Shown here: piece by piece, positions 1 through 45,329 of the stretch
Layout: each line of letters begins with the position of its first letter
How positions within the stretch are numbered: the stretch's first letter is position 1
NCBI GenBank assembly: GCA_017522785.1
Contig: JAFWYF010000040.1
Span: 1 to 45,329 of the forward strand
Direction: 5' to 3'
Source: Bacteroidaceae bacterium
GTDB taxonomy: Bacteria > Bacteroidota > Bacteroidia > Bacteroidales > Bacteroidaceae
DNA length: 45,329 nt
Notes under the pieces: generated by a model
Told to the model about the DNA's origin: nothing
The model's database searches: none
The model's input: the letters and a program-made list of their open reading frames with translations, nothing else
Position numbers and translations under genes: made by a program

Positions 1-343
1 GCGGTGCACCCTGCGATGATGTTATTGCGTGAATAGCGAGTTGTCCTCTCCCCAATGGTTGAACGATAAGTTGATTGAGACAAATTTTGCGCGACTGAGG
101 AATGTCGCTTGCGACTTGTGAACAAAGCGCAAAATGACTGTTTCAGTTCTGTGCCGGTTTTTTGTGCCCTTTTTTTGAAAAAAGGGCTATAGAAAGCAAA
201 AAGTACAAAGAAAGAATAGCTCGTGGGGCACCGAGAATTATAAACAAAGAACTGCACATTCTTAATATAGAATTTTAATAAAAGATATTGTAGGAAAGTT
301 CAACACCACTTTAAAACAAAACACCCCTTACCATAATACAATA
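1..343. other. Non-coding left edge with hairpins and a dispersed repeat
   Basis: No convincing gene is visible here. Two things are. First, a nested inverted repeat: attttgcgc at 84-92 pairs with gcgcaaaat at 127-135, and between them gtcgc/gcgac (104-108 and 111-115) form a second stem with a TT loop. Second, at 151-255 lies a copy of a repeat that recurs at 5149-5254 and, inverted and diverged, at 4838-4935. The sequence before position 80 could be the tail of an unseen neighbour, but no reading frame supports this. Confidence 0.6.
151..255 (+). repeat. Dispersed ~105-bp repeat, copy A
   Basis: This copy matches 5149-5254 at all but about ten positions by eye, in the same orientation. It begins gtgccggttttttgtgcc and ends caaagaactgc. 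Inside is a hairpin with gccctttttt and aaaaaagggc arms (about 166-187). The element contains no open frame of its own. Copies A and B are direct repeats around the 1298-aa gene and its flanks. Confidence 0.75.
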
Positions 344-373
344 AAAAAACGACGGCCGGAGCCGTCGTTTTTT
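344..373 (-). terminator. Rho-independent terminator of the 1298-aa gene
   Basis: A 13-bp perfect stem (344-356 and 361-373) closes on a cgga loop. Read on the minus strand it is a GC-rich hairpin followed by a T run. It sits about 20 bases after the stop codon at 393. Confidence 0.85.
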
Positions 374-392
374 ATTGATATTTATCGATTAA

Positions 393-3300
393 TTACTTAA
401 CCAATATCTTTTTAGTCTCAACTACGCCGTTAACGTAAACCATCTTAACGATGTTGATACCCTTAACAGGAGTAGAAGAAGCCGCACCACCTACAGTGTA
501 GTATGTTACTGAAAGGAGTTCATCACCCTCGGCGAACAAGTCGTCGATGTCTGAAAGAACATCATAGTTAGCATCTACAATGTACCACTGTGAAGCAAGA
601 GGTTCGTTGTACCAGTAAACAAGGCTGCTACCTTTACCTGCACCGTCTCTGTGTCCATCGGTGTGCAATGAGCTACCGAGTAGACCAACAGGTGAAAGGT
701 TGAATGTAGATCTACCTGTTACATTCTTAACAACATATACCTGTGCATCCTCTTTATCTGCAGAAACAACCTCATTAGAGTTAGCAATGTTGCCATTTGC
801 GTTAGCACCTACACCGATATAAGCACCTGTTACCTTGTGCTTGATGATGTAAGCAGCAGCTTTCTCTTCGTCGGTAAGATCTTTAACAGCCTCTGATGTA
901 GCCTCTACAGCCTCGAGAGTCCAAACGAATTCATCTGCAGCCTTAGCACCTGTGATAGCCTTCCATTTGAGATTTACATTTTCATTCTTAGTTTCGGCAT
1001 AGATACCCATCTCGTTACCTTGACTCTCATAGTATTTATCGAGACCGGAGATGAGCACATACTCTTTACCTGCCTCAACAGGAGCTTGTTTAACAGACTT
1101 AACAACTGCTATCATATCATTAACAGCATCTACTGATGCAGCGTTCTTAGCATCGCCAACAAGGGTCTCATCCTCAACTATATTGAGAGCAGCCTCAATA
1201 GCATCAGCTAGATTTGTAGAATCTTCTTTACTTACATAACCGGGGTGAGTACCAACGCGATAGCCATACTCGCTGTAAGATTCGGCAAGACCTTGGAGCA
1301 AGTAGTAGTCGGGAGTATCCATTGTTAACTTGTAAATCTTCCACTGACCCTCACCATTCTTCTTGTTGAAGTGGAGTGAGTCGCCCCATGCATCCTCTTC
1401 AGCATCGGTAACCTCGATATCTTTACCTGCGAAGTTCTTACCTACACCGGGGAGATAGCTTTGTGTTGCACGTGTTGCAAGACCGCCATCCCAGTCCATG
1501 TAAACTACATAAGGAGTAGCAACTTCTTCTTCAAGTGAATCAGTCCCGTTTACATAGAGAATATTTTTCTTGAGTTCTTTGTGCTCCTCGTATATTGCAA
1601 AGGTATTTACCATATCCTTGTCGCCAGTGAGAGGTACAATGCTCAACTGAGCAGCCTTGTCAGCGTCAGCTGTTGAAGAAGCCATAGCACCACCTGCAGT
1701 AGCTACAGAAGGCCAGTATTTACCTGTTGCAAGGCTCTGGATAGTGTACTTGTCGCCACTCTTCTTGATGCGGAATGCAACTTTCTCGCGAACAACAGAT
1801 TTGTGGAACCAGCGAGTATCGGTGTAGTAGTGAGCTACGCCCTTAACATCGCCCTCGTCGTTCTGACCGTAAACAGGGTGAGTGTTGAGCAATCCCTGGA
1901 GTACATACAAGCCATCTTCTGTAATTTGGCTGAGGTCTGTTACCTGCTCGCCAAGAGTAGCATTGTAGATGTTCTCTGTAAATACCATTGGGTCGTATTG
2001 CTCACCAACAGGTGTAAGAGCGATAGAGTCGGGGAAGAGTGAAAGTGTACCACCATTTGTAGCAAGGTCGCGGCTGATGAACTCAATAGAGAATGCTTTC
2101 ATTGCGCTGGGGAATGTGATATCGATCCAGATATACTCGCTTACAGAACCGCTCCATGGAGAGTGGAAGTAAGACTGTGCACCCGACCAGTCGCCGTCGC
2201 AAAGACGAGCAACACCACATTCAAAGCCTTCATTATCTGCAACTGCACTTGCTGCGAAATTGCTTGCGCTAAGTTCAACCTCCGAACCATCGGCATCGTA
2301 AACTTTCATTTGGCCAAGAGCAACCATAGGATAGTCGCCAAGCTTACCGTGGTTAGAAGAGTTACCGGGGATGTTACGCAACACTGTTACACGAATACCC
2401 TCAACAGCATCTTTAAGATAGAGAGATGTACGTGTCTTTTGGTTCTTGTGGCCATCGCCGTTGTCGTCGGCATTGTCATCGTTATCGGGAGCATCGGCAA
2501 GATTTACCATCTGACCTGCGGGCAATACTCTTGTTACAAACAAGTCATCGTATGTTTCGGGGAAACGCCATGCCCAGAATGCCTCAAATGCAGCATAGAT
2601 TGTTGCAATGTGGCTTACTGCTGTAGCAGGAGTACCAACAACAACAGGACTCATCAAGTTACCTGTGCAAAGCTCACTAGCCAATCTCTTAGCATCTGAA
2701 TTCAATTGTAGCAAATCTGCTTTTGCACCACTGGGATATTTACCAGCTTCCATGCTTGTAGTCCACTCATATTTAGCCTCATTAGCCTCTAGAGCAGCGA
2801 ACTGAAGGATGTAGTAACCATATTTAACAGACTCAGTCTCCAAAGTCTCTTTTGCGGCACGAATTGCAGCTGCATCCTGTGATTTAGCATCAACAAGAGC
2901 CTGAGCTGCTTCCAATGCAGTGGGGAATGCAGTCAAATCTATTCTTTGAGCTTGTGTAGAATTGTTTGTAAATACAAATTGATATTTCTCATCGGTCAAA
3001 GGCTGTACCTGTTTTACAACTGTCTCGAGTTGCTCACGCTCAACATCTGCTACAGTTTTAACCTCTAATACCTCTTTAACACCTTCTGCTTTAACAATCT
3101 TAACTTTAAAGTCTACAGGAAGACCGAATGAACCACCGGTGTAATCGCCTGTACCATCGAGAGGCTGTGCATCGAGACGCTCAAACTCATCTTTGGGGAA
3201 GATTTTCATACCTCCACGCATCTCAAGACCAACCCATACCTCTACGTTCTTATCATCTTCAACGATAACATTATCCTTGTAATACTCGTCCAATACATAA

Positions 3301-4289
3301 GAGATATAGAACTCGCCATTACCGGCATCGGTAAGTTTCATAGGCTGTGCAACGCGTACTTCGTTGTATGCATATTGCCAACCGTTCACACCGTTATATC
3401 CATTATTCCAACGACCAGCATCACCAAAATAGGTACCCATGATAGGTTGGTAGATGATGTACTCGTTCTCGTTCTCGGTAGGAATGAACTGAGTCAAAGA
3501 CTTAACTGTAACATCAGCAGGCTTCTCATAGCCCTCTTTTGTATTACTAGCCAATGCAACATACAAATCACTTGCAGGACCTGTGTACTCATTCAGAGCA
3601 GCAGCCATTGCATCGTATTTCAAAAGATATGCACCGTCGGCCTTAATGTCTGCAAGGCTTGTTACCTGCTCACCTACTGAGAAGTCGTATGAACCTGTTA
3701 CCTCCAACATTACGTCGATAATAACACCACCATTATCCATAAAAGCCTCTGTTGAACCTGTTGGGTCGATAGAGTTCCAATCGAGCATATAACGCATGCG
3801 ATAGGTACCGGGAGTAGTAGGAGTTACAAACGAAGGAAGTACGTGTGTGCTCCTGTTATCAGACGTACCTTTACTGTTGAACCATGTAGACTCATTGGGA
3901 CTTGCATTAGAGTAACTTACCAAGTCGCCTGTAGGAGTGAAACCATCATCTGCAACACCAGAAGTGAATGCGTTATCACCATCAGCATCGATGAAAAGAT
4001 AACCGTGCATCCAAGAACCACCGTAAGTAACATCCATAGTTACTGTTTCGCCTGCAGCGGCTTTCATCTTTGCTGTTTGAGTGAGGTCGGCATAGGCCAT
4101 ACCATACTCTTCTGCTGTCAAATTCACTGTGTTACCAGGATATGACGCATAAATTGAATTGAGTTTAAGGGCTGTAACATTACGGTCAGCACGGGTCTTT
4201 TTACCAGTGTTGACTACATCATAACCCTCTGCCCATGCTGCTGTAGTGAAAACTAAAGACAGCAAGAAGAAAAATAGATTTTTTCTCAT
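393..4289 (-). CDS. Large secreted multidomain surface protein with T9SS-like C-terminus
   Basis: A 1298-aa exported protein of unknown substrate. Residues 1-20 form a signal peptide ending AWA. Residues about 60-200 resemble a GEVED-type beta domain (an FIDADGD loop and a later GTYRMRYM strand). A module starting GEQVTSLADIKADGAYLL (about 205) recurs as GEQVTDLSQITEDGLYVL (about 782). An Asp/Asn-rich stretch near 605 looks calcium-binding, and about 630-740 looks like a discoidin/F5-8C domain (LCDGDWSG, YIWIDITF). Stretches near 830-900 and 1130-1230 resemble beta-trefoil lectin repeats. The last ~25 residues (GINIVKM then KKILVK) resemble a short type IX sorting tail. Adhesin or glycan-binding protein is the best inference; no catalytic motif was seen. 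It stands alone, has a strong terminator, and is flanked by repeats. Confidence 0.8.
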   Translation of the reverse strand: MRKNLFFFLLSLVFTTAAWAEGYDVVNTGKKTRADRNVTALKLNSIYASYPGNTVNLTAEEYGMAYADLTQTAKMKAAAGETVTMDVTYGGSWMHGYLFIDADGDNAFTSGVADDGFTPTGDLVSYSNASPNESTWFNSKGTSDNRSTHVLPSFVTPTTPGTYRMRYMLDWNSIDPTGSTEAFMDNGGVIIDVMLEVTGSYDFSVGEQVTSLADIKADGAYLLKYDAMAAALNEYTGPASDLYVALASNTKEGYEKPADVTVKSLTQFIPTENENEYIIYQPIMGTYFGDAGRWNNGYNGVNGWQYAYNEVRVAQPMKLTDAGNGEFYISYVLDEYYKDNVIVEDDKNVEVWVGLEMRGGMKIFPKDEFERLDAQPLDGTGDYTGGSFGLPVDFKVKIVKAEGVKEVLEVKTVADVEREQLETVVKQVQPLTDEKYQFVFTNNSTQAQRIDLTAFPTALEAAQALVDAKSQDAAAIRAAKETLETESVKYGYYILQFAALEANEAKYEWTTSMEAGKYPSGAKADLLQLNSDAKRLASELCTGNLMSPVVVGTPATAVSHIATIYAAFEAFWAWRFPETYDDLFVTRVLPAGQMVNLADAPDNDDNADDNGDGHKNQKTRTSLYLKDAVEGIRVTVLRNIPGNSSNHGKLGDYPMVALGQMKVYDADGSEVELSASNFAASAVADNEGFECGVARLCDGDWSGAQSYFHSPWSGSVSEYIWIDITFPSAMKAFSIEFISRDLATNGGTLSLFPDSIALTPVGEQYDPMVFTENIYNATLGEQVTDLSQITEDGLYVLQGLLNTHPVYGQNDEGDVKGVAHYYTDTRWFHKSVVREKVAFRIKKSGDKYTIQSLATGKYWPSVATAGGAMASSTADADKAAQLSIVPLTGDKDMVNTFAIYEEHKELKKNILYVNGTDSLEEEVATPYVVYMDWDGGLATRATQSYLPGVGKNFAGKDIEVTDAEEDAWGDSLHFNKKNGEGQWKIYKLTMDTPDYYLLQGLAESYSEYGYRVGTHPGYVSKEDSTNLADAIEAALNIVEDETLVGDAKNAASVDAVNDMIAVVKSVKQAPVEAGKEYVLISGLDKYYESQGNEMGIYAETKNENVNLKWKAITGAKAADEFVWTLEAVEATSEAVKDLTDEEKAAAYIIKHKVTGAYIGVGANANGNIANSNEVVSADKEDAQVYVVKNVTGRSTFNLSPVGLLGSSLHTDGHRDGAGKGSSLVYWYNEPLASQWYIVDANYDVLSDIDDLFAEGDELLSVTYYTVGGAASSTPVKGINIVKMVYVNGVVETKKILVK

Positions 4290-4520
4290 AACAATTGATT
4301 TAGGTTAATAAATTAAATATAGTTATTATCTCTCGTTTTTATTTTCCTTATTTATATAGTGCATTTAAGTACCTTGTTACTACCATTTACCCTTGGTACC
4401 TAAAATGTCCAATATGTTTTATCGTGCAAATATTAGATTTTTTTTTCTATTCTCAAAAAAATAATTAAGTTTTATTTCTTTATATAAAAAAATTTACACA
4501 AACCATTGTTATTTGTAAAC

Positions 4521-4833
4521 AAATATAGCAACAAACGAGCTAAATACATAAAGCTTGCTTTAATGTATTTTACCGAGAGTGCAGTATATATTCGCGGTTT
4601 ACCGCAAATACATAAAGAAACGAGCGAGAAATATGAAGTTTACTTCAATATTTTTCAAAGCGAGTGCAGTATATATTCGAGGTTTACCTCAAATATAGCA
4701 ACAAACGAGCTAAATACATAAAGCTTGCTTTAATGTATTTTACTGCGACGACGCGAAAATAGCGTCGTTTGCGACAACTGAAGCTTTAGCTTCACAAAGG
4801 AGTATTGAACTCTGCGTATTGTCAATGAACTTC
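4521..4833. repeat. Array of small hairpins with variable stems and conserved loops
   Basis: At least seven stem-loops lie in tandem. A 50-bp unit (4521-4572) is repeated exactly at 4691-4742; each contains a 13-bp stem (aaatacat/atgtattt plus aaagc/gcttt). Between them gcgg-TTTA-ccgc (4594-4605), gaag-TTTA-cttc (4635-4646) and gagg-TTTA-cctc (4679-4690) keep the loop but change both stem arms together. Further hairpins are cgacgc/gcgtcg (4749-4767), gaagc-TTTA-gcttc (4780-4793) and gagt/actc (4800-4812). The flanking text gagtgcagtatatattcg is shared by two units. Confidence 0.8.
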
Positions 4834-4837
4834 AATT

Positions 4838-4935
4838 AGTTCTCTCTTTTAAAGCCTCGGAATTCAAAGAGTTGTTCTTTCTCTAAACCATTTCTCTTTT
4901 GTTTTTCCTTTTTTAAAAAAAGGAAACGAAAAACT
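4838..4935 (-). repeat. Dispersed repeat, diverged inverted copy C
   Basis: Read on the minus strand this is a weaker relative of copies A and B. Shared landmarks (plus-strand reading): agttct, then cctcgg at 4855-4860, exactly 14 bases to ttctttct at 4875-4882, then about 24 bases to a T-run/A-run hairpin around 4905-4925. The same landmarks have spacings of 14 and about 22 in the reverse complement of copy A. The match is by landmark rather than by continuous identity. Confidence 0.55.
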
Positions 4936-4936
4936 C

Positions 4937-5095
4937 TGCGCATGGGCGTTTTCTTAACGAAAAATGTAGCTATTTTTTGGAGGCTCCGGAAGCATGCGCT
5001 ATTGCGTTGTAGAAAAGATAACGGCATAGCGCATTATGTCCTCGCTTTTTCTCCAAAAAAATGAACGCTACATTTTCCTAAAAACTTAATGCGCA
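4937..5095. repeat. 159-bp imperfect palindrome
   Basis: The two ends carry tgcgcat (4937-4943) and atgcgca (5089-5095). Inside, aaaatgtagc (4961-4970) faces gctacatttt (5067-5076), a T-run ending ggag (4972-4982) faces ctccaaaaaaa (5051-5061), and the core atgcgctattgc (4994-5005) faces gcatagcgcat (5024-5034). The pairing extends almost end to end with small bulges, so it could fold as one long hairpin in RNA or a cruciform in DNA. It resembles a MITE in size and symmetry, but no transposase or clear target duplication was seen. Confidence 0.65.
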
Positions 5096-5148
5096 CCACG
5101 AACAAGGCAAACACCAGCAGAAGTAATTTAAAAGATACGGCACTGTCT

Positions 5149-5254
5149 GTGCCGGTTTTTTGTGCCTTTTTTTTGAAAAAAGGGCTATTAAAAAGTAAAA
5201 GGCACAAAGAAAGAAAGGCTCGTGGGACACCGAGGAATTAAAGCAAAGAACTGC
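5149..5254 (+). repeat. Dispersed ~105-bp repeat, copy B
   Basis: Close match of copy A at 151-255, same orientation, from gtgccggttttttgtgcc to caaagaactgc. The stretch ctcgtgggacaccgagg (5219-5235) can itself fold (ctcg/cgag, gtg/cac). It lies immediately after the 159-bp palindrome and ends 90 bases from the MCE gene stop. Confidence 0.75.
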
Positions 5255-5343
5255 TAAAATATCGCCCAATCATTACAAGTTCCGCCCCATTAACACAAAC
5301 CAAAGAAGAGGAGGAGTAAGCAAACAAGAAGTAAATGTAAATA

Positions 5344-6246
5344 TTATTTATCCTTTCTACCAAAGATAGAAAAATGAACATATCTCTTTGGATTCTCACG
5401 TAAATTCTCGAGAAGAGAGATAGCCTCATCACATGTTCTATTCAAATTATTATACAGAGTGGTATCCTTTAGCAACATACCCATAGTACCCTGCTCTTTA
5501 TCGAGAGCAACAGTAATACGATGCACATTCACCAACGTGCTATCCAATGTGTCAAACATTTTCCCATAATCAACCTCACTAAGTTGCGAACTCATAGCCA
5601 GCACATCATCTTCTATTTGCAACATGCGCTCGGTGATTTGAGGAACATCGTTCTTGAGCAACTGGTTAAGTTCTTTTGTTGTGGTATTTAGTTCGGCCGA
5701 CAGCTTTTCGACATTCTCGACAGTAGAGACAATGGCTGGGTTCGACAACAGACGGTTTGTGGCAACCAGAATGGAATCGAGCTTAGGCAACATTTTTGTG
5801 AATGAGGGAATAATTTTCTCATCGGCTTCGCCGGCAATACCTTTATCCATGAAACCTTTTATTGTGTCGCCGGGTTGGCAGAACTCATTGCTATCGGAGA
5901 ATATTATACCTATTTCGGCACTGCCGAGCATGTGAGTGGAGATTTTTGCTGTACTGCCAACAGGTATTCTGAGGCGTTTGTCGATAGACATCTCAACTAT
6001 TATTTTATTCACATTGTTATAGTCGTAGTCTATATTACGCACATTACCTGCCTTGTAGCCGTTGAGATAGATGGGGCTGGAATTTACCAACTGACTGACA
6101 TCGTTGAATTGCGCATAGTAGATGTTATCGTTGCGAAAAAGATTAACTCCTTTGAAGAAATTTATCAAAAGGTATATTATTAACAGTGCAAAAATTCCTA
6201 TTACACCAACGATTAACTCTTTCTTTATTATCTTGTTTTTTGCCAT
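5344..6246 (-). CDS. MCE/MlaD family lipid-transport protein
   Basis: A 300-aa protein anchored by one N-terminal transmembrane helix (about residues 11-30) after a short basic cytoplasmic tail. Residues about 38-120 form the MCE domain (ISTHMLGSAEIGI near its end). The rest is mostly helical and likely a coiled coil ending FSIFGRKDK. MCE proteins of the Mla type bind and shuttle phospholipids between the inner and outer membranes as multimers, usually with an MlaE permease and MlaF ATPase. Neither partner is in the window. The upstream gene on the same strand is a GHL10-type hydrolase, 115 bases away, with a good -7 box in the gap, so this gene probably has its own promoter. Confidence 0.85.
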   Translation of the reverse strand: MAKNKIIKKELIVGVIGIFALLIIYLLINFFKGVNLFRNDNIYYAQFNDVSQLVNSSPIYLNGYKAGNVRNIDYDYNNVNKIIVEMSIDKRLRIPVGSTAKISTHMLGSAEIGIIFSDSNEFCQPGDTIKGFMDKGIAGEADEKIIPSFTKMLPKLDSILVATNRLLSNPAIVSTVENVEKLSAELNTTTKELNQLLKNDVPQITERMLQIEDDVLAMSSQLSEVDYGKMFDTLDSTLVNVHRITVALDKEQGTMGMLLKDTTLYNNLNRTCDEAISLLENLRENPKRYVHFSIFGRKDK

Positions 6247-6274
6247 CTTCTATTCATTTTCGGTTTTATGCCTG

Positions 6275-6282
6275 CAAAAGTA
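6275..6282 (-). promoter_or_regulatory. -7 box of the MCE gene promoter
   Basis: TACTTTTG on the minus strand matches the Bacteroidota -7 consensus TAnnTTTG exactly. It lies about 29 bases upstream of the start codon. No good TTTG is seen 19-21 bp further upstream, so the call rests on the -7 box alone. Confidence 0.45.
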
Positions 6283-6361
6283 GTGTATTTTTTCCAATTG
6301 ACGTCAGAGGCTATTAAAATTTAAACAACTTCTTAAATTTTATTAAGTAATTATTATGTTA

Positions 6362-8038
6362 TCACTTGGTAAATGGGATGCGTTTGAGCACCACACCTTT
6401 ACTATTTACAACCTCGAGCATATAGACACCGGGAGGAATGCCACGCACACCTACACGTGTGCTGTATGGGCCTTCGTAGAGCTTTGCGCCCTCTACCCCA
6501 CGCAACACCACACGTGCATCCCACGCTTGTGCCGCAGGCAGATGTATCTCCTCGCGATAGAACTGCTGTTCGGCACCCTTCTCGCTCCAAAAAGCAGGAG
6601 CACCCTCTACGCCATAGGCATTTACAGGAACGACAGCCCAATGCATAGTGTTGAGCGTTGAGCCAACCCATTCGAATGAGGCGTCGGGAAGAGAATGAGC
6701 CATAAGATTCTGCACATTAGATATGTCCACCGGTGCCGTTTGCGATGCATATACATTATACTTTACAGCCGGCATGCCCTGCACTGCGACTTTTTGCCAC
6801 GAGAGACGCAGAGTGTCGCCCACGCGACTACCGTAGAAGCCCTGTACCATTGGCGGAGCCGGTTCGGCAACCCACGACATAGGTGGGACAAGAGCCGGCC
6901 ATTTATAGATTTTTTTATAGCTGTCGGATGCACCCTTTATGTTATCGAGCAGATGACGTGTGCGAAACAGCGCAGTACCCAAGGCACCGGCAGTGCGTGT
7001 AGTGTTTAGCTGGCGCTCTATCTCTATTATTTCCCAGTTGCCCTCGGAAGGCAACAGGCGATAGACGCCCACTCCCGGCACCAGATGGCGCGAGGCTATG
7101 TTCTCTTGCCAATCGCGGACAAACGGGTAGAAATGGTTGTCGGGGAAATAGAGCATGGGGAAAAGAATATCCATTATGCCCTCTTTCACCCACTGTTGCG
7201 CATCTTGATAGACGGTATTACGCGCATTCCAGCCATAGGAGGAGTAGGCAGTGAGGTCGTCATGTTTACCCAGTGGTGCACAACTGACACGTACCCAAGG
7301 TTTTAGCCTTTTCACCTGCGAGTATATGTCGCGTACTATTCGTGTTATATTTGCTCTGCGCCAATCGTCGAGTGTTGCTCCACCGCCATAGCGATAGAAG
7401 AGTTGTGAGTCGGAATAGCCCGACGGGCGGTCGGGATAGCGTATATAGTCGAGATGAATACCATCGACATTGTAGTTGCCAACTATTTCGGCAACCAGAT
7501 TACAGAGATACTCCGATGTTGCAGGCTCGCCCGGCTCCATATACCACTGTCCTTTATGATGACGACATAGCTTAGGATTTTTATAGCGGAGAGAGAGGCG
7601 TCCCAATTTACGCAGATGTTCGACCTTGCCAAGAGGCAACGTTACCAGCCATGCATGAAGCTGCATGCCACGTTTGTGGCATTCCTCTACTGCAAATGCC
7701 AAAGGGTCGTAACCGGGATTTTTACCTACCACACCTGTGAGCACATCGGTAAAAGGCTCATACTGCGAAGGGTAGATAACATCGCCACGCAAGCGCGTTT
7801 GCAACAGCACTGTATTCACATTCAGAGCATGCAGGGAGTCGAGCAAAGAACATAGCTCTTTTTTTTGCACATCGATGTCTCTTGGCGATGACACCCGAGT
7901 CTTTGGCCAATCGAGATTTTCTATTGTTGTGAGCCAAACAGCGCGGTATTCATATTTTGGGAATGAGGCTGTTTGTGCAACAATAAAAAGAGAAATATGT
8001 AAGAAAAGTACTAATATTATATATTTTATGTGTCCCAT
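6362..8038 (-). CDS. Secreted GHL10 (DUF187) family glycoside hydrolase
   Basis: A 558-aa protein with a signal peptide (residues 1-21, ending IVAQ). Residues about 27-360 form the GHL10 TIM barrel: YRAVWLTTIENLDWP at its start and DGIHLDYIRYPDRPSGYSD near 190-208. Relatives such as B. subtilis YngK are suspected to act on cell-wall or other polysaccharides; the substrate here is unknown. Residues about 395-490 look like a fibronectin type III module (LRLSWQKV, KYNVYAS). The final 60 residues (GVRGIPPGVYMLEVVNSKG then LKRIPFTK) fit a type IX sorting domain, so surface display or secretion is likely. It is divergent from PFOR and upstream of the MCE gene on the same strand. Confidence 0.85.
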   Translation of the reverse strand: MGHIKYIILVLFLHISLFIVAQTASFPKYEYRAVWLTTIENLDWPKTRVSSPRDIDVQKKELCSLLDSLHALNVNTVLLQTRLRGDVIYPSQYEPFTDVLTGVVGKNPGYDPLAFAVEECHKRGMQLHAWLVTLPLGKVEHLRKLGRLSLRYKNPKLCRHHKGQWYMEPGEPATSEYLCNLVAEIVGNYNVDGIHLDYIRYPDRPSGYSDSQLFYRYGGGATLDDWRRANITRIVRDIYSQVKRLKPWVRVSCAPLGKHDDLTAYSSYGWNARNTVYQDAQQWVKEGIMDILFPMLYFPDNHFYPFVRDWQENIASRHLVPGVGVYRLLPSEGNWEIIEIERQLNTTRTAGALGTALFRTRHLLDNIKGASDSYKKIYKWPALVPPMSWVAEPAPPMVQGFYGSRVGDTLRLSWQKVAVQGMPAVKYNVYASQTAPVDISNVQNLMAHSLPDASFEWVGSTLNTMHWAVVPVNAYGVEGAPAFWSEKGAEQQFYREEIHLPAAQAWDARVVLRGVEGAKLYEGPYSTRVGVRGIPPGVYMLEVVNSKGVVLKRIPFTK

Positions 8039-8053
8039 GAGAAAAAAATATCA

Positions 8054-8061
8054 CAAAAGTA
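8054..8061 (-). promoter_or_regulatory. Candidate -7 box of the GHL10 gene
   Basis: TACTTTTG on the minus strand matches TAnnTTTG. It would give a leader of only about ten bases. An identical box lies further upstream at 8173-8180 on the same strand and would give a leader of about 130 bases; the sequence does not decide between them. Confidence 0.35.
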
Positions 8062-8105
8062 ATCTTTTTCGCACACATTTATGTTCATCGTATTCATTTA
8101 TTTTG

Positions 8106-8113
8106 TAATTTTG
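8106..8113 (+). promoter_or_regulatory. Candidate -7 box of the PFOR gene
   Basis: TAATTTTG matches TAnnTTTG. The expected -33 region (about 8083-8086) reads GTTC, a poor match. Use of this box would leave a leader of about 130 bases before the PFOR start at 8248. Confidence 0.35.
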
Positions 8114-8247
8114 TACGTTTTTTCGAGCGCGATAGAAAAAGAGCAAAAAACAGATATAAAAGTTTTTACGCACAAAAGTAGTCAAATGTCGCGCAAAGCA
8201 GTATATATCAAAGAAATATTACGTTTTTTATAAAAAAATATTGCATT

Positions 8248-11200
8248 ATGACAAAAGCAAAAAAGTTTATTACATGTGATGGAAATCAAGCCGCAGCACA
8301 CATTGCGTATATGTTTTCCGAGGTAGCAGCAATCTACCCTATCACTCCCTCTTCGCCTATGGCAGAGTACATCGACGAGTGGGCGGCACAGGGTCGCAAG
8401 AACCTCTTTGGTGAGGTTGTTTCTGTTCAAGAGATGCAGTCGGAAGGCGGTGCAGCAGGTGCGCTTCACGGTTCTTTGCAGGCTGGTGCTCTTACAACAA
8501 CATTTACAGCATCGCAGGGTCTTCTTTTGATGATACCTAACATGTACAAGATTGCCGGAGAGTTACTCCCCAGCGTATTCCATGTATCGGCACGTTCTTT
8601 GGCCGGTAGTTCACTCTGTATCTTCGGAGACCACATGGACGTTATGGCATGTCGCCAAACAGGTTTCGCAATGCTTTGCGAGGGTTCTGTTCAGGAGGTT
8701 ATGGATTTGTCGGCTGTTGCACACCTTGCAACAATCAAGAGCCGCATCCCTTTCATGAACTTCTTTGACGGTTTCCGTACATCGCACGAGATTCAGAAAA
8801 TTGAGATGATTGAGCAAGAGGAGATTGCTCCGTTGGTTGATTGGGAAGGTATTCAGGCTTTCCGCGACAGAGCGTTGAACCCTGCAGCTCCTGTTACACG
8901 TGGTACAGCAGAGAACCCCGAAACATTCTTTGCTCACAAAGAGAGCGTGAACCCCTACTACGATGCAGTTCCCGACATTGTTGCCGAGTACATGCGTGAG
9001 GTTTCGGCTATCACAGGCCGCCACTATGCACCTTTCACATACTACGGAGCAGAGGATGCAGACAGAGTAATCGTTGTTATGGGTTCTGCTACTGAGGCAA
9101 CAAAAGAGGCTATCGACTATCTTACAGCACAAGGCGAGAAGGTTGGTTTGGTAACTGTTCACTTGTATCGTCCTTTCTCTCTCAAGTATCTTGCCGCTGT
9201 AATGCCTAAGAGCGTTAAGCGCATAGCAGTTCTCGACCGCACAAAAGAGCCCGGAAGCAACGGTGAGCCTTTGTATCTCGATGTTGTTGAGGCATTCTCA
9301 AGTAGCGAGGAGCTGAAGGCTATCAACCCCGTTATTGTTGGCGGACGTTTTGGTATTGGTTCATGCGACACTACACCTGCCATTATCATGTCGGTTTACG
9401 AGAACCTTGCATTGCCCACTCCCAAAAACCACTTTACAATAGGTATAGAGGATGATGTTACATTCACTTCACTCCCCAAGAAAGAGGAGATTGCAGTTGT
9501 GAAGGGCATGTTCGAGGCGAAATTCTATGGTTTGGGTGCAGACGGTACTGTAGGTGCCAACAAGAACTCTATCAAGATTATTGGCGAGAACACCGACAAA
9601 CACTGTCAGGCATATTTCTCTTACGACTCTAAGAAATCGGGTGGTTTCACATGTTCGCACTTGCGTTTCGGTGATGCACCTATTCGTTCTACATACTTGG
9701 TGAACACACCTAACTTTGTTGCTTGCCACGTTCAGGCATACTTGCGCATGTACGATGTACTTCGCGGTTTGCAAAAGGGCGGTACATTCCTTTTGAACAC
9801 TGTATGGGAAGGCGAAGAGTTGGCTAAACACTTGCCTAACAACGTTAAGAGCTATCTTGCAAAGAACGATATTACCGTTTATTATATTAACGCTACAAAG
9901 ATTGCTCAGGAGATTGGTCTTGGCAACCGTACAAACACCATTTTGCAGAGCGCATTCTTCCGCATAACAGGTGTTATTCCCGTAGACCTCGCTATCGAGC
10001 AGATGAAGAAGTTCATCGTTAAGTCTTATGGCAAGAAGGGTCAGGATATCGTAGACAAGAACAACGCCGCAGTAGACCGTGGTGGCGAGTACAAGCAACT
10101 GACTATAGATGCTGCTTGGGCAAACCTTCCTGCAGACCCCGTTGTTGAGCGCGACGAGCCCGACTTCATTAAGAATATTGTTCGTCCTATCAACGCACAA
10201 GATGGTGCATTGCTTCCCGTATCGGCATACAAAGATATGATTGACGGTACATGGCCTTGCGGTACATCGACATACGAGAAACGTGGTGTGAGCGCATTCG
10301 TTCCTAAATGGGACATGGAAAAATGTATTCAGTGTAACCGCTGTTCATACGTTTGTCCTCACGCTTGTATCCGTCCTTTCGTTATGGATGAGCAAGAGGC
10401 TGCCGGCTTGAACGCAGACAAGTTGGAGATGAAAGCTCCCGCAGCGTTCAAAGGCATGCAGTTCCGTATTCAGGTTAGCGTACTCGACTGTCTTGGTTGC
10501 GGTAACTGTGTTGATGTTTGTCCCGGCAACCCCAAATTGGGTGGCAAGGCTCTTTCAATGGTTCCTCTGGAGCAAGAGAGAGGCGAGGCTGCTAACTGGG
10601 ATTACTGCGTGAAGAACGTTAAGAGCAAGCAGGCACTTGTAGACACAAAGAGCAACCCCAAAAACTCACAGTTCGCAACACCTTTGTTCCAATTCTCAGG
10701 AGCATGCTCGGGTTGTGGTGAGACACCTTATGTGAAACTTATCACTCAGTTGTTCGGAGACCGCGAGATTGTTGCCAATGCAACAGGTTGTTCATCAATC
10801 TACTCAGCATCTGTTCCCTCAACACCTTACACAACAAACGAGAAGGGCGAAGGTCCCGCATGGGCTAACTCACTCTTCGAGGACTTCTGTGAGTTTGGTT
10901 TGGGTATGAAACTTGCCGAGAACAAGATGCGCGCACGTCTTGAGCGTCTGTTCAACGAGTTGCAACAGTGCGACTGCTGTAGCGAGGAGTTGAAAGCTCT
11001 TGCACAGCGTTGGATTGAGAACCGCGAGAATGCCGAGGTTACTAAGGAGATTGCTCCTGCTATTGTAGCAGCTTGCGAGGCTTGCGACTGCGACAAGTGC
11101 AAAGAGGTGCTCAGCATTAAACAATTTATCATTAAACGTTCACAGTGGATTATCGGTGGCGACGGTGCTTCGTACGATATCGGTTATGGCGGTCTCGACC

Positions 11201-11805
11201 ACGTTATCGCATCGGGTGAGGATATCAACATCCTTGTATTGGATACAGAGGTTTACTCTAACACCGGTGGTCAGGCATCTAAGTCTACTCCTCTTGGTGC
11301 TATCGCTAAATTTGCCGCAGCAGGTAAACGTATTCGCAAGAAAGACCTTGGTATGATTGCTACAACATACGGTTATGTATATGTTGCACAGATTGCAATG
11401 GGCGCAAGCTACGACCAGTGCTTGAAGGCTATTCGTGAGGCAGAGGCTTATCCCGGTCCTTCACTCGTAATTGCATACGCTCCCTGTATCAACCACGGTA
11501 TCCGCAAGGGTATGGGCAAGGCACAGGCTGAGCAGGCTGCAGCTGTTGAGTGTGGTTATTGGCACTTGTGGCGTTACAACCCCGCTTTGGAGGATGAGGG
11601 CAAGAACCCCTTCACACTCGATAGCAAAGAACCTCAGTGGGATAAATTCCAAGAGTTCTTGCAAGGCGAGGTACGTTATGCATCACTTGCTAAACAATTC
11701 CCAGCAGAGGCACAGGAGTTGTTCAACGCAGCAGAGGGCATGGCTAAGAAACGTTATGCAAGCTACCAGCGCATGTCAAAAATGGACTGGAGCACAGAAG
11801 AATAA
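8248..11805 (+). CDS. nifJ: Pyruvate:ferredoxin (flavodoxin) oxidoreductase
   Basis: A 1185-aa single-chain PFOR converting pyruvate, CoA and oxidised ferredoxin to acetyl-CoA, CO2 and reduced ferredoxin in the cytoplasm, the central step of anaerobic pyruvate use. Domains run alpha (1-250, with YPITPSSPMAEY near 31), beta, gamma (about 420-600), a 2x[4Fe-4S] ferredoxin domain (CIQCNRCSYVCPHAC from 693 and CLGCGNCVDVCPGNP from 748) and the TPP domain from C820 (CSGCGE, GGDGASYDIG, TEVYSNTGGQASKS). Length is near the family's usual ~1180. An oddity is a Cys-rich insert inside the TPP domain: C908, C910, C911, then C943, C946, C948, C951. It is monocistronic, ending in a strong hairpin. Confidence 0.97.
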   Translation: MTKAKKFITCDGNQAAAHIAYMFSEVAAIYPITPSSPMAEYIDEWAAQGRKNLFGEVVSVQEMQSEGGAAGALHGSLQAGALTTTFTASQGLLLMIPNMYKIAGELLPSVFHVSARSLAGSSLCIFGDHMDVMACRQTGFAMLCEGSVQEVMDLSAVAHLATIKSRIPFMNFFDGFRTSHEIQKIEMIEQEEIAPLVDWEGIQAFRDRALNPAAPVTRGTAENPETFFAHKESVNPYYDAVPDIVAEYMREVSAITGRHYAPFTYYGAEDADRVIVVMGSATEATKEAIDYLTAQGEKVGLVTVHLYRPFSLKYLAAVMPKSVKRIAVLDRTKEPGSNGEPLYLDVVEAFSSSEELKAINPVIVGGRFGIGSCDTTPAIIMSVYENLALPTPKNHFTIGIEDDVTFTSLPKKEEIAVVKGMFEAKFYGLGADGTVGANKNSIKIIGENTDKHCQAYFSYDSKKSGGFTCSHLRFGDAPIRSTYLVNTPNFVACHVQAYLRMYDVLRGLQKGGTFLLNTVWEGEELAKHLPNNVKSYLAKNDITVYYINATKIAQEIGLGNRTNTILQSAFFRITGVIPVDLAIEQMKKFIVKSYGKKGQDIVDKNNAAVDRGGEYKQLTIDAAWANLPADPVVERDEPDFIKNIVRPINAQDGALLPVSAYKDMIDGTWPCGTSTYEKRGVSAFVPKWDMEKCIQCNRCSYVCPHACIRPFVMDEQEAAGLNADKLEMKAPAAFKGMQFRIQVSVLDCLGCGNCVDVCPGNPKLGGKALSMVPLEQERGEAANWDYCVKNVKSKQALVDTKSNPKNSQFATPLFQFSGACSGCGETPYVKLITQLFGDREIVANATGCSSIYSASVPSTPYTTNEKGEGPAWANSLFEDFCEFGLGMKLAENKMRARLERLFNELQQCDCCSEELKALAQRWIENRENAEVTKEIAPAIVAACEACDCDKCKEVLSIKQFIIKRSQWIIGGDGASYDIGYGGLDHVIASGEDINILVLDTEVYSNTGGQASKSTPLGAIAKFAAAGKRIRKKDLGMIATTYGYVYVAQIAMGASYDQCLKAIREAEAYPGPSLVIAYAPCINHGIRKGMGKAQAEQAAAVECGYWHLWRYNPALEDEGKNPFTLDSKEPQWDKFQEFLQGEVRYASLAKQFPAEAQELFNAAEGMAKKRYASYQRMSKMDWSTEE

Positions 11806-11820
11806 AATTATTCTGTATAG

Positions 11821-11866
11821 ATAAAGAAACAGGGTAAAGTTCTTGAACTTTACCCTGTTTCTTTAT
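11821..11866 (+). terminator. Terminator after PFOR
   Basis: A perfect 22-bp inverted repeat (11821-11842 and 11845-11866) begins 15 bases after the PFOR stop. The loop is only two bases formally, so the tip will open in RNA. There is no long T run after it. The A/T-flanked symmetry would also stop transcripts from the other side. Confidence 0.8.
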
Positions 11867-11889
11867 CATATCCATTCAATTGTCTAGCG

Positions 11890-11985
11890 GGATATTTGGA
11901 GAATATCCTCAGCAAAAGCCCTACATATTCGCGGTTTAGCGCAAGTATACACCCTCATTAAGCTAAATACAAGTAATTTACTCAC
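11890..11985. repeat. Second, short cluster of small hairpins
   Basis: ggatatt/aatatcc (11890-11896 and 11902-11908) form a stem-loop. It is followed by tattcgcggttta (11926-11938), which is identical to the same text at 4589-4601, except that here the right arm reads gcgc instead of ccgc. Then gctaaataca (11962-11971) recalls the gctaaataca of the 50-bp unit at 4539-4548. This looks like a degraded or minimal relative of the 4521-4833 array, located between the PFOR terminator and the DUF3108 operon terminator. Confidence 0.55.
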
Positions 11986-12038
11986 TTTATTATATAGAGG
12001 AGAAGCATTTGATATTCTCACAAAAAAGAGGAATAAAA

Positions 12039-12063
12039 AAGGTGGCATTGAGTGTGCCACCTT
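12039..12063 (-). terminator. Terminator of the GH3/Ig/DUF3108 operon
   Basis: aaggtggca (12039-12047) pairs with tgccacctt (12055-12063) around a seven-base loop. On the minus strand the hairpin is followed by a T run. It lies six bases after the DUF3108 stop codon. Confidence 0.85.
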
Positions 12064-12068
12064 GGAAT

Positions 12069-12890
12069 TTATCGTCTTCTCCCTGTTTTCAGAGGATACA
12101 GAAGCCCCTGTTTATCCGTTATCCTTGCCTTGGCAGAGCCAAAATTAAGTGCAAGGTCGATAAGTATTGGAAGATGATTGGCATCGTTTGTTATATAGAA
12201 ATCTATCACACTGCGCTCCTTGCCATCCTTCATCTTTACAAGTGATACAAGCAAGCAATCGTATTCGTAGCCATCATCGGCTTTTGTACGTGCTTTGCCA
12301 CGATAGATTAGATGCTGCGGCTCTATGCGCCTGCCTGTTGCAACAGGATATGTGAGACGGTCGCCTATTTTGAGCGACGAGAAATCCAATGTACGAGCAT
12401 AGGCAAGAAGACTCATCATGTCGTAGACTCTATCATCGACAATATCCTCTTTGTAAACCGTCGGTTCTTTGTCGCGTTTGTAGCTCTCGAACACCTTTAC
12501 CTTGCCACAATCGAGGTAGTCGTAACATACCTCGTTTAGATAGTAGCGTTTACCCTCGGCCGACGCCTTACGATAGTAGAGAGGACGGTTGTCGGCCGCA
12601 AAGACTGTTGTAAGAGTGTCGCGCATGCGAAAGAACTTATCGGCATATTTATTTGTAGAACTTAGCAATGTCATTCTCTGTGCTTTTTGTCCATTATAAA
12701 TGGTATCGCGTATTACAAGAGAGGCCTCACCTGCTTTTACCCAAACAAATTTCCAATTGAAATAGAGGTTGCATTTGAGTGTTTCACCCGATTTATAGGC
12801 AGGAGTTCTCTTGAGCCCTATTGCCGAAGAAGGCAAGGCCAGAACAAGAAAGAGAAATATTATGTAGGTTCTAACAATTAGATGTTTCAT
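12069..12890 (-). CDS. DUF3108 periplasmic protein
   Basis: A 273-aa exported protein. Residues 1-23 form a signal peptide, then GETLKCNLYFNWKFVWVKAG opens the DUF3108 domain, which fills the rest (about 35-255). This family is a beta-rich envelope domain found across Gram-negative bacteria; its biochemical role is not established. No catalytic motif is evident. It is the last gene of a three-gene operon: the Ig-like lipoprotein gene ends two bases before its start. An intact terminator follows. Confidence 0.8.
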   Translation of the reverse strand: MKHLIVRTYIIFLFLVLALPSSAIGLKRTPAYKSGETLKCNLYFNWKFVWVKAGEASLVIRDTIYNGQKAQRMTLLSSTNKYADKFFRMRDTLTTVFAADNRPLYYRKASAEGKRYYLNEVCYDYLDCGKVKVFESYKRDKEPTVYKEDIVDDRVYDMMSLLAYARTLDFSSLKIGDRLTYPVATGRRIEPQHLIYRGKARTKADDGYEYDCLLVSLVKMKDGKERSVIDFYITNDANHLPILIDLALNFGSAKARITDKQGLLYPLKTGRRR

Positions 12891-12892
12891 TC

Positions 12893-14821
12893 TTATTGGA
12901 ATTTACGTTCTGCATTACGGTTGCGCTTAACACGTTCTTTGTCGGGCTTTTGTTTGGTTATCTCCAATGGTTTCTGTTTCTCCAACGGCGCATTTATATC
13001 CCAATCGTCTTGCGAATACTCGAATAGCGCACGTAGTTCGAGCATATTGGGATAGTAATATACCCTTTCGGATTGCAGCCCTTTTGAGTAGTCGCCGGTG
13101 TCCCAAACAGCGTTGCCATTATCGTCCATGAGCAGACGCAAATAATATTTTCCGGGTTTTATAAAATAGAAAGAACAACGATTGTTTTCGGTGCGTTGCG
13201 ATGCAACAGGGTTTCCTCCCGCAGCCAACAGTTCCACTACGGCATTGTTCCCCGTACCGGGAATGTTCAGATGAAGCACCGAGTAATCGTCGAGTGAACG
13301 GAATTTTACCTTTTCACTGAATGGGAATGATGTGCCACCATACAGCCCATGGAAAGTTGCGGAGTCTATCTTCACCTCGTATTGCTCCTCGGGACGCCAC
13401 TCGGCATAAACCACATAGCGACGTATATTGTTCTCGTCTTGACGGAACACAAAAGGCATATCGACCTGTGTGCTGTCGTTTACGATTCTTGCGAGATGTA
13501 TTGCCATGGTGTCGATAGAGAGCAAAGGCTCGGCAAACTCTATGACATAGTTGGCATTGACATCCATTGTAGATGAGTTAAGTGATTTAATCTTTAACTC
13601 CTTAGTTGGAGGAATATACACCGGAGGATTATCCTCGTCGTAATCCTTGCGTTTTCTTGCCTTCTTAAGAAACTCTTTCTCGGCTTTTTCAAATGCCTCT
13701 TTCTCGTCGGCCAACACTCTTGCACGCGACTTGCGCGGTGTTAAGAGAACAGTATCGCATCGTGGCACAAAAAGGCCAAGCGTATCGAGAACATCGTACG
13801 TTACCGAAACCGCAAGAGTATCCATGTGATATATTGCGCTATCCTTTATCCAATACTGCAATGTATCTTTACGACTGTTTGCAGCAAGAACAAACGCATC
13901 TGTTGCATCGAAGTTAAGCCCTTTTATTTGGGGTAGTTTCTCATTGGGTGCAGTGAAATAAAGAGTGAAATTGCTATGCTCCTTACGTGGATATTTCAGC
14001 AACGACTGCATATAGAAATCTTCGTTGAAGGCACGCAACACGATATCGTCGGGTTGCAGACGTGTGTATGGAACAAAGCGTATGCTGTCGATGGTCAAAC
14101 TGTCGCGCCAAATTGTGTCGGCACGCTCGGCACGTGTGGCAAATGGCTCAATGACCTGCTCCGAAAAGGCTATCTTCTCACTTTTTTGGTCGAAAAGGAA
14201 GTTGTTGTTTGCATCGGAAAGAGCATATATTCTGTATTTTCCTGGAGCAATACCTTTTATATTGAAACGTCCGCGACTATCGGTGCGTGATACACGTTCA
14301 AAAGATTTCTTGTAGAAGGCCGAGTCGTCGCCTGCTGTATAAAGACCCACCAACATTCCTTTTATGGGCTCCAGATCTTGTGCATTGAGCACTGTACCCG
14401 AAACGCCCAAAGTATCTACGGTGTTACCTGTTGAAAAAACGTAGGAGAAGTTCTCTAACGGGTTGCCCTCGTTGTTATCGACTATGGCATCGTTAAAGTC
14501 GATAGAATAGGTTGTATTGGGTATTAAACTGTCGTTCAGTTGAATGGTTATGCGCTTACCCGACGATTTTATTTCGGGCATCTCTTTTTGAGGAGGCGAT
14601 ATTACCACCTTTTCGAAGGCATTCTGCAATTTTATATATTCATCGAAGTTCAACACGACTTTTTTGTCGGCAACATGCAGGGCATTGGGCGCAGGTGTTC
14701 CTTGAAGGAACACCGGTGGGTCCTCGTCGTAGGGGCCACCATCGGGAGTGCCGATGCTTGCACAGGCAACGAACAATGCGATGATTGATAATATATATAT
14801 TATTGCAAGTTTCTTTGACAT
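12893..14821 (-). CDS. Ig-like (SbsA/Big_5) domain lipoprotein
   Basis: A 642-aa predicted lipoprotein: a hydrophobic signal ends in the lipobox LFVAC with Cys20 as the lipidation site. Residues about 30-135 form an SbsA-type Ig-like domain (VVLNFDEYIKLQNAFEKVVI, then TTYSIDFNDAIVDNNEGNPL). About 136-230 resembles a carboxypeptidase-regulatory beta sandwich (GRFNIKGIAPGKYRIYALSD), and a related motif recurs near 550-580 (FYFIKPGKYYLRLLMDDNGN). A charged Lys/Glu-rich linker lies around 370-400 and the C-terminus is basic. No enzymatic motif was seen; a structural or scaffolding role on the envelope is inferred. It starts four bases after the GH3 stop. Confidence 0.8.
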   Translation of the reverse strand: MSKKLAIIYILSIIALFVACASIGTPDGGPYDEDPPVFLQGTPAPNALHVADKKVVLNFDEYIKLQNAFEKVVISPPQKEMPEIKSSGKRITIQLNDSLIPNTTYSIDFNDAIVDNNEGNPLENFSYVFSTGNTVDTLGVSGTVLNAQDLEPIKGMLVGLYTAGDDSAFYKKSFERVSRTDSRGRFNIKGIAPGKYRIYALSDANNNFLFDQKSEKIAFSEQVIEPFATRAERADTIWRDSLTIDSIRFVPYTRLQPDDIVLRAFNEDFYMQSLLKYPRKEHSNFTLYFTAPNEKLPQIKGLNFDATDAFVLAANSRKDTLQYWIKDSAIYHMDTLAVSVTYDVLDTLGLFVPRCDTVLLTPRKSRARVLADEKEAFEKAEKEFLKKARKRKDYDEDNPPVYIPPTKELKIKSLNSSTMDVNANYVIEFAEPLLSIDTMAIHLARIVNDSTQVDMPFVFRQDENNIRRYVVYAEWRPEEQYEVKIDSATFHGLYGGTSFPFSEKVKFRSLDDYSVLHLNIPGTGNNAVVELLAAGGNPVASQRTENNRCSFYFIKPGKYYLRLLMDDNGNAVWDTGDYSKGLQSERVYYYPNMLELRALFEYSQDDWDINAPLEKQKPLEITKQKPDKERVKRNRNAERKFQ

Positions 14822-14825
14822 ACTG

Positions 14826-16334
14826 TTATTTGTTCATTAAAATGAGTTCTTCAATGTATTGACGACTATTGCTCAAGCGAGGTACCTTATGCTGGCCACC
14901 CAATTTACCTTTGCTCTTTAGCCAATCGTTGAACAGCCCTGTTCGCGCCTCAATTATCTCAAGCGGTTGCAATGTGATATTCTTATAGCGTTTTGCTTCG
15001 TAGTCGGAATTTATTTGCTGTAGCGTTGTGTCGAGTATCTCGGCAAAGCGCTCCAAAGAATTTGGACGTTTGGAGAACTCTATGAGCCACTGATGACGGC
15101 AACGGGCATCGGCATCCATAAACACCGGAGCCGCTGTGTACTCATTTACCTGAGCACCGGTTTCGAGACAAGCTTTTTTCAAACCTTGTTCGGCATTATC
15201 CACCACCAACTCTTCTCCAAACGCATTTATAAAATGTTTTGTTCTGCCTGTGATGACAATTTTATATGGGTCTTTGCTTGTAAAACGCACTGTATCGCCT
15301 ATCATGTATCGCCACAAGCCACAAGAGGTGCTGATGAGCATTGCGTAGTTCTTTCCAACCTCAACACCCCACAAAGGAACAACTGTTGGATTGGGAGAGC
15401 CTAACTCGTCGAACGGAATGAATTCGTAGAAGACATCGTAGTCTATCATGAGCAACATAGCAGGGTCGGCAGGGTCGTTCTGTATTCCAAAGAAACCCTC
15501 ACTGGCATTGTATGTCTCCATATATTTCATATCGGGTTTACGTATCATTTGCAGATACTGTTCGCGATAGGGTGTGAATGCTACTCCACCATGGAAAAAG
15601 ACTTCGAGATTAGGCCATAGTTCCTCGACACTGTTCTTGCCTGTTATATCGAGCATATGTTTCAACACTGCCATCATCCACGAAGGTACACCCGAAAGGT
15701 TTGTTACATTGACATTGGCTGTTGCACGTGCTATTTTATCCATTTTTTCCTCGAAATCGCTCAATAGTGCAATTGATTTATCGGGGACACGCACATAGTT
15801 CACAAATGGATTAACATTCTCTATCAGAATGGCGCTAAGGTCGCCAACAAGAGCATTCGGCAGATTGAAATTAGGAGCATGGCTTCCGCCTAGTATAAGA
15901 CCTTTACCCGAGAACATACGGCTCTGTGGATTGTTCTGCAAATAGAGAGCAACAACATCGGCACCACCTTTGTAGTGAACCTGCTGGAGTCCCTGAGCTG
16001 TTACAGGAATAAACTTGCTCTTGTCGTTTGTTGTTCCTGAGGATTTTGCATACCAACGACAACCACCCTTCCACAGCACATCGGATTCTCCATGGCGCAT
16101 TCTGTCGATGTAGCCTTTCAATGTCTCATAGTCTTGAACACCCACATGCGATGCAAAATCGTTGTAGTTACGAATATTTTTAAAATCGTGTTCTTTACCC
16201 CACTCGGTGTGTGAGGCAGTCTTTAACAATTTGGCAAGTACTCTGTTTTGAATAGCCTCTGTCTCTGTTGCATACTTTGCTATTGCTTTTGCTCTGTGGC
16301 AGAGAAAAGGCCTTACCAGCTTTGTTATATCCAT
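14826..16334 (-). CDS. GH3-family acyl-acid amido synthetase
   Basis: A 502-aa member of the GH3 (auxin-responsive) family of adenylate-forming enzymes, which in plants join amino acids to acyl acids such as auxin or jasmonate. Motifs seen: YAKSSGTTNDKSKFIPVT (about 97-114, ATP site), YMETYNASEGFFGIQ (about 272-286) and YRYMIGDTVRFTS followed by ITGRTKHFINAFGEE. Bacterial substrates are unknown to me. The reading frame extends to a GTG at 16358, but ATG at 16334 is chosen because MDITKLVRPFLC matches relatives as I remember them and is preceded by CGAGAGA. First gene of an operon with an Ig-like lipoprotein and DUF3108 protein; the leader holds several hairpins. Confidence 0.88.
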   Translation of the reverse strand: MDITKLVRPFLCHRAKAIAKYATETEAIQNRVLAKLLKTASHTEWGKEHDFKNIRNYNDFASHVGVQDYETLKGYIDRMRHGESDVLWKGGCRWYAKSSGTTNDKSKFIPVTAQGLQQVHYKGGADVVALYLQNNPQSRMFSGKGLILGGSHAPNFNLPNALVGDLSAILIENVNPFVNYVRVPDKSIALLSDFEEKMDKIARATANVNVTNLSGVPSWMMAVLKHMLDITGKNSVEELWPNLEVFFHGGVAFTPYREQYLQMIRKPDMKYMETYNASEGFFGIQNDPADPAMLLMIDYDVFYEFIPFDELGSPNPTVVPLWGVEVGKNYAMLISTSCGLWRYMIGDTVRFTSKDPYKIVITGRTKHFINAFGEELVVDNAEQGLKKACLETGAQVNEYTAAPVFMDADARCRHQWLIEFSKRPNSLERFAEILDTTLQQINSDYEAKRYKNITLQPLEIIEARTGLFNDWLKSKGKLGGQHKVPRLSNSRQYIEELILMNK

Positions 16335-16351
16335 AGTCTCTCGAAATAAAT

Positions 16352-16416
16352 GAAACACCTCTTAGTTTCACAGGCAAATTTGTCTGTGTTAAACATTAAC
16401 AATGGTTATTGTTAAT
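16352..16416 (-). promoter_or_regulatory. Structured leader of the GH3 operon
   Basis: Three stem-loops fit in the leader: attaacaat/attgttaat (16395-16403 and 16408-16416, loop of four), a near-perfect palindrome cacaggca/tgtctgtg (16369-16388, one G-T pair per arm) and gaaac/gtttc (16352-16356 and 16365-16369). The last ends about 18 bases before the ATG. Attenuation or protein binding is possible; nothing matches a riboswitch I know. Confidence 0.45.
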
Positions 16417-16419
16417 TGG

Positions 16420-16451
16420 CAAAGTTAATATAAAAGAGCGGAATATTCGAA
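16420..16451 (-). promoter_or_regulatory. Promoter of the GH3 operon
   Basis: TAACTTTG on the minus strand (16420-16427) matches the Bacteroidota -7 box exactly. About 20 bases upstream the sequence reads TTCG, one base from the TTTG of a -33 box. The leader would be about 78 bases. Confidence 0.55.
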
Positions 16452-16483
16452 AAAAAAAATTAAATAATAACAGATATATACCA

Positions 16484-16511
16484 AAAGGAGTGCACTTTCG
16501 TGCACTCCTTT
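16484..16511 (-). terminator. Terminator after dsbD
   Basis: aaaggagtgca (16484-16494) pairs with tgcactccttt (16501-16511) around ctttcg. It lies about 45 bases after the dsbD stop on the minus strand, with a short T run. It separates the dsbD transcript from the GH3 promoter just beyond. Confidence 0.8.
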
Positions 16512-16555
16512 AATGTCTGGAACAATTATTGTGTTAAAAAACAGATAATTGGTTA

Positions 16556-18637
16556 TTATTTATTGTTCTTGTAGTTTGAGATAGCCTTCTCTAGGAAATT
16601 GATGTAGGCATTGACATCCTTGTTATATGAGTATGAGCCATTCAACGGATTTGCATTCTCGTCAACAGGCACATAGAAAGGTTGTGCATTTGCTCCGAAC
16701 TTATAGCGTTGCAAATAGCTCCACTTGTCGCCCACAGTGCGCAACTTGCGTACTGTACCCTGCTCCTCAACCTCTATTACTTCGTCGAGCGGTGTTCTAT
16801 CATCGACATATAGCGATATTAGGATAAATTCATCGTTTAGGATAGAACGTACTTTGTCATCGGTCCAAACAGCAGCCTCCATTTCTCGACAGTTCACGCA
16901 ACCATGTCCTGTGAAGTCGATAAGTGCCGGTTTACCTTTCTCTCTTGCAATTTTCATTCCCTCGTCGAAATCGTAACTTACCGGGTGAATTGTATTATCG
17001 ATAAGTTGGAAATCTTGTGTCCACATTGGAGGCGCAAAAGCGCTGACTGCCTTACATGGTGCACCCCACAAGCCGGGAACCATATACACTGCAAACGACA
17101 ATGAAATGAGTGCCAAGAAAAATTTTGTAACCGAGGTATTTTTTTCCTCCAAATCGTCGTGAGGGAAACGTATTACATTGAGCAAATAGAGTCCGAGGCA
17201 GGTGAAGAGCGCAATCCATATTGCAAGGAACACCTCGCGGTCTAGCAATCTCCAACCATAAGCCAAATCGGCTACAGAGAAGAATTTCAACGCGAATGCC
17301 AACTCCACAAAACCAAGCACAACCTTAACGGTATTCATCCAACCACCTGAACGGGGAACCTGTTTGAGCAAAGAGGGGAATATCGCAAAGAATGTAAATG
17401 GCAAAGCAAGAGCCAATGCAAAACCGAACATACCTACTGCAGGGCCAAATATTGAGCCTTCGGTAGCCATCTCAACAAGCAGGAATCCAATGATGGGACC
17501 TGTACATGAGAATGAAACAAGAGCAAGAGTAAATGCCATGAGGAAGATGCTGAGCATACCCGATGTGTTACTTGCTTTTTCGTCGACTTTGTTTGTCCAA
17601 GACGATGGCAATGTTATCTCGAAACCACCAAAGAATGAGGCTGCAAAAACAACCAAAAGCAGGCAGAAGAAGATATTAAACACTGCGTTGGTAGACAATG
17701 CGTTAAGAGCACTTGCTCCGAACAAGGATGTTACTACCAATCCGAGGGTAAGGTATATTACCACGATAGAAAGACCATACAAGATTGCCTCGCTAAGTGC
17801 TTTGCTACGACTCTTTGAACGTTTCAGGAAGAAGCTGACAGTCATGGGAATGATGGGCCACACACAAGGTGTTAGCAAGGCAAGCAAACCACCACCGAAA
17901 CCAAGCACGAATGTTATCCACAAAGAACGGTTTGCAGTGTTCTCTTTAACATCCAATTTATCTATGACGGGAGTCCACAACTCCGAGATATACTGATTAT
18001 CATTTTCAGCAGGCTCAACAACGGCAGGCTCAACAACGGCAGGCTCAACAACGGCAGATTCTGCGGGCTGTTCAACTACTGCGGGTTCTACGACAGCGGG
18101 CTCAACTGCGGGTGTGTTTTGCTTTGGAGCCACAGTTGGAGCTGGTTTTTCTTTAGCGAGAGTGGGCTTCTCTTTGGCAGGAGCCGGCATTTCTACATTG
18201 CCTGTTACATTAAAGTCGAATGCAGTGGGAGGTGTGCAATTCTCGTCATTGCAACAACCATATTCCAAATAACCTTCTATACGATATTCGGGAGCTGTTA
18301 CCTTAAATTTTTGTGTAAAAGTTGCCTTGTCGGCAAAGAAACGGAGACGCATTTCGAAGATAGGGTCATCTACCTCAACCCAGCCTTCACCGGGAGTTAA
18401 TTCACCTACTAGCTCGACTCCTTCGATTTTGTCTACATTGAATGTGGCTGCAGTGGGACCACCTTCGGGAATATTGGTTGAGTACATGTGCCAACCACTC
18501 TCAATGGAGGCTGTAAATGTAAGAACTCCATTGACGCCATCGATACTCTTATCGAGTTTCATTGAGACAGGATTCACAAACTGTGCATAGACCTGCACCG
18601 ATAGTGTCAACAATAAAAATAATAATGTCTTTTTCAT
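16556..18637 (-). CDS. dsbD: Thiol:disulfide interchange protein DsbD
   Basis: A 693-aa inner-membrane reductase that carries electrons from cytoplasmic thioredoxin to periplasmic thiols. Residues 1-19 are a signal peptide; the N-terminal domain holds the CCNDENC cysteines near 130. A Pro/Val/Glu linker (about 160-220) contains repeated VVEPA. The CcdA-like membrane core has TPCVWP near 258 and SCTGP near 377, each with the conserved Cys, and the C-terminal thioredoxin domain has GHGCVNCREM near 581. All three redox centres are intact. The frame opens 16 codons upstream (18685), but ATG at 18637 starts the signal peptide and avoids overlap with the methyltransferase gene, which ends 14 bases before. 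Confidence 0.92.
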   Translation of the reverse strand: MKKTLLFLLLTLSVQVYAQFVNPVSMKLDKSIDGVNGVLTFTASIESGWHMYSTNIPEGGPTAATFNVDKIEGVELVGELTPGEGWVEVDDPIFEMRLRFFADKATFTQKFKVTAPEYRIEGYLEYGCCNDENCTPPTAFDFNVTGNVEMPAPAKEKPTLAKEKPAPTVAPKQNTPAVEPAVVEPAVVEQPAESAVVEPAVVEPAVVEPAENDNQYISELWTPVIDKLDVKENTANRSLWITFVLGFGGGLLALLTPCVWPIIPMTVSFFLKRSKSRSKALSEAILYGLSIVVIYLTLGLVVTSLFGASALNALSTNAVFNIFFCLLLVVFAASFFGGFEITLPSSWTNKVDEKASNTSGMLSIFLMAFTLALVSFSCTGPIIGFLLVEMATEGSIFGPAVGMFGFALALALPFTFFAIFPSLLKQVPRSGGWMNTVKVVLGFVELAFALKFFSVADLAYGWRLLDREVFLAIWIALFTCLGLYLLNVIRFPHDDLEEKNTSVTKFFLALISLSFAVYMVPGLWGAPCKAVSAFAPPMWTQDFQLIDNTIHPVSYDFDEGMKIAREKGKPALIDFTGHGCVNCREMEAAVWTDDKVRSILNDEFILISLYVDDRTPLDEVIEVEEQGTVRKLRTVGDKWSYLQRYKFGANAQPFYVPVDENANPLNGSYSYNKDVNAYINFLEKAISNYKNNK
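18012..18056. repeat. In-frame 15-bp tandem repeat in dsbD linker
   Basis: Three exact copies of ggctcaacaacggca, each encoding five residues of the VVEPA linker. Further imperfect units follow to about 18110. Slippage here would lengthen or shorten the linker without breaking the frame. Confidence 0.9.
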
Positions 18638-18651
18638 ATATAATCTGTTAT

Positions 18652-20007
18652 TTATAATTCCATTGGGTCTTTTCTTATTCTCCATTCTGCAGGATAGAGA
18701 TTGTTGGCTCTATTGCCCACATTTTTGGCAAATCCTATGGGCGTTCCTTTGTATGTGAGCAATAGGATTCCCATTGGTGCATCGGGAAGAGCAAGTGCCT
18801 CACGATGCAAATACATAAGCGCCTTTTCGCGTTCCAATTCAACCTTTGTAAAGGCATTAGGGTTCAGTTGTGTACTCATGGCAAGTGCATGAGTTGGTAA
18901 CAGTTTATTGTTTTTTACAGTAGCCAAAGGCAAAGCGACATGTAGCACATTCAACTTTGAGGATAACAGGCTCATTGCATCGGCATGTTCTTTGGGTTGC
19001 GCCACAATGGTATCGCCTTGCATAATATAGTTGAACTCTGCCGGGTTCTTTAGCCATGCAGAGACTTGTTCACGCAACTTTGCCGGTGCCACTTGCTGAC
19101 GTATCGCACGAGATGCTTGTGGCTTATCGTTGCCACTCTTTCGCATTACCGACAAGAAGAAGCCCTCGCCACGAGTGTATCCCGGTATAAAACGATAGAC
19201 CGGGCTGTTACTACCTGTGAGATTTGGCGTTATACCCCACTCGTCGGAAATATCCAAAGGCAACACTTCGGCACCAAGTTCCTGCGAAACCCATGCAACA
19301 CAATCTTCGTCCTCTTCGCGATTGAAGGTGCATGTGCTATACACTAGCAAGCCTCCGGGGCGCAGTGCCGGCCACACATCGGCAAGTATCTCGCGCTGGC
19401 GTCGTGCACAAAGTTCCACATTCGAGACAGACCACTGCTCTACTGCAAATGAGTCCTTGCGAAACATTCCCTCGCCCGAACAGGGTGCATCTACAACTAT
19501 CACATCAAATAGGTTTTTGAAACAAGCAAAGTCTTTTGGCTCGTTCTTCACAACCATAGCCGAGACCCTGCCCCACTTAATCACGTTCTCGGCAAGCACT
19601 TTGGCACGAAGTGGCATTGGCTCATTCGCAACAAGCATGCTACCTTTGGGAAGCAACGACAACAGATGTGTCGATTTTCCACCCGGAGCAGCACATAAGT
19701 CGAGTACGCGAGCAGGAGTAGATATATACTGTTTTACAACTTGTTCAAGGAACATCGAAGAGGCCTCTTGCACATAGTAACACCCTGCATGAAAAAGCGG
19801 GTCGGCAGTGAACATAGGACGTTGCTCAAGATAGCAAGCATCGGAAGCCCATAGCACTTTGTCTTCACAAAGTTCAGCCGACGATTTAGAGCGATTATAT
19901 CGAATACTTACTAACGGCTCACTATTTAGTGCCGATTCAAAACACAAATATCTGTCAGTTCCAAACAGTTGCTTTGTGCGTTCAATAAATTCTGTATTCA
20001 ATTCCAT
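18652..20007 (-). CDS. NOL1/NOP2/Sun-family rRNA cytosine-C5 methyltransferase (RsmF-like)
   Basis: A 451-aa SAM-dependent RNA m5C methyltransferase, most like RsmF of 16S rRNA. The SAM site VLDLCAAPGGKSTHLL lies near 100-115; the two catalytic cysteines are in DAPCSGEGMF (near 176) and STCTFNREED (near 225). The C-terminal part (about 285-451) matches the RsmF tail, including the late segment GILLLTYKGTPIGFAKNVGN, and may be a PUA-like RNA-binding unit. The frame opens at 20058, but MELNTEFIERTKQLFG at 20007 is the natural start. dsbD follows 14 bases downstream on the same strand, so the two are likely cotranscribed. Confidence 0.9.
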   Translation of the reverse strand: MELNTEFIERTKQLFGTDRYLCFESALNSEPLVSIRYNRSKSSAELCEDKVLWASDACYLEQRPMFTADPLFHAGCYYVQEASSMFLEQVVKQYISTPARVLDLCAAPGGKSTHLLSLLPKGSMLVANEPMPLRAKVLAENVIKWGRVSAMVVKNEPKDFACFKNLFDVIVVDAPCSGEGMFRKDSFAVEQWSVSNVELCARRQREILADVWPALRPGGLLVYSTCTFNREEDEDCVAWVSQELGAEVLPLDISDEWGITPNLTGSNSPVYRFIPGYTRGEGFFLSVMRKSGNDKPQASRAIRQQVAPAKLREQVSAWLKNPAEFNYIMQGDTIVAQPKEHADAMSLLSSKLNVLHVALPLATVKNNKLLPTHALAMSTQLNPNAFTKVELEREKALMYLHREALALPDAPMGILLLTYKGTPIGFAKNVGNRANNLYPAEWRIRKDPMEL

Positions 20008-20132
20008 GCAAAATATTTCACAAAGGAAGAGTGCATCCCCACTATGTAAATAATGCAAAGATTACACCACCGTAGCAAACCAACATACCGAGCTTTTACT
20101 ACGAAAATAGTTAACCTTTGCAACTACTGGTG

Positions 20133-20161
20133 CAAAGATAAAAAAATATTACTAAAACAAA
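20133..20161 (-). promoter_or_regulatory. Promoter of the rRNA methyltransferase/dsbD operon
   Basis: On the minus strand TTTG (20158-20161) is followed after 17 bases by TATCTTTG (20133-20140), an exact -7 box. The spacer is a little short of the usual 19-21. The leader would be about 120 bases. Confidence 0.5.
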
Positions 20162-20347
20162 CGTTTTTCGGCAACAATATAACATATATACACACAAATT
20201 TGCATATACATTCAAAAGCCAATCATTTAACAAACTCAAAATATTTATAAACTAATTGCTTTTTATTTTAAATTACCGGACGAAGCATCGACATGCAATT
20301 TGTATAATATATGCAATATATAAACTATTTAAATTTATGCTTACCCC

Positions 20348-20379
20348 TTTGCGAATATCACTAACAATTGTTACATTTG
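20348..20379 (+). promoter_or_regulatory. Promoter of thyA-folA
   Basis: TTTG at 20348-20351, a 20-base spacer, then TACATTTG at 20372-20379. Both boxes and the spacing match the Bacteroidota consensus. Transcription would start near 20386, about 35 bases before the thyA ATG. Confidence 0.75.
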
Positions 20380-20421
20380 TAGCAGAAGCAATGAATACAG
20401 ACATTTGAATAAGTTGAGATT

Positions 20422-21216
20422 ATGAAACAATATTTAGACCTGCTAGATAGAATTTTAAAAGAGGGCAGTAAAAAAGAGGACAGAACAGGTACGGGCACTA
20501 TAAGTGTATTCGGACATCAGATGCGCTTTAATTTGGAAGAAGGTTTTCCCTGCCTTACAACAAAGAAACTGCACCTGAAATCTATTATTCATGAACTGTT
20601 ATGGTTTTTGAATGGAGATACAAATGTTAAATACCTACAAGAGAATGGTGTAAGAATATGGAATGAGTGGGCAGACGAGAATGGCGACCTTGGGCACATT
20701 TACGGGTATCAATGGCGCTCATGGCCCGATTACGAGGGAGGACATATAGACCAGATAAAGGAAGTTATTGAAACATTGAAGAATAACCCCGATTCGCGTC
20801 GAATTATCGTCAATGCATGGAATGTTGCAGATATAAAGAATATGAACCTGCCACCCTGCCACGCCATGTTCCAATTTTATGTTGCCGACGGTCGTTTAAG
20901 CCTACAATTGTACCAGCGTAGTGCCGATTGCTTCCTTGGTGTACCATTTAACATTGCATCGTATGCTCTATTATTGATGATGGTAGCACAGGTTACAGGA
21001 CTGAAAGCCGGAGATTTTGTACACACATTGGGCGATGCTCACATATATTCGAACCATATCGAGCAGGTTAAATTACAATTGACAAGAGAGCCCTATGCGC
21101 TTCCACAAATGAGAATAAACCCCGATGTGAAAGATATCTTCGGTTTTAAATACGAAGATTTCTCATTGGAGAACTACGAAGCACACCCACACATTAAAGG
21201 AGTTGTTGCCGTATAA
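20422..21216 (+). CDS. thyA: Thymidylate synthase
   Basis: A 264-aa cytoplasmic enzyme making dTMP from dUMP with methylene-tetrahydrofolate as carbon donor and reductant. Length equals that of E. coli ThyA. The nucleophile is Cys146 in [11 protein letters not shown]; the dUMP-binding [19 protein letters not shown] and [12 protein letters not shown] motifs are intact, as is the N-terminal [11 protein letters not shown]. folA follows after 31 bases, the classic pairing in which DHFR regenerates the folate that ThyA oxidises. Confidence 0.98.
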
Positions 21217-21247
21217 AAGGAGTGTTGGAACCTAACAGATTCAAAAG

Positions 21248-21739
21248 ATGTACAAACTTGCATTGATAGCCGCAATTGCGAACAACAACGCTATTGGCAA
21301 CAAGAACAAACTGATATATTGGTTACCCAATGATTTAAGACGTTTTAAGGCATTGACCACAGGGCACACCATAATTATGGGTAGCAACACATTTCGTTCA
21401 CTGCCAAAAGGGGCACTTCCCAACAGACGCAACATTGTGCTTTCGAGGAAGGGAAACGACTTTCTTGGAGCCGAGCACTATGCATCTCTGGAAGAGGCTT
21501 TAGAGAGTTGCAAGAACGAAGAGATAGTTTATGTAATTGGTGGCGAGATGCTGTACAGAGCCTCAATGCCACATGCCGACATGCTTTGCCTGACAGAGGT
21601 TGCAGACACACCTGCCGAAGCCGATGCATTCTTCCCCGACATTGACAAAAATGTTTGGAAAGAGACCGAACGAGAAAATCATAAAAAGGACGAAAAACAC
21701 GAGTACGATTACTCATTTGTTACATATTCAAAAGCATAA
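21248..21739 (+). CDS. folA: Dihydrofolate reductase
   Basis: A 163-aa NADPH-dependent enzyme reducing dihydrofolate to tetrahydrofolate. Seen: AAIANNNAIGNKNKLIYWLP (Met20-loop region), NDLRRFKALTTGH with the catalytic acidic residue, GSNTFRSLP, and the NADPH-binding VIGGEMLYRASMPHAD. Length is typical of bacterial DHFR. It shares a promoter with thyA and ends at a strong bidirectional terminator. Confidence 0.96.
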   Translation: MYKLALIAAIANNNAIGNKNKLIYWLPNDLRRFKALTTGHTIIMGSNTFRSLPKGALPNRRNIVLSRKGNDFLGAEHYASLEEALESCKNEEIVYVIGGEMLYRASMPHADMLCLTEVADTPAEADAFFPDIDKNVWKETERENHKKDEKHEYDYSFVTYSKA

Positions 21740-21756
21740 AATTTAAATAGTACCAT

Positions 21757-21800
21757 AAAAAATCAGAGAGCGATATTTGAGTATCGCTCTCTGATTTTTT
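21757..21800. terminator. Bidirectional terminator between folA and the exbD gene
   Basis: A 19-bp perfect stem (21757-21775 and 21782-21800) with a six-base loop, A-rich on the left and T-rich on the right. It follows folA by 17 bases and the convergent exbD gene by 15 bases, so it can serve both strands. Confidence 0.9.
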
Positions 21801-21815
21801 ATATCTTTTGTATAA

Positions 21816-22277
21816 TTAACGTTGTGCCGCTGAATATACAACTGACAAGGCCCATGCTTTACGAAGTTCCATCTTTACATCGGTGATGATACCCATTGCA
21901 GTATCCTTATCACCCTTAATAGAAATCTTCATCAAAGGCTTATCACGCTCTGCCAAACTTTCGCGTTCGTCCTGAACATATTCGCGTATGTTAGCAACCT
22001 CAGCAAATTTATCGTTCAACTGAATACGGCTCTGAGAACCCAATTTTGCACGATATTCGCGAGTAGGTCTTCCAATGTAGATATTTGAAACCAACGATTT
22101 ACGCTCAAGTTTTTCCAACTCGGTTCCCGAAGGAGTCTTGAACTCAACCTTAAGCTCAACCTCACGCATTGATGTTACAATCATGAAGAAGAAGAGGATT
22201 GAGAATATCAAGTCGGGCAATGACGAGGTATTCAATTCGGGCATTTCTGCCTTTCCTTTTTTCTGAAACTTACTCAT
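21816..22277 (-). CDS. exbD: ExbD/TolR-family biopolymer transport protein
   Basis: A 153-aa proton-channel partner of ExbB. A short basic cytoplasmic tail precedes one transmembrane helix (about 20-40, LPDLIFSILFFFMIVTS) carrying the conserved Asp. The rest is a periplasmic domain. It is the second ExbD of this operon and the last gene, starting two bases after the longer ExbD ends. Together the complex would harvest proton-motive force for TonB-dependent outer-membrane import. Confidence 0.9.
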   Translation of the reverse strand: MSKFQKKGKAEMPELNTSSLPDLIFSILFFFMIVTSMREVELKVEFKTPSGTELEKLERKSLVSNIYIGRPTREYRAKLGSQSRIQLNDKFAEVANIREYVQDERESLAERDKPLMKISIKGDKDTAMGIITDVKMELRKAWALSVVYSAAQR

Positions 22278-22279
22278 AA

Positions 22280-22882
22280 TTAATGTTGATTATATGTACG
22301 CGGCTCTGCCTCGGAAATCATACACTTATAGTACAAACGACAAGCTAACTGTTGGTCTTCGTTACACTCAGCAAAGGGGTGTCCGAAAGTTTTACGAGCC
22401 AACTCATCACGCAATTCATTATATGCGCCATACAACTCATTCTCCACCTGGAAATATGTGTCGTAGTTAGTAGCACGGTCGGTTTGCAAAGAGATTACGT
22501 GTTTGTCGGTAATCATTTGCACACCAAAAGGTGCCGGCAACTCCACTGCATGTTTCTCGGGATAATCGACACGGTCTTCGGGGTTTGCAATAAACTCCTT
22601 AGCTATTGCACGTAACTCCGAGAGAACTACTTCTACAGGCTCTTTATCACCCTGAGTAACCAAAATTTGGTTATTCATGTTCACATTCACGATAAGACTG
22701 TTACGTTTACGAATCTTTGGAGGATCCTGTTGAGTCTCATCGGGAGGGTTCGGAAGACGTACATGCAGACCACGGTCTGTATCCATTGAGGTGGTTACAA
22801 GGAAGAAGATGAGCAAGATAAACGAGATATCGGCCGTTGAACTGGCATTGATTCCCGGTACTTTTCTATTTCCTTTAGCCAT
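22280..22882 (-). CDS. exbD: ExbD/TolR-family protein, long form
   Basis: A 200-aa ExbD relative. Basic tail (KGNRKVPGINASS), then a transmembrane helix with the conserved Asp in TADISFILLIFFLVTTS. The periplasmic part (about 45-200) is longer than in the neighbour and contains a region rich in acidic and amide residues, ending in a Cys-containing tail (CNEDQQLACRLYYKCM). Its role beyond proton-channel partner is unclear. It is eight bases from the upstream small membrane protein gene. Confidence 0.9.
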   Translation of the reverse strand: MAKGNRKVPGINASSTADISFILLIFFLVTTSMDTDRGLHVRLPNPPDETQQDPPKIRKRNSLIVNVNMNNQILVTQGDKEPVEVVLSELRAIAKEFIANPEDRVDYPEKHAVELPAPFGVQMITDKHVISLQTDRATNYDTYFQVENELYGAYNELRDELARKTFGHPFAECNEDQQLACRLYYKCMISEAEPRTYNQH

Positions 22883-22890
22883 TTTACCTA

Positions 22891-23382
22891 TTATTCTTTA
22901 ATTTTGTTAGCAAACTTAAAAAGACCTGTCAAACTTACTACAGTACATATAGTAGCAACAGCAAGAAGAACATACTGTACATATATACATACATCGGTAA
23001 GTATCAAAGTTCCTGTTTCGTCAAATGCTTTACCGTTAATGGTGATAGAGCTATCATCAGCCAATGCGTATGCACCACCGAAAAGCACTACAAACAACAC
23101 GAGAGAAACAATGCCCTTAATCGCCGATTTGGGGTTTGTTTTGAGCGACGAGAAGAATTGTGCTACAGAGAAGCACAAAACTGCTACTACACTAATTGCA
23201 AGCAGGGCGTACAACCAGTACATCAACAGATCGAGGTTGGCAGGATCTGTTACCATGCCGGCAGCAACCTGAGACATGTTATCGTAGCCAACGAGGTAGA
23301 ACAACAGCAAAACCACTGCCGATACCGCCATTAGCACGTAGAACAAGTAGGTTGAAAGTTTATTTATAACAGCTGCTTTCAT
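22891..23382 (-). CDS. Four-helix membrane protein of the exbBD operon
   Basis: A 163-aa integral membrane protein with four clear hydrophobic helices (about 9-31, 48-72, 83-108 and 130-155). I recognise no named domain. It lies between exbB and the two exbD genes, 28 bases after exbB, an arrangement I recall from other Bacteroidales. An accessory role in the ExbB-ExbD complex is inferred from position only. Confidence 0.75.
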   Translation of the reverse strand: MKAAVINKLSTYLFYVLMAVSAVVLLLFYLVGYDNMSQVAAGMVTDPANLDLLMYWLYALLAISVVAVLCFSVAQFFSSLKTNPKSAIKGIVSLVLFVVLFGGAYALADDSSITINGKAFDETGTLILTDVCIYVQYVLLAVATICTVVSLTGLFKFANKIKE

Positions 23383-23410
23383 ATCTTATATTATTTAAAG
23401 GCTGTTTAAA

Positions 23411-24241
23411 TTACTTTTTAAGGTTATATTTTGTAAGAAGGTCGAGAAGAACAATAGAAGAGTCTTCCATGTCTGCTGTAAGAGCCTCGATTTTACCAAG
23501 AATGTAGTTGTAGAAAACCTGAAGTACAAGAGCAGCGATAATACCATAGATAGTTGTGATAAGGGCCACTTTCATACCACCGGCAACGACAGTCGGAGAG
23601 ATATCACCTGCACGCTGGATTTCGTCGAACGCCATAACCATACCAATCACAGTACCCAAGAATCCGAGTGAAGGAGACATGGCGATGAAAAGTGTAATCC
23701 ATGAACAACCTTTCTCGAGGTTACCTGCCTGTACGCTACCGTAAGAAACAACAGAACGCTCAACTACATCGAGACCATCATCAACGCGGAGAAGACCCTG
23801 ATAGCAGATAGATGCAACGGGACCGGGAGTCTCACGGCAGATTGTTTTAGCTTTCTCAATGTCTTTTGCCTCGAGAGCAGCAGCAATAGCTGACATAAGT
23901 TTCTTTGTATTTACCTGTGCAAGGCTAAGGTAAACAATACGCTCAATACAGAATGCCAAACCGATTACCATTGCAATAGCAACCAATGACATAAAACCTG
24001 CATCACCCTCGATGAACTTAGTCTTTAAAGTTTTGTGAAAACCTTGAGCCTCAGCCTCCTCAACAACGGGAGCAACCTCTTCGGCGGGTTCAGCAACCTC
24101 CTCAGCAGCAACTGAGTCGCCAGCAAGTGAATCAACTACCTGCTCTGTCTGCACATCGGCAGGAGCAGCATCCTGAGCAACAACTGTCTGGGTAAATACG
24201 AACATACCCAACATTGCAACAATAGCAAAAAGCTTTTTCAT
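23411..24241 (-). CDS. exbB: ExbB/TolQ/MotA-family proton channel
   Basis: A 276-aa inner-membrane protein forming the proton channel with ExbD. Residues 1-22 look like a cleavable signal peptide (TQTVVAQ), followed by an Ala/Glu/Val-rich periplasmic stretch to about 68. Then come three transmembrane helices (about 80-100, 180-205 and 218-245) with the family signature SPSLGFLGTVIGMVMAFDEI. A signal peptide plus linker ahead of the ExbB core differs from the short E. coli form. It is the first protein gene after tRNA-Ser on the same strand. Confidence 0.92.
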   Translation of the reverse strand: MKKLFAIVAMLGMFVFTQTVVAQDAAPADVQTEQVVDSLAGDSVAAEEVAEPAEEVAPVVEEAEAQGFHKTLKTKFIEGDAGFMSLVAIAMVIGLAFCIERIVYLSLAQVNTKKLMSAIAAALEAKDIEKAKTICRETPGPVASICYQGLLRVDDGLDVVERSVVSYGSVQAGNLEKGCSWITLFIAMSPSLGFLGTVIGMVMAFDEIQRAGDISPTVVAGGMKVALITTIYGIIAALVLQVFYNYILGKIEALTADMEDSSIVLLDLLTKYNLKK

Positions 24242-24312
24242 GTTTGTAATTTTTAGAAATTGTTATTTTAAAGTTAATATATCTTTTTTCTCTCTTTCAT
24301 TTCAATTCACTG

Positions 24313-24400
24313 CGGAAAGAGGGGGATTCGAACCCCCGATACGCTTTTGACGTATACACGCTTTCCAGGCGTGCCTCTTCAACCACTCGAGCATCTTTCC
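24313..24400 (-). tRNA. tRNA-Ser (anticodon GGA)
   Basis: Read on the minus strand: acceptor arm ggaaaga pairs with tctttcc, anticodon stem cacgc/gcgtg encloses ctGGAaa, a long variable arm follows as in class II tRNAs, and the T arm is gggggttcgaatccccc. CCA is not encoded after the discriminator G. Class II shape plus GGA anticodon gives serine (UCC/UCU codons). Confidence 0.96.
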
Positions 24401-24467
24401 AAGAAGCATCTAACCATTAAACGGGTGCAAGTTACAAAAATTTTATAATTCACACGCCAATTTCGGG

Positions 24468-24499
24468 CAAAAGTAACTTTTTTTTTTTAAACTCGTAAA
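24468..24499 (-). promoter_or_regulatory. Promoter of tRNA-Ser and possibly the exbBD operon
   Basis: On the minus strand TTTA (24496-24499), a 20-base spacer and TACTTTTG (24468-24475) fit the Bacteroidota promoter with one mismatch. A transcript would begin about 60 bases before the tRNA. No better promoter was found between the tRNA and exbB. Confidence 0.5.
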
Positions 24500-24703
24500 C
24501 ATTTACAGAAAAACATGCACATAAAATGTTAAAAACATGCAGATTTGGGTAGCATTTTCATTTATCTTGTTTCCATGAGTGCTATCATCGATTTTAGCAT
24601 TTTAAACTACAGTTTATATTACACCGCTTATTATTACATCGGCAGACTATTAAATAAAAATTAAAATTGGGGGAAATGTAATGATTTGTTTGGAAGTTTT
24701 GGT

Positions 24704-24711
24704 TACATTTG
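24704..24711 (+). promoter_or_regulatory. -7 box of the lpxK operon
   Basis: TACATTTG is an exact -7 match, 46 bases before the lpxK start. A TTTG lies at 24685-24688, only 15 bases upstream instead of 19-21, so the -33 element is uncertain. Confidence 0.5.
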
Positions 24712-24757
24712 CAATAAATTGCAAGTATAGGTATTTTTTACACGTATTACAGATATT

Positions 24758-25849
24758 ATGTCCAACAAAACTAATAAAACGATATTGCATATTCTTAATG
24801 CCATAAACCCTTTTTATTGGATTACACGCATTAGAAACCATGCGTTTGACAAAGGGCATATTAAAGAGACGAATTTTGACCTGCCTGTAATTTGCATTGG
24901 CAACATTACTGTAGGTGGCACAGGAAAAACTCCACATACAGAATATCTTATACGTTTACTGAAAGAGAAAGAAAATGTAGCCGTATTAAGCAGAGGTTAT
25001 GGACGTAAAACCAAAGGCTTCATTAAGGCGAGCAATAGCAGCAACATGCAGGAGATTGGGGACGAGCCATTCCAAATTAAAAGCAAATTCTCCGAAATAA
25101 CCGTTGCAGTGGATGAAAAGCGTGTTGAAGGCATTGAAATATTGCTCAAAGAGTGCCAACCCAGTGTCATACTGCTTGACGATGCCTACCAACACAGGCA
25201 TGTAAAGGCAGGGATGAATATTCTTCTGATAGACTGTAACCGTCCTATTTGGAACGATTGTCAATTGCCATTCGGCCGATTGAGAGAAGATGCAAACGGC
25301 TCTTTACGCGCCGATATTATTATTATTACTAAGTGTCCGCTACAGATGAGCCGAGAGCAACAAGATGATTGCAAAAACGCACTTAAGACAAAAAAAGGAG
25401 TGCCCATATTTTTTTCCACTATGAGATATGGAAAGATATATCCCCTGTTTCCCAACTATTGTAAAAAAACCAGCAATACAATAAAAGAGAAGAATGTTCT
25501 ATTGCTTACCGGCATTGCAAAACCCGCACCACTCAAGGCAGAACTTATGAGTAACGGGGCAGAGGTAACTTTAAAGCAGTATGCCGACCACCATAATTTT
25601 AGTAAAAAGGAGTTGGAAGAGGTCTCTTCGACATTCGACGCATTAAAAGGCGAGAAGATTATTGTTACCACCGAGAAAGATGCGTCGCGCCTCACCGGAC
25701 GTAACGACATTCCACAAAACATTTTAGAAAATATTTATGCATTACCCATAGAGGTAGTTTTCCTTAACGATGAACAAAAAATGTTTAACCAAATAATTTT
25801 AGATTATGTTACAAAAAATTCAGGAGACAGCCGAGTTCTTAAAAGCTAA
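24758..25849 (+). CDS. lpxK: Tetraacyldisaccharide 4'-kinase
   Basis: A 363-aa membrane-associated enzyme that phosphorylates the 4' position of the tetraacyldisaccharide in lipid A synthesis, using ATP. The P-loop is GNITVGGTGKTPHTEYLI (about 46-63), followed by VLSRGYGRKTKGFI and the metal/catalytic-region motif LLDDAYQHRHV. The N-terminal helix (ILNAINPFYWITRIRNHAF) fits the membrane-docking segment. It heads an lpxK-PNP-thiL operon and overlaps the next gene by 44 bases. Confidence 0.95.
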   Translation: MSNKTNKTILHILNAINPFYWITRIRNHAFDKGHIKETNFDLPVICIGNITVGGTGKTPHTEYLIRLLKEKENVAVLSRGYGRKTKGFIKASNSSNMQEIGDEPFQIKSKFSEITVAVDEKRVEGIEILLKECQPSVILLDDAYQHRHVKAGMNILLIDCNRPIWNDCQLPFGRLREDANGSLRADIIIITKCPLQMSREQQDDCKNALKTKKGVPIFFSTMRYGKIYPLFPNYCKKTSNTIKEKNVLLLTGIAKPAPLKAELMSNGAEVTLKQYADHHNFSKKELEEVSSTFDALKGEKIIVTTEKDASRLTGRNDIPQNILENIYALPIEVVFLNDEQKMFNQIILDYVTKNSGDSRVLKS

Positions 25850-26615
25850 AATGACCACACATCCCGAAACAGCGATTATCCTTGGTACAGGATTAGGCAG
25901 TTTGGTAAATGAGATTACTGACAAATACGAAATAGAGTATAAAGACATACCAAACTTTCCATTATCTACAGTAGAGGGACATTCCGGAAAACTTATTTTC
26001 GGCAAATTGGGCAACAAAGAGATTATGGCAATGCAAGGCCGTTTCCACTACTACGAAGGTTATTCTATGAAGGAAGTTACGTTCCCCGTACGTGTAATGC
26101 GCGAATTAGGCATTAAGACTCTTTTTGTATCTAATGCAGCAGGTGGCATGAACCCTAACTTTTTGATTGGCGACCTTATGATTATCAACGACCACATAAA
26201 CATGTTCCCCGAGCATCCTTTGCGTGGCAAGAACATCCCTTACGGCGACCGTTTCCCCGACATGAGCAAAACATACAGTCCCGAACTTATAGCCATGGCA
26301 AAAGAGATTGCAGCCGAGAAGGGTATTCGTGTAGTGGAAGGAGTGTACCTTGGGACACAAGGCCCCACTTTTGAAACTCCGGCTGAATATGTAATGTTCC
26401 ACCGCATGGGTGGAGATGCAGTGGGAATGTCTACTGTGCCCGAGGTAATAGTTGCACGTCATTGCGGTATTCGCGTGTTCGGTATATCGGTTATAACAGA
26501 CCTTGGTATTGAAGGAGTTGTTGTTGAGGTGAGCCACGAAGAGGTACAAAAAGCCGCCGACGAAGCACAACCACGCATGACCACCATATTCCGCGAAATT
26601 GTAAACAGAGCATAA
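25806..26615 (+). CDS. punA: Purine-nucleoside phosphorylase
   Basis: A 269-aa trimeric-type PNP splitting inosine or guanosine with phosphate into base and ribose-1-phosphate. Seen: ILGTGLGSLVNEI (phosphate site), QGRFHYYEGYSMKEVTFPVR, SNAAGGMNPNFLIGDLM, and the base-binding GPTFETPAEYVM plus GGDAVGMSTVPEVIVARH. The start overlaps lpxK by 44 bases; a later Met at 25851 would just avoid overlap, but MLQKIQETAEFLKAK fits the family N-terminus as I remember it, so the longer start is kept. Confidence 0.95.
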   Translation: MLQKIQETAEFLKAKMTTHPETAIILGTGLGSLVNEITDKYEIEYKDIPNFPLSTVEGHSGKLIFGKLGNKEIMAMQGRFHYYEGYSMKEVTFPVRVMRELGIKTLFVSNAAGGMNPNFLIGDLMIINDHINMFPEHPLRGKNIPYGDRFPDMSKTYSPELIAMAKEIAAEKGIRVVEGVYLGTQGPTFETPAEYVMFHRMGGDAVGMSTVPEVIVARHCGIRVFGISVITDLGIEGVVVEVSHEEVQKAADEAQPRMTTIFREIVNRA

Positions 26616-26624
26616 AAAAGCAGA

Positions 26625-27665
26625 ATGAATACACAGAACAGAACAGATATTGCCAAACTTGGTGAGTTCGGTTTGATAGAGCATCTTACAGCAGACATAA
26701 CACCTATGAACAAAGAGACAACAACCGGAATTGGCGATGATGCCGCAATTTTGAATTTCGGCAACGACGAAGAGGTGCTTGTTTCAACCGACATGCTGAT
26801 GGAAGGTGTTCATTTCGACCTGACATATGTTCCATTAAAGCATCTTGGTTATAAAGCTACAATTGTGAACCTTTCGGATATTTATGCCATGAACGGCACA
26901 CCGAAACAGATTACTGTTTCGGTAGCTTTAAGCCAAAAATTCTGTGTCGAGGACATGGAGGATTTGTATGCTGGAATCAAATTGGCATGCCAAGAGTACA
27001 ATGTGGATATTGTTGGTGGCGACACCACGTCATCATTGACCGGACTTGCTATTAGCATAACAGCCATTGGTACTGCAAGAAAAGGTTCGGCTGTAAAACG
27101 CAACACAGCAAAAGAGACCGACCTGATTTGCGTTTCGGGTAATTTGGGAGCCGCTTATATGGGATTACAGCTGTTGGAACGTGAAAAAATTGCAACAGCA
27201 GGAAAAGATATTCAACCCGACTTTGCAGGAAAGGAGTACATCATTGAACGCCAGCTGAAGCCCGAAGCACGTAAAGATATCATAGAGATGTTACGTAAAG
27301 AGAATGTAGTTCCTACATCAATGATTGATATCTCGGACGGTTTATCATCGGAGCTAATGCACATTTGCAAACAGAGCAATGTTGGATGCAGAATCTACGA
27401 AGAGCACATTCCTATAGATTATCAAACAGCAATAATGGCCGAAGAGTTGAACATGAACGTCATGACATGCGCACTCAATGGTGGCGAAGACTACGAGTTG
27501 CTATTTACTGTGCCCATTGCCGACTATGAAAAAGTTGCATCGATGAAAGACGTTCGTTTAATTGGACACATTGTAGGAGAAAACCTTGGCACAGCCATGA
27601 TTACACGCGACGGCGTTGAAATGGAGTTGAAAGCACAAGGTTGGAACCTTAATAGCAACAACTAG
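26625..27665 (+). CDS. thiL: Thiamine-monophosphate kinase
   Basis: A 346-aa enzyme phosphorylating thiamine monophosphate to the active cofactor thiamine diphosphate. Motifs: GIGDDAAIL near 36, STDMLMEGVHFDL near 57, VGGDTTSS near 130 and MIDISDGLSSEL near 235, all typical of the PurM/ThiL ATP-binding fold. It starts nine bases after the PNP stop. No TPP riboswitch precedes the operon. The product would supply the cofactor used by PFOR. Confidence 0.95.
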   Translation: MNTQNRTDIAKLGEFGLIEHLTADITPMNKETTTGIGDDAAILNFGNDEEVLVSTDMLMEGVHFDLTYVPLKHLGYKATIVNLSDIYAMNGTPKQITVSVALSQKFCVEDMEDLYAGIKLACQEYNVDIVGGDTTSSLTGLAISITAIGTARKGSAVKRNTAKETDLICVSGNLGAAYMGLQLLEREKIATAGKDIQPDFAGKEYIIERQLKPEARKDIIEMLRKENVVPTSMIDISDGLSSELMHICKQSNVGCRIYEEHIPIDYQTAIMAEELNMNVMTCALNGGEDYELLFTVPIADYEKVASMKDVRLIGHIVGENLGTAMITRDGVEMELKAQGWNLNSNN

Positions 27666-27670
27666 AATTT

Positions 27671-27883
27671 ATGGTTCTGCACCATATTATACAGACTTTG
27701 TTTCTAATCTCGGGGGTTGTTACACTAATAGCGGCCATAAGAGATTGGGATTGGTTCTTTACATCAAAGAATGCAGAACCTGTTGTAAGTTATTTTGGAC
27801 GCAAAAAGAGCCGATGGGTATATGGAGTATTAGGTTTAATCTTAATTTCCATAGCCATCGGCTTTTATTTTCATGTAACCTGA
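27671..27883 (+). CDS. Imm17-like small membrane protein
   Basis: A 70-aa protein with two transmembrane helices (about 5-24 and 49-68) and a short loop containing RDWDWFFTSKNAEPVV and FGRKKSRWVYGVLG. This pattern matches what I recall of the immunity-17 family, described from polymorphic toxin loci. Here no toxin is near: it is five bases after thiL and ends the operon. A role as orphan immunity protein or an unrelated membrane function is open. Confidence 0.75.
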   Translation: MVLHHIIQTLFLISGVVTLIAAIRDWDWFFTSKNAEPVVSYFGRKKSRWVYGVLGLILISIAIGFYFHVT

Positions 27884-27908
27884 AAAGATTTTTGTTTCAT
27901 ACACATGA

Positions 27909-27940
27909 CAATAAAGGACAGCAACCACTGTCCTTTATTG
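27909..27940. terminator. Bidirectional terminator after the lpxK operon
   Basis: caataaaggacag (27909-27921) pairs with ctgtcctttattg (27928-27940) around a six-base loop. It lies between the convergent Imm17-like and mrp genes and can end both transcripts. Confidence 0.85.
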
Positions 27941-27967
27941 TTATAAATGGAGACAAATATTAATTGT

Positions 27968-29071
27968 CTATTTTGTTGCAACAATTTTTGTAGGAGGTTG
28001 CTGCTCGTTACGCTGTTTAACCTGTTCTACCAACGAAGCTGCCAATGCAAGGAATGCTTGTCCATCGGGAGTCTCGGGTTTCATAGCAATTGGCAAGCCC
28101 TCATCGCCACTCTCACAAATGCTTTGCACAAGAGGAATTTGCCCAATCAAAGGAATGTTAAAGGCCTCTGCCATTTGTTTGCCACCCTCTTTCCCAAAAA
28201 TATAATATCTGTTTTGTGGCAATTCTGCAGGAGTGAACCATGCCATATTCTCTACAACGCCCAATATAGGCACTGCAACCTTCTCATTGATAAACATATT
28301 CACTCCCTTTATAGCCGCGGCAAGCGCAACTTGCTGAGGAGTTGTAACAACAACTGCACCGGTGAGAGCCAGACTCTGAACAATAGTTAGATGAATATCA
28401 CTTGTACCCGGAGGCAGGTCGATGAGGAAATAGTCCAATTCACCCCAATTGGCATCGGCTATCAACTGTTTGAGTGCATTGCTCGCCATGCTTCCACGCC
28501 AAAGAATAGCCTGTTCCGGGTCGACAAAGAAGCCAATAGACAAAATTTTCACTCCGAATTTTTCGATGGGGATTATAAGGTCGCGACCATTGATATGTTC
28601 ACTGTAAGGGCGTTCGTCTTCGACACTGAACATTTTGGGTATTGACGGACCAAAAATATCGGCATCGAGCAAGCCCACTTTATAGCCTAAACGTGCAAGA
28701 GCAATAGCGAGATTGGCAGATACTGTTGATTTACCGACACCACCCTTTCCCGATGATATGGCTATTACATTCTTTACCTGAGGAAGGAACTTACCAACTT
28801 CGGGACGTGCCTGCTGACGGCTTACGACACTGATATTGCCAACAATTTCAACCTCTTTACCCACGTAGGTGAGTATTGCCGTTTCGGCCGATTTAACTAC
28901 AGAACGTATGAATGGGTCGGTAGGTTTTTCAAATATAAGAGAGAAACTTACTTTGTTTCCATCGATACGTATATTATCATCGACCATTTCGGCCTCAACA
29001 AGATTTTTACCGTTTCCGGGATATCGCACTTTGGTAAGTGCATCGAGTATCAATTTGGGATATATTGCCAT
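27968..29071 (-). CDS. mrp: Mrp/ApbC-family iron-sulfur carrier ATPase
   Basis: A 367-aa cytoplasmic P-loop ATPase for loading Fe-S clusters onto target proteins. Residues about 5-85 form a DUF59/MIP18-like domain; the deviant Walker [18 protein letters not shown] lies near 103-119, and [13 protein letters not shown] and [15 protein letters not shown] follow. The C-terminal CxxC pair of E. coli Mrp is absent: after ENMAW comes [15 protein letters not shown], as I recall for other Bacteroidota. It is last in a row with trmB, five bases upstream. Confidence 0.93.
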
Positions 29072-29076
29072 ATTTT

Positions 29077-29835
29077 TTACTTACTTGTTTGTAACGAACT
29101 ACGTTTGCTACGGTTATAACTGCGATATTCATCGAGTTCAATTTCTACATTCGGCTCGTCAAAAGACTCTTTTTGTGATAAACCGAAAGAGATATATTTG
29201 ATTGTCAAGCCACGTTCAAGCCACTGCGATTCATAATAGGTGCGTATGGATAGAATATCGCTAACATTTTCTTGCGCATACACGTCGTCTATGCACTCCA
29301 CCACCGGTAAATTATTTACCTCGGTTACATATTTTGTATATGTAAACATGAAGTTGCTATCGGTCTTAAGATGCACAAGGGCATTGTATGACAATATTTT
29401 GGCGTAACGTTGCAAAAACAGCGACGAAGTGAGGCGCTTGGTAAACTTTTTCATTTGCGGATCGGGGAACGTAATCCAAATTTCGGAGACCTCGCCTTTC
29501 GCGAACAAACGGTCTATTATTTCTATATTGGTACGTAAAAAGCCGACATTCGACAAACCGTCGCGCAATGCCTCAGTTGCACCACTCCACATTCTGGCAC
29601 CTTTTATATCAACTCCAATAAAATTCTTTTGCGGATATTTACGAGCCAGCTGCACTGTATACTCTCCACGTCCACAACCCAGTTCAAGAACAATTTGGTT
29701 GTTGTTATGAAAAAAGTCTTTGTGCCAAGAGCCACATAGAGGAAACTCCACGTTATCGGCTATTGAGAATGGGTGTTCTACCACATTGTGGTACTCACGC
29801 ATGTCAGCAAATTTCTGTAATTTCCCTTTTGCCAT
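29077..29835 (-). CDS. trmB: tRNA (guanine-N7)-methyltransferase
   Basis: A 252-aa SAM-dependent enzyme making m7G46 in tRNA. The SAM motif is [16 protein letters not shown] (about 50-65) with the [12 protein letters not shown] acidic strand after it; the catalytic-region motif [12 protein letters not shown] corresponds to the family's FPDPWPKK, with QM in place of WP. The C-terminus is extended and basic ([14 protein letters not shown]). It is four bases after the DUF975 gene. Confidence 0.93.
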
Positions 29836-29839
29836 AAAA

Positions 29840-30466
29840 TTATGCCTCTATTCGCTTATTGTAATCCTCTTTCACGTACTCATAGTAATTGGCTGCCGTA
29901 GCACAGAAATATGGTGTATAGAAGAGGGCTGCTATTCCAAATGTCAATATTACTAATAACACCCAACCAATAAACGATAGAACAAGCTTGAAATATTGCC
30001 ATTTATGTCCATACATCATTGCAATACTTCTTTCTATCGCCGCATCGGGGCCTAGCTGTGGATTATCCTTAAGGATATATACAACTTGTGAATATTCTAT
30101 ACACTTTATTATTCCGGGAACAATGAGCAACAATGTCCAGAGAAATATAAATATATTTGATAACAACATTGCTGAGACTATACGCCCCCAATCTTTGTAA
30201 CCGGCAAACAGATTATTTACTTCTATCTCTTTTCCACTACGAAGATTGTCTAAAAATGCCACTTTATATGCATAGTCCATTGGGAACAATGCAATAGTAA
30301 CAATCCATGTCAATAAAGAGCCTATCTTTGGAACCTCTCCTATTGCTGTTGATACCACGATAGCTATCAACAAATAGACAAATGTGATGAGAACTGCCGG
30401 AGCCCATTTTCCACTAAGTTGAGCCCAGCCGAGATTTCTGAAATATGCACAATTTACGTTCATCAT
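29840..30466 (-). CDS. DUF975-family membrane protein
   Basis: A 208-aa integral membrane protein with about five hydrophobic segments. It contains the typical [20 protein letters not shown] and later [20 protein letters not shown] and [18 protein letters not shown] segments of DUF975. Its function is unknown in any organism I can name. Two ATGs stand side by side at 30466 and 30463; either start is possible. It lies seven bases after ilvE. Confidence 0.85.
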
Positions 30467-30473
30467 GTCAAAT

Positions 30474-31496
30474 TTAAATGTCCAACACTGTTACCCAGCC
30501 ATAAGTATCGGGCTCATCGCCATACTGTATTGCGCGTAGTTTATTATACAATTTTGTACAAACAGGACCGGGTTTTCCATCTTTTGAGAATACATAGGAG
30601 GTTCCACGTTCCAAATCATCGATACGCTCGATAGGAGATATAACCGCAGCCGTTCCACATGCACCGGCCTCTTCGAATGTAGAGAGTTCCTCTTCGGGAA
30701 TTGCACGTTGCTCAACTGTCAGTCCCATATCTTTCGCCAACTGTTGCAAACTACGATTTGTGATAGAGGGCAAAATTGAGGTAGATTTCGGAGTTACATA
30801 TGTATTGTTTTTTATACCGATAAAATTGGCAGCGCCACACTCATCGATATATTTTTTCTCTTTTGCATCGAGATAGAACTCGCATGAATAACCTTTTTCG
30901 TGCGCCAACTGATTGGCTTTGAGGCTTGCCGCGTAGTTTCCACCCACCTTATAACGTCCTGTACCAAGGGGTGCAGAACGGTCGTACTCACGTATTATCA
31001 CATAGGGATTTGTAGAAAAACCTCCTTTGAAGTAGGGACCGACGGGAGTTACAAATATTATGAACATGTATTCCGATGCGGGATGCACACCCACCTGCGC
31101 ACTTGTTCCGATGAGCAAGGGACGAATATAAAGAGATGCACCACTCTCATAAGGAGGAATAAAATGTTTGTTAAGTGTTACCACTTTTGTTACCATATCG
31201 CGGAACAGTTCAACACTGACCTGTGGCATAAGTATTCCATCACATGTATTTTGCAAACGTTCTGCATTTGCCTCGAGACGGAAGATGCGCACCTTGCCAT
31301 CTTTTCCTCGGAAGGCCTTCAGACCTTCAAAAGCCTCTTGTCCATAGTGCAAGCATGTTGCCGCCATATGTATATTGAGCGTTTCATCGCTGGAAACTTC
31401 TATTTCGCCCCACTTGCCGTTGCGATAGCAACAGCGAACATTATAATCGGTTTTCATGTAACCGAAACCTAAATTAGACCAATCGATAGATTTCAT
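30474..31496 (-). CDS. ilvE: Branched-chain amino acid aminotransferase
   Basis: A 340-aa PLP enzyme interconverting Leu, Ile and Val with their 2-oxo acids using glutamate/2-oxoglutarate. Seen: HYGQEAFEGLKAFRGKDG (about 52-69), GTGRYKVGGNYAAS with the PLP-binding Lys near 182, and the ECGAANFIGI stretch. Length fits the eukaryote-like class found in Bacteroidota. It is the first gene of the run ilvE-DUF975-trmB-mrp, with gaps of 4-7 bases. Confidence 0.96.
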   Translation of the reverse strand: MKSIDWSNLGFGYMKTDYNVRCCYRNGKWGEIEVSSDETLNIHMAATCLHYGQEAFEGLKAFRGKDGKVRIFRLEANAERLQNTCDGILMPQVSVELFRDMVTKVVTLNKHFIPPYESGASLYIRPLLIGTSAQVGVHPASEYMFIIFVTPVGPYFKGGFSTNPYVIIREYDRSAPLGTGRYKVGGNYAASLKANQLAHEKGYSCEFYLDAKEKKYIDECGAANFIGIKNNTYVTPKSTSILPSITNRSLQQLAKDMGLTVEQRAIPEEELSTFEEAGACGTAAVISPIERIDDLERGTSYVFSKDGKPGPVCTKLYNKLRAIQYGDEPDTYGWVTVLDI

Positions 31497-31545
31497 TATA
31501 TTATTGTTTTATTATATTTCTGCTTTGTTTATTGAAATTCAAGCG

Positions 31546-31553
31546 CGAAGATA
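31546..31553 (-). promoter_or_regulatory. Possible -7 box of the ilvE operon
   Basis: TATCTTCG on the minus strand differs from TAnnTTTG by one base and would give a leader of about 43 bases. No clear -33 element is seen. Confidence 0.3.
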
Positions 31554-31593
31554 ACTATAAATTACGCAAAAAGGGGGTATTTAGAAGATTTTT

Positions 31594-31803
31594 TTATTCG
31601 GCTGTTTCATCGGCTATGCTCGACAACAGTGCTTTAACCTCTTCGTCGACCTTGTAGAGTTTGTTACGACAAAAATTTATAAGTTCCTGTGCCTCACGCA
31701 AATTGGCTGTAAGCATATCGATATCTACGGCCCCTGCATTTACCTGCGCTATTATCTCTTCGAGACGCTTAATGGCATCGTTATATGTTTCAATTTTATT
31801 CAT
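31594..31803 (-). CDS. xseB: Exodeoxyribonuclease VII small subunit
   Basis: A 69-aa helical protein: NDAIKRLEEIIAQVNAG then LTANLREAQELINFCRNKL, matching the XseB hairpin of helices. It binds XseA to form exonuclease VII, which degrades single-stranded DNA from both ends. An ATG two codons earlier (31809) is also in frame; MNKIETYN is preferred. It overlaps the end of xseA by eight bases, indicating coupled translation. Confidence 0.93.
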   Translation of the reverse strand: MNKIETYNDAIKRLEEIIAQVNAGAVDIDMLTANLREAQELINFCRNKLYKVDEEVKALLSSIADETAE

Positions 31804-32998
31804 TATCATTTTTTTTATCTGTTACTATACTTGTAAAATTACCTTTAGCTGTATGAGTTACAACAACATCTCCCGATGCTATGTTAGCAGAAGAGCGCAC
31901 CACCTTGCCATTACATGTTGTTAGCGTATATCCCAGCTCAAGAATTCTACGTGGCGACGCAGAATTTACAGTGTTTTCCCAAAGAGCAAGTTTATGCTGT
32001 TGCTGTTGCAGGTATAGCGCAACAGACATTGGAAGATTGTGTAATATTGTCTGAATGTTACGACGCATATTATCTACTGAACCACTTACAGCAAGAGCTA
32101 TATCATTTTTCAAACTATCGACATATTGAGCCTGAGCGCTCATTGCATGTATCAGAAGTTCTGCGGCTGCCGTAGGAGTTTTTGCTCTTGTATGAGCCAC
32201 CATATCTACAACAGTGTCGTCGCGTTGATGACCAATTCCTGTTATTATTGGTAGCGGAAATTGCGCACAATTATTTGCTAAATCGTATGTATCAAAACAA
32301 GATAGTTCGCTGGTAGCACCACCCCCACGTATTATTACTACAACATCCCACTGTTCCAGATGTTCTGCTATTCTGTTAAGAGCCTCAATTATCCCCTGTT
32401 CCACTTTTGCGCCCTGCATGGGAGATGCAAAGAGCGAAGGATAAAACACGAAACCATAGGGATTATTTTTTAGTTGATGACAAAAATCGCCATATCCTGC
32501 AGCCGTTGAAGAGGAGATAACCGCTATGCGCTGTGGCAATTCCGGGAATGGCAGTTCTTTGTTTAAATCTATGACACCTTCATTTGTCAATCGTTTAATT
32601 ATCTGTTGCTTTTGACGTGCCATATCGCCTATGGTATAGGCAGGTTCAATATCACACACATCAAGAGCAAACCCATACAGTTCATGGAAATCTACAGTAA
32701 CCTGCAAAAGCACTTTTAGACCGACAGAGAAGCGTTCCCCTGTTTGTTCTAGAAAATATGGTCGCAACAGCGAATATGTACGCGCCCAAATTGTTCCACG
32801 CGCCTTTGCAACTAGCTCTCGTGTAGCCTCATCACGTTGCACCAATTCTATGTAGCAATGACCGGAAGCCGTTTCTCGCACCTCACTCAACTCCCCTGTT
32901 ACCCAATATCGCGACGGCATATCACGATTTATCGTGGCACGCACAATATTGTTAAGCGAATATAACGTAAGAGGTTCCAATTCGTTCATTTCAGCCAT
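31796..32998 (-). CDS. xseA: Exodeoxyribonuclease VII large subunit
   Basis: A 400-aa catalytic subunit. Residues about 10-110 form the OB-fold DNA-binding domain (YWVTGELSEVRETASGHCYIELV); the catalytic domain has AVISSSTAAGYGDF, VVIIRGGGATSELSCFD and GHQRDDTVVDMVAHTRAKTPTAAAELL. The protein is shorter than E. coli XseA in the coiled-coil region. Its start overlaps mnmA by 13 bases and its end overlaps xseB. Confidence 0.96.
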   Translation of the reverse strand: MAEMNELEPLTLYSLNNIVRATINRDMPSRYWVTGELSEVRETASGHCYIELVQRDEATRELVAKARGTIWARTYSLLRPYFLEQTGERFSVGLKVLLQVTVDFHELYGFALDVCDIEPAYTIGDMARQKQQIIKRLTNEGVIDLNKELPFPELPQRIAVISSSTAAGYGDFCHQLKNNPYGFVFYPSLFASPMQGAKVEQGIIEALNRIAEHLEQWDVVVIIRGGGATSELSCFDTYDLANNCAQFPLPIITGIGHQRDDTVVDMVAHTRAKTPTAAAELLIHAMSAQAQYVDSLKNDIALAVSGSVDNMRRNIQTILHNLPMSVALYLQQQQHKLALWENTVNSASPRRILELGYTLTTCNGKVVRSSANIASGDVVVTHTAKGNFTSIVTDKKNDNE

Positions 32999-34059
32999 TG
33001 ATTAATTCCACGTTGCGATGCGATGAAAGCACCACCAACAACACGATTATTAACATAGAAAACCGCTGATTGCCCCGGAGTTATTGCCATAGCTGTCTGT
33101 TTGAGATGCACCAAGAAACGCCCATCGGGCAAAGATACCGGCTTTTCGCAAGGTATTGGACGACTATGATAGCGTATACGTACTGTCAATTCATCGTTTG
33201 GCACACCTGCCACCCATGCGGGAGCCTCAATGAGCATATCATCGGCTTTCAACTGCTCCTCACTACCAAGCATTACGGTATTTTTTTCGGCATTTATTTT
33301 TATTACGTATGCAGGGTATCCCAACGCTATTCCAAGCCCCTTGCGCTGACCAATCGTGTAGTAGGGAAAGCCTTGATGTTGCCCCAATACACGACCCTCG
33401 CTATCGACAAATGAGCCTTGTTTTATTCTATCGTTTATATTTGGAATATTGGATTTCAGAAAATCGCGGTAATCTCCGGGAATGAAGCAAACCTCCATAC
33501 TTTCGCCACCACTCGACACCTGTTCAAAACCTGCATCGTTTAGATATTTACGCACATTGCTCTTTTCCCACTCGCCAAGAGGGAATATAACTCGGGACAG
33601 TTGCTCCTGCGTAAGACGCCAAAGGAAGTAACTTTGATCTTTAAAGTCATCATCACCTGTAACAAGAAAATATTTCCCGTTTACAACTTTCACCTTTACA
33701 TAATGCCCCGTTGCTATTTTTTCACACCCCAATTTGTCGGCCCACTCGGTTAGGATACGAAACTTCATGTGTAAATTGCAATTTACGCATGGGTTGGGAG
33801 TTATTCCCGACAAATAGGATTCGATAAAGGAGTGTACAACAGTTGCGCGGAACTCTTCACGTACATCGGCTACATGATGTTCGATACCCAAACGCTTAGC
33901 AAGCGATGCGGCTGCTTCGGCCGATGCAATAGAGGAATCACATGTAATGAATGTAAGACCTATTACCTTGTAGCCCTGCTTTTGTAACAGATGACAAACA
34001 GCAGTGCTATCTATGCCCCCACTCATTCCAACCAATACACTCTTCTCTATAACTGACAT
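32986..34059 (-). CDS. mnmA: tRNA-specific 2-thiouridylase
   Basis: A 357-aa enzyme that inserts sulfur at C2 of the wobble uridine in tRNA for Lys, Glu and Gln. The PP-loop is GMSGGIDSTAV (about 12-22); the two catalytic cysteines lie in TPNPCVNCN and SMEVCFIPGD. The IATGHYVKV, DQSYFLWRL and C-terminal beta-barrel motifs (YTIGQRKGLGIA) are present. It is first in the mnmA-xseA-xseB operon. Confidence 0.95.
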   Translation of the reverse strand: MSVIEKSVLVGMSGGIDSTAVCHLLQKQGYKVIGLTFITCDSSIASAEAAASLAKRLGIEHHVADVREEFRATVVHSFIESYLSGITPNPCVNCNLHMKFRILTEWADKLGCEKIATGHYVKVKVVNGKYFLVTGDDDFKDQSYFLWRLTQEQLSRVIFPLGEWEKSNVRKYLNDAGFEQVSSGGESMEVCFIPGDYRDFLKSNIPNINDRIKQGSFVDSEGRVLGQHQGFPYYTIGQRKGLGIALGYPAYVIKINAEKNTVMLGSEEQLKADDMLIEAPAWVAGVPNDELTVRIRYHSRPIPCEKPVSLPDGRFLVHLKQTAMAITPGQSAVFYVNNRVVGGAFIASQRGINQWLK

Positions 34060-34166
34060 TTTAGTACAAACTCCTATATTTTAAACAAAATAAAAACGTT
34101 TCTTTTTCAAATAAAGATATATTTTTATATAAACATTTTGTAAATTCGCAACCGTATTGCTACTTG

Positions 34167-34174
34167 CAAAGTTA
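34167..34174 (-). promoter_or_regulatory. -7 box of the mnmA operon
   Basis: TAACTTTG on the minus strand matches the Bacteroidota -7 box, giving a leader of about 100 bases. No TTTG is found at the -33 position. Confidence 0.4.
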
Positions 34175-34270
34175 TATAATTTTTAAGAGACTGGATGAAT
34201 TTATCTCCTTGAAATTATTACAACAAAACATTTATAAGCAATTTTTCGAAAAAAGCATTTTAGTCTTTAT

Positions 34271-35644
34271 ATGAGTAACACCAACAAAAAAAGAGTTCCC
34301 ACTGAATTGGGAACAGAGGAGATAGGCAAACTGCTGATGCAATATGCAATACCGGCTATTATTGCACAAACAGCGGCATCGCTTTATCACACAATAGACA
34401 GCATATTCATTGGCCAAGGAGTAGGAGCGCTTGCCATTTCGGGTTTGGCAACAACGTTCCCGTTCATGAATTTATCGGCGGCATTTGGTGCTATGGTAGG
34501 AGTGGGCGGAGCCACACTATTGTCGGTGCGTTTAGGGCAACGCGACTACGAATCGGCAAAAAACATATTGGGTAACATTGTTACACTAAACATTATTATT
34601 GGAATTGTATTTGGAAGCATTTCGTTACTGTTTCTCGATAATATACTCTATTTCTTTGGAGCAAGTGAAGCTACCCTGCCCTATGCCCGCGAATTCATGC
34701 AGGTTCTGTTGTACGGAAATGCCATAACACACCTATATTTGGGTATAAATGCAGCCCTGAGAGCTGCCGGGCACCCTAAGGAGTCTATGTATGCCACAAT
34801 ATTGACCGTTGTAATGAATGTAATATTGGCACCTATCTTCATTTATATATTTAAGTGGGGAATACGTGGTGCGGCTCTTGCAACCATCATTTCTCAAAGT
34901 ATAACTCTTATGTGGCAGATTAGACTGCTGAGTAACCCGCAAGAGTTATTACACTTGCAACGTGGTATATATAAATTACGTTCTGCGCTTGTAAAAGGCA
35001 TTTTAAACATTGGAATGTCGCCATTTTTTATAAATACGGCAGCATGTCTTGTTGTTATAATTATTAACAAAGGACTGCGCTACTACGGAGAAAATGGAGA
35101 TATATCTATTGGTGCATACGGCATTGCCAATAGAATACAGTTTATTTTTGTAATGATTGTCCTTGGACTTACACAAGGTATGCAACCCATAGTTGGATAT
35201 AATTACGGAGCTAAAAAAATTGAGCGTGTCAGAAAAACATTGATACTAACAATTGTATGGGCAACAATTGTAACAACTATCGGTACAATTATAAGCGAGG
35301 GTATTCCCGAAATTGTTGCAAGAGCATTTACAACAGATGAGGCGCTCATTGCAAGTTCTGCACGCACCATGCGCATAATGTCGCTGGTGATGCCTACAAT
35401 TGGATTCCAATTAGTAACCACCAACTTTTTCCAAAGTATTGGCAAGGTTAAAGAATCGATATTTCTATCTCTTACACGACAGATGCTTATATTGGTGCCA
35501 CTGCTATTGATTCTTCCTCTTTTCTTTGGAGAAGATGGAGTATGGTACAGCATGCCAATATCGGACCTCATTGCAGCAATACTCACTGTAATATTGCTTA
35601 CCAAACAGTTCATGGAGTGGAAAAAAGAGGGAATAGGTAATTAA
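34271..35644 (+). CDS. MATE-family efflux transporter
   Basis: A 457-aa inner-membrane antiporter of about twelve helices, expected to expel drugs or metabolites using a Na+ or H+ gradient. The N-terminus has LLMQYAIPAIIAQTAASLYHTIDSIFIGQ and the half-way repeat has FFINTAACLVVIIINKGLRYYG and TQGMQPIVGYNYGAKK, both typical of the family (MepA/DinF-like). The substrate cannot be read from sequence. The next gene starts 17 bases after its stop. Confidence 0.93.
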   Translation: MSNTNKKRVPTELGTEEIGKLLMQYAIPAIIAQTAASLYHTIDSIFIGQGVGALAISGLATTFPFMNLSAAFGAMVGVGGATLLSVRLGQRDYESAKNILGNIVTLNIIIGIVFGSISLLFLDNILYFFGASEATLPYAREFMQVLLYGNAITHLYLGINAALRAAGHPKESMYATILTVVMNVILAPIFIYIFKWGIRGAALATIISQSITLMWQIRLLSNPQELLHLQRGIYKLRSALVKGILNIGMSPFFINTAACLVVIIINKGLRYYGENGDISIGAYGIANRIQFIFVMIVLGLTQGMQPIVGYNYGAKKIERVRKTLILTIVWATIVTTIGTIISEGIPEIVARAFTTDEALIASSARTMRIMSLVMPTIGFQLVTTNFFQSIGKVKESIFLSLTRQMLILVPLLLILPLFFGEDGVWYSMPISDLIAAILTVILLTKQFMEWKKEGIGN

Positions 35645-35661
35645 AAAATTATGACAGAAAA

Positions 35662-36282
35662 ATGAAAAAGTTTGTAATTTCCATAGGTCGCCAATTAGGA
35701 AGTGGCGGAAAAGATATAGCAGAAGAGATAGGACGACGACTCAACATATCGGTGTACGACAAAAGACTATTGGAAGAGGCTGCAAAAGAGAGTGGCCTAG
35801 ATGCTACCGTATTTGAAACAGCCGACGAAAAAGAGTCAAACACTCTGCTTGGAAATATTCTTGCACTACGCGACAGTGTTGCCGACTATTTTGGCGGACA
35901 CGACAACTGCATGAGTAGCGACCGTCTATTTTTTATACAGAGCGAGGTGATGCGTAACATCGCTGCAAGAGAATCGTGTATAATGGTTGGTCGTTGTTCG
36001 GAGTATGTATTACGCGAGCACCCATCCCTTATTAGCATATTCATTACTGCCGACATGCAAGACCGCATATCGCGTACTATGAGAAAAGACAATCTCAGCG
36101 AAGAGAAAGCCAAAGCATATATAGAAAGAGGAGACAAAAGGCGCAAATCGTATCACGATTACTACTCAACAACAGAATGGGGAAATGCAAAGAGCTACGA
36201 TTTGTGTATTAACTCTTCACGTTTGGGCATTGACGGTACTGTCGATTTCATTTGCGAATATGTTAAAAGACATATTAAATGA
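35662..36282 (+). CDS. Cytidylate kinase-like protein
   Basis: A 206-aa P-loop kinase of the cytidylate-kinase-like (Cmk2) family. The nucleotide-binding loop is SIGRQLGSGGKDIAEEIGRRL (about 5-25), then CIMVGRCSEYVL near 107-118 and a lid rich in Arg (SRTMRKDNLSEEKAKAYIER). True CMP kinase has a different loop, so the substrate may not be CMP. It overlaps the phosphoesterase gene by four bases (ATGA), so the two are probably coupled. Confidence 0.85.
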   Translation: MKKFVISIGRQLGSGGKDIAEEIGRRLNISVYDKRLLEEAAKESGLDATVFETADEKESNTLLGNILALRDSVADYFGGHDNCMSSDRLFFIQSEVMRNIAARESCIMVGRCSEYVLREHPSLISIFITADMQDRISRTMRKDNLSEEKAKAYIERGDKRRKSYHDYYSTTEWGNAKSYDLCINSSRLGIDGTVDFICEYVKRHIK

Positions 36283-36767
36283 AGCGCATAGGCATATTAT
36301 CGGACACACATGGTTATTGGGACGATAAATATCTGTTTCATTTTGCCGACTGCGACGAGATATGGCATGTCGGAGATATTGGTAGCGAAATTATAACAGA
36401 GAAACTTGCCGAATACAAACCTTTGAGGGCCGTTTACGGGAACATCGATGGAGGCAAGTTGCGTAAGAAGTTTCAGGAAATTGCACGTTTCAAAATAGAG
36501 GATTGCAATGTAATGATGAAACATATTGGTGGTTATCCGGGACGATACGATGTTTCTATACGCAATGATATTTACGCAGAGAGGCCCAATCTGTTCATAT
36601 CGGGACATTCACATATATTGAAAGTTCTTTTCGATGACAAAATAGGTTGTTTGCACATTAATCCGGGAGCTGCCGGCAAACAAGGGTGGCAACAGGTGCG
36701 TACTTTGGTAAAAGTAACCATCGATGGCGATAAATTCAAAGATTTGGAAGTCGTAGAACTTTCTTGA
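36279..36767 (+). CDS. YfcE/MJ0936-family metallophosphoesterase
   Basis: A 162-aa calcineurin-like phosphodiesterase. Metal ligands visible in order: GILSDTHGYWD (Asp8, His10), HVGDIGSE, VYGNIDG, MKHIGGYPGRYD and SGHSHILKV. Relatives cleave phosphodiester bonds of small substrates; the in vivo substrate is unknown. It ends the MATE operon, and only 11 bases separate it from the convergent kinase gene. Confidence 0.93.
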   Translation: MKRIGILSDTHGYWDDKYLFHFADCDEIWHVGDIGSEIITEKLAEYKPLRAVYGNIDGGKLRKKFQEIARFKIEDCNVMMKHIGGYPGRYDVSIRNDIYAERPNLFISGHSHILKVLFDDKIGCLHINPGAAGKQGWQQVRTLVKVTIDGDKFKDLEVVELS

Positions 36768-36778
36768 GTATTTTTTAC

Positions 36779-37546
36779 TTATCGCTTTTTAAAGGGATGT
36801 GCTATTTTTGAAAAGAATGATTTACGATGTCTCTTTTTAGTGCGAATACGGAGAAATTCATACATATACTCCCTTGTGCAGTCTCCTTGTATAGATGCCA
36901 GCTTAGACATAAATCGATATAAATTCTTTAATTGAACACCCATCTGCTCAAAAAGTCTGATTATTGTCTTTTTAGAAGGTTTCACATTAAAAAGAACACG
37001 ATTAACGTCGGTTAGTGCAAAATCGTAATGTCCACTATCTTTATCGTAGATATAGAATATATTACCACCATTATAATCTTTTGGCAATACTCTTTTGTCA
37101 TTCACATCTATGGTAAAACGCATTAAATCCTCCTCTAACTTTTCCAACTCGGGAGAATAGGATTCTATATCCTTAAGCATTAAATTTTCGAGTGTAGGAT
37201 GACTCATGTACTCGGTAAGCAGATAACCGGTGTGAAACAAGCCATTCTGCTTTATTTCCATATATGCAACAGGAAGAGGTGTTTTTATATCACGTTCAAG
37301 GAGCATCAAAGCATTCTCATAGGCTCTACACGCTTTCGTTTCACGAATGAAGGTATAGATAAAACGATTTAAAAGATGTGGTTTTTTAAATCTCTTTACA
37401 ACGAATTCTTTTCCGTCAATAGTGAGTTTTGCAACAAAATTACGTTTATTGCAATATACCTTATCGTACTTGTATTTATCGTGAACTATACCTTCTATGG
37501 CATTTGCCATGTGAGCATATAAAGGGTGTATCTTTATTCTCATCAT
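36779..37546 (-). CDS. InaA/RfaY-like lipopolysaccharide kinase
   Basis: A 255-aa protein-kinase-like protein of the LPS/InaA kinase group. The ATP-binding Lys is in EFVVKRFKKP; a degenerate catalytic loop LPKDYNGGNIFYI and metal-binding LTDVNRVLF follow. Relatives phosphorylate sugars of the LPS core; here the sugar is unknown. The frame opens at 37579, overlapping the nuclease gene, so the ATG at 37546 (or 37543) is preferred. The C-terminus is very basic (TKKRHRKSFFSK). Confidence 0.82.
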   Translation of the reverse strand: MMRIKIHPLYAHMANAIEGIVHDKYKYDKVYCNKRNFVAKLTIDGKEFVVKRFKKPHLLNRFIYTFIRETKACRAYENALMLLERDIKTPLPVAYMEIKQNGLFHTGYLLTEYMSHPTLENLMLKDIESYSPELEKLEEDLMRFTIDVNDKRVLPKDYNGGNIFYIYDKDSGHYDFALTDVNRVLFNVKPSKKTIIRLFEQMGVQLKNLYRFMSKLASIQGDCTREYMYEFLRIRTKKRHRKSFFSKIAHPFKKR

Positions 37547-37556
37547 TGTACCATTA

Positions 37557-39116
37557 TCACTTAACAATATGCTTTTCATTACCTACGACATATAAGCCAT
37601 GAGGTAAATTCTCTACAGCTTTTTCGACCGGAACATTGCGACGCACACAAACACCTTTTACATTGTATACATTCACTAATGTATTGCCAACAGGCAATGA
37701 GGGGAGATTGGTAGATACTTTTGGCGCTTTTCCATATATAGACACCTTCTTTTGTCCCGATGAATAACAAGAGAAAATAGTGTGTGTATTATTGTAGCGC
37801 AACAGATTGTGAGTGTTTGTTCCTTGTGCCTCAATATCGGCATAATTATCACTAATTGTAATAGTCCAACTGGAATTGGCATCTACACTACTTTGTGTGC
37901 GCAGATAATTTTTACTGCTCGATGCCGCGTATAGGTAGCCATCGCCAACCTTAAATGCAAATGTGCCACTCTTTTCTCCTTTTTCGAGAACTATTTTTTG
38001 AACATCGCTTGAAATGCTCACTACTTCATTATCTTCGATTTCCACAGAACTTTTGCCTCTGTTATTTTCGTTCTGCATTGTGCTCATAGCAACATTGTCA
38101 TACACAAAAAGCAAAGTATCACCGACTGTCAAATCCGAAACATCTGTAATGAGTATATATTTATCATTCAACTTGCTTACTTCACTGTCGGTAGTGCCAC
38201 CTTCGTTCTCTTTGTCCTCCTCTTTATCTTCCTCTTTGTCCTCTTCGCCACTATCTGTGCCACCACCAGAAACATCGCCTGTTTGGTTTCCTGAGCCATT
38301 CTCTACATCACCATATAATTTGAACTCATAATTAACCGAGTCTCCCCAAACGAATTCGGCAATACGAGGATAATCGACAAAAGGATTACGATTTCCTTGC
38401 GCATCATATACAGCATTGTTACGCACAATCTCTTTTTCACTGACAGGGTCTTCACGATGCCATTTCAGCAATAGTTCCACTGCCCATGGCTTCATAGTTG
38501 GATACGCGCTATTCTCATATACCATCCATGTATATTTCCATGTAAAGTTCTGATAGCAGGTAAACATATACATGTATGTACGTGCAAAATCACCTTTATA
38601 TTGGTCGGCCGGTTCAAAAGCATTTTGACTTACACCGGCTATTATCGCTGTACCCACAGTCATAACACCGTTAGTCCATGATTTATCTTCCAATTTAGCC
38701 ATAGGATAATTACTCTTTCTGCTATTGGCATCTGCATCGGAAGGGTTCAGATGGTGTAAATCGCAATATGCGTTGTTTTTTGTTCCTCCCCACCAGCTTT
38801 TAGCAACGCTATGCTCTATGTTCATGCCACTGACAGCACTTCCTTTACTTGTAAAATATCTGACATTGGATGAGTACATGTCGGCAACCTGATTTGTTGT
38901 GCCTATAACAACATCGGTTGTATAGAATGCTTCCCATGTAGAATTGGAGCCGGAGCCATAACTTACAGGAGACATTTTTTTTATCAAATTATGTAACGCA
39001 GTTTTGAGAGTTTCGCCACCTTTTACACCATCGACAGATTTATAATAGGAAGATTGAGCAGAAACAGACTGCAATACCAACAAAGAGAGTAATAAAATGG
39101 TTATACGTTTATTCAT
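37557..39116 (-). CDS. Secreted endonuclease I with C-terminal sorting tail
   Basis: A 519-aa exported nuclease of the EndA/NucM (beta-beta-alpha metal) family. A signal peptide ends VSAQ near residue 20; the catalytic region has NIEHSVAKSWWGG and CDLHHLNPSDADANSRKSNY. An acidic linker near 290-310 contains three EEDK units. The following 150 residues are an extra beta-rich domain of unknown role. The tail (VYNVKGVCVRRN, then LPHGLYVVGNEKHIVK) fits a type IX sorting domain. MNKRITILLLS at 39116 is chosen over the upstream ATG at 39140. Roles could be nutrient scavenging of DNA or biofilm DNA turnover. Confidence 0.9.
   Translation of the reverse strand: MNKRITILLLSLLVLQSVSAQSSYYKSVDGVKGGETLKTALHNLIKKMSPVSYGSGSNSTWEAFYTTDVVIGTTNQVADMYSSNVRYFTSKGSAVSGMNIEHSVAKSWWGGTKNNAYCDLHHLNPSDADANSRKSNYPMAKLEDKSWTNGVMTVGTAIIAGVSQNAFEPADQYKGDFARTYMYMFTCYQNFTWKYTWMVYENSAYPTMKPWAVELLLKWHREDPVSEKEIVRNNAVYDAQGNRNPFVDYPRIAEFVWGDSVNYEFKLYGDVENGSGNQTGDVSGGGTDSGEEDKEEDKEEDKENEGGTTDSEVSKLNDKYILITDVSDLTVGDTLLFVYDNVAMSTMQNENNRGKSSVEIEDNEVVSISSDVQKIVLEKGEKSGTFAFKVGDGYLYAASSSKNYLRTQSSVDANSSWTITISDNYADIEAQGTNTHNLLRYNNTHTIFSCYSSGQKKVSIYGKAPKVSTNLPSLPVGNTLVNVYNVKGVCVRRNVPVEKAVENLPHGLYVVGNEKHIVK
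38209..38244. repeat. 12-bp tandem repeat in the nuclease linker
   Basis: Three imperfect copies of tctttgtcctcc (38209-38220, 38221-38232, 38233-38244) encode the repeated EEDK units. Copy-number change would stay in frame. Confidence 0.75.
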
Positions 39117-39158
39117 AATATAGAATTGTTTCTTTTTCATAAAATAGTTTCTACAGCG

Positions 39159-39227
39159 CGAAGTTATATTTTTATTTTATAATATCTGTTATTTTGGAAG
39201 ACTGTTTTAAAATTATTTATATATTCG
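39159..39227. promoter_or_regulatory. Divergent promoter region of the nuclease and mutA
   Basis: Near-consensus -7 boxes point both ways: TAACTTCG on the minus strand (39159-39166) for the nuclease and TATATTCG on the plus strand (39220-39227) for mutA. Both carry TTCG in place of TTTG. No B12-riboswitch-like fold is seen in this ~120-base gap. Confidence 0.35.
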
Positions 39228-39263
39228 CAAATTGAATTATTCTAAGAAACTATTTCTAAATTT

Positions 39264-41114
39264 ATGACTATGAATAAAGAGAGAGAAAAACTCTTCGAAG
39301 AGTTTAAACCTGTCTCCACCGACGATTGGAAGAACAAAATTGTAGAGGACCTAAAAGGTGCCGACTACGATAAGAAAATGATTTGGAGAACCGTAGAAGG
39401 TTTTAATGTAAAACCATTCTATCGTCAAGAAGACATTGACGGCTACGCAGAAAGTGTTCCCGGAGTATTTCCATATACACGTGGCAACAGATGCGACAAC
39501 AAATGGCATATCCGTCAGGATATAAGTACCGACGACGTTGTCGCAGCTAATGAAAAAGCAAGAACCCTTTTGGAGAAAGGAGTTACATCACTGGGCTTCA
39601 ACATTAAAGGTCGCATGGTATCGGCCGATTTCATTGCCTCGCTTCTACAAGATATAGACATTGAGAAAATAGAATTGAATTTCCGTGTTTGCATTAAACG
39701 CACCACATATTTCGCAGAACTATTTGTCGAACATTGCAAAAACAGAGGGTGTAATCTTTCCAAGATTTGCGGTTCTATTGAATATGACCCTATCGACAAA
39801 GAACTTGTAAAGAACAAGGTTCTCGAGGAGTATACCACAGAGATAAAGCAACTGTTAAAAGCAACCGAGGAGATGCCTCACATGCGCTGTATAACAGTAA
39901 ATGCCATTGACTTGTGCAATAGCGGAGCATATATAACACAAGAGTTGGGTTACGCTTTGGCATGGGGCAATGAGTATCTGAACGCAATGACCGAGACCGG
40001 TATACCGGCCGACACTGTTGCCAAAAAGATAAAATTCAACTTTGGTGTATCGAGCAATTTCTTTATGGAGATTGCCAAATTCCGTGCAGCACGCACGCTA
40101 TGGGCTAAGATTGTAAAGGAGTATCAACCGACCGACGACGATGCATGCAAAATGATTATACATGCCGAGACATCTTCGTTTAACCTTACTCTGTTCGACC
40201 CATATGTAAACATGCTTCGCACACAAACTGAGGCTATGAGTGCCGTATTGGCAGGAATAGAGTCTCTGACTGTAAAGGCATACGATTCGGTATATGAGAC
40301 TCCAACAGAGTTTGCAGAGCGTATAGCAAAGAACCAGCAACTTATTCTTAAGCACGAGAGCCATTTGGACAAGGTTACCGACCCTGCCGGTGGTTCATAC
40401 TACATAGAGAGCCTGACACGCTCCATTGCAAACGAAGCTTGGAAAATATTCCTTGCAACAGAGGAGAATGGAGGTTTCCATGTTGCCGTAAAAAATGGGG
40501 AGATTCAGAAAAACATTAACGATAGTGGAGATAGTCGCAGAACAGCACTGGCTAAGAGACGCGAAATATTGTTAGGTACGAATCAATACCCCAACTTCTC
40601 GGAGATGTCCGAAGGACACGAGCCATTACAGAAATTCTGCTGTTGCGGAAAACCCGAAGAGCACAAAGAGGGCACTCTCAACATGGCACGTTTGGGTGTT
40701 GAATTCGAGGAGTTGCGTCTTGCTACAGAACGTAGTGGCAAACGTCCAAAAGCATTTATGCTGACAATAGGCAACCTTGCAATGCGTCAGGCAAGAGCTC
40801 AATTCTCTTGTAACTTCCTTGCTGTTGCCGGATACGAAGTTATAGACAACCTTGGTTTTAAGAGTGTCGAAGAGGGAGTATCAGCCGCCATTGAGGCAAA
40901 GGCAGATATTGTGGTTATTTGCTCCAGCGACGACGAGTATGCAGAATATGCAATACCTGCATACCAACAGCTCAACAACAGGGCTATATTCATTGTTGCG
41001 GGTGCCCCAGCATGTAGCGAAGAGTTACAAAAAGCCGGCATCGAGAACTTCATACATGTGAGAGTTAATGTTCTTGAGACACTAAAGACTCTAAATTCAA
41101 AGTTAGGCATTTAA
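39264..41114 (+). CDS. mutA: Methylmalonyl-CoA mutase small subunit
   Basis: A 616-aa subunit of the heterodimeric mutase that interconverts succinyl-CoA and methylmalonyl-CoA. An N-terminal TIM barrel (about 30-430; RCDNKWHIRQDI, TDPAGGSYYIESLT) is followed by a degenerate cobalamin-like domain (about 480-616) in which the DxHxxG motif is missing, as usual for this subunit. An oddity is three consecutive cysteines (459-461, FCCCGKPEEH) in the linker. A second ATG is two codons in. mutB follows after 12 bases. Confidence 0.94.
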   Translation: MTMNKEREKLFEEFKPVSTDDWKNKIVEDLKGADYDKKMIWRTVEGFNVKPFYRQEDIDGYAESVPGVFPYTRGNRCDNKWHIRQDISTDDVVAANEKARTLLEKGVTSLGFNIKGRMVSADFIASLLQDIDIEKIELNFRVCIKRTTYFAELFVEHCKNRGCNLSKICGSIEYDPIDKELVKNKVLEEYTTEIKQLLKATEEMPHMRCITVNAIDLCNSGAYITQELGYALAWGNEYLNAMTETGIPADTVAKKIKFNFGVSSNFFMEIAKFRAARTLWAKIVKEYQPTDDDACKMIIHAETSSFNLTLFDPYVNMLRTQTEAMSAVLAGIESLTVKAYDSVYETPTEFAERIAKNQQLILKHESHLDKVTDPAGGSYYIESLTRSIANEAWKIFLATEENGGFHVAVKNGEIQKNINDSGDSRRTALAKRREILLGTNQYPNFSEMSEGHEPLQKFCCCGKPEEHKEGTLNMARLGVEFEELRLATERSGKRPKAFMLTIGNLAMRQARAQFSCNFLAVAGYEVIDNLGFKSVEEGVSAAIEAKADIVVICSSDDEYAEYAIPAYQQLNNRAIFIVAGAPACSEELQKAGIENFIHVRVNVLETLKTLNSKLGI

Positions 41115-41126
41115 CACTATCCGACT

Positions 41127-43262
41127 ATGAGACGAGATTTCAGAAATATAGATATATTCTCTAACGAAAAGGAGAACAACGTTACAGTTTCTGGTTGTAA
41201 CGAAACATGGGAAACAGCCGAGCACATTGAGGTGAAACCCATATATACAAGCGAAGATTTAAAAGAGATGGAGCACTTGGACTACGCAGCGGGTATTCCT
41301 CCGTTCTTGCGTGGCCCCTACTCCATGATGTACACATTCCGTCCATGGACCATACGTCAATATGCCGGTTTCTCAACAGCCGAGGAGTCAAATGCATTCT
41401 ATCGCAGAAACCTTGCATCGGGACAGAAGGGACTATCTGTTGCATTCGACCTTCCGACTCATAGAGGCTATAACCCCGACAATGAGCGAGTTGTTGGAGA
41501 TGTTGGAAAAGCAGGAGTTTCAATTTGCTGCATGGAGAACATGGAGCAGTTGTTCGATGGTATTCCTTTGAACAAGATGTCGGTATCCATGACAATGAAT
41601 GGTGCTGTATTGCCTGTTCTGGCGTTCTACATTAACGCAGCCCTTGAACAAGGTGCAAAATTGGAAGAGATGGCCGGAACTATTCAGAACGATATTCTAA
41701 AGGAGTTCATGGTGCGTAACACCTATATTTACCCACCTTCGTTCTCTATGCGCATTATAAGCGATATTTTTGCTTACACATCACAGAAGATGCCTAAATT
41801 CAATTCTATCTCCATTTCTGGCTACCACATGCAAGAGGCCGGAGCATCGGCAGATATTGAGTTGGCATACACTCTTGCCGACGGTTTGGAATATGTCAGA
41901 GCCGGTGTTAATGCAGGCATTGACATTGATGCCTTTGCACCGCGTCTTTCATTCTTCTGGGGCATAGGAATGAATCCTTTCATGGAGATTGCAAAGATGC
42001 GTGCGGCACGTATGTTATGGGCAAAGATTATTAAAAGTTTCAACCCAAAGAACCCCAAATCGATGGCATTGCGCACACACTGTCAAACATCGGGTTGGTC
42101 GCTCACCGAACAGGACCCGTTCAACAATGTAGGACGTACAGTCATTGAGGCTATGTCGGCAGCAATGGGACATACACAGTCGTTGCACACCAATGCGCTC
42201 GACGAAGCAATAGCATTGCCCACCGATTTTTCGGCACGAATAGCTCGTAACACTCAAATTTATTTGCAGGAAGAGACTAATATTTGTCGAGTAATAGACC
42301 CATGGGCAGGTTCCTACTATGTAGAGAGCCTCACACAGGAGATTGCACAGAAAGCATGGAAACTTATACAAGAGATTGAAGAACTTGGTGGAATGGCTAA
42401 AGCTATCGAAACAGGTATACCCAAAATGCGAATAGAGGAGGCTGCAGCACGCACACAGGCACGCATCGATAGCGGGCGTCAGATTATTGTGGGCACAAAT
42501 GCCTACCGTTTGGAGAAAGAGGAACCTATTGACATTCTTGAGGTAGACAACACCACTGTTCGTAAAGAGCAATTGGAAACACTAGAGCGCAACATGAAGA
42601 ACCGCGACGAAGAGGCTGTAAAAGCTGCGTTGGCGAAAATAACAGAGTGTGCAAGAACAGGCGAAGGCAACCTATTGGAATGTGCCGTTGAGGCAGCAGG
42701 ATTGCGTGCTACTCTTGGAGAAATTTCCGATGCATGCGAAGAGGTTGCAGGCAGATATAAAGCAATTATAAGAACAATTTCGGGCGTGTATTCAACAGAA
42801 AGCAAAAACGATGAGTCATTTGCAAAGGCTTGTCGATTGACAGAAGAGTTTGCAAAAAAAGAGGGACGTCGTCCCCGAGTTATGATTGCCAAAATGGGAC
42901 AAGACGGACACGACCGTGGAGCAAAAGTTGTAGCGACCGGTTATGCCGACTGCGGATTCGATGTAGACATGGGAATGTTGTTCCAAACACCGGCCGAAGT
43001 AGCAAAACAGGCCGTAGAGAACGATGTTCACGCAGTTGGAGTATCTTCTTTGGCGGCAGGACACAAAACACTTGTTCCCCAACTGATAGAGGAACTCGAA
43101 AAGCTTGGTCGTGGCGACATTATGGTTTTTGCAGGTGGTGTTATTCCCGCACAGGACTACGATTTCTTGTATCGAGCAGGTGTAGTTGGAATTTTCGGTC
43201 CCGGAACAAGTGTTGCCAAAGCAGCATGCGACCTTGTCGAAGTGTTGTTGAACAGAGAATAA
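41127..43262 (+). CDS. mutB: Methylmalonyl-CoA mutase large (catalytic) subunit
   Basis: A 711-aa B12-dependent subunit. The substrate barrel has [20 protein letters not shown] (about 62-81), [15 protein letters not shown] and [12 protein letters not shown]; the C-terminal cobalamin domain has [18 protein letters not shown] with the cobalt-ligating His595, then a [12 protein letters not shown] strand. Everything needed for catalysis is present. Together with MutA it serves the succinate-to-propionate pathway typical of Bacteroidales. No epimerase or MeaB chaperone gene is in the window. Confidence 0.97.
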
Positions 43263-43271
43263 TTCTGTGCT

Positions 43272-43277
43272 GAGGAG
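43272..43277 (+). promoter_or_regulatory. Shine-Dalgarno-like site before topB
   Basis: GAGGAG lies eight bases before the topB ATG at 43286. Such purine-rich sites are uncommon in this window and Bacteroidota seldom rely on them, but it supports this start and translation within the mut operon. Confidence 0.4.
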
Positions 43278-43285
43278 AGAGTAGA

Positions 43286-45058
43286 ATGATTGTTTGCATA
43301 GCAGAGAAACCAAGCGTCGCCAAAGAGATTGCCGACGTATTGGGGGCACGCACCAAAAGAGACGGTTTCATAGAAGGGAACGGCTATCAGGTAACATGGA
43401 CCTTTGGACATCTATGTACACTGAAGGAGCCTCACGATTATACCGATATGTGGAAAAGGTGGAGTCTGGGCAGTTTGCCCATGATTCCACCCCGTTTTGG
43501 TATAAAATTAATCGATGACAAAGGCATTGAAAAGCAGTTTGCCATAATAGAGAAACTGATGCAGAGTGCCGACATGATTATAAACTGTGGCGATGCCGGC
43601 CAAGAAGGAGAACTTATACAACGGTGGGTTATGCAGAAGGCACAAGCCAAATGCCCTGTAAAGCGTCTATGGGTTTCGTCATTGACAGAAGAGGCTATAC
43701 GCGACGGATTCAATAATTTAAAAGACCAACAAGAGTACCAGCCTTTGTACGAAGCAGGGTTGAGTCGCGCTATAGGAGACTGGCTCCTAGGAATGAATGC
43801 TACGCGACTATACACGCTCAAATATGCAAAAAACCGACAAGTGTTATCCATTGGCAGAGTGCAAACCCCTACTCTGGCACTCATTGTAAAAAGACATCTT
43901 GAAATTACAAACTTTGTTCCTCAACAGTATTGGGAGCTAAAAACCATATACCGAGATACCACGTTCAATGTAAACGAAGGTAAATACGATAGTAAGGAAA
44001 AAGGAGAAGAAGCACTGCAAAAGATAAGCGGGCAACCATTTACCGTAACAGATGTAACATCGAAAAACGGTACAGAGAACCCACCACAATTATACGACCT
44101 GACGTCGTTGCAGGTCGATTGCAACAAAAAGTTCGGAATGTCGGCTGAAACCACCTTACAAACTATTCAATCGTTGTATGAGAAAAAGGTAACAACATAT
44201 CCAAGAGTCGATACACGATATTTAAGCAGTGATATATATCCCAAATGCGAAGGCATATTAAAAGGGTTGCGCGACTATCAACAGCAGACTGCACCATTAA
44301 TTGGCAAGCCGTTAGCCAAATCGAAAAGAGTCTTCGATGATAAGAAGGTTACAGACCACCATGCCATTATACCTACAGGGGTATATCCACAAGGACTCAC
44401 CGATTTTGAGAAAAAAGTTTATGACCTTGTAGCAATGCATTTCATTGCGGTGTTCTACCCCGAATGTAAGTTCTGCACAACAACCGTATTGGGCGAGAGT
44501 GCCGGAGTAAAGTTCAAAACCAGTGGCAAGGTTATAACAAGCCCCGGTTGGAAAGCACTTTTTGCACAAGAGAGCAACGATGAAAAGGATGAAAAAGAGA
44601 GGATATTGCCACATTTCGTAAAAGGCGAAAGCGGAGAACATACTCCCGGATTAGCCGATAAATGGACAACGCCACCAAAGCCATATACCGAAGCCACATT
44701 ACTACGTGCAATGGAAACCGCCGGTAAATTGGTGGAGAATGAGGAATTGCGTGACGCGATGAAAGAGAATGGTATTGGTCGTCCTTCGACTCGTGCTGCG
44801 ATAATAGAAACGCTATACAAGCGTAATTATATACGTAAAGAGAAAAAGAATATAGCAGCAACACAAACAGGCATAGAACTAATATCGCTTATAAGAAATG
44901 AGTTGCTGAAAAGTGCCGAACTCACCGGACAATGGGAAAAGAAACTACGAGACATTGAACGCAAGCAGTACGATGCACGAACCTTTATAGATGAACTGAA
45001 AGCTATGCTTGCTGAGGTAGTAAACGATGTATTGCGCGACAATGGGAGCATAAGTTAA
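43286..45058 (+). CDS. topB: DNA topoisomerase III (type IA)
   Basis: A 590-aa type IA topoisomerase that passes strands through a transient single-strand break, mainly to resolve replication and recombination intermediates. The Toprim domain starts CIAEKPSVAKEIADVLGA and has NCGDAGQEGELI; the catalytic Tyr305 is in TYPRVDTRYL; HHAIIPTG and GIGRPSTRAAIIETL are present. The protein stops right after the core and lacks the C-terminal zinc-ribbon or basic tail of longer relatives. It lies 23 bases after mutB and precedes a strong terminator. Confidence 0.95.
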   Translation: MIVCIAEKPSVAKEIADVLGARTKRDGFIEGNGYQVTWTFGHLCTLKEPHDYTDMWKRWSLGSLPMIPPRFGIKLIDDKGIEKQFAIIEKLMQSADMIINCGDAGQEGELIQRWVMQKAQAKCPVKRLWVSSLTEEAIRDGFNNLKDQQEYQPLYEAGLSRAIGDWLLGMNATRLYTLKYAKNRQVLSIGRVQTPTLALIVKRHLEITNFVPQQYWELKTIYRDTTFNVNEGKYDSKEKGEEALQKISGQPFTVTDVTSKNGTENPPQLYDLTSLQVDCNKKFGMSAETTLQTIQSLYEKKVTTYPRVDTRYLSSDIYPKCEGILKGLRDYQQQTAPLIGKPLAKSKRVFDDKKVTDHHAIIPTGVYPQGLTDFEKKVYDLVAMHFIAVFYPECKFCTTTVLGESAGVKFKTSGKVITSPGWKALFAQESNDEKDEKERILPHFVKGESGEHTPGLADKWTTPPKPYTEATLLRAMETAGKLVENEELRDAMKENGIGRPSTRAAIIETLYKRNYIRKEKKNIAATQTGIELISLIRNELLKSAELTGQWEKKLRDIERKQYDARTFIDELKAMLAEVVNDVLRDNGSIS

Positions 45059-45073
45059 TATTAACAGGCAACT

Positions 45074-45122
45074 ATAACAAACAAGCCTAAATGTGTGAAT
45101 GACATTTAGGCTTGTTTGTTAT
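45074..45122. terminator. Bidirectional terminator after topB
   Basis: A 21-bp perfect stem (45074-45094 and 45102-45122) with a seven-base loop, A-rich on the left and T-rich on the right. It lies between topB and the convergent gene whose stop is at 45137. Confidence 0.9.
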
Positions 45123-45136
45123 TTTGAGAAAATTTG

Positions 45137-45328
45137 TTAGAAGTTAGGAGCATCGACATCCCACCACAAGCGGGTAGCTTGCTGGTCGGGACCACCCAAA
45201 GCAGGTATACCGGTGGCATTAACATTCTCTACTGCTGTTGCATCGGTGGGAACCCAAGGTATACGGCGAATGATATCACCGGGCTTGAGGCTACCATCAC
45301 CATCGTCGGGATTAAGTACAGGGAACAC
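45137..45328 (-). CDS. C-terminal end of a probable SusD/RagB-like protein (partial)
   Basis: Only the last ~64 codons are inside the window; the start lies beyond the right edge. The peptide contains DDGDGSLKPGDIIRRIPWVP and ends TRLWWDVDAPNF. Aromatic-rich tails of this kind occur in SusD/RagB nutrient-binding lipoproteins of Bacteroidota, but the piece is too short for a firm assignment. If right, a SusC-type transporter gene would be expected upstream, outside the window. Confidence 0.45.
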   Translation of the reverse strand: MFPVLNPDDGDGSLKPGDIIRRIPWVPTDATAVENVNATGIPALGGPDQQATRLWWDVDAPNF

Positions 45329-45329
45329 C

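Follow-up and report, generated by a model that had tools for sequence, protein, structure and literature searches.

The question raised by this locus is what kind of element is formed by a cluster of short hairpins that keep a TTTA loop while their stems differ in sequence. The window (the whole 45,329 nt stretch of Bacteroidaceae DNA analysed here) was found to contain four perfect TTTA-loop hairpins with arms of at least 4 bp, located at 4594-4605, 4634-4647, 4679-4690 and 4779-4794, in agreement with a preliminary description of this DNA. The number of such hairpins expected by chance within 4521-4833 had a mean of 0.03, and four were reached in none of 5000 dinucleotide shuffles; on the plus strand of the window outside the array, three further TTTA hairpins were present. 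The preliminary description also reported two copies of a 50-bp unit with a 13-bp stem bracketing three of the hairpins. This unit is real, with an identical 54 bases found at 4520-4573 and 4690-4743 bracketing three of the TTTA hairpins, and a stem that reads as 13 bp, interrupted by a single bulged base and closed by a loop of two. A fifth hairpin, absent from that description, was identified in the array at 4749-4767. The array has a period of 85 nt, with its three register copies sharing 76-100% identity, and a CRISPR was rejected as the 85-nt units adjoin without spacers. The minus strand of 4521-4800 folded better than 200 of 200 shuffles both as DNA (z -5.3) and as RNA (z -7.8).

The meaningful reading of the array is that of the minus strand, with the plus strand being its antisense. 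In minus-strand order, the array consists of accessory hairpins (4812-4749) followed by H2, box, H1, H2, box, H1, H2 and a last box (4520-4527). The accessory part begins with a weak hairpin GAGT-TCAAT-ACTC (4800-4812), which is possibly the upstream array end and the positional equivalent of GACGGTTAAAACCGTAC in locus L005. It continues with the hairpin TGAAGC-TAAA-GCTTCA (4779-4794, previously noted as gaagc/gcttc) and with CGACGC-loop-GCGTCG, then TCGC (4749-4767), a module the like of which was also found in arrays at other loci and in other genomes. These are followed by hairpin H2 (4711-4742, the second of two identical copies), the unit end GCTCGTTTGTTGC (4698-4710), hairpin H1 (4670-4697, previously gagg/cctc) with the box TATATTTG in its 5' arm (4690-4697), the linker CTGCACTCGC (4660-4669), an H2 hairpin with GAAG-TAAA-CTTC (4626-4655) and the unit end GCTCGTTTCTTTA (4613-4625). 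The final part comprises hairpin H1 (4585-4612, previously gcgg/ccgc) with the box-like TGTATTTG in its 5' arm (4605-4612), the H1-H2 linker CTGCACTC (4577-4584), the first identical copy of H2 (AAAGC-AA-GCTTT, 4541-4572) and the conserved unit end GCTCG-TTTGTTGC (4528-4540), in which CTCG and 8 nt lie ahead of the box. The terminal -7 box TATATTTG (4520-4527), assigned from its sequence and the published consensus TAnnTTTG (PMC7366714), forms the array end closest to the downstream gene. This gene is a 1298-aa ORF on the same minus strand (393-4289), with its ATG positioned 231 nt from the terminal box, compared to a family median of 33 nt. Directly upstream of the array lies a second, unrelated long inverted repeat (approximately 4961-5076; AAAATGTAGC...GGAG / CTCC...GCTACATTTT), which includes arms at 4994-5008 and 5020-5034. 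A tRNA-Ser (GGA) is situated elsewhere in the window (24312-24400, minus strand).

The array belongs to a dispersed family of 85-bp units, of which it represents one copy, and is not a single ncRNA locus. Searches of its own genome (2.1 Mb) gave 18 matches with BLAST, and a covariance model based on 78 units identified 27 units there (E<=1e-3). An absence of related arrays elsewhere had been named in the preliminary description as evidence against it; the element was identified in all 44 congeneric genomes searched, with 8 to 97 units each, the high counts being lower bounds as 97 candidates were scored per genome. Restriction to one genus, as first indicated by BLAST (44 of 44 genomes inside, 0 of 57 outside), was overturned by the covariance model. 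With this model, matches at E<=0.01 were obtained in 143 of 301 family genomes and 17 of 30 genera, the own genus included, in a scan that scored 14 candidates per genome and whose weak matches depend on rough E-values. Strong matches outside of the genus (E below 1e-15) were present in 15 genomes, with 12 of these belonging to genus g70. Examination by eye of 30 out-of-genus loci, among which L213 and L224 are neighbouring units within one array, showed all to possess box, hairpin, CTCG, hairpin, CTCG, seven or eight bases and box, a retention of architecture that is partly built in as the covariance model itself runs from box to box; the box was degenerate in some of them (L207, L208, L211 and L215). 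Named contigs with the exact end motif (46 stretches) were MAGs called Bacteroidaceae or Bacteroidales, many of them labelled ruminant gut. Neither the 50,697 phage records nor the 72,556 plasmid records searched (blastn, E<=1e-5) contained a match, and phage or plasmid cargo was rejected.

Units were found to resemble each other more within genomes than between them (0.823 vs 0.790; one unit per locus, 87 loci, seven genomes), the difference of 0.034 exceeding the permutation maximum of 0.009. The H2 stem GAAAC/GTTTC, for example, was shared by five of 13 loci of genome G210 and also occurred at three loci in other genomes. Longer modular versions were seen by eye at L003 and L128, in two species, with additional hairpins similar in sequence and a CTCG-like motif after each. 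Five of the 13 fetched stretches of genome G013 (L232-L236) reach a contig end about 25 to 205 bases past the array, and arrays may thus break short-read assemblies and be under-counted. A common flank (ATGTAGTTTGATTAAGATTC...) was observed directly after the terminal box in two genomes (L002 from 1677 onward and L079 from 6315 onward), the own-genome copy of which continues to the contig end. The shared flank may represent a larger mobile unit by which the element is carried or targeted. The ORFs around L079 were not transposase-like by eye, and an autonomous copy at that place was rejected.

On the minus strand, each complete unit is delimited by two successive Bacteroidetes -7 boxes (TATNTTTG); for sigma-ABfr of Bacteroides fragilis, the -7 consensus is given as TAnnTTTG (PMC7366714). 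The unit of ~85 bp comprises H1, the linker CTGCACTCGC, H2, CTCGCTCG, usually eight bases and then TATNTTTG. The spacing between CTCG and the box is, by eye, eight bases in most of the units inspected, those of other genera included, and seven in L215 and L225. Across 91 arrays, the downstream limit of similarity was typically CTCG-TTTGTT-nn-TATNTTTG, and where the upstream end was intact similarity was found to start at TATNTTTG with H1. Among 100 distinct arrays, intact boxes were present downstream in 83, upstream in 46 and at both ends in 39; the 54 arrays in which the upstream box is not intact count against the explanation favoured below.

The boxes at the ends of the element were compared with those of 77 element-free promoters from these genomes, which have the profile TATNTTTGC, are T-rich at -18 to -14 and are A/T at -8 to -4. 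The same box was found in 40 element-end promoters, with a median distance to the start codon of 37.5 nt vs 46 nt for native ones. In 41 upstream array flanks (after removal of five that were element-like) the T fraction was 0.60 at -8 to -4 and 0.48 at -18 to -14, compared to 0.33 and 0.39 in a control of 77 non-coding boxes with no nearby start. Based on the box counts and these T-rich flanks, the element is situated between two boxes, flanked upstream by what resembles the native promoter half and downstream by the gene. From a set of 179 arrays that left out loci fetched via udk and radA, 161 were classifiable, and 133 of these had a same-strand ORF start within 250 nt downstream (median 33 nt), compared to 68 of 149 in a mirrored upstream control. 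The remaining 28 had either an opposite ORF end only (17) or neither (11). Inclusion of the udk- and radA-fetched loci, which favours gene starts, gave 138 of 168. The ORFs were called mechanically, and an opposite-strand ORF end also lies near 83 of the 133 arrays with a start. The ends of the element are promoter-like in sequence and are predicted to have promoter activity.

Filled and unfilled sites were compared at two loci, udk and thrA. A clear or decayed element was identified by eye at nine of 28 udk loci. In an alignment of the udk promoters, the native TTATATTTG of L123 and L131, neither of which has an element, was found to correspond to the position of the upstream box of L130, placing the element directly behind the native box; the flanks in this comparison are diverged, L123 has another repeat further on and L128 has a longer variant of the box. 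As a separate observation, another motif, TGTCATTCTGAACGTAGTGAAGAATC, was seen repeatedly in the intergenic DNA of two congeners (upstream regions of L123 and L156), one of the occurrences being in a udk promoter region with no hairpin element. For thrA, which was matched in 42 of 44 genomes searched and fetched from 30, the last four residues were I-A-N-I in all 30. Their codons read GCAAATAT (antisense ATATTTGC) in 12 of the 30, including the own genome and its closest relative G006. An array was present at the thrA 3' end in one of the 30, the own genome, with no element detected by the unit covariance model at the other 29 fetched loci. G006, which shares 94% identity with the own genome in the end part of the ThrA protein and differs past the stop codon, has no array.

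The thrA array adjoins a box-like sequence within conserved coding DNA, antisense to thrA, at the end of the gene, with diverged flanks. Because of this position in coding DNA, the box sequence itself, rather than a promoter, seems to be what is targeted. Two close genomes, with 95% DNA identity across 3 kb, differ in their radA arrays, which contain four complete units in one and two in the other, with different DNA further upstream. Promoter comparisons for radA and rsmI were less clean than that for udk, and the comparison of filled and unfilled sites is limited to udk and thrA. The variable base of the box was alike at both ends in 28 of 38 arrays with both boxes and in seven of 14 single-unit arrays; a target-site duplication is not claimed because only half of the latter agree.

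Taken together, the array is probably a tandemly expanded copy of a short, non-autonomous, mobile palindromic element of the Bacteroidaceae that targets -7 boxes and has promoter-like ends. An unlikely alternative is that CTCG, some eight bases and TAnnTTTG constitute a protein-bound promoter element, forming a cis-regulatory module whose tandem copies are spread by recombination and tune expression. This would account for the near-constant distance from CTCG to the box, also in other genera, for the 133 of 161 arrays located ahead of an ORF start and for the T-rich stretch of the unit (-19 to -15), which matches the T position of native promoters (-18 to -14). However, CTCG is absent from the native promoter profile, the genes beside the arrays do not share a common function (dnaG, udk, radA, rsmI and ssb, assigned with family models, and a tRNA), and the array at the end of thrA adjoins box-like coding DNA in antisense orientation.

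The preliminary description had proposed that the fold is kept while both stem arms change, and had suggested a covariation analysis of related arrays as a check. The proposal is borne out by an alignment of 78 units (A1), taken from 142 complete ones with near-copies removed, in which pairing is kept in 90.2% of cells and both sides have changed in 14 of 23 pairs. The covariation score was 0.299, against 0.119 (sd 0.006) for shuffles and 0.03-0.065 for slid structures; related sequences can beat shuffles with no structure being present, while slid controls preserve relatedness. The near-terminal palindromes H1 and H2 were present in the 78 aligned units and covary. Furthermore, the -7 box is part of H1, and the 3' arm of H1 and the terminal box are complementary. 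The variable base of the box formed a Watson-Crick pair across the stem in 36 of 67 units, each locus and state being counted once, vs 20.1 expected (0 of 20000 permutations, which include all arm bases). In first units, where the box should be that of the host, this base was paired in 16 of 35 vs 9.6 expected (159 of 20000 permutations).

A strand-specific RNA should favour G-U over A-C mismatches. Across 19 stem pairs, a set that omits the constant T-G of H1, the variable box pair and two end or loop pairs, 25 G-T and 29 A-C mismatches were counted (p 0.68), and across all pairs except the constant T-G the counts were 35 and 47. The pair that closes the 2-nt loop of H2 is T-A in 37 and C-G in 35 of the 78 units, and covaries. 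DNA hairpins with TTTA loops form 2-residue loops; a literature search on such loops in TTTA DNA hairpins returned nothing. Because G-T mismatches are not in excess over A-C and a covarying pair closes a 2-nt loop, the sequences point to hairpins that act as DNA rather than RNA. Among the roles put forward in the preliminary description, protein-binding DNA hairpins or recombination sites therefore come nearer than a structured non-coding RNA. Its interpretation stood as regards the pairing, while the antisense nature of the plus strand, the -7-box-bounded units, the dispersed family and the putative insertion at box sequences had gone unnoticed.

Paired changes with no wobble bias, as observed here, are also predicted by neutral palindrome repair, in which template switching perfects the imperfect inverted repeats of an old, inert repeat and paired changes need no function. 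This leaves unexplained the conserved unpaired parts (CACTCGC, CGCTCGTTTGTT), the box boundaries and the stems common to several loci of one genome, and is improbable as the full account; it may contribute alongside. The weakest reading is that of a structured RNA, with transcription through the array giving 5' leaders or a small RNA and hairpins kept for RNA function, which would fit the strong covariation, the RNA fold and the T-G pair of H1 (conserved in 73 of 78 units and a wobble on the minus strand only), but is opposed by the mismatch counts, by the covarying pair at the 2-nt loop, by transcription from the last box, which would begin downstream of the array, and by Rfam, no family of which fits the array (tRNA only for the window at the gathering threshold; no credible match for arrays of seven loci at E<=5).

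The reading of the array as a mobile element targeting -7 boxes draws on the dispersal of the family, the box-to-box units, the filled and unfilled sites at two loci, the pairing, the within-genome likeness and the differing unit numbers, each established by sequence comparison. Insertion would occur at a pre-existing sequence resembling TATNTTTG, in most cases the -7 box of a promoter of the host, after which a box would be present at each end of the element. The upstream box would retain the native upstream half of the promoter, with the downstream box gaining a promoter-like spacer from the element. The site difference at udk and thrA is taken to reflect insertion and not loss, and the acting form would be a DNA hairpin processed by an enzyme supplied in trans. 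Transcription would persist since the boxes are regenerated, and spread without gene silencing would be possible as the element rebuilds a promoter box at its own end. Extra units may arise from recombination or slippage between boxes.

At the ends of IS200/IS605 elements, a guide beside the hairpin pairs with the cleavage site, an arrangement resembled here by the pairing of the H1 arm with the box. The Y1 transposase (Y1_Tnp) was not detected in the own genome and was identified in five of 44 congeners, with one of these five loci having the element in the fetched flank. Membership of IS200/IS605 is not claimed because of this absence and the low number of congeners with the gene. Y1_Tnp was also found in six of ten genomes of other genera. 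A more tentative proposal is that these are self-inserting promoters across the family, in which the 3' arm of H1 (CGAANATA) might find the host -7 box (TATNTTTG) by single-stranded DNA pairing in the manner of the IS200/IS605 guide, and insertion might regenerate a working promoter, with the fixed T-G mismatch preventing the arm from forming a second, reversed box and so giving the reaction its direction; this is conceivable rather than probable.

If the mobile element reading is true, a mobile hairpin element that targets the promoter box has entered many promoters of gut Bacteroidaceae or supplied the material from which they were rebuilt. This would provide a route by which regulatory DNA spreads without gene destruction, would account for an abundant palindromic repeat in these genomes and would make promoters testable as mobile units.

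A literature search, with most subscription journals outside its scope, gave no title describing the element, and comparison was made with known repeats. PATEs (palindrome-associated transposable elements), which are related to IS200/IS605 (PMC3119063), are likewise short and transposase-free with near-terminal palindromes and many diverged copies per genome. They also have a fixed short target next to the element, as found here for TATNTTTG, which borders 83 of 100 arrays on the downstream side and 46 on the upstream side, and at the udk and thrA sites. In contrast to PATEs, the present element has a -7 box as its target, occurs in tandem arrays, has a box that pairs with an arm of the element and has no Y1 gene in its own genome. 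REPINs with their RAYT transposase (PMC8049555) are similarly palindromes that persist as within-genome populations, whereas the units here are direct tandem ones and not two inverted REPs, the target is a promoter box, and the search of the own genome for a Y1-type gene was negative. The BrickBuilt MITE of Porphyromonas gingivalis (PMC4596501) shares an occurrence in Bacteroidetes, an intergenic location and tandem repeats, and promoter activity has been reported for it. Its description sets it apart, with a 23-nt repeat, a leader and tail, inverted-repeat ends and, in the portion compared, no -7-box boundaries noted. With respect to MITEs, the H1 3' arm of the present element is complementary to the terminal box. 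Pneumococcal BOX elements (PMC3049150) are also modular, with a tandem middle module, predicted hairpins and reported effects on neighbouring genes. By their description they differ in having boxA and boxC ends and in being enriched between convergent genes, unlike the arrays studied here, which are mostly upstream of genes. The -7 box as both target and boundary is absent from the PATE, REPIN, BOX and BrickBuilt descriptions, as far as these were compared. Matus-Garcia, Nijveen and van Passel reportedly described putative mobile promoters in 2012, in which promoter sequence moves between genes. In comparison to these, the element identified here has covarying hairpins and would take a promoter box as its target.
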